NCBI GenBank assembly: GCA_008933015.1
Contig: WBXH01000003.1
Span: 1 to 50,368, forward strand
Reading direction: 5' to 3'
Source of the DNA: Verrucomicrobiota bacterium
GTDB taxonomy: Bacteria > Verrucomicrobiota > Verrucomicrobiia > Chthoniobacterales > UBA6821
Length of the DNA: 50,368 nucleotides
Shown here: positions 1-50,368 of the stretch, in pieces
Layout of the letters: each line of letters begins with the position of its first letter
How positions within the stretch are numbered: position 1 is the stretch's first letter
Translations under genes and position numbers: made by a program
Notes under the pieces: generated by a model
Databases searched by the model: none
Told to the model about the DNA's origin: nothing
The model's input: only the letters and a program-made list of their open reading frames with translations

Positions 1-645
1 GGTCCGGGTGCTTTGATGGAGTGGGCCGAGTCCCGGGGGCATTCCATAGCGTTTTGTCTGATCTGCCAGGATGTTCCCCTTCCCCCGCTGGAGAGCTTTG
101 ATCTCATGGTGAGCCTTGGGGGATGGATGGGAGCCTACGAGGAATCAAAGCACCCATGGCTAAGGACCGAAAAAGAGTATCTTCGGCAAGCTACTAGGAC
201 TGGAAAAAAGATCCTCGGACTCTGCCTCGGTTGCCAACTCCTGGCTGATGCTCTGGGAGGCAAAGCCTTCCGTCACACCTGCAAGGAGTTTGGATGGCAA
301 CCGATCGAAATCCTTCCCCAAGGAGCTGAATGGTTTGGAACAAGCGGGCTGTTCATGGCCTTCCAGTGGCATGGTGATACCTACTCACTTCCACCGGGAG
401 CCATTCAACTCGCTACAAACAGCGCCTGCGAGCAACAAGCCTTCCTAATCGGAAATCAGATACTCGGACTCCAGTTCCACTTGGAATGGACCGAACAAAT
501 GGCTCGCGATGCCTTGGCAGAACCAGGCGTCGCACCTCCAAAATCCCCTTTTGTTCAATCTCCTGAAGAAATCCTAAGCGACCTAACACTCTTTGAATCC
601 GGCAAGAGGCGGTTTTTCCTCATGATGGATCGATTCGTCAGCTAA
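1..645 (+). CDS. class I glutamine amidotransferase-like protein (5' partial)
   Basis: Open from the first base, so the true start lies upstream of the window; the in-frame TTG at 13 and ATG at 16 are probably internal, since the preceding codons (Gly-Pro-Gly-Ala) already look like family sequence. The protein has the class I GATase fold: an SLGGWMGAYEE oxyanion-type loop, the nucleophile elbow LGLCLGCQLLA with its catalytic Cys, and the late QFHLEWT motif carrying the catalytic His and Glu. No synthetase domain is attached, so this is a stand-alone amidotransferase-like protein of the GMP synthase-glutaminase-like group. Substrate is unknown. It ends only 7 bases before the converging tRNA-Arg gene. 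Family assignment is firm, specific role open. Confidence 0.85.
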   Translation, partial: GPGALMEWAESRGHSIAFCLICQDVPLPPLESFDLMVSLGGWMGAYEESKHPWLRTEKEYLRQATRTGKKILGLCLGCQLLADALGGKAFRHTCKEFGWQPIEILPQGAEWFGTSGLFMAFQWHGDTYSLPPGAIQLATNSACEQQAFLIGNQILGLQFHLEWTEQMARDALAEPGVAPPKSPFVQSPEEILSDLTLFESGKRRFFLMMDRFVS

Positions 646-651
646 AAATAG

Positions 652-725
652 TGCACCCGGCGAGGGTCGAACTCACAACCTCTTCCTTCGGAGGGAAGCG
701 CTCTATCCAGTTGAGCTACGGGTGC
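652..725 (-). tRNA. tRNA-Arg (anticodon CCG)
   Basis: On the minus strand a full cloverleaf folds. The acceptor stem GCACCCG/CGGGTGC is perfect. The D-arm is GCTC/GAGC. The anticodon stem is CTTCC/GGAAG with loop CTCCGAA, giving anticodon CCG, which reads the Arg codon CGG. The T-arm is GTGAG/CTCGC with loop TTCGACC. The discriminator is A; CCA is not encoded. It lies tail-to-tail with the amidotransferase gene. Confidence 0.95.
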
Positions 726-736
726 CTAGAGATAGG

Positions 737-765
737 AATTTGCGGAGAACTCAAGGCTGGGTCAA
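737..765 (-). promoter_or_regulatory. candidate sigma70-type promoter for tRNA-Arg
   Basis: On the minus strand TTGACC (760-765) and CAAATT (737-742) are separated by exactly 17 bases and lie about 11 bases upstream of the tRNA 5' end. The -35 box is good and the -10 is poor; position supports it more than sequence does. Confidence 0.35.
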
Positions 766-846
766 TATCCGTTTGAGAACCAGAGACCAAAAGGTCGAGA
801 GTGGCGGCGCGTTGACATGCTAGTTGAGAAAGAAGTTGAGTCTGTT

Positions 847-875
847 GAATAACAAGCCATGCACGCTTGTTATTC
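847..875. terminator. perfect 11-bp hairpin downstream of bioA
   Basis: GAATAACAAGC (847-857) and GCTTGTTATTC (865-875) are exact inverse complements around the 7-base loop CATGCAC, 16 bases beyond the bioA stop. It is the strongest hairpin seen between genes here. No long T-run follows on the minus strand, so it could be a terminator, an mRNA-stabilising 3' hairpin, or an operator. Confidence 0.45.
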
Positions 876-891
876 CTGAAATGGCCAAACT

Positions 892-2241
892 TCAGGAGAT
901 CCCATGCCCACTAAAGTAATCCTCCAAAACAGCGAAAGCAAGTTCGAGGTCCTCGGGCAACACGCAATACGGTGGCATCATGTACACGACATTGCCGAGC
1001 GGCCTGAGAAGGACACCGTGATCCTGGCAATATCTGGCAAGGGGACGACCACCGCCGGCAGCATAGTCGCCCGACTTTCCCTTGAGTTCGAAAGCCCCGA
1101 TCCCGCCCAAGACACGCGTTTTCTCAATGGGAAAGCGACGCTCCAGTTTTTCAATACCATCCGCGAGTTGAGAGGAAATCCTGCCGACAACGGAGGCAGC
1201 CCCCCCTTTTTCAAGAAGATCCAGACTGGCAAGGGCGGCGGCACATGTGATCGGATTACCCGTGAAACTGTGTCCATGGGCAAGTGCTTCGGAGAAGGAA
1301 TCCCCAAGGAAGGCTGAGAAATACTCGCCTTTCACCAAGGTCGCACCCAGCGGAAGGATGCCCCCGGTGATTCCCTTGGAGAGACAGACAAGATCAGGAA
1401 GCACATCCGTCTGCATGTAGGCAAAGAGCGTTCCTGTACGGAAGAAACCGGTCATCACCTCGTCAAAGACCACCGGAATGCCGGCACTCCGCGCGAGCCT
1501 GCAGATTTCGGAGAGGAACTTGGGAGAATGAAACCGCATCCCGGCGGCTCCCTGGATGAGCGGCTCCACGATCAGGGCCGCAACATCACCGGAAATGTTT
1601 CCCAATTTTTCCTTGAAGGCACGGATGCAGGCAGACTCTTCATCGCGAACGGAAGCTCCCCTCCAGGTATGGGGTACCTCGAGGTTATCGACTTCAAACA
1701 TCCAGGAGCGGAACGCATCGAAGAATCCCGAACTCTCACCCACGGTCATGGCCCCAAGGGTATCGCCATGATAACCGCCCCGGAACGTCATGATCCGAGG
1801 TCTGTGCTGGCCGCGGTTGCGCCAGTATTGATGGCAAATCTTCAGCGCAACTTCGACGGCCGTGGAGCCGTTGTCACTATAGAAAAGACGCGTACCATCC
1901 CCCAGACCGGAAAGCTTCACCAATTTTTCGGCAAGCGCGACAGCCGGTTCATGGGTGACTCCCGCGAAGTGCACGTGATCCAGATTGAGAACCTGCCTTG
2001 AAATTGCAGCGGCCAATTCAGTGCGGCCATGACCGTGAATATTGACCCACCACGAGGAGATCATGTCGAGGTAGGCTTTGCCTTCCCCATCATAAAGATA
2101 AGCCCCTTTGGCCGAGGCCACGCACAGGGGATCATCCGAGGAACGATGCTGGGTGTAGGGATGCCAGAGGAAGGAGGCATCCCTGCTGACTAGATCTTTA
2201 TTTTTCACGACTTCATGAAACTGCACTATTTTGGGACCCAA
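892..2241 (-). CDS. bioA: adenosylmethionine-8-amino-7-oxononanoate aminotransferase
   Basis: BioA is a PLP enzyme that uses SAM as amino donor to convert KAPA to DAPA in biotin synthesis. The 449 residues match the usual length. Visible are the N-terminal FLWHPYTQH motif, the SSWWVNIHGHG stretch, YSDNGSTAVEVALK for cofactor phosphate binding, FDEVMTGFFRTG with the PLP-contacting Asp, and the PLP lysine in CLSKGITGG. The open frame starts with TTG at 2241; a GTG about 12 codons in is an alternative, and both precede the conserved region. It follows the U32 gene by 52 bases on the same strand, at the end of a thiH-thiS-U32-bioA run. The product would serve the biotin protein AccB encoded at 23.4 kb. 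No other bio gene is nearby. Confidence 0.95.
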   Translation of the reverse strand: MGPKIVQFHEVVKNKDLVSRDASFLWHPYTQHRSSDDPLCVASAKGAYLYDGEGKAYLDMISSWWVNIHGHGRTELAAAISRQVLNLDHVHFAGVTHEPAVALAEKLVKLSGLGDGTRLFYSDNGSTAVEVALKICHQYWRNRGQHRPRIMTFRGGYHGDTLGAMTVGESSGFFDAFRSWMFEVDNLEVPHTWRGASVRDEESACIRAFKEKLGNISGDVAALIVEPLIQGAAGMRFHSPKFLSEICRLARSAGIPVVFDEVMTGFFRTGTLFAYMQTDVLPDLVCLSKGITGGILPLGATLVKGEYFSAFLGDSFSEALAHGHSFTGNPITCAAALASLDLLEKGGAASVVGRISSQLADGIEKLERRFPIEKTRVLGGIGAFELKGKSGDYAAGGGRPLARYCQDHGVLLRPLGNVVYMMPPYCVLPEDLELAFAVLEDYFSGHGIS

Positions 2242-2293
2242 TCAATAAAGAGAAATGCCCACATTGAAGGATCCCCACCCAGACATGGATCAA

Positions 2294-4762
<2,469 letters not shown>

Positions 4763-4771
4763 CTTGGGTGA

Positions 4772-4969
4772 CTATCCTCCGGCCGAGATGGACATCAGCT
4801 CCAGGTTGTCCCCTTCTCCAAGACTGACGTCCCCCCACTCGGATCGGAGGAGCGCCTTGCCATTGTACTCCACGAGCAGGAGTGAGGGGTTCAGCTGAAG
4901 GGACTTGAAAAGAGACTCCAAGGTTCCGGCATCGGTCTCCCGGGACTCGCCGTTAACCGTGAGACGCAT
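4772..4969 (-). CDS. thiS: sulfur carrier protein ThiS
   Basis: A 65-residue ubiquitin-like protein starting MRLTVNGE and ending in the diagnostic Gly-Gly (SISAGG), whose C-terminal thiocarboxylate supplies sulfur for the thiamine thiazole ring. The frame is open further upstream to 5011, but the ATG at 4969 gives the normal family length and overlaps the thiH stop as ATGA, indicating translational coupling. ThiS needs ThiF-type adenylation and ThiG; neither is in this window. ThiE, which joins the thiazole and pyrimidine, is at 25.5 kb. Confidence 0.92.
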   Translation of the reverse strand: MRLTVNGESRETDAGTLESLFKSLQLNPSLLLVEYNGKALLRSEWGDVSLGEGDNLELMSISAGG

Positions 4970-6093
4970 CACGCGGCACTCCCGAGGATTGCGACATCCC
5001 AGTCCTTCCATATGGGCTCAAGTCCCAGGGAACTGAGCATCGCGGCCACCTCGGATGGGGATCTATCGTCGCTGATGGAGAACTGTTCGGTCGCGGAGGT
5101 TGATCCACAGGTCGCGTCGATCCTCTTTCCCCCGACGGTCTGATGCAGTTGATCAGCACCTTGGCCGGTGTATCCACCCGGTTCCGTGTGGCTTCCCGCA
5201 CTCATCATGGTGATGCCGAGAGGAGCAAGCGAGTCACGCAAGAATGCAGGCTCTCTGGTACTCAGGATAATACTGATCTGGGGAAAGGTGGTGCGCAGGG
5301 CGCAGATCAGCTGCGTAAGATCCCGATCATCGAAGGGGAAACGTGGAGCGAAGGAACCGGCCGCAGGGCGGAGTCTCGGAAGGCTGACCGTCAACTGCGA
5401 CGTCCAGCAGGTGCGTTGCAGTTGAAAGATGTGGGCGGCAAGGGCGACAGCCTCCTTTCTCCAGTCAGCAAGACCGAAGAGAACGCCGATGCCGAGCCTC
5501 CTGAATCCCGCTGCATGGGCTCGCTCCGGAGCATCCAACCTCCAGTCATAATCCTTCTTAGGGCCTGCCGTGTGAAGTTCACGGTAGGTCTCCCTGTCAT
5601 AGGTCTCCTGATAGACTACCAACCCCTCGGCACCAGCCGCCACGAGCGGCAGATAGTCCTCAGTCTCCATCGGGGCGACTTCGAGTGAGAGGCTTGGGAT
5701 CTCCCCCGTCAGTCTCTCCAGGCAACGCTGAAGGTATCCCCCGGAGACAAACTTGGGATGCTCGCCGGCCACTAGGAGAACATTGCGAAATCCTTCCTCA
5801 GCGAGGTGCTTTGCCTCGGCCGCCACCTGCTCGATCTCAAGGGTTACCCTCAGGATGGCATTGTCACGGGAGAAACCGCAGTAAGCGCAGGAGTTGATGC
5901 ATTCGTTGGAGAGGTAGAGCGGGGCGAACATCCGCATTGTTCTCCCAAAATGCCGCCTTGTAACCGCAGCGGACTTCCTAGCCAAGGACTCCAGGACTAC
6001 ATCGCTGCAGGGGTCGATCAGCCGGCGAAAAGCGGCCAACTCCGCAGAGGGAGTGACAAGTCTGGAATCGATCTCGGCGGAAAATGACATCAT
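4969..6093 (-). CDS. thiH: 2-iminoacetate synthase ThiH
   Basis: Radical SAM enzyme that cleaves tyrosine to dehydroglycine (2-iminoacetate) and p-cresol for thiazole formation. The cluster-binding motif CINSCAYC (CxxxCxxC) lies near residue 63, preceded by the typical LYLSNE segment. VLLVAGEHP, the VVYQETYDRETY segment and YDWRLDAPERA are typical of ThiH, and 374 residues is the normal length. Two ATGs stand in tandem at the start. It overlaps thiS by ATGA. Use of ThiH rather than glycine oxidase (ThiO) means the thiazole step uses an oxygen-sensitive radical enzyme. Confidence 0.95.
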   Translation of the reverse strand: MMSFSAEIDSRLVTPSAELAAFRRLIDPCSDVVLESLARKSAAVTRRHFGRTMRMFAPLYLSNECINSCAYCGFSRDNAILRVTLEIEQVAAEAKHLAEEGFRNVLLVAGEHPKFVSGGYLQRCLERLTGEIPSLSLEVAPMETEDYLPLVAAGAEGLVVYQETYDRETYRELHTAGPKKDYDWRLDAPERAHAAGFRRLGIGVLFGLADWRKEAVALAAHIFQLQRTCWTSQLTVSLPRLRPAAGSFAPRFPFDDRDLTQLICALRTTFPQISIILSTREPAFLRDSLAPLGITMMSAGSHTEPGGYTGQGADQLHQTVGGKRIDATCGSTSATEQFSISDDRSPSEVAAMLSSLGLEPIWKDWDVAILGSAA

Positions 6094-6173
6094 TTGGATT
6101 ATGAGGTAGGAATGGTTAAGTATGAAGAAAGAAGAGCCTCATTCTTCAGGATGTAGTAAAATGAGCCGTCCGG

Positions 6174-7166
6174 CTAATTCATGCCTTTAGCGACCGCAAA
6201 CTGACCCAGGGCCTTCATTTCCTGATGGGTAGGAGGCCTCCCAATACCTCTCCACGAGTCATCCAACCCCGAGACAGGTGAAGTTTTTCCGTTTTTCCAG
6301 ACAAACGAACTTCCAAAAAAAGGACCAACTTTCAGCGGATCACTCCAAAGATGAATCGCAAGGGTCTTGGAGGAGTTGAGTGCAACCGCCAAATGCATCG
6401 GTCCACTGTCGGAACTGACCGTGAAGGAAGAGGCGCGCAGAATGCCAATGAGTTCCAACAAGTCGGTTCGGTTGCTCCAGTCCTCGACATTCTGGGGAAA
6501 ATCAGTGATCGGCTTCCCTCTCCCCACGATGATGACTCTGTACTCGGATTGGGCGGTCACCCCGCGTATGAAAGCCCGTATCATTCCCTCGTCCAGGCTC
6601 TTGCCCTTGCCCCGGGCATAGGGATGAAGCACCACGTAGGGAGAGGTAGTATCGAACCCTGCGGGAAGATGACTTTCAGGTAACGCGAATTCGGGAGCCT
6701 GAGGTTGAGGGATTCCAAGGTGGTCGAGCACACCAAGATAGCGCGTCACCGCATGATCGTGACGATTTACCTTTACCCTCTCTCCATGGAGTAGGGTGGA
6801 TCCCTCACGCGCATCGGATAAACCGATGACTCTCGGGGCACCTGAGATCCTTGCAAAGAGGGCACTGCGAAGGAGTCCCTGCAGATCAATGGTCATGTCG
6901 GGCTTCCAGTCACCAAGGATCCTCAACCAAGAAATCGCACGTAACCAACCGGAAGGTCCATGGAATTTATCACGAGGGAAGAGTACCGTTTCAGAAATAG
7001 CGGGATTCCCCTCGACCAGCATCCTCCATGCGGGTTGTAGAAGCCATCTGATCTCGGTATCAGGATAGTGGCGGTGGATCGCGGAGACCACAGGGAGTGC
7101 ATGGATCACATCTCCCATGGAGCTAGGTTTGATCAAAAGAATCCGCATGCGTCGGGTACTCTTCAT
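6174..7166 (-). CDS. glycosyltransferase family 9 (heptosyltransferase-like)
   Basis: GT9 enzymes transfer ADP-heptose to the LPS inner core at the cytoplasmic face of the inner membrane. The 330 residues show the N-terminal RILLIKPSSMGDVIHALP motif with the SxGD signature, TIDLQGLLRSAL near residue 95, VVLHPYARGKGKSLD for the nucleotide-sugar phosphate, and SDSGPMHLAVAL near the end. Which heptosyltransferase (WaaC, WaaF or another) cannot be told. It overlaps the upstream TPR-like gene by ATGA, ending a six-gene run from tmk. An AGCCG-GA-CGGCT hairpin overlaps its stop but has a loop too small for a convincing terminator. Confidence 0.9.
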   Translation of the reverse strand: MKSTRRMRILLIKPSSMGDVIHALPVVSAIHRHYPDTEIRWLLQPAWRMLVEGNPAISETVLFPRDKFHGPSGWLRAISWLRILGDWKPDMTIDLQGLLRSALFARISGAPRVIGLSDAREGSTLLHGERVKVNRHDHAVTRYLGVLDHLGIPQPQAPEFALPESHLPAGFDTTSPYVVLHPYARGKGKSLDEGMIRAFIRGVTAQSEYRVIIVGRGKPITDFPQNVEDWSNRTDLLELIGILRASSFTVSSDSGPMHLAVALNSSKTLAIHLWSDPLKVGPFFGSSFVWKNGKTSPVSGLDDSWRGIGRPPTHQEMKALGQFAVAKGMN

Positions 7167-7984
7167 GGGGGTAGTCTCTTCGGTGCTTTCAATGGATTTG
7201 AAGGATCGCGAGTTGCGGAATCATCAATCCATTGATCCTTGGGAATCCCAAGCTTCTGCTCGAACTCATGGAGACGAGTCACAAGGGTCGGCACCCGTTG
7301 TTGCATACCCTCGCGATAAAGCGACAGGAGGCGGTCATAGGCCTCCCTCTCGCTACCCGGCGTCTGGGAGGACTCGTAGGCAGCGAGACGCTTCAAATAC
7401 GGCGGGGCGTTCTTAAAAGAGGCCGCCTTTGCATAAGCATCGGCAGCCGCCCCGTGATCCACTTCCCTCAATCCGGCCAGTCTCCCCAAACTCTCGTAGA
7501 GAAGATACTGATCGGGATTGTTTTTTATCCCCCTTTCAAGGAAGTCTCTGCCCAGTGCCACGTACTGGGCTGCTGAACGCTCGCGCAACACTTCGCTGGG
7601 TTGCGTAAGGTCCTGGAGAGCCGAGGCCCTGGCGTTCCAGGCCATGTGCCATGCGGCGATATCCCAGTAGAGAAGAACGCGCGGTTGGAGGGCCGTGACC
7701 GAATCGAACAGCGCGGCCATCTTTCCCCACTCGGTCTTCTCCCAAGCGCCATGGGCACTGATCCAAAGGATCGCGGCAACAGGTGCCCTGAACCCGCTCA
7801 AGGCGGCGATGAAACCGGCCTGACCGACACGCTCGCGCAATCCGAGGTCGAGAGTCGCGCTCCTGAAGTGGGCGGATCGATCAAGATGCTGCAACTCGAT
7901 CAACCATGGCAGAATAAGGCTCCCCGCGATTCCCAGAAAGAGGATCGCAAAAAGAACCCGGAGTGGGTTAACGCGTCCCGTCAT
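7163..7984 (-). CDS. membrane-anchored TPR-like protein of unknown function
   Basis: Unrecognised as a named family. The 273-residue protein has one N-terminal hydrophobic segment (about residues 8-30, LRVLFAILFLGIAGSLILPW), probably a signal anchor. A mainly helical domain follows with degenerate tetratricopeptide-like repeats: ALQPRVLLYWDIAAWHMAWNA, GIKNNPDQYLLYESLGRL and AADAYAKAASFKNAPPYLKRL. The C-terminus is Pro/Lys-rich. It starts 2 bases after the ABC-2 permease stop and overlaps the glycosyltransferase start, so it is almost certainly cotranscribed with both. It may be an accessory subunit of the permease. Confidence 0.8.
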   Translation of the reverse strand: MTGRVNPLRVLFAILFLGIAGSLILPWLIELQHLDRSAHFRSATLDLGLRERVGQAGFIAALSGFRAPVAAILWISAHGAWEKTEWGKMAALFDSVTALQPRVLLYWDIAAWHMAWNARASALQDLTQPSEVLRERSAAQYVALGRDFLERGIKNNPDQYLLYESLGRLAGLREVDHGAAADAYAKAASFKNAPPYLKRLAAYESSQTPGSEREAYDRLLSLYREGMQQRVPTLVTRLHEFEQKLGIPKDQWIDDSATRDPSNPLKAPKRLPP

Positions 7985-7986
7985 GA

Positions 7987-8862
7987 TCAGAGTTCCCTTT
8001 TTTGAAAAAGAAAACAGGCAACCAAATAATAGATCACGGTATAGACGCCCCCCAAGGCCATGGTTTGCCAGAAAACATCCATGGGCAGTCCCTTTCCTAC
8101 AACGATATCATCGCTAAGGTTGAATGCCTGAAGGTCCGGAAAGACAAGCGCCAGAAGGGCGCTAAAAAACCGTGACCACCAGTGCACATCAACGCCCCCC
8201 AACCAATACTCACGGGCTGTCTCCTGCAGATGCCCTATGAAGTAGGCGGTGGCGGACATCAGGATTGCGAAGATGCCGCTCGTGGCGAATGTCGAGATCA
8301 TGAGGGTCAAGGATGCGATCAACGACGCCTTCGCAAAAAGGATCCCCATGGCAGGGATGAGATTCCAGTTAAAGGCTGATTTCCTGACCTCGGCCAAGGC
8401 CGAAACGAGTTCCTGAGGAGATCCGGCGAGTGTGGTCCGTGTCTCCAGAATAACTGACTGCTCCCGCAACAGGAGGACCGTCAGAAAGAGAACTCCCATG
8501 ACCAGAGTGGAAAGAAGGAGCATGGCAAGAACACCCAGTAACTTGCCCAAGAGGTACTCGTGACGCGGGACCGGCTTTGAGAGGATAGTGAAGATGGTGC
8601 GGTCCTCCAGATCCCGGGGAAGGAGCATCGCTGCGGCAAGGATCGCTAGGAAGCTCAGGAAGAGGGACATCGCGCCGAGGGCCACATCCTTGAGCATCTG
8701 AAACTCCTCCTGAAAGGAAAACCTGGCCAAAAATGAGGAGCATCCGATCACCATCAGCGAAAAAATCAGGAGGAATAAAAAAACTTTCTGGCGCACCTGG
8801 TCGGTAAATGTGTTCCCGGCAATGGCGAGAATACGGGACGAGGACGAAAGGCTTCTGCTCAT
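7987..8862 (-). CDS. ABC-2 type transporter permease
   Basis: A multi-spanning membrane protein with about six predicted helices: FLFLLIFSLMVIGCSSFL, LFLSFLAILAAAMLLP, MLLLSTLVMGVLFLTVLLL, a pair around ILFAKASLIASLTLMIS and GIFAILMSATAYFIGHL, and a C-terminal TMALGGVYTVIYYLVACFLF. The cytoplasmic DLEDRTIFTILSKPVPRHEYLLGK segment is characteristic of ABC-2/GldF-type permeases. The ATG at 8862 overlaps the proB stop (TGATG); a GTG six bases upstream is an alternative. No ATP-binding subunit lies beside it, so its ATPase must be encoded elsewhere. Substrate unknown. Confidence 0.85.
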   Translation of the reverse strand: MSRSLSSSSRILAIAGNTFTDQVRQKVFLFLLIFSLMVIGCSSFLARFSFQEEFQMLKDVALGAMSLFLSFLAILAAAMLLPRDLEDRTIFTILSKPVPRHEYLLGKLLGVLAMLLLSTLVMGVLFLTVLLLREQSVILETRTTLAGSPQELVSALAEVRKSAFNWNLIPAMGILFAKASLIASLTLMISTFATSGIFAILMSATAYFIGHLQETAREYWLGGVDVHWWSRFFSALLALVFPDLQAFNLSDDIVVGKGLPMDVFWQTMALGGVYTVIYYLVACFLFQKREL

Positions 8863-9653
8863 CAGCACTTGCTTGCTCTCTTTGCTGGAAAGCGAGTCCC
8901 TACATCCTCTCCGGCAACAGCGCCAGTGATTTGCTTCTTCATCCTACCGTCGGCAATGACGGTCTCGACACCTGCCTCAACAGCGGTACGGACTGCCTGA
9001 AGCTTTGCCCCCATGCCTCCGGTTGAATGTTTCCCCTTCTCCGAAGTCACGTGACGGAATGCCGCCTCCACGTCGGTAACCACGGGAATGCGGGCCGGCT
9101 TGCCACCCGGATGTGATGCCTTCTCTAGGAGGCCGTTGGCGCTCGTGAGCAGGAGCAACAGACGGGCACTGACAAGCTGCGCAACTTCGGCCGAAAGGCG
9201 GTCATTGTCACCGAAGCGAAGCTCTTCCACGGCGACCGTATCATTTTCGTTGATGACGGGTACCACGCCCGGCGAGGAGAGAAGTTTTCCGAGTGTCACG
9301 CTCGCGTTGCGACGACGTCCCGAATCAAAGATATCATCGTGGGTCAGGAGAAGTTGTGCGGTTCTTAACCCGTACTTGGAAAAACAACGGGCATAGGCCT
9401 CCATGAGGAGGGGTTGGCCCACAGCGGCACAGGCCTGCTTTCCTGCCAAGTCGATTGGACGATCCGGCAGGCCGAGGGCATCGACCCCGGCGGCGACAGC
9501 CCCACTGGAAACGACGACGCACGGGATACCCAAGGCGATCAGCGAGGCGATTTCGCCACAGAGACGGCGGAACTGAGCTGTATCGAGGGAACATCCCCCC
9601 TTTGTGGCAAGGATACCGGTTCCGAATTTCAGGACGACTGGACGTTGTTTCAT
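8862..9653 (-). CDS. proB: glutamate 5-kinase, short form without PUA domain
   Basis: Catalyses ATP-dependent phosphorylation of glutamate, the first step of proline synthesis. Amino acid kinase motifs are present: VVLKFGTGIL at the N-terminus, VVVSSGAVAAG, and VPVINENDTVAVEELRFGDNDRLSA. About 263 residues; the protein stops after the kinase domain, so the RNA-binding-like PUA domain present in the E. coli enzyme (367 residues) is absent. Short ProB forms are known. A GTG at 9659 is an alternative start. It follows holB by a few bases and overlaps the permease. No proA is seen here. Confidence 0.93.
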   Translation of the reverse strand: MKQRPVVLKFGTGILATKGGCSLDTAQFRRLCGEIASLIALGIPCVVVSSGAVAAGVDALGLPDRPIDLAGKQACAAVGQPLLMEAYARCFSKYGLRTAQLLLTHDDIFDSGRRRNASVTLGKLLSSPGVVPVINENDTVAVEELRFGDNDRLSAEVAQLVSARLLLLLTSANGLLEKASHPGGKPARIPVVTDVEAAFRHVTSEKGKHSTGGMGAKLQAVRTAVEAGVETVIADGRMKKQITGAVAGEDVGTRFPAKRASKC

Positions 9654-9662
9654 GGGCACTTT

Positions 9663-10604
9663 TTATTCTGCGCTAGCTGCGATCATGATTTCCAGAAAAC
9701 CCGCCTCAAGGGCAAGCCCCTCCTGAACTCCGCGTTCCAGGGACGAGCGGAGTTTTTCCACCGCTTCAAGACATCGGAGCAGTCGGCGTGACTCGTCGTT
9801 GTCGAGTGACGTTCTGCCATCATGCAGCATGCGGATCCTCATCCCGAAATGATCTGCAACCAAGGAGAGGAGGCGCGAGCGTTCTTGGAGGGACTCGGAC
9901 TCGGCCACCGCCTTGAGTTGCTCTTCTCTCTCGGACATATCGGTCTCAGTGGTTTTTCCAAAATGTGATTTCTCAGCCGAGAGCTCTTCCTTAAGCCTTT
10001 CGGAAGCCTCTTCCCGGGACTCTTCAAGGAGATCCCTGAAGCATCTTGTAAGTCCGAAGGCTGCCGTCGCATCGGTATGAGCACCCTCGGTAAAGAAGCG
10101 CTCCATGATGTTGCGAAGCCTCGTTGATCGGGTATCCTCCGGCAAACCCTTCCCGGACCGTAAAGCCACGGAGATGCAGCGAGAGCGGATTGTCTCCAGA
10201 AGGGCTTCCGGCAATTCCGTGGTCAGCAGGAGGAGTGAACCGTCTGGTGGTTCCTCCAGTGTTTTCAAAAAGGCATTCGCAGCCTGAGGCATCAACCGGT
10301 CTGCATCGCGGATCACAGCCACCTTGCGCTTCCCCTTTTCGGGTGTCCGGTGGAGCGCCGCTTCAAGATCCCTGATCTGCTCGGTAAGAAGCCGGCGGGA
10401 CTTCGATCCTGGCTCGATGACATGAAAGTCAGGAAGACTCTCCACATGGATCGCTCCGTCCCCAAGAAACAGACCAGCCAGTTCATTGGCCAGCAGATTG
10501 ACCCCAGATCCCGGCACTCCCGAAATCAGATAGGCATGGCCAAGCCTCCCCTCGTCGAGGGCCTTTTTTAAAAGGTTGAGGGATTCTTCCCTAGATAAGG
10601 CCAT
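9663..10604 (-). CDS. holB: DNA polymerase III delta' subunit
   Basis: Clamp-loader AAA+ subunit. The ATG at 10604 is chosen because it starts the family-like MALSREESLNLLKKAL, has GGGAG about 8 bases upstream and overlaps the tmk end; the frame is open to 10670. Visible are GHAYLISGVPGSG, where the P-loop lysine is replaced (GSGVN), as expected for the non-ATPase delta' subunit, VIRDADRLMPQAANAFLKTLEEPP (Walker B-like region), and the SRC motif in TIRSRCISV. The Cys4 zinc module of many delta'/gamma proteins is missing between P-loop and sensor. The tmk-holB pairing is common in bacteria. Confidence 0.88.
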   Translation of the reverse strand: MALSREESLNLLKKALDEGRLGHAYLISGVPGSGVNLLANELAGLFLGDGAIHVESLPDFHVIEPGSKSRRLLTEQIRDLEAALHRTPEKGKRKVAVIRDADRLMPQAANAFLKTLEEPPDGSLLLLTTELPEALLETIRSRCISVALRSGKGLPEDTRSTRLRNIMERFFTEGAHTDATAAFGLTRCFRDLLEESREEASERLKEELSAEKSHFGKTTETDMSEREEQLKAVAESESLQERSRLLSLVADHFGMRIRMLHDGRTSLDNDESRRLLRCLEAVEKLRSSLERGVQEGLALEAGFLEIMIAASAE

Positions 10605-11232
10605 GACAACGCTCCCTGATGGTTCTTTCGATCGACTTGGCCACGGACTCCTCATCGGGAGCGGCATCAATAACGGTAATTCTTTCGGGATGTTCGAGTG
10701 CTAGGGCGAGGTAACCTGAACGCACCGCCTCGTAAAAAGATGCATTTTCCTGCTCCATCCGATCCGCTGGCCCTTCCCGGAAAGAGGCACGGCGACATCC
10801 CTCCTCGGAGGGAAGATCAAGAAGGAGGGTCAGATCGGGGAGCGTCCCGCTCACGGCAAAATCATTGATCGCTGCGACATTCCTGGAATCCAAGGCACGA
10901 GCCACCCCCTGATAGACCGTCGTGGAATCAAGGAAGCGGTCGCAGAGTACGATGGCACCCTTCCGGAGTGCTGGCCTGATCACCTCGCGGACAAGTTGAG
11001 CACGACTTGCTGCAAAGAGAAGTAATTCCGCATCAGCAGTCATGGCCTTGGCGGATGCATCATGTTGGAGCAGGTGGCGGATGCTCTCCCCGATCGGTGT
11101 TCCACCAGGTTCCCTGATGGTAAACACTTCACGGCCCATAGATTGCAGGAATCCGGACAGGCGACGAATCTGCGTCGATTTGCCACACCCCTCGGAACCT
11201 TCAAAAGTGATGAACCACCCTTTGCTTGCCAT
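10591..11232 (-). CDS. tmk: thymidylate kinase
   Basis: Phosphorylates dTMP to dTDP. At 213 residues it has the normal length, with the P-loop FEGSEGCGKST near residue 10, the REPGGTPIGE substrate motif, and CDRFLDSTTVYQG (DRF/DRY motif). The LID region is RASFREGPADRMEQ. It is the first gene of the tight tmk-holB-proB-permease-TPR-GT9 run and overlaps holB by 14 bases. A TATGAT box occurs about 13 bases before the ATG, but I find no matching -35. Confidence 0.95.
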   Translation of the reverse strand: MASKGWFITFEGSEGCGKSTQIRRLSGFLQSMGREVFTIREPGGTPIGESIRHLLQHDASAKAMTADAELLLFAASRAQLVREVIRPALRKGAIVLCDRFLDSTTVYQGVARALDSRNVAAINDFAVSGTLPDLTLLLDLPSEEGCRRASFREGPADRMEQENASFYEAVRSGYLALALEHPERITVIDAAPDEESVAKSIERTIRERCHGLI

Positions 11233-11320
11233 GGCTGTTGATCATACCTAGGCGAGGGTTGGGTTGAAGCGTTAAAACAGCGAATGACAGGCAAGCCCAA
11301 AAAACAGCACTGACTAAAAC

Positions 11321-11974
11321 TTATTGTTGGAAATCCACCGACGAAATCGAGCCGTTGCTTTGGAAGTCTTTCCCGAAGGAGAGCCTTATGCTCACGGGAC
11401 CACATCCTGCATCGGGAACGGAAATAATCGGAGCAGAACTGTAACCATATCCTCCATCGGTAACCTTGAAGGCAAGAATCTCACCTTTTTTCACAACAGC
11501 CAGAATCTCGGCCGGCTTATTGGGCCAAATGAGTCCATCTCTAGGCTCATAGCGGTAGCGGTCAGAAACGGCGTCGAGCAACTCACTGGTAACCCCATAT
11601 TTACCCAAGGCCGACAGGAGCACTGCTTTGTTCTGTCGTGCCCTTGCCTCATCGGGCTTCTCGCCCGGAGCCACGGGTCTGACTTTACTGAAAGCCTCTC
11701 GAAAAACCTCGGAAGTTACTCCAAGGGCACCCGCGACCAAGTCAATCGGGCGACCATGATCCTGTGGATCGGTATCATGCCCCCCCGTTAGCACGACGGG
11801 AACCAGTGTGATGCCAGCCGTGTCAAATCCAGAGGACACAGCTGCAGCGTTCACTGCGGAGAAAGTATTCGAGGCGGCAGCAGAAGTCTCAAGGGCACCG
11901 GTCAAGGAAATCATCGCCAATACGAGCGAGGGCAACCCGAGTGAATAACGATGGCTAAAAACGATTGGGGTCAT
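11321..11974 (-). CDS. exported protein with a GGYGYSSAP-type repeat
   Basis: Unknown function. The ATG at 11974 is preferred to the longer open frame (to 12058) because it is preceded by GAAGG about 10 bases upstream and gives a normal signal sequence: a basic start, then hydrophobic SLGLPSLVLAMISLTGAL, with cleavage probably at TSAAA-S. The mature part has a helical segment (DLVAGALGVTSEVFREAF; LLSALGKYGVTSELLDAV) and then a C-terminal beta segment, VTDGGYGYSSAPIISV, which matches the short repeat unit (V-GG-GY-S-P-I-V) found in many exported bacterial proteins. It lies 87 bases after the lipoprotein gene on the same strand. Confidence 0.72.
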   Translation of the reverse strand: MTPIVFSHRYSLGLPSLVLAMISLTGALETSAAASNTFSAVNAAAVSSGFDTAGITLVPVVLTGGHDTDPQDHGRPIDLVAGALGVTSEVFREAFSKVRPVAPGEKPDEARARQNKAVLLSALGKYGVTSELLDAVSDRYRYEPRDGLIWPNKPAEILAVVKKGEILAFKVTDGGYGYSSAPIISVPDAGCGPVSIRLSFGKDFQSNGSISSVDFQQ

Positions 11975-12061
11975 GGGAGAAACCTTCAACCGTGAACTGA
12001 ATCGGCGCGACGAAAATGCAAAAAAAGTGGTGGAGAAGGGAACCTCCACCACGATCATGGA

Positions 12062-12781
12062 TTAATACCCCTCGAAAACGCTCTTGGTCTGGGCATCAGG
12101 ATCTTTGATCTTGGGGAGGCCCATTTTCTGACCACTAAGGATGAGCCAGCTCTTTTTCTGCTTTTCGGTAAGGACTGCAAGCATTTGCTTGGAAGTCTGA
12201 CCCTGCAGATTGTGAAGGCTGAGATCCTTCAGGAAAGAAGACCCCATGGAGTTATTATACTTCGCGTTGATTGCGGTAATCTGTGAACTCTGGCTAACTG
12301 AGATCGCGGCAATCTTTTGCTGCTGCTGGACACTGAGTCCGAGCAGTTGCTGCTCGGCGGGCGAGGTCAGAAGATTCCCCTTGAGTTGCTGACGCTCGAT
12401 TTGACGGAGGCGGTCCTGCTGTGATGAGCTCAGCACGGCAAGGGCGCGCTCGTTGTATTTTTGGCGGAGCTTCCTGAGGTCCCAACCGGCACGCAGGGCT
12501 GCATCCTCGCCATCCATACCGATCGCCGTGATCTTGCGGGCACGTGACTTGTATTCGGAGCGAAGGGAATCAAGCAACGCACATTGAAGGGAGGAGAGTT
12601 TCAGATCCTGCCTAACGGGGTCGAGTCCCAGCAGGACCGCAACAGATCCAGGGTGATCATCTCCTCCACCGGCATCACCGCGCCCCTCCGTCACCATTCC
12701 GGCACCTGACTGGTTCTGAACAACAGTGGAGCAACCCGTGAAGGCCAGAAGCACAAAAGCGAGAGGGAGGAGATATTTCAT
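12062..12781 (-). CDS. putative lipoprotein with LTxxQ-like repeats
   Basis: The 239-residue protein begins MKYLLPLAFVLLAFTGCS, a lipoprotein signal with lipobox FTGC, so Cys16 should be lipidated and the protein anchored in the envelope. A Gly/Asp-rich linker is followed by a helical, charged domain containing LSSSQQDRLRQIERQ, LSVQQQQKIAAI and LTEKQKKSW, which recall the LTxxQ motif of the Spy/CpxP periplasmic chaperone family. Overall similarity to Spy is not obvious, so only the motif is claimed. It sits 32 bases downstream of tal, on the same strand. Confidence 0.75.
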   Translation of the reverse strand: MKYLLPLAFVLLAFTGCSTVVQNQSGAGMVTEGRGDAGGGDDHPGSVAVLLGLDPVRQDLKLSSLQCALLDSLRSEYKSRARKITAIGMDGEDAALRAGWDLRKLRQKYNERALAVLSSSQQDRLRQIERQQLKGNLLTSPAEQQLLGLSVQQQQKIAAISVSQSSQITAINAKYNNSMGSSFLKDLSLHNLQGQTSKQMLAVLTEKQKKSWLILSGQKMGLPKIKDPDAQTKSVFEGY

Positions 12782-12813
12782 GGATCAGTGCAGGTAAATC
12801 CGGTGATAGGGAA

Positions 12814-13767
12814 TCAGGAAGCCTGGGCAATCATGCCCTCAAGCTTGACAATATCAGCACCGAATTTGCGGATCCCCTCGGCGAGCTTGTCCGTGGCCAT
12901 CGCATCCTCGTTGAGCAACCAACGGAAACTCTTCTCGTCGACGGGGATCTCCTCGATCTCCATTCCCTTGGCGGCCTCGGGTGAGAGGACGCGGACAAGG
13001 GGCTCATTGGACTCCTCAAGCTTCTCAAGGATATCAGGGCTGATCGTGAGAAGATCACACCCGGCAAGGGCAACGATTTCACCGGTGTTGCGGAAGCTGG
13101 CTCCCATGACTTGTGTCTCGAATCCGAACTTCTTGAAGTAGTTATAGATCTTGTGGACGGATTGGACTCCGGGATCTTCCATGCCGACATACTCTTTGCC
13201 CGTGGTGGCCTTGTAGTAGTCGTAGATGCGGCCGACGAACGGGGAGATCAACCGGATGCCACCCTCTGCGCAGGCTACGGCCTGAGGCATCGAGAACATG
13301 AGAGTAAGGTTACAATTGATCTTCTCTTTCTGAAGGATCTCGGCGGCACGGATTCCTTCCCAAGTGGAGGCAATCTTGATCAAAACGCGCTCACGACTAA
13401 CCCCAACCTTCTCGTAGAGGCCGATCAAATAACGGGCCTTGTCAAGAGTGGCCTCGGTGTCAAAGGAGAGACGTGCATCCACCTCGGTGCTGACGCGACC
13501 CGGAACGATCTTGAGGATCTCGCAACCGAAGAGGATCAGTGTATCGTCGATGACTTTCTTTAAGAGTGCCGAACCCGTTAGACTTGATCCCTTGTTGTCG
13601 GCGATCGCCTTGTCCAGAAGGGTGCGATACTCGGGTTGGAGAACGGCCTTGAGAATGAGCGAGGGATTCGTCGTGGCATCCTGAGGATGAAATTTGCGGA
13701 TATCCTCAAAGTTGCCGGTATCGGCGACGACGGTGGTGAACTGTTTGAGAGACTGGAGTTGGTTCAT
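12814..13767 (-). CDS. tal: transaldolase
   Basis: Transfers dihydroxyacetone units between sugar phosphates in the non-oxidative pentose phosphate pathway. The 317 residues correspond to the classic TalB-type enzyme. [12 protein letters not shown] is near the N-terminus, [13 protein letters not shown] precedes the [12 protein letters not shown] motif whose Lys forms the Schiff base, and [13 protein letters not shown] and SPFVGRIYD follow. It lies 63 bases downstream of pyrG and is followed by the lipoprotein gene. Confidence 0.96.
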
Positions 13768-13830
13768 GCGATTTGTTGTTAGTTTTTAGTTGTGCAGGTT
13801 ATGTCTTGGGAAAGCAATTCCGGAGTTGGA

Positions 13831-15450
13831 TCACTGGGCGGGATGATCAGATCCTCCTTGTCCGATGGAGGCGCGGATAAACTCCCTGAAGAGAGGGTGG
13901 GGAGATTCGGGCTTACTCAGGAACTCCGGATGGAACTGGACAGCCACAAACCAAGGGTGATCCCTGAGTTCGATGATCTCCACGAGGGCCTCGTCCGGAG
14001 ATGTGCCAGAAATCACCATTCCCTTCTTCTCAAGAATATCCCGGTAGGCGTTGTTAAACTCGTAACGGTGGCGGTGGCGCTCGGCAATCTCGGTATGAGC
14101 GTAAATCCCATGGGCTTTGGAACCGGGTTTCAAAACCGCAGGCCATGATCCAAGGCGCATCGAACCTCCCTTGCTGGTGACCTCTTTCTGCTCGTCGAGA
14201 AGGGCGATGACAGGGTGGGCGGTCGTTGGACCAAATTCAGTACTGTTCGCGCCTTCCAGTCCGCAGACATTGCGCGCAAACTCAATTGTCGCAATCTGCA
14301 TTCCAAGGCAAATGCCGAAGTAGGGAATCCCGTGCTCTCTGGCGAAGCGTGCGGCAGCGATTTTCCCCTCGGTGCCACGGTCTCCAAATCCACCCGGAAC
14401 AAGGACTCCGGCCACCCCGGTCAGGTACTTTTCAGCCCCCTCGGCCTCAATCTCCTCTGCGTCGACAATTTGGAGATCGACCCCGCAATCATTGGCCCCA
14501 CCCGCATGACAGAGGGACTCGTAGATGCTCTTGTAGGCATCCTGAAGCTCCACGTACTTACCGACCACGGCCACCGTGATACGGCTTGAGGGATGAATCA
14601 TGGAATGGACGGTTTTTTTCCAGACGGACATGTCTGCCGGGGGCGTTTCTAAACGGAGAAGCTTGCAAACCTTATCATCCAATCCTTCCTCCTGGAGCAT
14701 TAAGGGAAATTCATAGATCGAGTTATCTACATCTCTGGCCTCGATGACTGCATCCACTGGAACGTTGCAGTAGAGGGAGAGCTTTTCCCTAACCTCGGGC
14801 TCGAGGGGCTTCTCCGTACGGCAAATGAGCACCTCGGGCTGCAGGCCGATCTCCCTCAACTTGGCGACGCTTTGCTGCGTCGGCTTGGTCTTCAATTCCC
14901 CCGCAGCCTTAATGTAAGGAATAAGGGTCACGTGCAGCAGGATCGCATTATCATGACCCACCTGCAGGATGAACTGGCGGATCGCTTCCAGAAACGGCAG
15001 CCCCTCGATGTCGCCGGTCGTTCCGCCGATCTCGGTGATAAGGATATCGGCGTTGCCGACCTGCTCGAAGCTACGAATACGACGCTTGATCTCGTCAGTG
15101 ATGTGAGGGATAACCTGTACCGTCTTTCCGAGATAGTCTCCCCTGCGCTCGTTTGAAAGGACTGTCTCGTAGACCTGTCCGCTCGTCAGGTTGTTCTCAC
15201 GTGTCAGCGTGCACTTGGTAAAACGCTCGTAATGGCCCAGATCAAGATCCGTCTCGGCTCCATCGGCCAGGACGTAGACCTCGCCGTGCTGGAGCGGATT
15301 CATCGTACCAGGATCGACATTAAGGTACGGATCGAGTTTCTGGAGCGTCACACGAAGGCCGCGATGCTCAAGAAGAGTCCCCAGTGAAGCACCGGCAAGC
15401 CCCTTGCCGAGCGAACTTACCACACCACCCGTCACGAAAATATACTTCAT
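13831..15450 (-). CDS. pyrG: CTP synthase
   Basis: Glutamine-dependent amination of UTP to CTP. Full length (539 residues). The synthetase domain (about 1-265) begins [17 protein letters not shown] and includes [21 protein letters not shown] and [14 protein letters not shown]. The glutaminase domain (about 290-525) has VPGGFGDRG, the nucleophile Cys in FGICLGMQ, and His/Glu in [10 protein letters not shown]. It lies 97 bases after the DUF1802 gene on the same strand. Confidence 0.97.
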
Positions 15451-15547
15451 GGGTTAGGTATCTTAGGGAAGTGGACAGGAAAATCCAGCACGGCCATGCG
15501 GCAGGAGAAAGATTTCCCGCCGAGTCCCTTGCAGAGAGGGAGTTCGC

Positions 15548-16111
15548 TCAAAGTGTCACCCCGAGTAACCGAGCAAAAAGCTCTCGGCGACGCTCATGCT
15601 CCTCATCACTGAGAACAGAAACCATCGTTCCGAAATCAGTCTCCGGAAGCTCCACCCAAGATCTGCATCCGCCGAATCCCTCCTCCATCGGCAGGAGCGA
15701 AGGGGGTTCGAGGCGGTAGACGCGGACGAAGGCCACATGGATTCCATTGCCGCCGAGGGAGGCGGACTTGGTATCGTAGACAAATCGTTCCTCAATCACC
15801 GAGGCATCAAGCACATGCAGTTCCTTCAGACTGTGTACGGCCTTTTTGTCCTCGAGCCGCCCACTCCACTCGACCGTGGCGACATAGCTAATCATGACAT
15901 TATCGGGAGCCTGGGCTGGCAGTGCGACATCCTCTTTTCTGATTTTGTCAATCTGACCATGGAACCAGGTGGGAAACAGATAGAACTCCCCATGTTCAAA
16001 GCCGAATCCACTCCGACCTTCGGCAATGCCTCCTTTGCGCAGAATCACGCTCTGCTCTCCTTTGCCAAGGGCTTCGCAAACGAGAGCCCACTCTTTGAAT
16101 GCAATGGCCAT
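15548..16111 (-). CDS. DUF1802 family protein
   Basis: The frame is open upstream to 16294, but the family-like sequence starts at the ATG at 16111 (MAIAFKEWALVCEALGKG), giving 187 residues and leaving a 89-base divergent intergenic region before the PHP gene. Other DUF1802-like motifs are SVILRKGGIAEG, FYLFPTWFHGQ and LPETDFGTMVSVLSD. These proteins are small and soluble, sporadic in bacteria, and have no known biochemical role. Upstream of pyrG on the same strand. Confidence 0.8.
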   Translation of the reverse strand: MAIAFKEWALVCEALGKGEQSVILRKGGIAEGRSGFGFEHGEFYLFPTWFHGQIDKIRKEDVALPAQAPDNVMISYVATVEWSGRLEDKKAVHSLKELHVLDASVIEERFVYDTKSASLGGNGIHVAFVRVYRLEPPSLLPMEEGFGGCRSWVELPETDFGTMVSVLSDEEHERRRELFARLLGVTL

Positions 16112-16200
16112 ACATCTGTTTAACCCAAAAAAACGTGTCAAAAAGTAAAAATCAAGGCGATCTCTCCTTTCCCTTGGCAACCCCGCCTTCCGCATCAAGA

Positions 16201-16908
16201 ATGTCGCCGATGCTTCACTCCTTCGACCTGCACCTACATACCCACTACTCTGCAGATGCGTGCGGCTCCCCCGAGGCCATGATTGATGCAGCAAAGCAGC
16301 GTGGACTGAGCGGTATCGCAGTCACGGACCACAATACCTGTGCGGCAGTCGAACATCTTAAGGGTGCCGGACTGATCCGGGAGGATGGGGCAGCCGTTGA
16401 CGGATTCCTGATCATTCCCGGGGTGGAGGTCTCCACGGCAGACGGACATCTTCTCTGTCTTGGAATAACGCTCCCGAACATGAAGGGAGCTTCTGCCCTT
16501 GAAGTGGCTAACACAGTGAAGGATCGCGGGGGGATTTGCATCGCCCCCCACCCTTACGACTCTTTCCGCGCAGGCATCCGTGAAAAAATCCTTGATCAGC
16601 TCGATCTCGCCGCCTTGGAGACATTCAATGCGGCGGTCACTCTCCGTGGATTCAACGCAAAGGCCTCAGCTTATGCCTCCCGTCGCGGACTTGCTGGAAC
16701 TGCAGCAAGTGATGCTCACCATGCCTCGGCAGCTGGCATCTGCTCCACCTCCTACGACTTGCCAGAACTTACCGTTGCCGCCCTCCTCGATGCTATCCCC
16801 CGAGGTGGCGATCGAAACGAAAACTATCTCTCCTTTTCGGAAGGAATGAAAAAGAATTTCGGCAACTGGTTCCGCATCTTAAATCCCTCTCCGGGCCGAT
16901 CCATTTGA
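16201..16908 (+). CDS. PHP-domain phosphoesterase (RNase AM/TrpH-like)
   Basis: A 235-residue polymerase-and-histidinol-phosphatase domain protein. Metal-binding motifs are in order: DLHLHTHYSAD (HxH), VTDHNT, PGVEVST, then HPYD and a late SDAHHAS. Such stand-alone PHP proteins (YciV/RNase AM) act as 5'-3' exonucleases or nucleoside bisphosphate phosphatases. The exact substrate here is inferred only from the family. ATGs at 16201 and 16210 are both acceptable; the open frame extends upstream to 16099 into the divergent gene. tex follows after 82 bases with its own promoter candidate. Confidence 0.88.
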   Translation: MSPMLHSFDLHLHTHYSADACGSPEAMIDAAKQRGLSGIAVTDHNTCAAVEHLKGAGLIREDGAAVDGFLIIPGVEVSTADGHLLCLGITLPNMKGASALEVANTVKDRGGICIAPHPYDSFRAGIREKILDQLDLAALETFNAAVTLRGFNAKASAYASRRGLAGTAASDAHHASAAGICSTSYDLPELTVAALLDAIPRGGDRNENYLSFSEGMKKNFGNWFRILNPSPGRSI

Positions 16909-16934
16909 GATTAGTAATTGCCGATTTCTATAAA
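16905..16934 (+). promoter_or_regulatory. candidate sigma70-type promoter for tex
   Basis: TTGAGA (16905-16910) and TATAAA (16929-16934), each one base off consensus, are separated by 18 bases. The expected start site near 16942 leaves a leader of about 50 bases before the GTG of tex. The -35 box overlaps the stop codon of the PHP gene. Confidence 0.55.
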
Positions 16935-16990
16935 AGGCCACTGATTTTCACCCCTGTTTTCAATAACCCATCACCTATTCCCCACTCGCC

Positions 16991-19294
16991 GTGATCGAAA
17001 AACACCTCGTCCAAATCACCAACGAACTCGGTTTGCAAGCCCGCCAGGTCGCCGCAACAGCAGTCCTTCTCGAGGAGGGATCAACAGTTCCATTCATTGC
17101 CCGTTACCGGAAGGAGAGAACGGGTGAACTGGACGAGGTCAAGATCACGGCCATCCGCGATCGCCTGGAGCAACTTGAGATGCTCGACAAGCGACGAGAG
17201 TCGATCATCTCCTCACTGGATGAACGCAAGCTCCTGACAGAGGAACTTCGGGCCAAAGTCGAGACGGCACCCACCCTGAACTCACTCGAGGATATCTACC
17301 TTCCCTTCAAGCCGAGGAAACGAACACGTGCCACGATCGCCAAGGAACTGGGCCTTGAACCCCTCTCCGAGATCCTTTGGGCTCAGGATTCCACAACCGA
17401 TCCTGAGGCACTTGCGGCTCCATATATCGGCAACACCGTCACGGTTGACGCCAAGACCTCCACAGTGGATACCATCGCAACCGTCCTCGCCGGAGCTCGC
17501 GACATCCTCGCGGAACGGATTAACGACGATGCAACCGCCCGTGCCCAACTCCGTAGTCTTTATCTGAACAAAGGGACTATCAAATCGACCGTGATCTCCG
17601 GCAAGGAGGAGGAGGGAGCCAAGTTCAAGGATTACTTCGACTGGAGCGAACCCGCCGCCACGGCCCCATCCCACCGTATTCTGGCGATGCGTCGTGGAGA
17701 GACAGAGGGATTTCTCTACTTCCGCCTGACCCCTCCCGAGAACGAGGCGCTCGGAACTCTCTTCGGTCTCTTCGTCAGGGGAACATCCCCCGCCGCCAAA
17801 CAGGTGCAACTTGCCTGCGAGGACTGCCTCAAGCGACTGGTTGGCTTCGCCATGGAGGTGGAGGCCCGCGGCTTCTACAAGAAAAAGGCCGATGAGGAGG
17901 CGATCCGCGTCTTCGCCGATAACCTTCGCGAACTTTTGCTGGCCTCCCCTCTCGGCCAGAAGATCACGCTAGGAATAGACCCCGGATTCCGCACTGGATG
18001 CAAAGTCGTGCTTCTTGACCGCCAGGGAAAGCTTCTCGCCAATGAGGTGATCTATCCCGGCAGGGGGCGCGGCGAGGAACTTGAAGCCGCGGAAGCAATC
18101 CTGAACATGGTCCGCCTCCACAAGGTCGAGGCAATCGCCATCGGAAACGGCACCGCCTCGCGCGAGACAGAGACTTTCGTCAAGAAGCTCAACCTTCCCT
18201 CTTCCGTCCAGATCGTAGTGGTGAGTGAGAGTGGTGCCTCGATCTACTCAGCCAGCGAGATTGCTAGAGAGGAGTTCCAAGACCTTGACCTTACTGTCCG
18301 TGGAGCCGTCTCCATCGGTCGTCGCCTCATGGACCCGCTTGCCGAACTTGTGAAGCTGGATCCAAAATCAATCGGAGTCGGCCAATACCAGCATGATGTC
18401 GATCAGGCCGCTCTCAAGCGTTCCCTCGACGATGTCGTTATCTCCTGCGTGAACAAGGTGGGAGTCGAACTGAATACCGCCTCACGTCATCTCCTCGCAT
18501 ATGTCTCGGGTCTGAACTCCCGCACGGCGGCAAGCCTTGTCACCCATCGTGACATCAACGGGCCCTTCAAATCGCGTGCTGAGTTACTCAAGATCAGTGG
18601 TCTCGGACCAAAGGCCTTCGAACAGGCAGCCGGGTTCCTCCGGATCCGGGGTGGAGAACATCCCTTGGATGCGAGTTCCGTCCACCCGGAACGCTATGAA
18701 CTCGTGGATCGTATGGCAGCGGATCTCGGCTGCACCGTGCAAGAACTGCTGAAGGATTCCGTAAAACGCACCTCTATCAAGTTAGACAGCTATGTGACCC
18801 CCGAAGTGGGGCTTCCCACACTTAAGGATATCGTCGCCGAATTAGCCAAGCCCGGACGAGATCCCCGCGAGCAGTTTGAGGCCTTCAGTTTTGCCGATGG
18901 AGTGGAGAAGGTGGAAGATCTGCAACCCGGAATGAAGCTCCCCGGCATCGTGACGAACGTCACTGCTTTCGGAGCTTTCGTAGATATCGGCGTCCATCAG
19001 GACGGCCTCGTTCATATCAGCCAGATCAGCGATGACTTTGTAAAAAACCCCGCCGAATTTCTTAAAGTTGGTCAGAAGGTTCAGGCAACGGTTATGGAGG
19101 TAGATCTTTCGCGCAAGCGCATCGCCCTGTCGCTCAAAACCAAGGTCGATCTTGCCCCGCGTCAACCCAAAGGAGCTCCCGGTAACGCTCGAGGCAGTCG
19201 AGGAGAGGACATGAGCCGCTACATGCGCAACGATTCTGGAAAACCCGGCACGGGAGGAGATTGGTTTTCCCAAGCCCAGCAAAAAAGATTTTAA
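16991..19294 (+). CDS. tex: Tex-family RNA-binding transcription accessory protein
   Basis: Tex is a conserved cytoplasmic nucleic-acid-binding protein related to eukaryotic Spt6. The 767-residue product has the family order: a helical N-terminal region (VPFIARYRKERTGELDE, then the LEDIYLPFKPRKRTRA hallmark), a YqgF/RNase H-like domain from about residue 322 (LGIDPGFRTGCK), helix-hairpin-helix repeats (LLKISGLGPKAFEQAAGFLRI), and a C-terminal S1 domain from about 645 (GIVTNVTAFGAFVDIG, GLVHISQISDDFV). The tail is Gly/Arg-rich. It starts with GTG and is followed after 10 bases by the MFS gene. Confidence 0.96.
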   Translation: MIEKHLVQITNELGLQARQVAATAVLLEEGSTVPFIARYRKERTGELDEVKITAIRDRLEQLEMLDKRRESIISSLDERKLLTEELRAKVETAPTLNSLEDIYLPFKPRKRTRATIAKELGLEPLSEILWAQDSTTDPEALAAPYIGNTVTVDAKTSTVDTIATVLAGARDILAERINDDATARAQLRSLYLNKGTIKSTVISGKEEEGAKFKDYFDWSEPAATAPSHRILAMRRGETEGFLYFRLTPPENEALGTLFGLFVRGTSPAAKQVQLACEDCLKRLVGFAMEVEARGFYKKKADEEAIRVFADNLRELLLASPLGQKITLGIDPGFRTGCKVVLLDRQGKLLANEVIYPGRGRGEELEAAEAILNMVRLHKVEAIAIGNGTASRETETFVKKLNLPSSVQIVVVSESGASIYSASEIAREEFQDLDLTVRGAVSIGRRLMDPLAELVKLDPKSIGVGQYQHDVDQAALKRSLDDVVISCVNKVGVELNTASRHLLAYVSGLNSRTAASLVTHRDINGPFKSRAELLKISGLGPKAFEQAAGFLRIRGGEHPLDASSVHPERYELVDRMAADLGCTVQELLKDSVKRTSIKLDSYVTPEVGLPTLKDIVAELAKPGRDPREQFEAFSFADGVEKVEDLQPGMKLPGIVTNVTAFGAFVDIGVHQDGLVHISQISDDFVKNPAEFLKVGQKVQATVMEVDLSRKRIALSLKTKVDLAPRQPKGAPGNARGSRGEDMSRYMRNDSGKPGTGGDWFSQAQQKRF

Positions 19295-19304
19295 CGTACC
19301 GCCC

Positions 19305-20579
19305 ATGAATTCACCTTCCCAAAACTCCGTTTTCCGGGTTCTTCTCGCGAGCCTTGCGGGGACTGCAATCGAGTTTTTCGATTTTTATATTTACGCCACT
19401 GCAGCGGTCCTCGTTTTTCCAAAACTCTTCTTTCCTCAGGGTGACCCAACGGCCGCGACTCTCCAGTCACTAGCCACCTTCTCCCTGGCCTTCTTTGCAA
19501 GACCACTTGGATCGGTCTTTTTTGGTCATTTTGGGGATCGGATCGGGAGGAAAGCAACCTTGGTTGCGGCCCTCCTGACCATGGGCGTCTCCACTGTCTT
19601 GATTGGTCTCTTGCCGACCTATGCATCGATTGGTTTGGCTGCTTCCGGCTTACTCGCCCTTTGCAGATTCGGACAAGGATTCGGGCTTGGAGGAGAATGG
19701 GGGGGGGCTGTTTTGCTCGCCACTGAGAATGCTCCCTCGGGCAAGCGCGACTGGTACGGAATGTTTCCCCAGCTTGGGGCGCCCATCGGCTTCCTATTCT
19801 CCGGGGCAATTTTCCTTCTGCTCAGCAAATACCTGGATGCGGCCAACTTCCTGACATGGGGTTGGAGGGTTCCCTTTCTCGCAAGCAGCGCGCTCGTGCT
19901 CGTGGGGCTCTACGTCCGTCTCAATATCACCGAGACACCCGCCTTCCTGGAAGCATCGTCCCGTGGAAGCCATGTCGCCTTACCAATGGTCGACCTTCTG
20001 CGCAACCATCTCCGCACTGTCATTCTGGGAACATTTGCCGCAGTCGCAACCTTTGTGATCTTTTATATCCTGATCGTCTTTTCGCTCTCCTGGGGCACGA
20101 CGCATCTCGGCTATTCCAGAGAAACCTTTCTGATCATTCAACTTGTCGGCGTGCTCTTTTTCGCCCTTTCGATTCCCTGTACCGCATGGATCTCCTCACG
20201 GATCGGGCGCCGTAACATGCTCCTTCTGGCTTCCCTCGCGATCTTTTTCTTTGGCTTATTCTTCGGCCGCATCTTCTCCGCTGGAACTCCTGGCGTGGTG
20301 TCTACGCTCGTGATCGGTTTTCTACTAATGGGGGTCACTTATGCCCCTCTCGGAACTTTTCTCTCGGAACTCTTCCCTGTGGAGGTCCGCTATACAGGAG
20401 CCTCGATCACCTTCAACATCGCCGGGATTCTAGGGGCATCGCTGACTCCCTATCTCGCAACATCGCTGGCAATTGAGCATGGGCTGGGATCGGTCGGCCT
20501 CTATCTCGCAGGGATGTCAGCGATCAGTCTGATCGCACTTATTCTCACCAAACAGCAGAGGGGAGCAGGCGAAGCTTAA
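19305..20579 (+). CDS. MFS transporter, metabolite:H+ symporter type
   Basis: A 424-residue, 12-helix major facilitator of the MHS group (ShiA/ProP/KgtP-like). It carries GTAIEFFDFYIYATAA in helix 1, FFGHFGDRIGRKATL as the loop 2-3 signature, and RFGQGFGLGGEWGGAVLLATE, which is typical for this group. The second half repeats the pattern with WISSRIGRRNMLL. Substrate (an organic acid, osmolyte or shikimate-like compound) cannot be told. It follows tex by 10 bases; its TAA overlaps the converging nadB TAA in a shared TTAA. Confidence 0.9.
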   Translation: MNSPSQNSVFRVLLASLAGTAIEFFDFYIYATAAVLVFPKLFFPQGDPTAATLQSLATFSLAFFARPLGSVFFGHFGDRIGRKATLVAALLTMGVSTVLIGLLPTYASIGLAASGLLALCRFGQGFGLGGEWGGAVLLATENAPSGKRDWYGMFPQLGAPIGFLFSGAIFLLLSKYLDAANFLTWGWRVPFLASSALVLVGLYVRLNITETPAFLEASSRGSHVALPMVDLLRNHLRTVILGTFAAVATFVIFYILIVFSLSWGTTHLGYSRETFLIIQLVGVLFFALSIPCTAWISSRIGRRNMLLLASLAIFFFGLFFGRIFSAGTPGVVSTLVIGFLLMGVTYAPLGTFLSELFPVEVRYTGASITFNIAGILGASLTPYLATSLAIEHGLGSVGLYLAGMSAISLIALILTKQQRGAGEA

Positions 20580-22171
20580 AACCTCCTGATGAAGGTGTCT
20601 CTAAGGAACCTTGCATCGTCGTGACCGGGATAATCCAGGGTGAAGTGAAGACCTCGGCTTTCTTTCCTGCTCATGGCACAATCCACGATCAATGAGGCCG
20701 TTGTGGCTAGGTTACGGAGCTCCAATAGATCGGCCGTGATTTTGAAATTCCAATAAAATTCCTGAATCTCATTCTGAAGATTGCGAAGCCTGTGGGCCGC
20801 CCTCTGCAGACGCTTGTCGGTGCGAACAATGCCGACATAATCCCACATAAGTCGTCTGATTTCATCCCAGTTGTGGTAGATGACAACCAACTCGTCGACA
20901 TCCTGAACTTTCCCGGGACGCCACTCCGGCAACTCAACTTCGATCCCCTGCCGATGATGGTTGCGGCTAGCCTTGGCCTCAGCTCGGTGCGCCATCACAA
21001 GCGCCTCCAGAAGTGAGTTGCTAGCCAGTCGGTTGGCGCCATGCAGACCAGTGCAAGCGGCTTCCCCCACGGCATAGAGTCCCCGGAGGGAGGTCTCTCC
21101 ATTCAGATCGGTTTTCACCCCTCCGCACTGATAATGGGCTGCTGGAACGACAGGAATAGGTTGATGGGTGATATCGATCCCAAGCTTGAGACATGTCTCG
21201 TGAATGGTAGGAAAACGTTCCCTGATGAATTCCGCCTTCAAATGCGAGATATCGAGGTAGACGCAAGGCTTCCCAGTACGCTTCATCTCCGCATCGATGG
21301 CCCGGGCCACGATGTCGCGAGGGGCAAGTTCATGACGCTTGTCATATTTTCCCATGAAGCGCTTGCCCCGATCGTCCACTAGGAACCCTCCCTCCCCGCG
21401 CGCTGCCTCGGTAATTAAAAAGGACTTTGCCTGCGGATGAAAGAGACAGGTCGGGTGAAACTGCATGAACTCCATGTTGGCGATCGCCGCGCCAGCCCGC
21501 CAGGCCATCGCGACACCGTCACCGGTGGCAATACTGGGGTTTGTCGTGTACTGGTAGACCCTCCCACACCCCCCCGTGGCGAGGACAGTGACATCGGTAC
21601 GGAGTGTCTCTACTTCACCACTTAACTCGTCCAACACATAGAGCCCGACACAACCATCCTGCATCGCATAGCCGAGCTTACCGGTAGTGATCAAATCGAC
21701 AGCCATGTGGTTCTCCATCACCGTGATATTTGGGTGGACGGCCACGGCTTCCAGAAGGGTCTTCTCGATCTCAAAGCCAGTCGCATCCTTGGCATGCAGG
21801 ATACGGCGTTTCGAATGTCCCCCTTCACGTGCGAGATCAGGCTCCCTGATGCCTTCAGGGCCTGTTCGCTCGTCAAAATGCATCCCCAGTGAGACAAGCT
21901 CAGCAATACGCTCCGGCCCTTCGCTCACGATCGTGCGGACCACCTCCTCGTTGCAGAGCCCATCGCCTGCGATGAGGGTGTCAGTCACATGAAGGGAGAC
22001 CGAGTCCTCGCTGCTGGTGACACAGGCAATCCCGCCCTGAGCCCAGGCAGTGTTGGAATCGGCGCGGGATTTCTTCGTGACGATGGCAACGCTTCCTCGT
22101 TCAGCTGCTTTCAATGCAAAAGTGAGTCCAGCCAAACCGCTCCCCACGACGACGTAGTCAAAGGTCTTCAT
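20576..22171 (-). CDS. nadB: L-aspartate oxidase
   Basis: FAD enzyme oxidising L-aspartate to iminoaspartate, the first step of de novo NAD synthesis. At 531 residues it is full length. Visible are the FAD motif VVVGSGLAGLTFALKAA, SNTAWAQGGIA, HVTDTLIAGDGLCNE, the HSKRRILHAKDATG segment, MEFMQFHPTCL, and AGLHGANRLASNSLLE-like VGEAACTGLHGANRLASNS. The C-terminal helical domain resembles the fumarate reductase flavoprotein family, as expected. It overlaps panC by ATGA; nadA and nadC are not in the window. Confidence 0.96.
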   Translation of the reverse strand: MKTFDYVVVGSGLAGLTFALKAAERGSVAIVTKKSRADSNTAWAQGGIACVTSSEDSVSLHVTDTLIAGDGLCNEEVVRTIVSEGPERIAELVSLGMHFDERTGPEGIREPDLAREGGHSKRRILHAKDATGFEIEKTLLEAVAVHPNITVMENHMAVDLITTGKLGYAMQDGCVGLYVLDELSGEVETLRTDVTVLATGGCGRVYQYTTNPSIATGDGVAMAWRAGAAIANMEFMQFHPTCLFHPQAKSFLITEAARGEGGFLVDDRGKRFMGKYDKRHELAPRDIVARAIDAEMKRTGKPCVYLDISHLKAEFIRERFPTIHETCLKLGIDITHQPIPVVPAAHYQCGGVKTDLNGETSLRGLYAVGEAACTGLHGANRLASNSLLEALVMAHRAEAKASRNHHRQGIEVELPEWRPGKVQDVDELVVIYHNWDEIRRLMWDYVGIVRTDKRLQRAAHRLRNLQNEIQEFYWNFKITADLLELRNLATTASLIVDCAMSRKESRGLHFTLDYPGHDDARFLRDTFIRRF

Positions 22172-23025
22172 CGGGGAGTGGGTAGTGCCATATTGTCAAT
22201 GAGGCGGACATCACCGAAGCGCACAGCCACAAGGGCACGTGCGGGATTTTTGGCGTCGAGTTTTTTGAGAGGGGATAAGGTCGATTCATGCATGATTTCC
22301 GCGTAATCCAGACTGGCACCAGGAATGGCTGCGAGGTCCATGATTAAATTCCGCCGGAGTCGGGCCACGGAAACCTCACCTCCTGCGACTTCCATCGATC
22401 TAGCCTTCAATGTTTGGTAGATTCGGGGGGCCATTGATCGGTTCTCCCGTGAAAGAAAACGGTTTCTGGAACTAAGCGCCAAGCCGTCTTTCTCCCTTAC
22501 GGTCCGACATCCCTTAATCGTGACAGGCATCCTGAGATCACGGACCATGCGACGGATAACAGCCAGTTGCTGCCAGTCCTTCTCGCCGAAGATGGCGATA
22601 TCTGGAGCAACGATCTGGAACAGCATCGCAACCACTGTGCAGACGCCGTCAAAGTGTCCCGGCCTCGAGCCCCCGCATAAGCCACTAGAAAGCGATTTCT
22701 CATGTATCGAAACGGAGTGATCCCGAGCGTACATAGCTTCCGGTGATGGGTGAAAAAGCAGATCCACACCCTCCTCCCTGCACAGCTTGCGATCGGCGGC
22801 AAAAGGCCTGGGATAACGGGATAGATCCTCCTTGGGACCGAACTGGGTAGGATTCACGAAAATTGAGAGCACGACGCTACCCTTCGGTCCGGCTGTTCGC
22901 CTCGCCTGCCGAATCAACGAGGCATGGCCCGCGTGCAATGCACCCATGGTAGGCACAAAAACAATGGGGGATGGTGCCATCCTGCACCAGGCGGTGGCGG
23001 CGCTGATCTGCGCGGCCGTTTTCAC
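22168..23025 (-). CDS. panC: pantothenate synthetase
   Basis: ATP-dependent condensation of pantoate with beta-alanine. The 285 residues contain FVPTMGALHAGHASLI (the HxGH nucleotidyl transferase motif), LSIFVNPTQFGPKEDLSRYPR, FGEKDWQQLAVIRRMVRDL, and LALSSRNRFLS (KMSKS-equivalent region). secG lies 6 bases upstream and nadB overlaps its stop, so secG-panC-nadB look like one transcription unit joining protein export with two cofactor genes. Confidence 0.96.
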   Translation of the reverse strand: MKTAAQISAATAWCRMAPSPIVFVPTMGALHAGHASLIRQARRTAGPKGSVVLSIFVNPTQFGPKEDLSRYPRPFAADRKLCREEGVDLLFHPSPEAMYARDHSVSIHEKSLSSGLCGGSRPGHFDGVCTVVAMLFQIVAPDIAIFGEKDWQQLAVIRRMVRDLRMPVTIKGCRTVREKDGLALSSRNRFLSRENRSMAPRIYQTLKARSMEVAGGEVSVARLRRNLIMDLAAIPGASLDYAEIMHESTLSPLKKLDAKNPARALVAVRFGDVRLIDNMALPTPR

Positions 23026-23031
23026 GCCGCT

Positions 23032-23346
23032 TTATTTGGCAGGTGAAGAAACCGGCGCGGGTGCCTTCAGGAGTTGCTTCTGAATTGCTGTCGGCCCGGA
23101 GAAGGATTTTACCTGCAACACCGAAATGAGAAGCGTCAGCAAAAAGAAGAGGCCACCTAGCCAGACCGTGAACTTTGTCAGCACCGTCGTGGTCTGGGCT
23201 CCGAAGAGGTTGTCCGTGAGGCCACCACCGAACGCGGCCCCCAACCCTTCGCTCTTGGGGCGTTGCATGAGAATTGTGAGGATCATCAGCAGGCAGATGA
23301 TCACCAGGAACGATACGAGGATAGGCATGAGGAGCCACATAGGCAT
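23032..23346 (-). CDS. secG: preprotein translocase subunit SecG
   Basis: Small inner-membrane subunit of SecYEG. 104 residues with two membrane segments (about 5-27 and 58-80) separated by the conserved cytoplasmic loop MQRPKSEGLGAAFGGG and LFGAQTTTVLTKFT. The C-terminal tail is rich in Pro and Ala. Several in-frame ATGs occur near the start (MPMWLLM), with no clear Shine-Dalgarno. It diverges from accB across a 99-base intergenic region. Confidence 0.93.
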   Translation of the reverse strand: MPMWLLMPILVSFLVIICLLMILTILMQRPKSEGLGAAFGGGLTDNLFGAQTTTVLTKFTVWLGGLFFLLTLLISVLQVKSFSGPTAIQKQLLKAPAPVSSPAK

Positions 23347-23391
23347 TTACTAAATCCGGAACATTTCCCGCTGTAAAGAGGGATCGGTTAC

Positions 23392-23421
23392 TTGACCTTG
23401 GGTGCACATCCCATTCAGAAT
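23392..23421 (+). promoter_or_regulatory. candidate promoter for accB-accC
   Basis: In the 99-base region between secG and accB, TTGACC (23392-23397) is followed after 18 bases by CAGAAT (23416-23421). The -35 is strong and the -10 has 4 of 6 matches. The leader would be roughly 20 bases with no obvious Shine-Dalgarno. Confidence 0.4.
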
Positions 23422-23445
23422 TGAACTTTCAATAAAAAATACAGC

Positions 23446-24015
23446 ATGGCACGTAACACAAAGACCTCAAAAAAAGCCACGATCATCCCGACGAAGGCTT
23501 CAGCCAAAAAGAAATCCACTCCAGTGACTGCCAAGGGAGCAACCCGCGAAAAAAATGCTGATTTTCAAGAGGTCCGGACTCTCATCGAACTCCTCAAGAA
23601 AAACGACCTTGCGGTTCTGGAATTCGAGCAGGGTGATTTGCGCATCATTTTGAAAACTCCGGCCGGCTCTTCAGGAGGGGCCACGTTAATCCACGGACAT
23701 GCACCAGCAGCAGCACCGGCAACTTCCACACCTGCGGTCTTAATTGATAAAGAGTCTCCTGCCGAGCCTGAGAAGGGCAATTTCAAGGAGATCACCTCTC
23801 CAATGGTGGGAACATTCTACGCCGCCCCCTCCCCTGAATCTCCCGCTTTCGTCGAAGTTGGGAAAACCGTCAATGCCGAGACCGTCGTTTGCATCGTCGA
23901 AGCGATGAAGGTCATGAACGAAATCAAAGCGGAGATATCCGGAAAGATCGTCGAGGTCGTTGCCGAAAGCGGCAAACCGGTCCAATTCGGTCAGGTCCTC
24001 TTCCGGGTCAGCTGA
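23446..24015 (+). CDS. accB: biotin carboxyl carrier protein of acetyl-CoA carboxylase
   Basis: Carries the biotin that shuttles carboxyl groups in fatty acid synthesis. The 189-residue protein has an N-terminal Lys/Thr/Ala-rich tail (about 1-40), an [24 protein letters not shown] segment typical of AccB, an Ala/Pro linker, and a C-terminal biotinyl domain ([18 protein letters not shown], then [10 protein letters not shown] with the biotinylated Lys near residue 155). The basic N-terminal tail is longer than in E. coli AccB (156 residues). accC follows 29 bases later. Confidence 0.95.
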
Positions 24016-24044
24016 GACAATCGGAAAAACGGACCACCGAAAAA

Positions 24045-25409
24045 ATGTTCAAGAAAGTCCTGATAGCCAACCGCGGGGAAATTGCCCTGCGAATCATCCG
24101 AGCCTGCAAGGAACTGGGTGTCGGCACAGTCGCCGTTTACTCTGAGCCCGACCTGCACTCCCTTCACGTTCAGTTTGCTGACGAGGCAATCTGTATCGGA
24201 CCTGCTGCGGGGAGTGAGAGCTACCTACGGATCGACCGCATCATCAGTGCGGCGGAAATAGCCGATGTGGATGCCATTCATCCCGGATACGGGTTTCTCG
24301 CCGAAAACGCCCATTTTGCCGAAATCTGCGCCTCGGCCAATATCGCCTTTATCGGTCCCTCACCCGAGTCGATCCGACTCATGGGCGACAAGAATAGTGC
24401 CCGTGAATGTGCCAAGAAGGCCGGCGTGCCCATCTCCCCGGGAAGTGACGGTATTGTTCCGGACGAAAAGGAAGCCATTAAGGTCGCTCGAAAGATCGGC
24501 TATCCCGTGATGATCAAGGCGGTCGCCGGCGGTGGCGGTCGCGGCATGCGCATGGCTCACAACGAGGGAAGCCTTGTCCAGGGATTCCACAGCGCCCGGA
24601 TGGAGGCTGACAAGGCTTTCGGCAATCCCGATGTTTACATCGAGAAGCTGATCGTGAACCCGCACCACATCGAGTTCCAGGTCTTTGGGGACAAGCATGG
24701 CAAGATTGTGCATCTCGGCGAGCGTGACTGCTCTCTCCAGCGTCGCAACCAGAAGATCCTTGAGGAGTGTCCCTCCCCGCTGATGACGGAGGATCTTCGC
24801 AAGCGCATGGGCGAGGCATCGATCCGACTCTGCGAGACCGTCGGTTATTACAACGCAGGAACCATTGAGTACCTGGTCGATGACGACCTGAACTTCTATT
24901 TCATGGAGATGAATACACGCATCCAAGTGGAGCATCCCGTGACCGAGGAGGTCTACGGTGTCGATCTCGTAAAACAGCAAATTCAGGTGGCCGCCGGAGA
25001 GCATCTCTCCGACTACCTTCTCAACGCCAAACCTCGACTCCACTCCATCGAGTGCCGCATCAATGCGGAGGATCCTGAAAAGAATTTCATGCCTTGCCCT
25101 GGGAAGATAGAGGCCTATTACGCACCGGGAGGCCGCGGATTGCGCATCGACTCCCATGCCTATGCGGGTTATCCGATCCCACCAAACTATGACTCGATGA
25201 TCTCCAAGATGATCGCCACCGCCTCGACACGTGAAGCCGCGATCGCCCGCATGTCACGTGCTCTTGGCGAGTATCAGGTGGTCGGGATCAAGACGACTAT
25301 CCCGCTTCACCAGGTCATCATGCAGAACGTTAATTTCCGAAAAGGCAAGTATCACACCGGATTCCTGGAACACCTCCTCAAGGATGGCGTTCCGGTGATG
25401 AAGGAGTAG
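24045..25409 (+). CDS. accC: biotin carboxylase
   Basis: ATP-grasp subunit that carboxylates biotin on AccB using bicarbonate. Start at the ATG 24045 ([20 protein letters not shown]), giving 454 residues as in the family; the open frame upstream overlaps accB and is not coding. Motifs: [11 protein letters not shown], the Gly-rich [52 protein letters not shown] with the catalytic Arg/Glu, and [16 protein letters not shown]. The carboxyltransferase genes accA and accD are not here. Confidence 0.97.
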
Positions 25410-25489
25410 GCACTCATGCCTCTGTCAAGAGGAGTAAGGAATTTGCCAAAGGTAATCCCTCTTCTTCACATTAGATACAGATCACCTTC

Positions 25490-26128
25490 ATGAAAACGCT
25501 TGCTGAGTGCAGCCTTTACGGAATTGTCGATACTGGTTATGTGGCCAGAGAAAGGCTTGGAACCATCACAAGCCAACTCCTCCAAGGTGGTGCTGATATC
25601 ATTCAGCTAAGGGCCAAAGGATGCGCGCCTCAGGAAGTTATTGCTATGGCACTGGAAATCGCACCGCTCTGCCGTGCAGCGGGCATTCCCTTCATCCTTA
25701 ATGATCATTCGGAACTGGTTCGTGAGGTCGGGGCAGACGGCGCCCATGTGGGACAAGATGATCTGTCGGTATCCGAGGCGCGCCGACTTGCCGGTCCGGG
25801 AGCCATTATCGGAAAATCAACCCATTCCGTAGAGCAGGCTATCGCAGCATCAGCGGAATCGCCCGACTACATTGGCTTCGGCCCCCTCTTTGCAACACCC
25901 ACAAAACCCGATTACACACCCATCGGGACAGAGGGGATTCAAGAAGTTCACGCTCAACTTTCGCTACCTATCTTCTGCATTGGCGGAATTAAACTCTCCA
26001 ATCTCCGGCATGTCCTGGATACGGGAGCACAGCGCGTGGTGATTGTTTCCGATCTTTTGCTGGCGGACGACCCCTCTGGCCGGACCGCCAATTGCAAGTC
26101 TGTCCTGAATTTGAGTGGTCGTGCCTGA
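25490..26128 (+). CDS. thiE: thiamine-phosphate synthase
   Basis: Joins HMP-pyrophosphate and thiazole phosphate to give thiamine phosphate. 212 residues, TIM barrel: LYGIVDTG, GGADIIQLRAKG, FILNDHSELVREVGADGAHVGQDDLS, GKSTHSVEQA, YIGFGPLFATPTKPDYTPIG, and FCIGGIKLSNL. It is separated from thiS/thiH by 20 kb and no TPP riboswitch-like sequence precedes it. A small CCTCT-GTCA-AGAGG hairpin sits between accC and thiE. Its stop overlaps the start of the following methyltransferase. Confidence 0.94.
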   Translation: MKTLAECSLYGIVDTGYVARERLGTITSQLLQGGADIIQLRAKGCAPQEVIAMALEIAPLCRAAGIPFILNDHSELVREVGADGAHVGQDDLSVSEARRLAGPGAIIGKSTHSVEQAIAASAESPDYIGFGPLFATPTKPDYTPIGTEGIQEVHAQLSLPIFCIGGIKLSNLRHVLDTGAQRVVIVSDLLLADDPSGRTANCKSVLNLSGRA

Positions 26129-27152
26129 CCTTCTTTCATTCCTCCATAGATTGCAGGAAAAGCATGGAGGTGTTCTTTCCTTTGAACACTTCATGCGGGA
26201 GGCCCTCTACCATCCTGACTTCGGCTACTACTCGGCGAATATCAAAGGTGTCGGTAAGGTAGGTGATTTTTCTACGAGCGCCTCACTGGATAGCTTTCTC
26301 GGAGAGGCAATCGCAGCTTGGATAAAAAAACGAACTGAGAATCTCGGTTGGAAACGGATACCAATCCTTGAGGTCGGAGCTGGAAATGGAGAACTATCAC
26401 GAGCAGTGCTTTATCATCTTGGCTGGAAAGCTCGATGGATGACCGACTACATGATCCTGGAGACCTCTCCTATCCTGAGAGCGCAACAGCAGTCCAGACT
26501 CACGTGGCGCGGCGTACACTGGGTCTCCTCCCTTGAGGAGGCGCTGGCGAACAGTGGTGGCACGGCACTCATTTTCAGCAACGAGTTGGCGGATGCCTTC
26601 CCCTGCCGGATTTTTGAGAGAGGTGTTGTAGGTTGGAGGGAGCTCGGGGTTCGGATCACCACTCAAGGATCCCTTGAAGAAACTCTCCTTGGCTCCCCTC
26701 AAGAGGATTCTTGGTTTACTCAATTTGATCACCTTCCCGCAGGTCAGCGGGTGGAGCGCATCGATTCCTTCCGGGACTGGATGAAGGATTTAAACTCCCT
26801 GTGGATACTGGGTTCGATGCTCACCATCGATTATGGCAACACGTCAAATCTTCTCTACGACCGCAGGCCAGATGGCTCGCTCCGGGCTTACTTCCGTCAC
26901 GAACGCTACATCGGTAATCAGGTGTATGCGCGCTTTGGCAAACAGGACCTGACTGCAGATGTCAATTTCAGTGATCTGATTGCCTGGGGAAGCAGTTTTG
27001 GCTGGAGAAATGAACCCCTCCTTACGCAGCGGGAGTTTATTAAGAAATGGGTTAACTCTAAAGCAAACACGGCACTTTCCAACCGCTTTTCAACCTTCGG
27101 CGATGCGGGGGATTCCTTTAAAGTACTTGAGCAATCGAAACAGTTGAAATAA
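26121..27152 (+). CDS. SAM-dependent methyltransferase, MidA/NDUFAF7 family
   Basis: About 343 residues from the GTG at 26121, overlapping the thiE stop (GTG at 26115 is an alternative). Family features: MREALYHPDFGYYS near the start, GDFSTSASLDSFLGEAIA, the SAM-binding ILEVGAGNGELSRAVL, ILETSPILRAQQQ, and IFSNELADAFPCRIFE, followed by LTIDYGNT. In eukaryotes NDUFAF7/MidA methylates an arginine of a complex I subunit; the bacterial substrate is unknown. The gene converges on lptD with only 7 bases between stops. Confidence 0.86.
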   Translation: MPDLLSFLHRLQEKHGGVLSFEHFMREALYHPDFGYYSANIKGVGKVGDFSTSASLDSFLGEAIAAWIKKRTENLGWKRIPILEVGAGNGELSRAVLYHLGWKARWMTDYMILETSPILRAQQQSRLTWRGVHWVSSLEEALANSGGTALIFSNELADAFPCRIFERGVVGWRELGVRITTQGSLEETLLGSPQEDSWFTQFDHLPAGQRVERIDSFRDWMKDLNSLWILGSMLTIDYGNTSNLLYDRRPDGSLRAYFRHERYIGNQVYARFGKQDLTADVNFSDLIAWGSSFGWRNEPLLTQREFIKKWVNSKANTALSNRFSTFGDAGDSFKVLEQSKQLK

Positions 27153-27159
27153 AAAGTTT

Positions 27160-29601
27160 CTAAGGAGCTAAAGGGCTTGAGCCGGCTTGGGATGCGGGAC
27201 TGAAGGCAAATGGAAGGGTGACCTGAGGAAGATCCTTAAGCGTCATGCTGAGCAGAGCTCCGTATTGGGTCTGCTGGCTGGTCGTTCCTGAGGCCTGATT
27301 ATTACGCACCTCGGCACCGAAGGAGAAAATCCAACTCGAGAGGTCCCGGTTGATCATGTATCGCTGGTAGATCAGCGAATTAGGCTGTCCTGCCTGCACG
27401 TTGTATATTTCTTGGGCGCTCAAGGACCAGTGATCATTGGCACGCCAGAACACATTGAAGGGGTACTGGTTGCCGGTGGCTGTCGAGGCAGTGCCGAGGC
27501 TATTGGTGCTCGCCACGCCCGTGTAGTTGTTCAGATATCGGGTTCCGAAACCAAACTCCAGATTACGAACTGGCATGACCTTGATGTCAGAGTTGAGCTC
27601 GGTGAATCCTTCAGAACAGAGAGGAACCTGGGATCCAATGCCAAAGTTCAGCCAACTGACAGGGGCAACAATGAGGCGGTCGTTGAGATTAGAGATCGGC
27701 CCGTTCACGTATGGGTTAATCCCGTTCACATCGGCAAAGGTATCCAAAAAGATCCAGTCGTAGGTCTCCCCGTCGCGCCGTGTCTGAAGACGGTTCCTGA
27801 AGCCAAGTCGCCAGATGGCCCAAGTATCGATGGAATCGATCGCGGCGAATTGAGGGAAGTCAAGGGGCTCCAACTGGGTGGAACTCGGCTGGTATCCCGA
27901 CTTGGTTTTTGCGGTCGGGTTATTCGGCAGGAGGCGGTCGAACTGGAGAACCTGATTCGCATTCGGGCCACCCGCATAGACATAAGAGAGATCACTGTAG
28001 GGCTGAAAAACGTGCCTCAGCCCATCCAGTCCCAGAAAGCTGGATTGAACATTTTCAAAATTGCGCGAGATCTTGAAAGAGTTCTCCAACCCAAGATTGA
28101 AAATGGGACGGAAAACATTGCCAGTAGTATGCAGTGTATTAGGTGGAGTCGTATTTGTAGTGACGATCTTCGTGCTAGAATTGGTTATTGTTGTGATCGT
28201 CGGATTTGCCGAGTATGCGAAAGGTGTGATGGCATTATTACTATCAACATAATGACCGCCTTCACTGTAGAAAACCCCACGGATACCAGCCATTGGTATT
28301 GTAGAGAGCCATCCAAAAAGATTCATCGGTGCACTAATCTGATGGAATGTATCAAATCTAGTAGCACCATAATCTATTTTGGAAGAGCTGAATGCGGTGT
28401 TGATCGCCGTGTTGGTGTATCCTATCGGAGCGTTTGTTGAGAATTTCCTATTGAGTTGGCCCAGTGAAGTCGTCCCATCATAATAGATGGGCAGTCCGAA
28501 CAAGGGCTCCTGCTTGAAATCAAAGGCGACCTCAGGCAATCGCTCCGTGGTCTCCTGGAATTGGTTCATCTGCCACCTCGTGACAAGCGACAGGCTGTAA
28601 ATATCATCCAACTTGGTCAGCGCTACGTTGTTATCGGGTTGTGGATTGACGCGGTTTTCCGCAGGGTAATAGTCCTGCATGAAATTGGCGTCGCTCAGCT
28701 TGGTCATATCCAAGGTAGCGTAGATATCATCTGTCAGGAAGACGTTCCCTTGGTACCCGACGCGGTAGCGACTGGGGTTGGTAGTAGCCGGCAAGGCATC
28801 CTTGAACTTGGCTGGATTAATGTCGTTGGCGTAGTAGGAGATGAACTTACCGAGATTTCGGTCATTCTTCCCGAATTTTAGGTTGGCATCAAAACCGACG
28901 GCGTAACCGTGAAGGGTACGATAGTCGGACCGGACAGTGGCCAGAAAGTTATCCCCTGTGCCGAGCGCCACCGTGTAAGCGGTTAAGAGGAACCCTCCCC
29001 ACTGGGAGTCATAGCCGGGGGAAAATTGCAGACCATTGTGGTTCAGGCTTGAGAAGGCGTACGGCACCCACATCACGGGGATTTTGCCAACATAAAGAGT
29101 GGTGTTGAGTAAAACTACCCTGTCATTCGGGTAGATCCGGATTGTTTTTGCATGGACATGCCAGTCGGGCATCGAAGAGTCGGAAGTGGTGATATCAGAA
29201 TCACTCAGGCGGAATTCCTTGGTTCCGAACCCCCTGGCAGAGAGTGAACTGAACTTGAGCGGATCATGACTGCCCTCAAATTCAAGAGCCCGGGTCTGCT
29301 TGGTTTCCAAGTTATAAAATACACGCTGTCCATTGAAGAGATCCTCTCCACTATAGATCCTCACATTCCCAACCAGCAGCACATCGCGCGTGTCGGGATT
29401 GTATTCGGCGTGATCGGCATAGATGGAGATGCCTCCGTAGTGTATCTGAACATTGTTATCTGCCACGGCGGTTCCGTTCTCGAAACGGGTGTCCCCATCG
29501 GCCGTTATTTCGACGGGTTTATCACTGAAATTTTCGAACTGGGCCCGCAGAGGGGCGCAGAGGAAAACTAACAGGGATAAAAGTAGGAATAAAAATCGCA
29601 T
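27160..29601 (-). CDS. lptD: LPS-assembly outer-membrane protein LptD
   Basis: Inserts LPS into the outer leaflet of the outer membrane. From the ATG at 29601, 813 residues: signal peptide MRFLFLLLSLLVFLCAPLRAQ, an OstA-like periplasmic beta-jellyroll (KPVEITADGDTRFENGTA; NVQIHYGGISIYADHAEYN; DVLLVGNVRIYSG), then a long beta-barrel with alternating strands ending near LSMTLKDLPQVTLPF. A Thr/Asn-rich, more AT-rich stretch near 28,100-28,260 looks like a variable surface loop. The mature protein has a single Cys (near QVPLCSEG), so the interdomain disulfides of E. coli LptD cannot form. The long antisense open frame at 27,412-28,440 is a shadow. Confidence 0.9.
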   Translation of the reverse strand: MRFLFLLLSLLVFLCAPLRAQFENFSDKPVEITADGDTRFENGTAVADNNVQIHYGGISIYADHAEYNPDTRDVLLVGNVRIYSGEDLFNGQRVFYNLETKQTRALEFEGSHDPLKFSSLSARGFGTKEFRLSDSDITTSDSSMPDWHVHAKTIRIYPNDRVVLLNTTLYVGKIPVMWVPYAFSSLNHNGLQFSPGYDSQWGGFLLTAYTVALGTGDNFLATVRSDYRTLHGYAVGFDANLKFGKNDRNLGKFISYYANDINPAKFKDALPATTNPSRYRVGYQGNVFLTDDIYATLDMTKLSDANFMQDYYPAENRVNPQPDNNVALTKLDDIYSLSLVTRWQMNQFQETTERLPEVAFDFKQEPLFGLPIYYDGTTSLGQLNRKFSTNAPIGYTNTAINTAFSSSKIDYGATRFDTFHQISAPMNLFGWLSTIPMAGIRGVFYSEGGHYVDSNNAITPFAYSANPTITTITNSSTKIVTTNTTPPNTLHTTGNVFRPIFNLGLENSFKISRNFENVQSSFLGLDGLRHVFQPYSDLSYVYAGGPNANQVLQFDRLLPNNPTAKTKSGYQPSSTQLEPLDFPQFAAIDSIDTWAIWRLGFRNRLQTRRDGETYDWIFLDTFADVNGINPYVNGPISNLNDRLIVAPVSWLNFGIGSQVPLCSEGFTELNSDIKVMPVRNLEFGFGTRYLNNYTGVASTNSLGTASTATGNQYPFNVFWRANDHWSLSAQEIYNVQAGQPNSLIYQRYMINRDLSSWIFSFGAEVRNNQASGTTSQQTQYGALLSMTLKDLPQVTLPFAFSPASQAGSSPLAP

Positions 29602-29652
29602 TGATAGAGACCCGTAAAGGCTAAGTCGCACCCCCCCTCGTTCAAGGAGAAA

Positions 29653-29670
29653 ATCGCCCGTCAGCGCGAT
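29653..29670 (-). terminator. weak terminator-like hairpin after phoU
   Basis: On the minus strand ATCGC and GCGAT pair around an 8-base loop and are followed by TTTTC, about 20 bases beyond the phoU stop and before lptD. The stem is short. It may attenuate read-through from the pst operon into lptD. Confidence 0.28.
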
Positions 29671-29692
29671 AAATGGAGAGGCTCTTGAAACA

Positions 29693-30376
29693 CTATTTCC
29701 CGAGGTGCCTGATATCCTCCGCCCTGACTGCAAAGACCACATCCTCAGCAATGTTAGCAGAATGGTCACCGATGCGCTCGAGACACCTGCTGATAAAGAT
29801 CATATTCAGGTAGGCGGGAAGGTTTGTGGAATCATCCTGCATCCGGTTAATCAACTCATCGGTAACTTCCTTATTCAATCTGTCGAGGCTCTTGTCTCGG
29901 GCCTTAAGTTCGACGGCCAGAGATGCGTTCCGTTCGGCAAAGGATCTGATGGCATCTTCAAACATCTCGAGCGAAAGCTTGATCACTGGATCAAGAAGGT
30001 GAAGCTCAGGTAACTCCGGATGCTCGTTGAGTTTGCGCGCTCGGCGGGCGATATTGACGGCCTGATCGGCAACCCTCTCGATATTGGCGCCAATCTTGAT
30101 GGAGGAGATCACTTCGCGAAGATCTTTGGCGACAGGTTGAAAGCGACTCATCACCTCAATCCCCTCCCTGTCGATCTGGATCTCAAGAAGGTCGATCTCC
30201 TCGTCATCAGCGATGGAGTGGTTACAAAAATCGTCGTCACGTTCAAAAAGGCCCTGGATGGCGTTCTGAAGGTTTTTCTTCGTCAGGCTCGCCATCGTCA
30301 AAACGCTGCCCCGGAGTTTATCCAGGGCCGTCGTGAAATCGGAAAGCGTGTGGGGTCGGGATGGTTCGGTATGCAT
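29693..30376 (-). CDS. phoU: phosphate signalling regulator PhoU
   Basis: Negative regulator that links the Pst transporter to the PhoR sensor kinase. The ATG at 30376 (MHTEPSRPHTLSDF) gives 227 residues, close to the family norm; the frame is open to 30508 inside pstB. Two three-helix-bundle repeats are recognisable: an N-terminal half with LMASLTKKNLQ-like and DEEIDLLEIQIDREGIEVM, RVADQAVNIARRA, and a second half with CLERIGDHSANIAEDVVF. The ERxxDxxxN(I)A metal-binding motif occurs in both halves. Last gene of the pstSCAB-phoU operon; phoB/phoR are not seen. Confidence 0.94.
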   Translation of the reverse strand: MHTEPSRPHTLSDFTTALDKLRGSVLTMASLTKKNLQNAIQGLFERDDDFCNHSIADDEEIDLLEIQIDREGIEVMSRFQPVAKDLREVISSIKIGANIERVADQAVNIARRARKLNEHPELPELHLLDPVIKLSLEMFEDAIRSFAERNASLAVELKARDKSLDRLNKEVTDELINRMQDDSTNLPAYLNMIFISRCLERIGDHSANIAEDVVFAVRAEDIRHLGK

Positions 30377-30383
30377 GATGGGA

Positions 30384-31235
30384 TCAGCCAAAACGGCCGG
30401 TGATATATTCTTCCGTCTGTAGCTTGGATGGGTTTGTGAATATTTTACGCGTCTCGTCGAACTCGACAAGATTACCAAGATAGAAAAAGGCGGTGAGTTC
30501 CGAGACACGGCTGGCCTGCTGCATGTTATGGGTCACGATAACGATTGTGAAATCCTTCTTCAACTCGATGATGAGTTCCTCCACCTTGGCTGTTGCGATA
30601 GGATCGAGCGCCGAGCAGGGTTCATCCATGAGAAGAATTTCGGGCGAGCTGGCGATGGCTCGGGCGATGCAAAGGCGCTGCATTTGCCCTCCCGAAAGAC
30701 CCAAAGCACTATCGTGGAGGCGGTCTTTCACTTCATCCCAGAGAGCAGCGGAGCAGAGACAGCGTTCCACTGTTTCATCATGAACGGAACGATCCCCTTG
30801 GCCAGCGATCCTGAGCGGGTAGACGATGTTCTCGTAGATGGACATCGGAAACGGGTTTGATTTTTGGAAGACCATACCGATTCTCCTGCGCAGGGCGATA
30901 ACCTCGACAGAGGGATCGAAAATGCTTGTCCCGTGGATCGTGATATCACCTTCATGGCGAACTCCCGGGATAAGTTCGTTCATCCTGTTGAAATTCCTTA
31001 GTAGGGTCGACTTGCCACATCCGGAAGGTCCAATAAAGGAGATGACCCGGCGTGAAGGGATCTCGAGGTTGATACCGTGCAGGGCCTCTTTTTTACCGTA
31101 AAAGAATTTGAAATTATCGACCTTGATGAAGTTGGTTTCACCAGGGGAAAAATCATCGGTTAATTCAAGAGGCCGAGCAGTTGAGTTGGGGATTTGAATC
31201 GGGTGTTCTTCGGTGGACATGGAGTCTTTACTCAC
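30384..31235 (-). CDS. pstB: phosphate ABC transporter ATP-binding protein
   Basis: ATPase of the high-affinity phosphate importer. Up to 283 residues from GTG 31235 (ATG at 31220 is an alternative). Motifs: Walker [15 protein letters not shown], the PstB-typical [15 protein letters not shown]-loop [17 protein letters not shown], signature [16 protein letters not shown], Walker [16 protein letters not shown], and switch His in [11 protein letters not shown]. The C-terminal EYITGRFG is diagnostic. It carries an N-terminal extension of about 30 residues compared with E. coli PstB. Confidence 0.97.
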
Positions 31236-31239
31236 GGAT

Positions 31240-32118
31240 TTAACGATGTTTGGGACTGAAAATCAATTGAGCTAATATATTGGTCATCGTCACGACCGTC
31301 ACGAGAACAAGCGATGCCGACCAAGCCAACTTGATGTGGTAGGCGTAAGGCAGTGATGCAAAATTGTAAATCAGCACAGAGAGGGAAGCCGTCGGCTCAA
31401 GGACTGATGTTATCCAGTTCTGGCTGAATAGCGCTGTGAAAAGAACCGGGGCAGTTTCCCCTGCTGCACGGGAGACAGCGAGCATGACTCCCGTCATGAT
31501 CGCGGGCATGGCATCAGGAAGCACGATGCGCCAGATTGTCTGGAAGGCGGTGGCCCCAACGCCAAAAGAAGCCTCGCGGTAGGCAGAAGAGACTCCCATC
31601 AGGGCCTGTTCCGTGGTAAGCAGGATGATAGGCAGGATCAATATCGCGAGCGCCACACCTCCCGCTATGGCAGAGAAATGGTGGGATGTCATGACAACGG
31701 CAGCAAAGGCAAAGACACCACAAATAATCGAGGGTATGCCGGTCAGAAGTTTGGCAACAAACCTGACCGCGGATGACACTGGTGAAACGGGGGCATATTC
31801 ATTGATGTAAACTGCCGAGAAGACCCCGAGCGGAACCGCGAGAAGGAGTGAAATGCCGACCATCACAAGCGTTCCCATGATGGCATTGCCAAACCCTCCC
31901 CCCTCCAGTCCAGGGGCTGGAGGCAACTGGCTGAAGAGGTTCATGCTTAGCAGGGGCAGACCGTTACGGATCACGAGAATGACGATCGAGATCAGTGGTA
32001 CCAAAGTCAGTAGCGATAGGGCGATGCAGAGTCCGGTCAGGAACCGATTGCGCAACAACCTGAAAAAAGATGTTTCCCCCTTTGGACTTGAAAAGAAATG
32101 GAGCGGTTTAGGTTTCAT
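31240..32118 (-). CDS. pstA: phosphate ABC transporter permease PstA
   Basis: Inner-membrane subunit of the Pst system, about 292 residues with six predicted helices. A long N-terminal segment [21 protein letters not shown] is followed by [37 protein letters not shown]. The permease EAA loop is [42 protein letters not shown] at 32121 could precede the ATG by one codon. Spaced 13 bases from pstC and 4 from pstB. Confidence 0.95.
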
Positions 32119-32131
32119 CAAGTCTAATTAA

Positions 32132-33094
32132 TTAACGCAATCCAGCCGTGGCACGCTGTGTCTGCCGTAGCACCATTTCCCCAGCAAGGTTGACAACAAG
32201 AGTCAGGGCAACAAGGAGGAGGGCAGCATACATCAGTGCGCTGATCTGGATTCCATCAGCCTCCGCAAACTGGTTGGCCAAAAGCGCAGAGAGCGTATTG
32301 GATGGAGAGAGAAGCGACCAGGAGAGTCGCTGGCTGTTTCCAATCAGCATGGCCACCGCCATGGTCTCACCCATCGCCCTTCCGAAAGCCAGGATGGCGG
32401 AAGCCACGATGCCGGGGGCTGCCGTCGGTAGAATGACCCTTAGGATCGTCTCCCACCTCGTGGCTCCGAGGGCGTAGGAACCCTCGCGTAACGAGTAAGG
32501 TACCACCACCAATGAGGAGCGGGAGATCGCAGTGATGGTTGGAAGTACCATCAGGGCCAGCACGAGACTAGCCGTGAGTAGGCTATTGCCATAGGCCGGA
32601 CCTGCCAAGAGAGGGAGGAAACCGAAGTGTGCAGACAGGATCGTGCCGTACTGCTGGACAAGGGGAATCACGACGAAAATACCCCACAATCCGTAGACAA
32701 CGCTTGGAATGGCCGCGAGTAATTCAACCACAAACCGGATGACCTGACGCAATGGATCAGGCAGGAAATCCTCACTGAGAAAAAGGGCGATGGCCAAACC
32801 GAGAGGAAGCGCGACCAGAAGAGCCAAAAAGCTACTCGCGATAGTTCCGATCAAGACAGGAAGCACACCGAACACTTCCCGATTCGGGCTCCACTGGGTT
32901 CCAGTGATGAATCCAAATCCAAACTTGTGGATCGCAGGCCACGCCTTGAGCAGAATCTCCCCAAAAATGAACACCAGGAGAAGTACCGTCAGGATACAGG
33001 CAAACAAGCAGGCGCCTCTAAAGAAATCAGGGCGGCGGCGGTATTCCTGCGTCAAGGTGCTCAACGCCCCGGTATTTGAGAAATGCCCCCCCAC
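32132..33094 (-). CDS. pstC: phosphate ABC transporter permease PstC
   Basis: Second permease of the Pst system. 320 residues from a GTG start. Helices are visible at GACLFACILTVLLLVFIFGEILL, IASSFLALLVALPLGLAIALFLSEDFLP and IRFVVELLAAIPSVVYGLWGIFVVIPL. The EAA loop is REGSYALGATRWETILRVILPTAAPGIVAS, and the GRAMGETMAVAMLIGN motif is typical of PstC. It lies 33 bases after pstS. Confidence 0.95.
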   Translation of the reverse strand: MGGHFSNTGALSTLTQEYRRRPDFFRGACLFACILTVLLLVFIFGEILLKAWPAIHKFGFGFITGTQWSPNREVFGVLPVLIGTIASSFLALLVALPLGLAIALFLSEDFLPDPLRQVIRFVVELLAAIPSVVYGLWGIFVVIPLVQQYGTILSAHFGFLPLLAGPAYGNSLLTASLVLALMVLPTITAISRSSLVVVPYSLREGSYALGATRWETILRVILPTAAPGIVASAILAFGRAMGETMAVAMLIGNSQRLSWSLLSPSNTLSALLANQFAEADGIQISALMYAALLLVALTLVVNLAGEMVLRQTQRATAGLR

Positions 33095-33127
33095 AAATCT
33101 TGTTTCCCTAAAGTTTTCGGTCGACGC

Positions 33128-34132
33128 TTATTTGACGGTCTCGAGGGTGGCTTGAACCTTAGCCACCACAGAGGGGGGTAGTGAGATGTATCCCAGCAGG
33201 GGTGCCGAAGCCTGACCCTTGGTGAGGCCAAAGGTCACGAACTCCCTCACTGCGGCAGCTTTTTCGGCGTCAGGATAAGTTTTCTTCACAAGCAACCAGG
33301 TGAAAGTGGCAATCGGGTAATCGTTAGGGCCATCGGGATCGGTGATAAAGGCCCTCAGGTTGTCAGGAAGAACCACCGAGGCAAGAGTCGCGGCACCACT
33401 CTCAATGGTTGGAGCAATAAAGTTACCAGCCTTATTCTGAAGATCGGCCATCGTGAGTTTGTTGTTGTCGGCATAGCCGAACTCCACATAGCCGATCGAT
33501 CCGGGCGTCTGTTTAATAAGCGCCGTGACCCCGTCATTGCCCTTTCCTGCAAGACCAACCGGCCAGGTGACAGACTTTCCGCTGCCCACTTTGGCTGCAA
33601 ATTCGGGGCTAACAGCATCCAGATGGGCAGTGAAAACAGCCGTGGTACCGCTTCCATCCGAGCGCGTGACGACGGTGATCGGGAGGTTAGGAATCTTCAG
33701 GTCGGGGTTATCCTTAACAATCAAGGGATCGTTCCAATGTTCGATCTTTCCTAGGAAGATGCTGCTGTAGATGTCACGGGAAAGTTTGAGTCCGCCCTGA
33801 CCACCGGGAATATTATAAGCAAGAACGATGGTTCCAGCCGCGGCGGGAAGCATCAGTACGTTTCCTCCCATCTTGGCAATCTCAACGTCCGTGATAGCGA
33901 CATCGCTTGCACCAAAATCAGTAATTCCATCACCGAACTGCTTCACACCTGCACCACTTCCCACTGCTTGATAATTAATGGTAACCGTGTTGTTAGCCTT
34001 CCCGAAATCAGAGGCCCAACGGAGGTAGAGAGGAGCAGGAAAGGTAGCACCGGATCCGTTTAATGCTGTAACAGCCTTTGCCTCAATGAACATTGCAGCA
34101 AATGTAACGGCTAAAAGAAGGATTCGTGTCAT
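33128..34132 (-). CDS. pstS: periplasmic phosphate-binding protein PstS
   Basis: Binds phosphate for the Pst importer. 334 residues with a signal peptide (TRILLLAVTFAAMFIEAKA, cleavage probably before VTALNGSG). NGSGATFPAPLYLRWASDF, YQAVGSGAGVKQFGDGITDFGASD and VTRSDGSGTTAVFTAHL supply phosphate-contacting Ser/Thr/Asp/Arg residues. First gene of pstSCAB-phoU. The 119-base upstream region holds three TGTCA motifs that could be PhoB sites. Confidence 0.96.
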   Translation of the reverse strand: MTRILLLAVTFAAMFIEAKAVTALNGSGATFPAPLYLRWASDFGKANNTVTINYQAVGSGAGVKQFGDGITDFGASDVAITDVEIAKMGGNVLMLPAAAGTIVLAYNIPGGQGGLKLSRDIYSSIFLGKIEHWNDPLIVKDNPDLKIPNLPITVVTRSDGSGTTAVFTAHLDAVSPEFAAKVGSGKSVTWPVGLAGKGNDGVTALIKQTPGSIGYVEFGYADNNKLTMADLQNKAGNFIAPTIESGAATLASVVLPDNLRAFITDPDGPNDYPIATFTWLLVKKTYPDAEKAAAVREFVTFGLTKGQASAPLLGYISLPPSVVAKVQATLETVK

Positions 34133-34185
34133 AGTTGTTTTGTAGCAGCGGAGTAAACCATCAAGTCAGCGATATTGCAGGAAGA

Positions 34186-34243
34186 ATGACAAATCCTTTC
34201 CCGTGACATTCTGGTCAAGAAGGATTGAGAATACCAATGACAG
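34186..34243 (-). promoter_or_regulatory. possible PhoB-binding region upstream of pstS
   Basis: On the coding strand three heptamers resemble half of the E. coli pho box CTGTCAT: CTGTCAT (34237-34243, exact), ATGTCAC (34203-34209) and TTGTCAT (34186-34192). Centres are 34 and 17 bases apart, not the 11/22-base spacing of the E. coli box. Location fits phosphate control, spacing does not. Confidence 0.3.
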
Positions 34244-34251
34244 ATGGAGTT

Positions 34252-34914
34252 TCACCTCCGATCGCCCCATTCCGTGGTCGAGTATCGACTCTTGGCTATT
34301 CTTTCAGCCTCAGTCAAAACCTCCTCTTTCAATGTCTTAATAATCAGCGTCTCGCAGAGTGCCCCAGCCATGGACTTGGGATCCAAACTCAGTGCATTCG
34401 GGAATTGGAGGCTTCCCTGATAAAGAAGCCCCCCATGACTGCGCCGTAGCGCTCCACCCAGACCTTTACGTCCATTTATCAGGAGGTCGTCACACGCCGG
34501 AGCAGAGAAGCAGGCACTCCCTTCACAAACCTCTGCGTCAGTAACCAACCGGACCTCCATGGGGAGCAGACAAGCAAGCCAAGAGGCGAGTCTCGAATGC
34601 AGTGATTTGTAAAAGAGAGTCGATGGCATGGAAGCCGCCTTCTCCGAGTGGGGAATCACTAACGAAAACGTCAGATCTTCGCCGTGGAGAACTATCCCAC
34701 CACCGGTCCAACGTCTGACAGAGGGGAGTTCGAGGTTGATAAGCTTTACCTCGGATAGCTTTTGAAAATACCCGAATGTGACGCATGGGGATTCCCAACT
34801 GTAAACCCTCAGCGTGGGAGTCTCCACAGAGAGCAACAAGGCCTCATCCAAGGCCATCTGCATAGCTCCATCGAAAACCTTGTCAGGAAGAATCAGATTA
34901 AGCCGGTGGAACAT
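34252..34914 (-). CDS. lipoate/octanoate transferase family protein (LplA/LipM-like)
   Basis: About 220 residues from the ATG at 34914 (a GTG at 34941 is an alternative). Family motifs: MALDEALLLSVETPTLRVYSW, VTFGYFQKLSEV, RRWTGGGIVLHGEDLTFSL, and NGRKGLGGALRRSHGGLLYQGSL with the lysine used by LplA-type enzymes. Just before it, CFSAPACDDL resembles the region carrying the catalytic Cys of LipM octanoyltransferases, so ligase and octanoyltransferase are both possible. Its role would be lipoylation of 2-oxoacid dehydrogenases or glycine cleavage H protein. It is divergent from parB and upstream of pstS. Confidence 0.82.
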   Translation of the reverse strand: MFHRLNLILPDKVFDGAMQMALDEALLLSVETPTLRVYSWESPCVTFGYFQKLSEVKLINLELPSVRRWTGGGIVLHGEDLTFSLVIPHSEKAASMPSTLFYKSLHSRLASWLACLLPMEVRLVTDAEVCEGSACFSAPACDDLLINGRKGLGGALRRSHGGLLYQGSLQFPNALSLDPKSMAGALCETLIIKTLKEEVLTEAERIAKSRYSTTEWGDRR

Positions 34915-34969
34915 TGGGAAAAAATGCTGGAAGTCAGTCACTCAGGAGAGGCTTCCGTGACATCATTCG

Positions 34970-34987
34970 CAGAATTCAAGAATTCTG
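34970..34987. repeat. perfect 18-bp palindrome in the lplA-parB intergenic region
   Basis: CAGAATTC (34970-34977), AA, GAATTCTG (34980-34987): eight perfectly paired bases per arm around two central bases. It lies between two divergent genes, about 60 bases before parB and 56 before the lipoate-transferase start, the typical place and form of a dimeric repressor operator. It does not resemble parS. Confidence 0.5.
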
Positions 34988-35047
34988 GAAATCATCGGCG
35001 CAACCTTTTTCTTCCCCACACCTTAAGGACTACTCTACGCTGAAAGA

Positions 35048-35998
35048 ATGGCAAAGTCTGAGCTTCGAAAAAATGACGGGGAAGCAAACGCAGGAAAAAG
35101 CCTCGGGAAGGGGCTAGGAAAAGGTTTGGGTAAGGGACTAGGTGCCCTCATCAATACCCGCGTTGCTGCACCCATACCCTCCGAGGAACACGGTGAGCGC
35201 ATCCAAATGATCAGGCTTGACCAGATCATTCCGAGCCCACTTCAGCCCAGGACAGAATTTCCTGCGGATCACCTCGTTGAACTTGTCGACTCCATCAGGG
35301 AGCGAGGAATCATACAACCCCTGATTGTACGGCTTGCAGCTGGAAAATACGAACTTATCGCCGGTGAGCGCCGGATGAGGGCTTCCCTTGAGGTGGGCCT
35401 TGCCGAGGCGCCGGTCATCGTGCGCAAAGCTTCCGATCAGGAGGTTTTGGAATTGGCGCTCATCGAGAATCTCCAGCGTGAAGGACTTAATCCGATCGAA
35501 GAAGCCGCTGCCTATCAGCGCCTTTCCAAGGAGTTCCGCCTGACCCAGGAAGAAATCGCCAAACGCGTCGGAAAAAGCCGTTCAGATGTCGCTAATGCGA
35601 TACGACTCATGGAATTGGACGGGGAGGTAAGAACTCACCTTATCCAGGCACGTCTTAGCAAGGGGCATGCAAAGGTCCTGCTTGCCATCAAGGATCATGC
35701 GGAGCAGAGGTTGCTGGCGGAAAAGCTCATCCGTATGGCCGCCTCGGTGCGCGATGCCGAACAATTGGTAGCAGCCCATCTCGCGGGAACCAAACCTCGA
35801 AAACCAGGAGTTAGGAATTCGCGCAAAATGCCAGAACTTCCGCCCGCACTCAAACATCTCGAAAATAAGCTCCAGCACCGTTTCTCCACGCGGGTATCCC
35901 TGACTCATGCCGAAAAGAAGGGTCACATCTCCATCGAATATTACGGCTCGGATGATCTCCACCGCCTTCTTGGCGAATTCGGGATCTCCGCGGACTGA
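35048..35998 (+). CDS. parB: chromosome partitioning protein ParB
   Basis: CTP-dependent parS-binding clamp. 316 residues: a basic N-terminus with three tandem GKGL units then GALI; the ParB/Srx CTPase domain (IRLDQIIPSPLQPRTEF; LVDSIRERGIIQPLIVR; YELIAGERRMRAS, the GERRxR motif; LALIENLQREGLNPIEEA); the helix-turn-helix domain (LTQEEIAKRVGKSRSDVANAIRLMEL; HLIQARLSKGHAKVLL); and a C-terminal dimerisation domain (HLENKLQHRFSTRVSL). The N-terminal GLGKGLGALI motif usually binds ParA and is present once in most ParBs. No parA lies next to it in this window. Confidence 0.95.
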   Translation: MAKSELRKNDGEANAGKSLGKGLGKGLGKGLGALINTRVAAPIPSEEHGERIQMIRLDQIIPSPLQPRTEFPADHLVELVDSIRERGIIQPLIVRLAAGKYELIAGERRMRASLEVGLAEAPVIVRKASDQEVLELALIENLQREGLNPIEEAAAYQRLSKEFRLTQEEIAKRVGKSRSDVANAIRLMELDGEVRTHLIQARLSKGHAKVLLAIKDHAEQRLLAEKLIRMAASVRDAEQLVAAHLAGTKPRKPGVRNSRKMPELPPALKHLENKLQHRFSTRVSLTHAEKKGHISIEYYGSDDLHRLLGEFGISAD

Positions 35999-36042
35999 CC
36001 CCTGAGAGGGGCTAGTCATCACAATCCAAGCTGAGTTTTACC

Positions 36043-36984
36043 ATGAAGAGCCTCACCCACCTGATTCGTTTCATAGACTCCGATTACTTCCCACGTGGCA
36101 TCGAAGCGACCAGGGCAATGCCGGAACGAATGGAATGGAGCAGGGCTATTCCCTTTATCATCCTTCACTTGGGTTGCCTTGGGGTCTTCTGGGTTGGATA
36201 TAGTCCCATAGCCATTGCGGTCTGTGGGGCACTCTATGCTGTGCGGATGTTTTTTGTCACCGGCATCTACCATCGTTATTTCTGCCACAAAGCGTACAAG
36301 ACCAATAGAGGGGTCCAGTTTCTTTTTGCCCTGCTCGGCCTTCTCTGCGTTCAGCGAGGAGCTCTCTGGTGGGCGGCGGTTCATCGCCATCATCACGCAC
36401 ACTCGGATGAGGAGGTCGATGTCCACTCTCCCAAGCAAAAGGGCTTTCTCTGGGCTCATATCGGCTGGATGACGAGCAGCAGGAATTTCCCCACCGATTA
36501 TTCCCTTATCCCCGATCTGGCCAGGTTCCCCGAACTCGTCTTCCTGAACCGGTTTGATCTGATCGGCCCTCTTCTTCTTGCCATCCTGACCTATGGTCTT
36601 GGAGCATTACTCTCCAATCTCGATCCAGCCCTGCACACGTCTGGATCGCAGATGCTGGTCTGGGGGGGATTCGTCAGCACGGTCCTTCTTTTTCACGGCA
36701 CCTGCTGCATCAATTCCATGGCCCACGTCTTTGGAAAGCCGCGTTACGAGACCGGTGACGATAGCAAAAACAGCTTCTTGCTTGCGATGATAACCCTCGG
36801 TGAAGGATGGCATAACAATCATCACCGATACCAGTCCTCGGCTCGTCAGGGATTCTACTGGTGGGAGATCGACCCTACCTATTATACACTCCGCCTCCTT
36901 GCCTGCATGGGCATCATCAGCAATCTCAAGCGCGTTCCCGAGAGTGCGTACCGAGATGAAAATACGATCAGGAATGGAACCTAG
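36043..36984 (+). CDS. membrane fatty acid desaturase (delta-9 acyl desaturase family)
   Basis: Di-iron integral membrane enzyme introducing a double bond into acyl chains. 313 residues with all three histidine boxes: HRYFCH (GIYHRYFCHKAY), HRHHHAHSDEEVDVHSP, and EGWHNNHHRYQ, the latter in the TLGEGWHNNHH context typical of stearoyl-CoA/acyl desaturases. Membrane segments include AIPFIILHLGCLGVFWVGY and LFALLGLLCVQRGALWW. It overlaps the FAD oxidoreductase start by 11 bases, so the two are translationally coupled. It begins 44 bases after parB. Confidence 0.93.
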   Translation: MKSLTHLIRFIDSDYFPRGIEATRAMPERMEWSRAIPFIILHLGCLGVFWVGYSPIAIAVCGALYAVRMFFVTGIYHRYFCHKAYKTNRGVQFLFALLGLLCVQRGALWWAAVHRHHHAHSDEEVDVHSPKQKGFLWAHIGWMTSSRNFPTDYSLIPDLARFPELVFLNRFDLIGPLLLAILTYGLGALLSNLDPALHTSGSQMLVWGGFVSTVLLFHGTCCINSMAHVFGKPRYETGDDSKNSFLLAMITLGEGWHNNHHRYQSSARQGFYWWEIDPTYYTLRLLACMGIISNLKRVPESAYRDENTIRNGT

Positions 36985-38278
36985 GTCACTCCCTCGGATT
37001 GCCGTTGTCGGAACCGGCGTCTCGGGACTCTCATGCGCATGGGGCCTGAGAGACGTGGCCAACCTGACACTTTTTGAGTCGGCAAATCGTCCGGGAGGAC
37101 ACAGCAATACCGTTACTATCATGGAGGATGGGATGGAAATCCCGATCGACACGGGGTTCATTGTCTTCAACAAGGTCACCTACCCCTATCTCTGCCGCCT
37201 TTTTGAGGAGTTGGGTGTCATCATGAAACCGAGCGAGATGTCCTTCAGTGTTCAGCACGCAGCAAGCGGTCTCGAGTACAACGGCATGGGGTTCAACAAG
37301 CTCTTTGCCCAGCGTCGCAATCTCGGCAACCTCCGATTTCTGAAACTGATTGCCGAGATCATGCGGTTCTTCAGTGTCGGCAGAAAGTGGTTGCGCGATG
37401 AAGCTGAAGGCGACCCCTCAGACGAGCATGCAGATTTTGATACTGAGGACTTGGGAACATTCTGCAAAAGGCATAGGTTCGGCCGTGATTTTCTCGACCT
37501 TTACTTGATTCCGATGAGCTCTGCGGTCTGGTCCACGGAACCAGGCAGGATCCTTGATTTCCCAACCGGAACCCTCCTGCATTTTTTCCACAACCACGGA
37601 TTTCTAGGGATCACCACGCACCATCCTTGGTTCACGGTCGAGGGAGGTGCCCGCACCTATGTTAGGAAGATGCTGGAAGTTCTGGGATCACCCCGACTTG
37701 GCGATCCTGTTACCAAAGTGGAAGAGACGAATGATGGGGTATGGGTGACGACAAGTTCGGGAACAAGGGGACGCTTTGATGCGGTCATTCTGGCCTCCCA
37801 TGCGGACCAGACCCTTCGCCTCCTAAGTGTGCCAACATCCCATCAGGAGCGTCTTCTCTCGGCCTTTCACTACCAGCGCAACGAGGCGCTACTGCACACA
37901 GACACCTCGGTGATGCCGGAGCGTCATCTTGCCTGGGCTTCTTGGAATTTCAGGGCCGAAGAGGGACCTGATGGTCATCAGCGCGCAGCCACCCATTACT
38001 GGATGAATGCCCTTCAGGGAGTTTCGCAGAAAAAGGACTATTTCGTCTCGCTCAATAGCAGTAAAAAAATTGATCCGGAGAGCGTTCTCTACTCTACGGA
38101 GTATGACCATCCGATCTTCACACTGAAGGCAATTCAGGCTCAAAGGGAGCTTCCCTCCCTCAACCACGAAGGTCGTCTTTTCTTCTGTGGCAGTTATTTC
38201 CGCTACGGATTCCACGAGGATGCCTGCAAGTCGGGGTTTGATGCGGCAAGTGCTGTTCGGAAGCATCTCCTCCAATGA
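36974..38278 (+). CDS. NAD(P)/FAD-dependent oxidoreductase (flavin amine oxidase-like)
   Basis: A 434-residue flavoprotein. The dinucleotide motif RIAVVGTGVSGLSCAWGL is near the start, followed by FESANRPGGHSNTV, DTGFIVFNKVTYPYL, and a C-terminal LFFCGSYFRYGFHEDACKSG that closes the FAD site. ATG 36974 is chosen over the in-frame ATG at 36956 because the FAD motif follows closely. This family commonly neighbours DUF1365 and cyclopropane-fatty-acid-synthase genes and is thought to oxidise lipid acyl chains. Here it lies between a desaturase (11-base overlap) and DUF1365 (ATGA overlap), and no CFA synthase is present. Confidence 0.9.
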   Translation: MEPRSLPRIAVVGTGVSGLSCAWGLRDVANLTLFESANRPGGHSNTVTIMEDGMEIPIDTGFIVFNKVTYPYLCRLFEELGVIMKPSEMSFSVQHAASGLEYNGMGFNKLFAQRRNLGNLRFLKLIAEIMRFFSVGRKWLRDEAEGDPSDEHADFDTEDLGTFCKRHRFGRDFLDLYLIPMSSAVWSTEPGRILDFPTGTLLHFFHNHGFLGITTHHPWFTVEGGARTYVRKMLEVLGSPRLGDPVTKVEETNDGVWVTTSSGTRGRFDAVILASHADQTLRLLSVPTSHQERLLSAFHYQRNEALLHTDTSVMPERHLAWASWNFRAEEGPDGHQRAATHYWMNALQGVSQKKDYFVSLNSSKKIDPESVLYSTEYDHPIFTLKAIQAQRELPSLNHEGRLFFCGSYFRYGFHEDACKSGFDAASAVRKHLLQ

Positions 38279-39120
38279 CCCCTCACCTGAACTCGTGTCT
38301 CTACGAGTGTACGGTCTTTCACCGAAGACTGGCTCCGAAGACGCATGAGTTCCTCTACAAGGTTTTTTATTTCCTGATCGATCTGGATGAACTCTCACTA
38401 CTGAGCAGTTCGCTACGCCTCCTGAAAGTAAACCGCCCGGGCCTTTACAGCTTTCGTGAAAGCGACCACATCAGTCATGGTTTTACCTCAGCGAGGGAAA
38501 ACATCCTGAGCTTTCTACGAGATCAAGGCATCACCGAACCTGTTGGTCGCATCCAACTACTGACCCTCCCTCGCGTCCTTGGGTATATCTTTAACCCAAT
38601 CTCGATTTATTTCTGTCACCAAGCGGATGGATCCCCACTGGTTTCGATTGCAGAAGTCGGCAATACCTTTGGGGAATGGAAGCCCTATCTGGTTCCCCTG
38701 CAACCGGACGGCACTTTTCACACCCACGTGGTGAAACATTTCTATGTCTCCCCATTTTCGGATCTCGATCTAGAATTTGATTTCCGCTTCCAACTTCCGG
38801 ACGAGCACTTGCGGGTCTCAATCGATGATTACCGGGGCGAGAAGCGTGAACTGATTAGCCTCCTGAGCGGAAAGCGGGTTTCCTTGAGCGACCCAAACCT
38901 CCTTCGCTTCAGTTTCAAATATCCTTTCATGACCCTGCAGGTTATTTTTGGCATTCACTGGCAGGCACTTCTTCTCTGGCTGAAAGGAAACAAGGCACGA
39001 CGAAAGGAGAGTGACCCTGACCTTCAGCGGAAGGTTCATAGGCCTCACAAATCACTCGCCAATCACCCCGCTTCCTGCGCCCACTCTGACAATTCAAATT
39101 TTCCCGATTCCATCGCATGA
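38275..39120 (+). CDS. DUF1365 family protein
   Basis: 281 residues with family features: CLYECTVFHRRLAPKTHEFLYKVFYFLIDLDEL, LPRVLGYIFNPISIYFCH, EVGNTFGEWKPY, HVVKHFYVSPFSDLDLEFDFRF, and FKYPFMTLQVIFGIHWQALLLWLKG. No characterised catalytic function. In Proteobacteria DUF1365 is found with the flavin oxidoreductase above and with CFA-type methyltransferases, implying membrane lipid modification. It overlaps its neighbours by ATGA on both sides. Confidence 0.9.
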   Translation: MTPHLNSCLYECTVFHRRLAPKTHEFLYKVFYFLIDLDELSLLSSSLRLLKVNRPGLYSFRESDHISHGFTSARENILSFLRDQGITEPVGRIQLLTLPRVLGYIFNPISIYFCHQADGSPLVSIAEVGNTFGEWKPYLVPLQPDGTFHTHVVKHFYVSPFSDLDLEFDFRFQLPDEHLRVSIDDYRGEKRELISLLSGKRVSLSDPNLLRFSFKYPFMTLQVIFGIHWQALLLWLKGNKARRKESDPDLQRKVHRPHKSLANHPASCAHSDNSNFPDSIA

Positions 39121-39698
39121 GCACTTCCGATTCCGAAGCCACAAACGAACTCCTCAAAACCATTTCCCTCAGCCTAAAGGGGATCCATAACTCCCTTGAG
39201 CACCTCACAGCGGCCGTAGAGGGTGTCGCAGAGTCTATTGAGAAGGCTCATGAACCCGAAGGTGATCTCGGTGTCCATCTCGTTAGCTCTCTTAAAGAAC
39301 TCGCCTCTGCGCTCCATAAACGGGCCCAGCAGGAACGGAGCTCTCAACCCCAGCAGGGACAGCGCCATCAGAATCAAAACCAAAAGCAGGGCCGCCGCGA
39401 TGACCGTCAGCAACAGCGCCAACACCGTCAGGACGTTCGGACTCAGCACTCGCAGGATGATCATCCCGGTGAAGATCTACAACCCGGCGCGGACTACGAG
39501 CAGCCAGATGAACCGTTGCATTCCATGCCCGAAGAGCATGATGAGCCCTTAAAGGGAGTCCAACCACCAACGGAAATCAAAGAATCCGGCGAAACAGCAA
39601 CACCGAGAACAGCACCAAAGAACTCGCGTCCCCGACCAAACCGCCGTCGTCGCAGCAGCAGTGGCAATGGAGCAGGTAAAACTGCTAGGAAGCAATAA
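39117..39698 (+). CDS. Gln/Arg-rich low-complexity protein
   Basis: Not recognised. 193 residues: an N-terminal helical segment (about 1-70; LLKTISLSLKGIHNSLEHLTAAVEGVAESIEKA) with heptad-like hydrophobics, then a long Gln/His/Arg/Asp-rich disordered region (QQGQRHQNQNQKQGRR and onward), and a very basic C-terminal tail (RPRPNRRRRSSSG). The start overlaps the DUF1365 stop by ATGA, which supports its reality despite low complexity. The tail could bind nucleic acid or acidic lipids. It ends 22 bases before the convergent TrpF-like gene. Confidence 0.65.
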   Translation: MSTSDSEATNELLKTISLSLKGIHNSLEHLTAAVEGVAESIEKAHEPEGDLGVHLVSSLKELASALHKRAQQERSSQPQQGQRHQNQNQKQGRRDDRQQQRQHRQDVRTQHSQDDHPGEDLQPGADYEQPDEPLHSMPEEHDEPLKGVQPPTEIKESGETATPRTAPKNSRPRPNRRRRSSSGNGAGKTARKQ

Positions 39699-39720
39699 AG
39701 CCAGACCGTAAAAAGGGTAA

Positions 39721-40467
39721 CTACTTCCTTGGCGTAAGGCTTCGGCAGGCTTTAGCAAAGCGCCGGACTTTTTCCGGGTCCTTGCGGAAACGGATCGGTT
39801 TTCCGTCCGTATCGAGCAGATTCGTAGCGGTGCAGGTATCAGCACCCGCAGGTAGAGTGTAACGTAGTCCATCGGCGACATTTTCGGGTGATAATCCTCC
39901 GGCTAGAATCACGGGTCTCTCACTTTGGGCCACCAACCGCCTTGCCATCTCCCAGTCGCAGATCTTCCCAGTGATGCCGACGTGACCGGTCACTGGTTGA
40001 TCCTCTCCCTGTACCAGGAGGGTATCTGTCAGAAACCAATCGCTTACTGCCTCAATGAGGCGCGCTATTTCCAAGGTCGGCACGCGGTCAGCTAAGCCAG
40101 GTGGGGCAATCGGAATCGTTCTCATGATCTCGACCCTCGGGAATCTTGACTTCACCCCCTCCTGCAAAGAAAAGGCTGCCATGAGAGCACGATCATCAAT
40201 CGACACTCCAACGTTAAGGCTATCACAGAAGTGAATGATATCGGGTTGGTACCAATCGATCACCCGGTAAACAATCTCCTGATCGGCAAAGAGAGGAATG
40301 ATACTGCTCTTGCGCTGAGCTTGACGAATCACCTCCACCGATTCCTTGAGTGCCGGAATCTTCCACTCCCGAGCGGAGAGAATCACTCCTCCGATATGAT
40401 CGACACCACATTCGGACATCAGAGCAGCTTCCTTGGGTTCCTGTATCTCGTAGATTTGGACGATCAT
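39721..40467 (-). CDS. TrpF-like (phosphoribosylanthranilate isomerase-family) barrel protein
   Basis: A 248-residue TIM-barrel protein aligning along its length with TrpF: the N-terminal strand VQIYEIQEPKEAALMSECGVDHIG corresponds to VKICGITxxxDA, LTDTLL corresponds to the LLDT strand with the catalytic Asp (Asp148), and ILAGGLSPENV is the phosphate-binding loop. The catalytic Cys of TrpF (KICG) is Tyr6 here, and the GGTG motif region is altered (GHVGITGKICDW). No trp gene is nearby. It may be a divergent isomerase or a repurposed family member. Isolated on the minus strand between convergent and small membrane genes. Confidence 0.72.
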   Translation of the reverse strand: MIVQIYEIQEPKEAALMSECGVDHIGGVILSAREWKIPALKESVEVIRQAQRKSSIIPLFADQEIVYRVIDWYQPDIIHFCDSLNVGVSIDDRALMAAFSLQEGVKSRFPRVEIMRTIPIAPPGLADRVPTLEIARLIEAVSDWFLTDTLLVQGEDQPVTGHVGITGKICDWEMARRLVAQSERPVILAGGLSPENVADGLRYTLPAGADTCTATNLLDTDGKPIRFRKDPEKVRRFAKACRSLTPRK

Positions 40468-40544
40468 TCTGGGATATTAAGCCAAACAGGTCATTCCCGC
40501 AGAGTCCAAACTCGCGGACAAACAGAAAGACTGACCAATTCTTA

Positions 40545-40727
40545 TTAACGGTGCCTTGCGATCAGCAAGATCAGAAAGCCGTATTCAGCAAGGGTTATAG
40601 TGACCCCCCAACCAACAGTCTTCAGAAAAGCTTTCCATGTCGGAAATGATTCCGGAATGACTTCCTCTTCAAGATTCCTAGCAGGGGGGCGGACTACCGA
40701 ACCACGTATTGTGTGCAGGTTTTCCAT
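40545..40727 (-). CDS. small single-pass membrane protein
   Basis: 60 residues from the ATG at 40727, preceded by GTGAGGGG. An N-terminal soluble part (MENLHTIRGSVVRPPARN, then acidic EEEVIPES) precedes one C-terminal membrane helix (VGWGVTITLAEYGFLILLIA) and a short basic end (RHR), suggesting N-out or tail-anchored topology. No family recognised. The open frame extends upstream to 40817, but the AT-rich upstream looks like a promoter. Confidence 0.5.
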   Translation of the reverse strand: MENLHTIRGSVVRPPARNLEEEVIPESFPTWKAFLKTVGWGVTITLAEYGFLILLIARHR

Positions 40728-40774
40728 CCCCTCACTCTCTCTGATCTCTTCATAAAAAAAAGAGAAATATGACG

Positions 40775-40787
40775 TAATTGTAACAAT
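40775..40787. promoter_or_regulatory. palindrome AATTGT-A-ACAATT upstream of small membrane gene
   Basis: A perfect 6-base-arm palindrome about 48 bases before the ATG of the 60-residue protein. On the minus strand it contains TACAAT, a good -10-like hexamer; the best -35-like match (TTGTGT) is 15 bases away. It could be an operator over the promoter of this gene. Confidence 0.3.
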
Positions 40788-40873
40788 TTTCACCTTGACA
40801 CAATTTACTTCATTCAAATGGCAACACAGTACAACTCCTTTCTTAATGAAAGAAGAGGAAGTTTACAGTGAAA

Positions 40874-40900
40874 GGGAGAGCGTCGCTTAAAGCGCTCCCC
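40874..40900 (-). terminator. hairpin after the metallophosphatase gene
   Basis: Just beyond the metallophosphatase stop, GGGGAGCG...CGCTCTCCC pairs imperfectly around a loop with one mismatch and is followed on the minus strand by TTTCAC. The stem is GC-rich and well placed. The T-tract is short. Confidence 0.4.
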
Positions 40901-40930
40901 GATCAATCCTTACCCCATCCGAAGAACAAC

Positions 40931-41887
40931 TCAGGAAATCTTTTGGGGAACCGTGAAGGAATAGAGCACCTCGCCCGTTCCAGCAATCAACCGCACATCC
41001 ATCGCCTCGGGTTTGAGAGAAGCCGCCATAAAACCGGGATGAGACATTGAATATTTTGATTGTGGCGTCGCACCAACCGGACGGACCGTGGAACCAGCGC
41101 CCACACAGAACATGTTAACCCCACCAGCCTGTAAATGCTGAAGATCATGATCGTGTCCGCAAATGTAGGCCTGGACCCCATACTTGGAGAGTAATGGTAG
41201 CAATTGATCAACCAACTCCGGCGTATCCCCATGTTCTCCGCCCGAGTAGATGGGATGGTGACCGAACACTATCTTCCAAGGAGCTTTTGAAGCAGCAAGT
41301 TGTTGCTCGATCCAAGCTAGTTGCTTGCCACAGTCCTGGGAGAGGATTTCCTTGCCCATGAGTTTGTCATGGGCGTATTTGGCAACGAAGGGATTAGTAT
41401 CGATATAGATCATATCGACATCACTGCCACCAGGCACCTGTTCGGTCCTCTGATAATAGCGGGATGGCATACTCCAGCGCGGACTTTTCTGACAATAATC
41501 GATCTGAGCCTTACAGTTGCCACGGTAGTCGTGGTTTCCGAGGATCAAGCGCCAAGGAACCTGCAGCGAGGAGGCCGTGTAGACATCCTCAAAGGAAGCC
41601 TTGAATTGAGGGTCATCTGCGGACGAAACACCGAAATCATAGAAATTATCCCCCACTGATACAATGAAGGGAGCCATGATCTGCGAGGCAGCAAGTCCCA
41701 TCTGGCGCGCCACATCGAGTTGATCTTTCTGGCCTTTCCTTCCCCAGTCACCGACAACGATGAAGTTGAGCCCCAGAGAGGAGGTCTCGGCAGCGAAGAG
41801 GCCCCTTGTCAGAAGCGGCCCAGAGAGAGCCACCTGGGCGGTAGCTGCAAAAAGTGTTCTAACAAAGTCCCTGCGGGTGGCGCTCAT
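40931..41887 (-). CDS. metallophosphoesterase, purple-acid-phosphatase type, Tat-exported
   Basis: 318 residues from the ATG at 41887 (frame open to 42073 through the tRNA). The N-terminus MSATRRDFVRTLFAATAQVA contains a twin-arginine-like signal (RRDFV). All metal-binding motifs of the calcineurin-like fold are present: VVGDWG, VGDNFYDFG, LGNHDY, FGHHPIYSGG and ICGHDHDLQ. GNHDYRGN and FYDFGV resemble tartrate-resistant (type 5) acid phosphatase. It would release phosphate from organic esters in the periplasm, complementing the pst operon. It follows tRNA-Gln by 72 bases. Confidence 0.88.
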   Translation of the reverse strand: MSATRRDFVRTLFAATAQVALSGPLLTRGLFAAETSSLGLNFIVVGDWGRKGQKDQLDVARQMGLAASQIMAPFIVSVGDNFYDFGVSSADDPQFKASFEDVYTASSLQVPWRLILGNHDYRGNCKAQIDYCQKSPRWSMPSRYYQRTEQVPGGSDVDMIYIDTNPFVAKYAHDKLMGKEILSQDCGKQLAWIEQQLAASKAPWKIVFGHHPIYSGGEHGDTPELVDQLLPLLSKYGVQAYICGHDHDLQHLQAGGVNMFCVGAGSTVRPVGATPQSKYSMSHPGFMAASLKPEAMDVRLIAGTGEVLYSFTVPQKIS

Positions 41888-41959
41888 TGTGTTCTGATTG
41901 TTTCCGAGTCTTGTTACCCTCTGATTAAGGGGGCTTCCAGAAAATCTACTCAATAAAAG

Positions 41960-42033
41960 TGGCTGCCCCGCATGGATTCGAACCATGAATAAATCCTCCA
42001 AAGGGACCTGTGTTACCGTTACACTACAGGGCA
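41960..42033 (-). tRNA. tRNA-Gln (anticodon TTG)
   Basis: Cloverleaf on the minus strand: acceptor TGCCCTG/CGGGGCA (one G-T), D-arm GTGT/ACAC with loop AACGGTA, anticodon stem GGTCC/GGATT with loop CTTTGGA giving TTG (reads CAA), and T-arm CATGG/CCATG with loop TTCGAAT. Discriminator G is followed by an encoded CCA, unlike the tRNA-Arg at the other end of the window. Confidence 0.95.
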
Positions 42034-42044
42034 ATTGAACTCTG

Positions 42045-42073
42045 TTTTTATTGCCTGAACGTTTCCGGGGCAA
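42045..42073 (-). promoter_or_regulatory. candidate promoter for tRNA-Gln
   Basis: On the minus strand TTGCCC (42068-42073) and TAAAAA (42045-42050) are exactly 17 bases apart, and the tRNA 5' end lies 11 bases downstream of the -10. Both boxes match 4 of 6 consensus bases. Confidence 0.4.
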
Positions 42074-42151
42074 TGAGAAACGACTCGGACTGCAGAATGA
42101 GATTCAATCACTAGCTCCTGATTAGCCTTCTCATTCGTTGCCCTCTTTAGT

Positions 42152-42167
42152 TGAGTCTTATGACTCA
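42152..42167. repeat. inverted repeat TGAGTC-TTAT-GACTCA
   Basis: A perfect 6-bp-arm inverted repeat directly before (2 bases) the start codon of the alkaline-phosphatase-like gene. It could hinder ribosome access or be a regulator site; too short to say more. Confidence 0.3.
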
Positions 42168-42169
42168 TC

Positions 42170-43492
42170 ATGACAATGAAACTTCGTAATCGGCTGATCG
42201 CTCTGGTCTGCCTATTCCTCTTCCTCGCACTTGGAGCCTTCCTGCTCCTGACCTCCTCAACAAGAAAACCTTTTGCCATCATCCTGTTTGTGGGGGACAA
42301 CATCACCTCTCCGGTTCTGGGCGCGACCAGGATTTTCAATGGCGGTGCCGAGGCTCGACTGCAAATGGAGGAACTCCCCTACTCCGCCCTGAGTCGCAAT
42401 GCGGCCAATGATTTCTCGATCCCAGACACGGCCTCCGCCTCTACGCAGATATCTGCAGGAAGACGTGTGAACAAAGGGAGTCTCTGCATCGACACCGCGG
42501 GCCTAAAACTCTCCTCCCTGCTTGAGCTCGCCACACTGAAAGGTCGCGCCACCGGCCTGATCACCACTGGTGAAATCACCGGAACAACAGCGGCCAGTTA
42601 TTACGCCAAGACACTTAGCGGGGAGAATCGCTCGGATCTGGCGCTTCAGTTTTGCTCTCATCCCCCGTTTGACTTCGTGGCGGGTGGAGGATCACTTGAT
42701 TTTGAATCACCTGAAGCAACCTCTACCAATCTCCCCCCATCAGTTGACACGAATTCTTCCTCACAAGTCGTTGCAGGAAGTCCACTGAAGAAAATGAAGG
42801 ATCACGGCGTCTCGGTTCTTCATTCAGTCGCTGAGCTTGAGAAACAACCTTTTTGGAAAAAAAACCCTCTCCTTGCACTTCTTTCCCCGGGGCCTCTTTC
42901 CCCGCTTTCCGCTACTGGAAGCACAGAGGGCGATCCCAGTGCCCCCTCGCTCTCCGATCTTGTCAGGATAGCAATCCGTAACCTTCAATCTTATGGACAA
43001 GGATATCTACTTGTCGTCGATGATCCGATGATCGGCCAAGCCGCACGCTCAAACGATGCCGAAACTATGTTTCAGAGAATTCTGGCTTTCGATAAGGCCA
43101 TCTCGACAGCACGGCGGTACGCCGGGGAAAAAGCGTTGGTGGTGGTCACCGGTAGGGAAACTTTGGGAGGGCTTCAACTCAGTGGTTATCCCTTCCTGAG
43201 GGACAAAGGAGTGGCTGTTCTAGCCATCAACAACCAGGGCTACCCCTCTCTGAATTGGTCAACGGGCCCGGGATTTGATCCCGACAAAGGGGCTGATCTC
43301 TCCCACTCCAAGAAAACTTTTGGAACGAATAGCTCGGTGGGGATCCTCCTTCAACCCTCTGCCACAAAGCTTCCGTCTGGGTTAGGTGTTGGAGGTGATG
43401 TGCTGACTCTGGGAGTCGGTCCCGGCTCGGAAAATCTCCATGGTTTTCAAGATCTCACACAAGTTCATCGGTTGATCCTAAACGAATTGTAA
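42170..43492 (+). CDS. alkaline phosphatase-fold protein, metal ligands largely lost
   Basis: 440 residues. An N-terminal membrane segment (about 8-29) is followed by an alkaline phosphatase domain recognised by IILFVGDNI (Asp43 = E. coli PhoA Asp51), PDTASAST (nucleophile position Thr87), GLITTGEITGTTAAS, NDAETMFQRILAFDKAISTARRY and a C-terminal VLTLGVGPGSENLHG. The metal-ligand motifs are degraded: SIDxxxH reads MIGQAAR (289-293), TADHETGG reads TGRETLGG (327-334), and the last HTG motif reads LGV. Most zinc ligands are therefore gone, so phosphatase activity is unlikely. It is anchored in the envelope and diverges from tRNA-Gln and the active metallophosphatase. Confidence 0.82.
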   Translation: MTMKLRNRLIALVCLFLFLALGAFLLLTSSTRKPFAIILFVGDNITSPVLGATRIFNGGAEARLQMEELPYSALSRNAANDFSIPDTASASTQISAGRRVNKGSLCIDTAGLKLSSLLELATLKGRATGLITTGEITGTTAASYYAKTLSGENRSDLALQFCSHPPFDFVAGGGSLDFESPEATSTNLPPSVDTNSSSQVVAGSPLKKMKDHGVSVLHSVAELEKQPFWKKNPLLALLSPGPLSPLSATGSTEGDPSAPSLSDLVRIAIRNLQSYGQGYLLVVDDPMIGQAARSNDAETMFQRILAFDKAISTARRYAGEKALVVVTGRETLGGLQLSGYPFLRDKGVAVLAINNQGYPSLNWSTGPGFDPDKGADLSHSKKTFGTNSSVGILLQPSATKLPSGLGVGGDVLTLGVGPGSENLHGFQDLTQVHRLILNEL

Positions 43493-43554
43493 AACTCTTC
43501 CGGATCTCCGAGAGCTGAGTGCTTAGAAACTAAAAAACCGACGAACAATCTGCC

Positions 43555-46518
43555 TTACTGAAGGAGATGCTCCAGGGAGGGATCGGGTGGGGATCCAAGT
43601 TCGACAGCCTTTTTATAATGCTGCTTGGCCATCATTTTGGCAGGAGGTTTGCCCGTGGCATAAATGACGGCGAGGTTGAAATGGGCGTCAGCATATTGGG
43701 GATTAATCTCGATTGCTTTCATGATCTCACTTTCACCGGCCTTTCCTTTACCCGATGCCGCCAGCACGATCCCGAGGTAGTTATGAGCCGTGAAGTCCTG
43801 ATCATTGATGGAGATTGATTTCCTTAAGACTTTTTCGGCGTCATCATAACGTTGTTGCCGGTAGTGAACGATACCAAGAGTGGTGAGAGCAAAAGAGCTA
43901 TCCTTGGACTTTTCAGCGGCCTTCTTGAGGGATTCCTCCGCCTCGTTCATTTTGCCCAACTGGAACTGTACAACACCGATATTGGAGAGAGCAAAATAGT
44001 CATCTGGAGAGATCTTGAGAGCCTCTTGGAAAGTATTCTCGGCCTGAATGTAATCCTGCCTGTCAAACTGTTCCTTGGCCTGGGCAAGAAGCTCCTTGAA
44101 TTTTCCCTGCCAGACCATTCCGGTGGCATTCGTTGCTTTATCAGCACCCTCCGGATTGTCCTTCGTGGATTTTTCCGTAGGCCCGGCATCAGCTTTCTCC
44201 TTGTTTGTTGACTGGGTGATTGGTGCCGCTAGGGAGGCCTGTACTTTCTCCGGACTGCCTTCACTCACCATCAGATCTGCATCTTTGAATAGGGCCTTCT
44301 CAACGGGAGAAAGGGGAGCATTTGGAGCGGAGAGGATGCTGATCTGGGCGGCAAGTGAATCAGACTGGACATTGAGACGTTTGAGTTCCTCCTCCATAAG
44401 GCGGCGCGCCTGCTCTTTCCTAGCCTCCTCCTTGATCTGCCTGAGAACGATTCCCCGGAGCAAGGTGTTCTCGTCCATGGTCTGCTGATCAGAGCTGCCT
44501 GATTTTCTTTTTTTCTTCAGAAGGGCTATCTGTGAATCCTTCGCTACCAACTGATCTTGTAAATCCTTGAGCTGGTCGGCTCCTTTGGAACTCTGTTTCT
44601 GTAAGGTCTCCACTTTTTTGTTCGCGGCGGCAAGGTCGCCCTGAATGGCAGTTGCCTGAACGCGCGCATCTATGAGGGCCTTTTCCTTTTCTTGAAGGGC
44701 TTTGCCCTGATCGGCGCTCAACTTGGTGAGGTCAGCTATTTTCTGTTGGGAATCGGCGAAGTTTTTGGCATTGAGGTCGACCTGTCCCTGCAGTTTTTTC
44801 AACTGCTCCTGCAGGGCGGTGCCATCCTGCCCTTGGTTGATTTGGGAAGCTATGCGGTCGAGTGCAGACTTAAGTTGATCCTGAAGGGAGCTGTTTTGCT
44901 TTTGGAGCATCTGCTTGGCCTCATTGGCCTCAAGGGCCTTGCGATCTGCATCCGCACGGTTTGATTCTGCAATCTTAGTGCCTTCTGCGATTTTCGAGTT
45001 TGCCAGATCAAGGGCCTTCTGATTCTCGGCAATCTGAGATTTGAGATTTTCGTTTTCCTTGATCAGAGGTGTGGCGGTGGAAGCCTGCCGACCGAGCGCG
45101 GAAATTGACTTGGCTGCCTGATCCAGCTTGCCGAGCAGTCTGGCACGCTCCTCCTCGAGCACGGCACGGTCGGAGTTAGCGACGGCACGGAGTTTGCTCT
45201 CGGATTCCATGGCGCTTAGAGCAGCCTTCTTCGATTGCTCCGATTCATCCCGAGCCTTCGCGAGATCCTTCTCGCCATGGCTGAGTTGATCCTTCATCGA
45301 GGCTAGTTGCTTTTTCAACTCGTCGGTCTGTGACTCCAATCCCCTGACTTTCGAGGCTTCCCGGGCCGCTTCAGCAAGTCGGACGACTTTGTCCGCCAAC
45401 CCCTTGCGCTCCTCTTCTACAACCTCAAGATCTGCCTCAGTATTTTTAGATATGGAGCCGCTCTCCTTCAGTCTGGTCTCCAGATCCTTCACTCGCACTT
45501 GAAGCGGAGCAACCTCCTGTGAGAGCTTCTTAAGATTCGCTAACTGGCCAGCGGTCTTGGTGACTTGCTTCTGAAGCTCCTCGTTTTGTTTGGTGGAATC
45601 GCCGGCTAATTGCTCGGAACGCTCTGCCCTTGCCTTGAGTTGCGCGAGCGATTCCTTGCCCTTTTCGACTTCTGCGGTGAGTTGCTCGATTCTCTGCTTG
45701 GATCCTGCAGTTGCGACGATCTTCTCCTGAGCATCATGCAATTTGGCAGAGAGGGAGGTTGTCTCATCGGCTGATTTCTTGGCGAGTTGATTATACTGTT
45801 CGTCAGCAGCAATCTTATCGGCCACAGCATCATCAAGCTTCTTCTGAAGGTTTTTGAGATCCTCTGCCCAAGAGGCACGTGCCTTGAGGTCGTGCTCCAA
45901 ATCTGAAATCCGCCGTTTGGCCACATCAAGCTGACTGGTCAGTTCCGAGCGCTTAGCTACCCAGTCCGCATTCTCAAGATCGCTCTCTCTTTTTTTCTGC
46001 GAAGAGAGTGTCTCACGGGCTTCCTTGAGTTCTCTCTGAAGTTCGTTGATCTGCCTGCGCAGACTGCGTGTTTCTACAGAGGTGTTGAGCCCTGCCTTGT
46101 TCGAAGATGGATCGGTTCCTGATGGGGGAACGATCGTGATGCTGGGCCCCTTTACCGAAGGGAGTGAGGAATCAGCAGATTGGTCTCCACGAGTATGCGA
46201 AACTAATGCCGTGTTATCACTTTCAACCCCTCCTCTTCCTAAGCCTTGAAGTCGATCTACTGACTCAATGGTTTTTTTCAGTCGGTAGTCAACGACCGGC
46301 TTCTGCCATGAAGGATCGTTTTTGCTGATTTCCTTAAGGAGACTCACTGCAAACTGATATTTCTTCAGGGCCTCGTCGTTGCTTCCCTGGCGTTCAAGTT
46401 TCTCACCTTGCTGAAAGCTTTGGTAGGCGTTCAGGAATTGATCCGAGGAATCCGCAGCGCCGGCAAATCCGATCAGACCGAAACATAAAAATGTGAAAAC
46501 CGGTAACAGACGTGGCAT
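43555..46518 (-). CDS. large exported coiled-coil protein with C-terminal TPRs
   Basis: 987 residues. A signal peptide (MPRLLPVFTFLCFGLIGFAGA) is followed by a short helical TPR-like segment (FLNAYQSFQQGEKLERQGSNDEALKKYQFAVSLL) and a Ser/Thr-rich linker. A Lys/Glu/Gln/Ala-rich coiled coil runs from about residue 150 to 720. The C-terminus (about 815-985) has at least four TPR repeats, e.g. FDRQDYIQAENTFQEALKIS, YFALSNIGVVQFQLGKMNEAEESL, YRQQRYDDAEKVLRKSISIN and NPQYADAHFNLAVIYA. Probably a periplasmic or envelope scaffold. Function unknown; convergent with the alkaline-phosphatase-like gene. Confidence 0.85.
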   Translation of the reverse strand: MPRLLPVFTFLCFGLIGFAGAADSSDQFLNAYQSFQQGEKLERQGSNDEALKKYQFAVSLLKEISKNDPSWQKPVVDYRLKKTIESVDRLQGLGRGGVESDNTALVSHTRGDQSADSSLPSVKGPSITIVPPSGTDPSSNKAGLNTSVETRSLRRQINELQRELKEARETLSSQKKRESDLENADWVAKRSELTSQLDVAKRRISDLEHDLKARASWAEDLKNLQKKLDDAVADKIAADEQYNQLAKKSADETTSLSAKLHDAQEKIVATAGSKQRIEQLTAEVEKGKESLAQLKARAERSEQLAGDSTKQNEELQKQVTKTAGQLANLKKLSQEVAPLQVRVKDLETRLKESGSISKNTEADLEVVEEERKGLADKVVRLAEAAREASKVRGLESQTDELKKQLASMKDQLSHGEKDLAKARDESEQSKKAALSAMESESKLRAVANSDRAVLEEERARLLGKLDQAAKSISALGRQASTATPLIKENENLKSQIAENQKALDLANSKIAEGTKIAESNRADADRKALEANEAKQMLQKQNSSLQDQLKSALDRIASQINQGQDGTALQEQLKKLQGQVDLNAKNFADSQQKIADLTKLSADQGKALQEKEKALIDARVQATAIQGDLAAANKKVETLQKQSSKGADQLKDLQDQLVAKDSQIALLKKKRKSGSSDQQTMDENTLLRGIVLRQIKEEARKEQARRLMEEELKRLNVQSDSLAAQISILSAPNAPLSPVEKALFKDADLMVSEGSPEKVQASLAAPITQSTNKEKADAGPTEKSTKDNPEGADKATNATGMVWQGKFKELLAQAKEQFDRQDYIQAENTFQEALKISPDDYFALSNIGVVQFQLGKMNEAEESLKKAAEKSKDSSFALTTLGIVHYRQQRYDDAEKVLRKSISINDQDFTAHNYLGIVLAASGKGKAGESEIMKAIEINPQYADAHFNLAVIYATGKPPAKMMAKQHYKKAVELGSPPDPSLEHLLQ

Positions 46519-46645
46519 GAAAATAAAATAGGGACTAGTTCACTAGACTTAGCGGGAGGAAAGATCAAACACCCTCTTTTCCCCATTGGGAAGAACGCTT
46601 TCCCTCTTTTGAAAGCTCGGTGACGAAAATTTCACCATGCAGGAA

Positions 46646-46674
46646 TTGACATGCCATCCACATAAGTACCTAAT
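46646..46674 (+). promoter_or_regulatory. candidate sigma70-type promoter for the HNH gene
   Basis: A consensus TTGACA (46646-46651) is followed after 17 bases by CCTAAT (46669-46674). Transcription would start near 46681, which favours the ATG at 46709 over 46637. Between promoter and start codon lies the inverted repeat ATATTT-CT-AAATAT (46689-46702). Confidence 0.5.
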
Positions 46675-46708
46675 GCGGTTTCCAATCAATATTTCTAAAT
46701 ATCAACAT

Positions 46709-47320
46709 ATGGAACAATTGCTTGATCAGCCGGTTTTAGTACTCAACAGGTTGTGGCAGGCCATCAATACCTGCTCTGCTCGCAGGGCGATGACACTCCT
46801 TTATCAGGGTCATGCGCAGGTAGTTGCCGGTGATGGAGGAAATAATTTCCTGACACATGATTTCAGAAGTTGGAGCGATTTTTCACAAATCAATCCCGAA
46901 CCCCGCATGCTCCAAACGATCTCTTTCAGAATCAGGGTGCCACGGATTATCGTGCTCTGTCTGTTTGAGCGTTTACCAAAAAAAGAGGTAAAGTTTACCA
47001 GATTGAATGTCTTTGAGCGGGACAAAAACATGTGCCAGTACTGCGGCAATCTCTTTGATCGGAGCAACCTTAACATCGATCACGTTTTACCACGCGACCG
47101 TGGAGGACAGACAACTTGGGAGAATGTTGTCTGCTCCTGCATTCCCTGCAACACACGAAAGGGAAACAGACTACCTCACGAGGCGAGGATGCAATTGTTG
47201 AAAAAACCGAAACGCCCGAAGTGGAGACCCTTTGTGAATATCACTTTCGCCGGTGGCGTTGATGAGAGTTGGAGCCATTTCATCGATCTCGCCTACTGGA
47301 ACGTTGAATTGGGAGAATAA
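46709..47320 (+). CDS. HNH endonuclease family protein
   Basis: 203 residues from ATG 46709. The N-terminal part has LDQPVLVLNRLWQAINTCSARRAMTLLYQGHAQVV, a module typical of a family of bacterial HNH proteins. The C-terminal HNH domain has CQYCG, NIDHVLPRDRGG with the catalytic His, the conserved Asn in WENVVCSC, and CIPCNTRKGNR, forming a two-CxxC zinc-bound HNH. These stand-alone proteins are widespread and their substrate is unknown; they are not necessarily restriction enzymes. No methylase or toxin partner is next to it. Confidence 0.88.
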   Translation: MEQLLDQPVLVLNRLWQAINTCSARRAMTLLYQGHAQVVAGDGGNNFLTHDFRSWSDFSQINPEPRMLQTISFRIRVPRIIVLCLFERLPKKEVKFTRLNVFERDKNMCQYCGNLFDRSNLNIDHVLPRDRGGQTTWENVVCSCIPCNTRKGNRLPHEARMQLLKKPKRPKWRPFVNITFAGGVDESWSHFIDLAYWNVELGE

Positions 47321-47359
47321 GGGAATAAATTTATATCTCTTTGCGAGAACTTCGCTGGA

Positions 47360-48505
47360 TCAGGCCGTAATCGCTTTTAAGAACTCCTCGAAAAAAGGAG
47401 CGGCATCACGCGGACCGGGTGATGCTTCCGGGTGAAATTGGACCGCCCTGACAGCCTTTGTTCGATGACTGATTCCAGCGACCGTTCCATCGTTGAGATG
47501 TCGGTGCGTCACTTCGAGATCCGCAGGCAGTCCCTTTTCATCAACGGCATAACCGTGATTTTGATAGGTGATGAGAACGCGGCCATTTCTTAAATCCATC
47601 ACCGGTTGGTTGGCTCCGCGGTGACCGAACTTGAGTTTGTAAGTAGTCGCACCGAAGGCGTGAGAGAGAATCTGATGACCTAGACAGATACCGTAAACCG
47701 GTTTCTCTTCGGCAAGGAGGCGCGCTGTTTCATGTGCCGACGTGAGCACTGCAGGATCGCCGGGACCATTCGAGAGGAAAATACCGTCCGGATTGAGAGA
47801 GAGGGTTTCTGCAACTGTCGTGTCGGGAGGAACCACGATCACGCGAATCCCGTGGGCGCGAAGAAGTCTGAGGATGTTCCTCTTCACCCCAAAATCGTAG
47901 AGAACTACCAGAGGTTTCTTGGCCCCTGTTCCCAAGGATGCCGATGAGTTCTTCACGCCGGCAGATTCCTTCGACTCAGCATCCCATTCGTAGACCACCT
48001 TTGTGGAGACCTGCCCCACAAGGTCAAGGTCCTCAAGTCGGGGAGCTGTTTTTGCAGCATTGATAGCTGATTCGACGCTACTTCCATCGGCACAAAGACA
48101 AGCCCTCATGGCACCTTGAGTGCGGAGATGACGAGTCAGCGACCGGGTATCGATACCGGCAATCGCAGGGATGCCATGTTGATTGAGGTAGGAGGTAAGA
48201 TCACCCTTGGAGCGCCAACTGCTGTTGATCCGTGAAAGCTCCTCCACCACGAAACCGCTCACTTGGGGATGTTCGCTCTCCACATCCTCGGAGTTCGTTC
48301 CGTAGTTACCAATCAAGGGGTAGGTCATGGCGACGATCTGTCCGCGGTAAGATGGATCTGTAAGCACTTCCTGATAACCGCACATGGAGGTGTTGAAACA
48401 GATTTCTCCCAAGGCATTCAGGGGCGCTCCAATGGAATAACCATGGAAAACGCGACCATCTTCTAACGCTAGAAATGCAGGGGAATCGAGAGGTGTGGCA
48501 GTCAT
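47360..48505 (-). CDS. carA: carbamoyl-phosphate synthase small subunit
   Basis: Glutaminase subunit supplying ammonia for carbamoyl phosphate in arginine and pyrimidine synthesis. 381 residues: N-terminal domain (ALEDGRVFHGYSIGA; SMCGYQEVLTDPSYRGQIV; YPLIGNYG; VVEELSR) and a class I glutaminase domain (VVLYDFGVKRNILRLL; FLSNGPGDP; nucleophile Cys in YGICLGHQIL; GHRGANQPV; VQFHPEASPGPRDA). carB is not in the window. Divergent from the M23-like peptidase gene. Confidence 0.96.
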   Translation of the reverse strand: MTATPLDSPAFLALEDGRVFHGYSIGAPLNALGEICFNTSMCGYQEVLTDPSYRGQIVAMTYPLIGNYGTNSEDVESEHPQVSGFVVEELSRINSSWRSKGDLTSYLNQHGIPAIAGIDTRSLTRHLRTQGAMRACLCADGSSVESAINAAKTAPRLEDLDLVGQVSTKVVYEWDAESKESAGVKNSSASLGTGAKKPLVVLYDFGVKRNILRLLRAHGIRVIVVPPDTTVAETLSLNPDGIFLSNGPGDPAVLTSAHETARLLAEEKPVYGICLGHQILSHAFGATTYKLKFGHRGANQPVMDLRNGRVLITYQNHGYAVDEKGLPADLEVTHRHLNDGTVAGISHRTKAVRAVQFHPEASPGPRDAAPFFEEFLKAITA

Positions 48506-48631
48506 GAATCGTGGCGAAAAAGTCGTCGTTTACTTCAGCATGCCTCTCCTATCCGTGCAACCAGATTACAATACCAAGAAGGAAAGGTGGGGGTTGCGCC
48601 ATCGGGTTGTGTTTCCTAGGCTTGACTGCCC

Positions 48632-49420
48632 GTGCTGAAGATCTCTCAAATATCCCCCCCCCTAGCTCTGGTGACACTGTTTTTGACGGTGGTTCCATGC
48701 GCCTGCCTAGCCCAGACGATCTCTAAGACCGCCGATGGTTTTGATCTGCCCGTGGCTCCCCCGGCAGGCACCGGATTCTACAAATCACGCGGATTTCGCA
48801 GTGGCGGGCATCTTGGAGAGGATTGGGTTACCGATGGTGGTAGCGCTAAAGGCTTCCGACAACCTGTTCATACGATTGGTAACGGCATTGTTGTGCTGGC
48901 TCGTGATATCCATGTCGCCTGGGGAAACGTCGTCATGATCCGCCATTCCTGGATTGAGAACAGGCAAATCCACTTTGCCGACTCCCTGTACGCGCACCTA
49001 GACCGAATCAATGTCAGGGAGGGCCAGCAAGTTGGCAAGGGGCAGCAGATTGGGGCGATCGGGACCAATCACGGCATGTATCCACCTCACCTCCACTTCG
49101 AGATCCACAAGGACCTCGGTATCGGTGTCAATCATGCGGCAGGAACCCGCGATCTCAGGAGTTACTGGCTACCCACGGAGTTCGTCATGGCTCGGAGGCA
49201 TCTTGCAGGTGGAGGGCGCAATGTTCCTACGCCAGTCGCCAATTTCCTTCTGCCAACAACAGAGCACCCTTGGAACCTCGGCCACTTCTGGCATAGCCCG
49301 AAGAAGAAGTCGACTCATCCGAAATCATCCAAGTCATCCCTCTCCCATCACTCGACAAGCACCGCTCAGAAGCACACCTCCTCCAATACCTGGAAGATCA
49401 ACCATTACTCGGATCCCTAG
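48632..49420 (+). CDS. exported M23-like (LytM) metallopeptidase
   Basis: 262 residues from a GTG start. Signal peptide: SPPLALVTLFLTVVPCACLAQ. The LytM-like fold shows GGHLGEDW (first zinc ligands, HxxxD-like), VHTIGNGIVVLARD, WGNVVMIRHSW, YAHLDRINVREGQQVGKGQQIGAIGTN, and HLHFEIH with the catalytic/zinc His pair. A Ser/His/Lys-rich tail follows from about residue 220. Such enzymes cleave peptidoglycan crosslinks; all four key positions look preserved. No Shine-Dalgarno is evident, so the start is uncertain. Confidence 0.83.
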   Translation: MLKISQISPPLALVTLFLTVVPCACLAQTISKTADGFDLPVAPPAGTGFYKSRGFRSGGHLGEDWVTDGGSAKGFRQPVHTIGNGIVVLARDIHVAWGNVVMIRHSWIENRQIHFADSLYAHLDRINVREGQQVGKGQQIGAIGTNHGMYPPHLHFEIHKDLGIGVNHAAGTRDLRSYWLPTEFVMARRHLAGGGRNVPTPVANFLLPTTEHPWNLGHFWHSPKKKSTHPKSSKSSLSHHSTSTAQKHTSSNTWKINHYSDP

Positions 49421-49602
49421 GATCCTGAGGATGCCGATCTGCGGCGGAAAATGACCAGCATCCCCTCGCCCAATCCCATCAGCACATAGGTTAAGGGTTC
49501 GAAGATTATTCAAAGAAACTACAAGATCAACAGTGGCCCTTGTCCTTGTAATATAATTTCCATTAGAAGCGGGTGCGGCAACAAACAACAGTGACTACAC
49601 GC
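49421..49602. other. intergenic region between M23-like gene and cimA
   Basis: 182 bases between convergent genes. It holds a perfect 12-bp palindrome ACGCCTAGGCGT at 49599-49610, which overlaps the cimA stop. No T-run-backed terminator, RNA gene or open frame stands out; a GGGTTCGAA tract near 49496 is not part of any tRNA fold. Confidence 0.5.
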
Positions 49603-50368
49603 CTAGGCGTTTAGTTTCGTAGCGCGGTATTCGAGGGAGTCGACCAGTGCCATCCAACTTGCCTCGATGATGTTGTCGGAGACCCCGACTGTCCCCCACG
49701 ATTCTGATCCCTCGCTGGAGAGAATGTGGACGCGGGTTCGTGCGGCAGTACCCCTACCCCCGTCGACGATGCGAACCTTGTAGTCGGAGAGGGAAATGCC
49801 CGAGATCCAAGGATGAAGTTGCAGGAGCGCCTTGCGAAGCGCGGCATCGAGCGCATTCACCGGGCCGTCGCCCTCGGCGGTCATCTCCAGCTCACGGTCG
49901 CCGTCACGCAGGGAAACGGTGGCCTCGCACGACGTGGAGGAACCGGCAGCATCGCGCCGGAAGCTGCAGTGATATCCTTTCAACGCGAAGAGCTGTGTGT
50001 GGCGGCCCAGTTCCCTGCGAATGAGGAGATCCAGGGAGGCATCGGCGGCCTCGAACTCAAAGCCTTCCGATTCCATCGCTTTGATCCGTTCCAGCACACG
50101 GAGAACGGCGGGGTTGTCCTTAGTCAGGGCAAGACCGAGTTCCGCTGCCTTCATGAGGATGTTGCTGCGGCCGGAGAGTTCGGAGACCAGGATGTTCTGC
50201 CTGTTTCCAACGGAAGAGGGTTCGATGTGCTCGTAGGCAGCGGCTGTCTTAGCCACGGCATTCACGTGCATCCCTCCTTTATGGGCAAAGGCTGTCACGC
50301 CTACGAATGGGGCCCTGGGATCGGGTTGGCAGTTCGCCAACTCATCAACGAAAAGCGAGACTTCGCGA
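49603..50368 (-). CDS. cimA: (R)-citramalate synthase, C-terminal part (5' end beyond window)
   Basis: Condenses pyruvate and acetyl-CoA to citramalate, opening a threonine-independent route to isoleucine. The frame is open to the window edge, so the catalytic barrel is cut off. What remains is the linker AFAHKGGMHVNAVAKTAAAYEHI, then VGNRQNILVSELSGRSNI, characteristic of CimA rather than LeuA, followed by the C-terminal LeuA-type allosteric domain (CSFRRDAAGSSTSCEATVSL; GPVNALDAALRKALLQLHPWI; YKVRIVDGGRGTAARTRVHI; WGTVGVSDNIIEASWMALVDSLEY). The last domain usually binds isoleucine as feedback inhibitor. Confidence 0.93.
   Translation of the reverse strand, partial: REVSLFVDELANCQPDPRAPFVGVTAFAHKGGMHVNAVAKTAAAYEHIEPSSVGNRQNILVSELSGRSNILMKAAELGLALTKDNPAVLRVLERIKAMESEGFEFEAADASLDLLIRRELGRHTQLFALKGYHCSFRRDAAGSSTSCEATVSLRDGDRELEMTAEGDGPVNALDAALRKALLQLHPWISGISLSDYKVRIVDGGRGTAARTRVHILSSEGSESWGTVGVSDNIIEASWMALVDSLEYRATKLNA

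Follow-up and report, generated by a model that had tools for sequence, protein, structure and literature searches.

A conserved alkaline phosphatase-fold pseudoenzyme, probably a membrane-anchored binding or scaffold protein, in an order of Verrucomicrobiota

RESULTS

The locus and the fold of the encoded protein

The window, that is, the whole 50,368-nucleotide stretch of DNA analysed here, carries on its forward strand a gene for a protein of the alkaline phosphatase family (PF00245), recognized from its open reading frame, its PF00245 match, its orthologues and its predicted fold. The gene and its immediate neighbours are arranged as follows.

40931 to 41887, minus strand: metallophosphatase with a twin-arginine-like signal
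41960 to 42033, minus strand: tRNA-Gln (ttg), divergently oriented and retained beside the gene in several families
42170 to 43492, plus strand: pseudo-alkaline phosphatase gene, 440 aa
43555 to 46518, minus strand: convergently placed gene for a 987-aa protein that has a long coiled coil and, at its C-terminus, TPR repeats

The PF00245 match spans residues 37–436 (E 2.8e-35; 122.5 bits against a cut-off of 24.4), and the gene is the sole PF00245 gene found in its genome, a 1.42 Mb draft in 114 contigs that is 84.7% complete. A search of NCBIfam returned no named family above cut-off for the protein, and a scan of the locus for promoters and terminators found nothing beyond chance. An AlphaFold2 model of the protein, with 46 orthologues as input, reached a pLDDT of 77.5 and a pTM of 0.77, with low confidence at residues 335–389; a model of one orthologue, built from 56 alignment rows, reached 85.0 and 0.84. 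In structure comparison with human TNAP the two models gave Z scores of 43.7 and 46.0 respectively, and the model of the window protein gave 42–43 against E. coli PhoA. Its rmsd to alkaline phosphatases is approximately 2–3 Å over about 325 residues, and for both models the top 50 structural matches are all alkaline phosphatases. Membership of PF00245, proposed in a preliminary description of the locus, is hence borne out by both homology and fold.

Loss of the nucleophile, the arginine and both zinc sites

Residue equivalences were taken from an alignment of the window protein with E. coli PhoA, whose numbering is used below wherever positions are compared. The PhoA sequence that served as yardstick was checked by its length (449) and by the presence of the catalytic residues at their known numbers. 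The following positions, all on the plus strand, are relevant to catalysis.

42296 to 42298, plus strand: Asp43, equivalent to PhoA Asp51 (alignment); kept, Asp or Glu in 46/46 orthologues
42428 to 42430, plus strand: Thr87, at the nucleophile position of PhoA Ser102 (alignment)
42581 to 42589, plus strand: Gly138-Thr139-Thr140, equivalent to PhoA Asp153 to Thr155, with Thr140 at a kept magnesium-ligand position
43019 to 43021, plus strand: Asp284, equivalent to the magnesium ligand PhoA Glu322; Asp in 42/46 orthologues
43034 to 43048, plus strand: Gly289 to Arg293, equivalent to PhoA Asp327 and His331; zinc-1 ligands lost
43154 to 43159, plus strand: Arg329-Glu330, equivalent to PhoA Asp369-His370; zinc-2 ligands lost
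43385 to 43387, plus strand: Gly406, equivalent to PhoA His412; zinc-1 ligand lost, His in 0/46 orthologues

The residue assignments of the preliminary description agree with this alignment. Neither Ser102 nor Arg166 of the active enzyme is present in the window protein, their places being taken by Thr87 and Gly151. Among the 46 orthologues position 102 is variable (A 16, T 9, S 8, Q 5, D 3 and others) and position 166 is never Arg. Zinc site 1 (Asp327, His331, His412) is lost, with at most one of its ligands kept in any orthologue, and zinc site 2 (Asp51, Asp369, His370) retains Asp43 while Arg329 and Glu330 replace the Asp-His pair. Asp327 and His331 are each found in 2/46 orthologues, Asp369 in 4/46 and His370 in 3/46; of the five zinc ligands beyond Asp51, any one orthologue retains one at most. 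Position 369 is instead basic in most (K 19 and R 15 of 46). The ligands of the magnesium site, Asp51, Thr155 and Glu322, appear from the alignment to be kept as Asp43, Thr140 and Asp284, the change of Glu to Asp being conservative. This set occurs in D/E, S/T, D/E form in 36/46 orthologues, some family members having Tyr or Asn at position 322, and the D101 position is kept in 45/46. The earlier claim that ligands had been lost at all zinc and magnesium sites is thus upheld for both zinc sites, apart from the shared Asp51, but not for the magnesium site.

In a comparison with 24 active phosphatases, the family's changes at positions with 90% or higher conservation among the enzymes fell mainly on catalytic residues or their immediate neighbours, whereas the fold glycines and the D101 position were retained. 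The mean information of sixteen pocket positions is 4.19 bits in the active enzymes and 2.59 bits in the family, for which the average over the protein is 2.58 bits. No column with at least 90% conservation in the family is a His, nor, the membrane helix aside, a Cys or a Ser.

Distribution, selection and phylogeny

Homologues of the window protein were found in 49 of 58 relatives. A profile search of the order placed the gene in 175/213 genomes, in 100 of the 112 good ones and in 36/45 genera, almost always as one copy per genome; the true count lies slightly below 175/213, since lower-scoring matches in three genomes (G494–G496) are intact phosphatases. These matches, with their intermediate scores, had been considered as transitional forms and were rejected as such, all three genomes carrying intact phosphatases. 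One genome, G549, is exceptional in having two full-length degenerate copies (L154, L161). Two reduced 0.9 Mb genomes lack the gene, as do those genomes of families f2 and f5 that were sampled. In a phylum-wide comparison the profile score falls sharply outside the order with two exceptions, L072 and L073, which come from other families of the class and are even more degenerate, with Asn or Pro in place of Asp51.

The ligand loss first noted in a single protein is consistent across the order, in the 46 orthologues, and extends to these two outlying members of the class. This consistent absence of catalytic residues is accompanied by strong purifying selection, with dN/dS values of 0.05–0.18 in 11 close pairs, so that two of the properties expected of a pseudoenzyme were found. 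A maximum-likelihood tree of 71 rows groups the degenerate proteins in a single clade (support 97/86), and intact enzymes from the same order (L057–L059) are its neighbours. Most families of the order form groups in the tree, which fits vertical inheritance.

A second odd PF00245 subgroup was also seen, consisting of L061:1304-2647, L063:1039-2373 and L163 (in G473). Its members retain Ser102, Arg166, Asp51, Glu322, Asp327 and Asp369, with the zinc histidines 331, 370 and 412 replaced by Asn, Ser and Asp; judged by these residues, they may be active phosphatases using metals other than zinc.

The N-terminal anchor and the crown-like segment

Two further regions of the protein are conserved.

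42176 to 42256, plus strand: N-terminal transmembrane anchor, residues 3–29 (model helix, orthologue invariance)
43172 to 43276, plus strand: crown-like segment, residues 335–369, GYPF..DKG...PSL.WSTGPG (aligned with the part of TNAP that lies between its metal motifs)

All 56 orthologues have Arg6 and Asn7, and residues 3–60 are free of deletions, so that helix and linker are without gaps throughout. The N-termini of active sister proteins are signal-peptide-like, unlike the anchor of the family, which was called uncleaved by eye rather than with a signal-peptide predictor. Following the positive-inside rule, the domain would face the periplasm, and the linker to the anchor would be short, about six residues.

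The crown-like segment is poorly modelled as a monomer and is among the best conserved stretches of the family (approximately 3.1 bits). Active sister proteins have the same segment, so its conservation may be structural, and it was dropped as a strong argument for a newly conserved feature. Six residues, Arg126, Glu298, Asp345, Phe35, Gly278 and Asp284, are 93 to 100% conserved in the family and new relative to six active sisters, which have Trp at 126, Lys at 298, Thr, Leu or Ile at 345 and Glu at 284. Arg126, Glu298 and Asp345 are the new charged invariants. A comparison of N-terminal with C-terminal conservation at strand edges gave a weak contrast in the expected direction, which 4.4% of circular shifts also reach.

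Gene neighbourhood

In the window the gene does lie opposite a metallophosphatase, as the preliminary description had it; a tRNA-Gln gene stands between the two, however, and the pairing is absent from the other loci compared, so the metallophosphatase is not regarded as part of the system. Its listed open reading frame (40931–42073, minus strand) begins at a TTG beyond the tRNA-Gln gene and runs through it; the true start is likely the ATG at 41887, which would give the twin-arginine-like start MSATRRDFVRTLF.

Forty-one loci were clustered for comparison of their neighbourhoods. In 13 loci from four families the divergent tRNA-Gln gene is the immediate upstream neighbour. The gene for the coiled-coil/TPR protein is common to the genus and one genome of the sister genus. 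In three other families of the order the gene is divergently adjoined by gpmI (L107, L108, L113, L114, L117, L119, L122, L130), whose product, cofactor-independent phosphoglycerate mutase, likewise belongs to the alkaline phosphatase superfamily, and rpoN stands beside the gene in some loci. No neighbour is constant across the order in the 41 loci, which speaks against an operon partner, and gene neighbourhood was rejected as a clue to function. No phosphate-uptake or Pho-regulon gene was present among the annotated neighbours.

DISCUSSION

Interpretation and alternatives

The protein is likely a vertically inherited pseudoenzyme with an uncleaved membrane anchor, its enzymatic role having probably given way to one in binding or scaffolding. 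An alkaline phosphatase in an ancestor of the order would have lost its nucleophile, its phosphate-gripping arginine and both zinc sites, and its N-terminus would have turned into an uncleaved membrane anchor. The domain would then be held near the outer face of the inner membrane, presumably in the periplasm and, by analogy with other alkaline phosphatases, as a dimer, with one structural magnesium or calcium ion perhaps remaining at the former M3 site. Its job could be that of a subunit for binding or scaffolding, which grips a partner protein or ligand through its anchor, through the edge of the sheet nearest the membrane and perhaps through the crown-like segment. The non-catalytic, membrane-anchored role suggested in the preliminary description is supported by the clade-wide loss, the strong purifying selection and a helix and linker that, as read from the sequences, are conserved and gap-free. 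The same description left binding and sensing side by side. Only a few residues would lie on the cytoplasmic side, so the protein should not signal inward by itself and could do so only through a partner; binding or scaffolding is accordingly the likelier of the two roles. A more specific proposal is put forward tentatively, namely that the dead dimer, a core protein throughout the order that is fixed to the outer face of the inner membrane by its paired conserved helices, might be an obligatory scaffold or assembly factor of an envelope complex specific to this order of Verrucomicrobiota.

Retained activity would call for a hydrolase or transferase that uses a single metal at Asp43/Thr140/Asp284 and water as the nucleophile. 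The joint presence of D/E51, T/S155 and D/E322 in 36/46 orthologues, together with the near-invariant D101, speaks for such an enzyme. However, the nucleophile position and that of Arg166 vary freely, conservation of the pocket is no more than average, position 322 is Tyr or Asn in some members, the class-level outliers have exchanged Asp51 for Asn or Pro, and none of the columns with at least 90% conservation is, membrane helix aside, a His, Cys or Ser, which makes continued catalysis decidedly unlikely. The old pocket might alternatively serve as a decoy or sponge, still capturing phosphate esters or another small ligand and passing them to a transporter or reporting phosphate status, a role in keeping with the persistence of Asp101 and the magnesium site and with the basic residue at position 369 in most orthologues. 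It is nonetheless unlikely, given that the phosphate-holding Arg166 and both zinc sites have gone clade-wide and that the annotated neighbours include no gene for phosphate uptake or of the Pho regulon.

Two explanations would deny that a functional pseudoenzyme exists at all. Shifted residues could supply the metal ligands and have been misaligned, and the low confidence with which residues 335–389 were modelled gives this some room. The motifs that flank the lost ligands are, however, common to intact sisters of the same order (TTDHNTGGL in the sisters against VTGRETLGGL in the window protein, and HTGGDV against GVGGDV), so the register there is hard to shift. There being also no His among the family columns at least 90% conserved, misalignment is very improbable. 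That the gene is a decaying pseudogene or an assembly artefact, as its lost catalytic residues and its origin in a draft of 114 contigs might suggest, can practically be dismissed: open frames occur in most genomes of the order, the low dN/dS and gap-free N-terminus are those of a maintained gene, and a 91% identical copy is present in an independent genome (G005). The pseudoenzyme reading with a binding or scaffold role is accordingly preferred.

Implications for phosphorus physiology

A nearly universal single-copy gene in an order of soil and freshwater bacteria points to a useful role in which catalysis is not required. In this order the annotation of alkaline phosphatase, itself a textbook enzyme, can rest on the dead protein, so that phosphorus physiology may be misread. 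The degenerate protein is the sole PF00245 match in 33 of the 46 relatives with any PF00245 match. Low-phosphorus adaptation of freshwater Verrucomicrobia has been inferred partly from annotated phoA/alkaline phosphatase genes (PMC5615132, PMC5673642), and given the 33/46 figure such inferences of phosphorus scavenging from annotation need checking. In the genome of the window (G000) neither PhoD (PF09423) nor PhoX (PF05787) was matched, so that this draft, 85% complete, yielded no standard alkaline phosphatase.

Comparison with known systems

Pseudoenzymes as such are well known (PMC10211241). The literature searched, in which many subscription journals are not represented, contained no account of a pseudoenzyme family with the PF00245 fold. 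The iRhom pseudoproteases (PMC3149277) and bacterial pseudokinases (PMC12599244) present a similar case, in which an enzyme fold remains under selection after catalysis has been lost. The iRhoms offer the further likeness of a membrane-bound regulatory role, although the folds of both groups differ from that of the present family.

The closest comparison is with the PF00245 enzymes themselves, PhoA and the mammalian TNAP, placental and intestinal enzymes. The family shares with them the fold over residues 34–440, Asp51, Asp101, the GGG motif and other structural positions, along with the magnesium-site ligands and a crown-like segment resembling that of the mammalian enzymes. Unlike these enzymes, it has no conserved Ser102 or Arg166 and neither zinc site, and in place of their signal peptide or lipid/GPI anchor it has an uncleaved-looking N-terminal helix with an invariant Arg-Asn pair. 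Intact phosphatases from within the order (L057, L058, L059, L156, L157, L159), which include its nearest relatives in the tree (L057–L059), have the crown-like segment and C-terminal motifs in common with the family but, unlike it, possess all of the catalytic residues.
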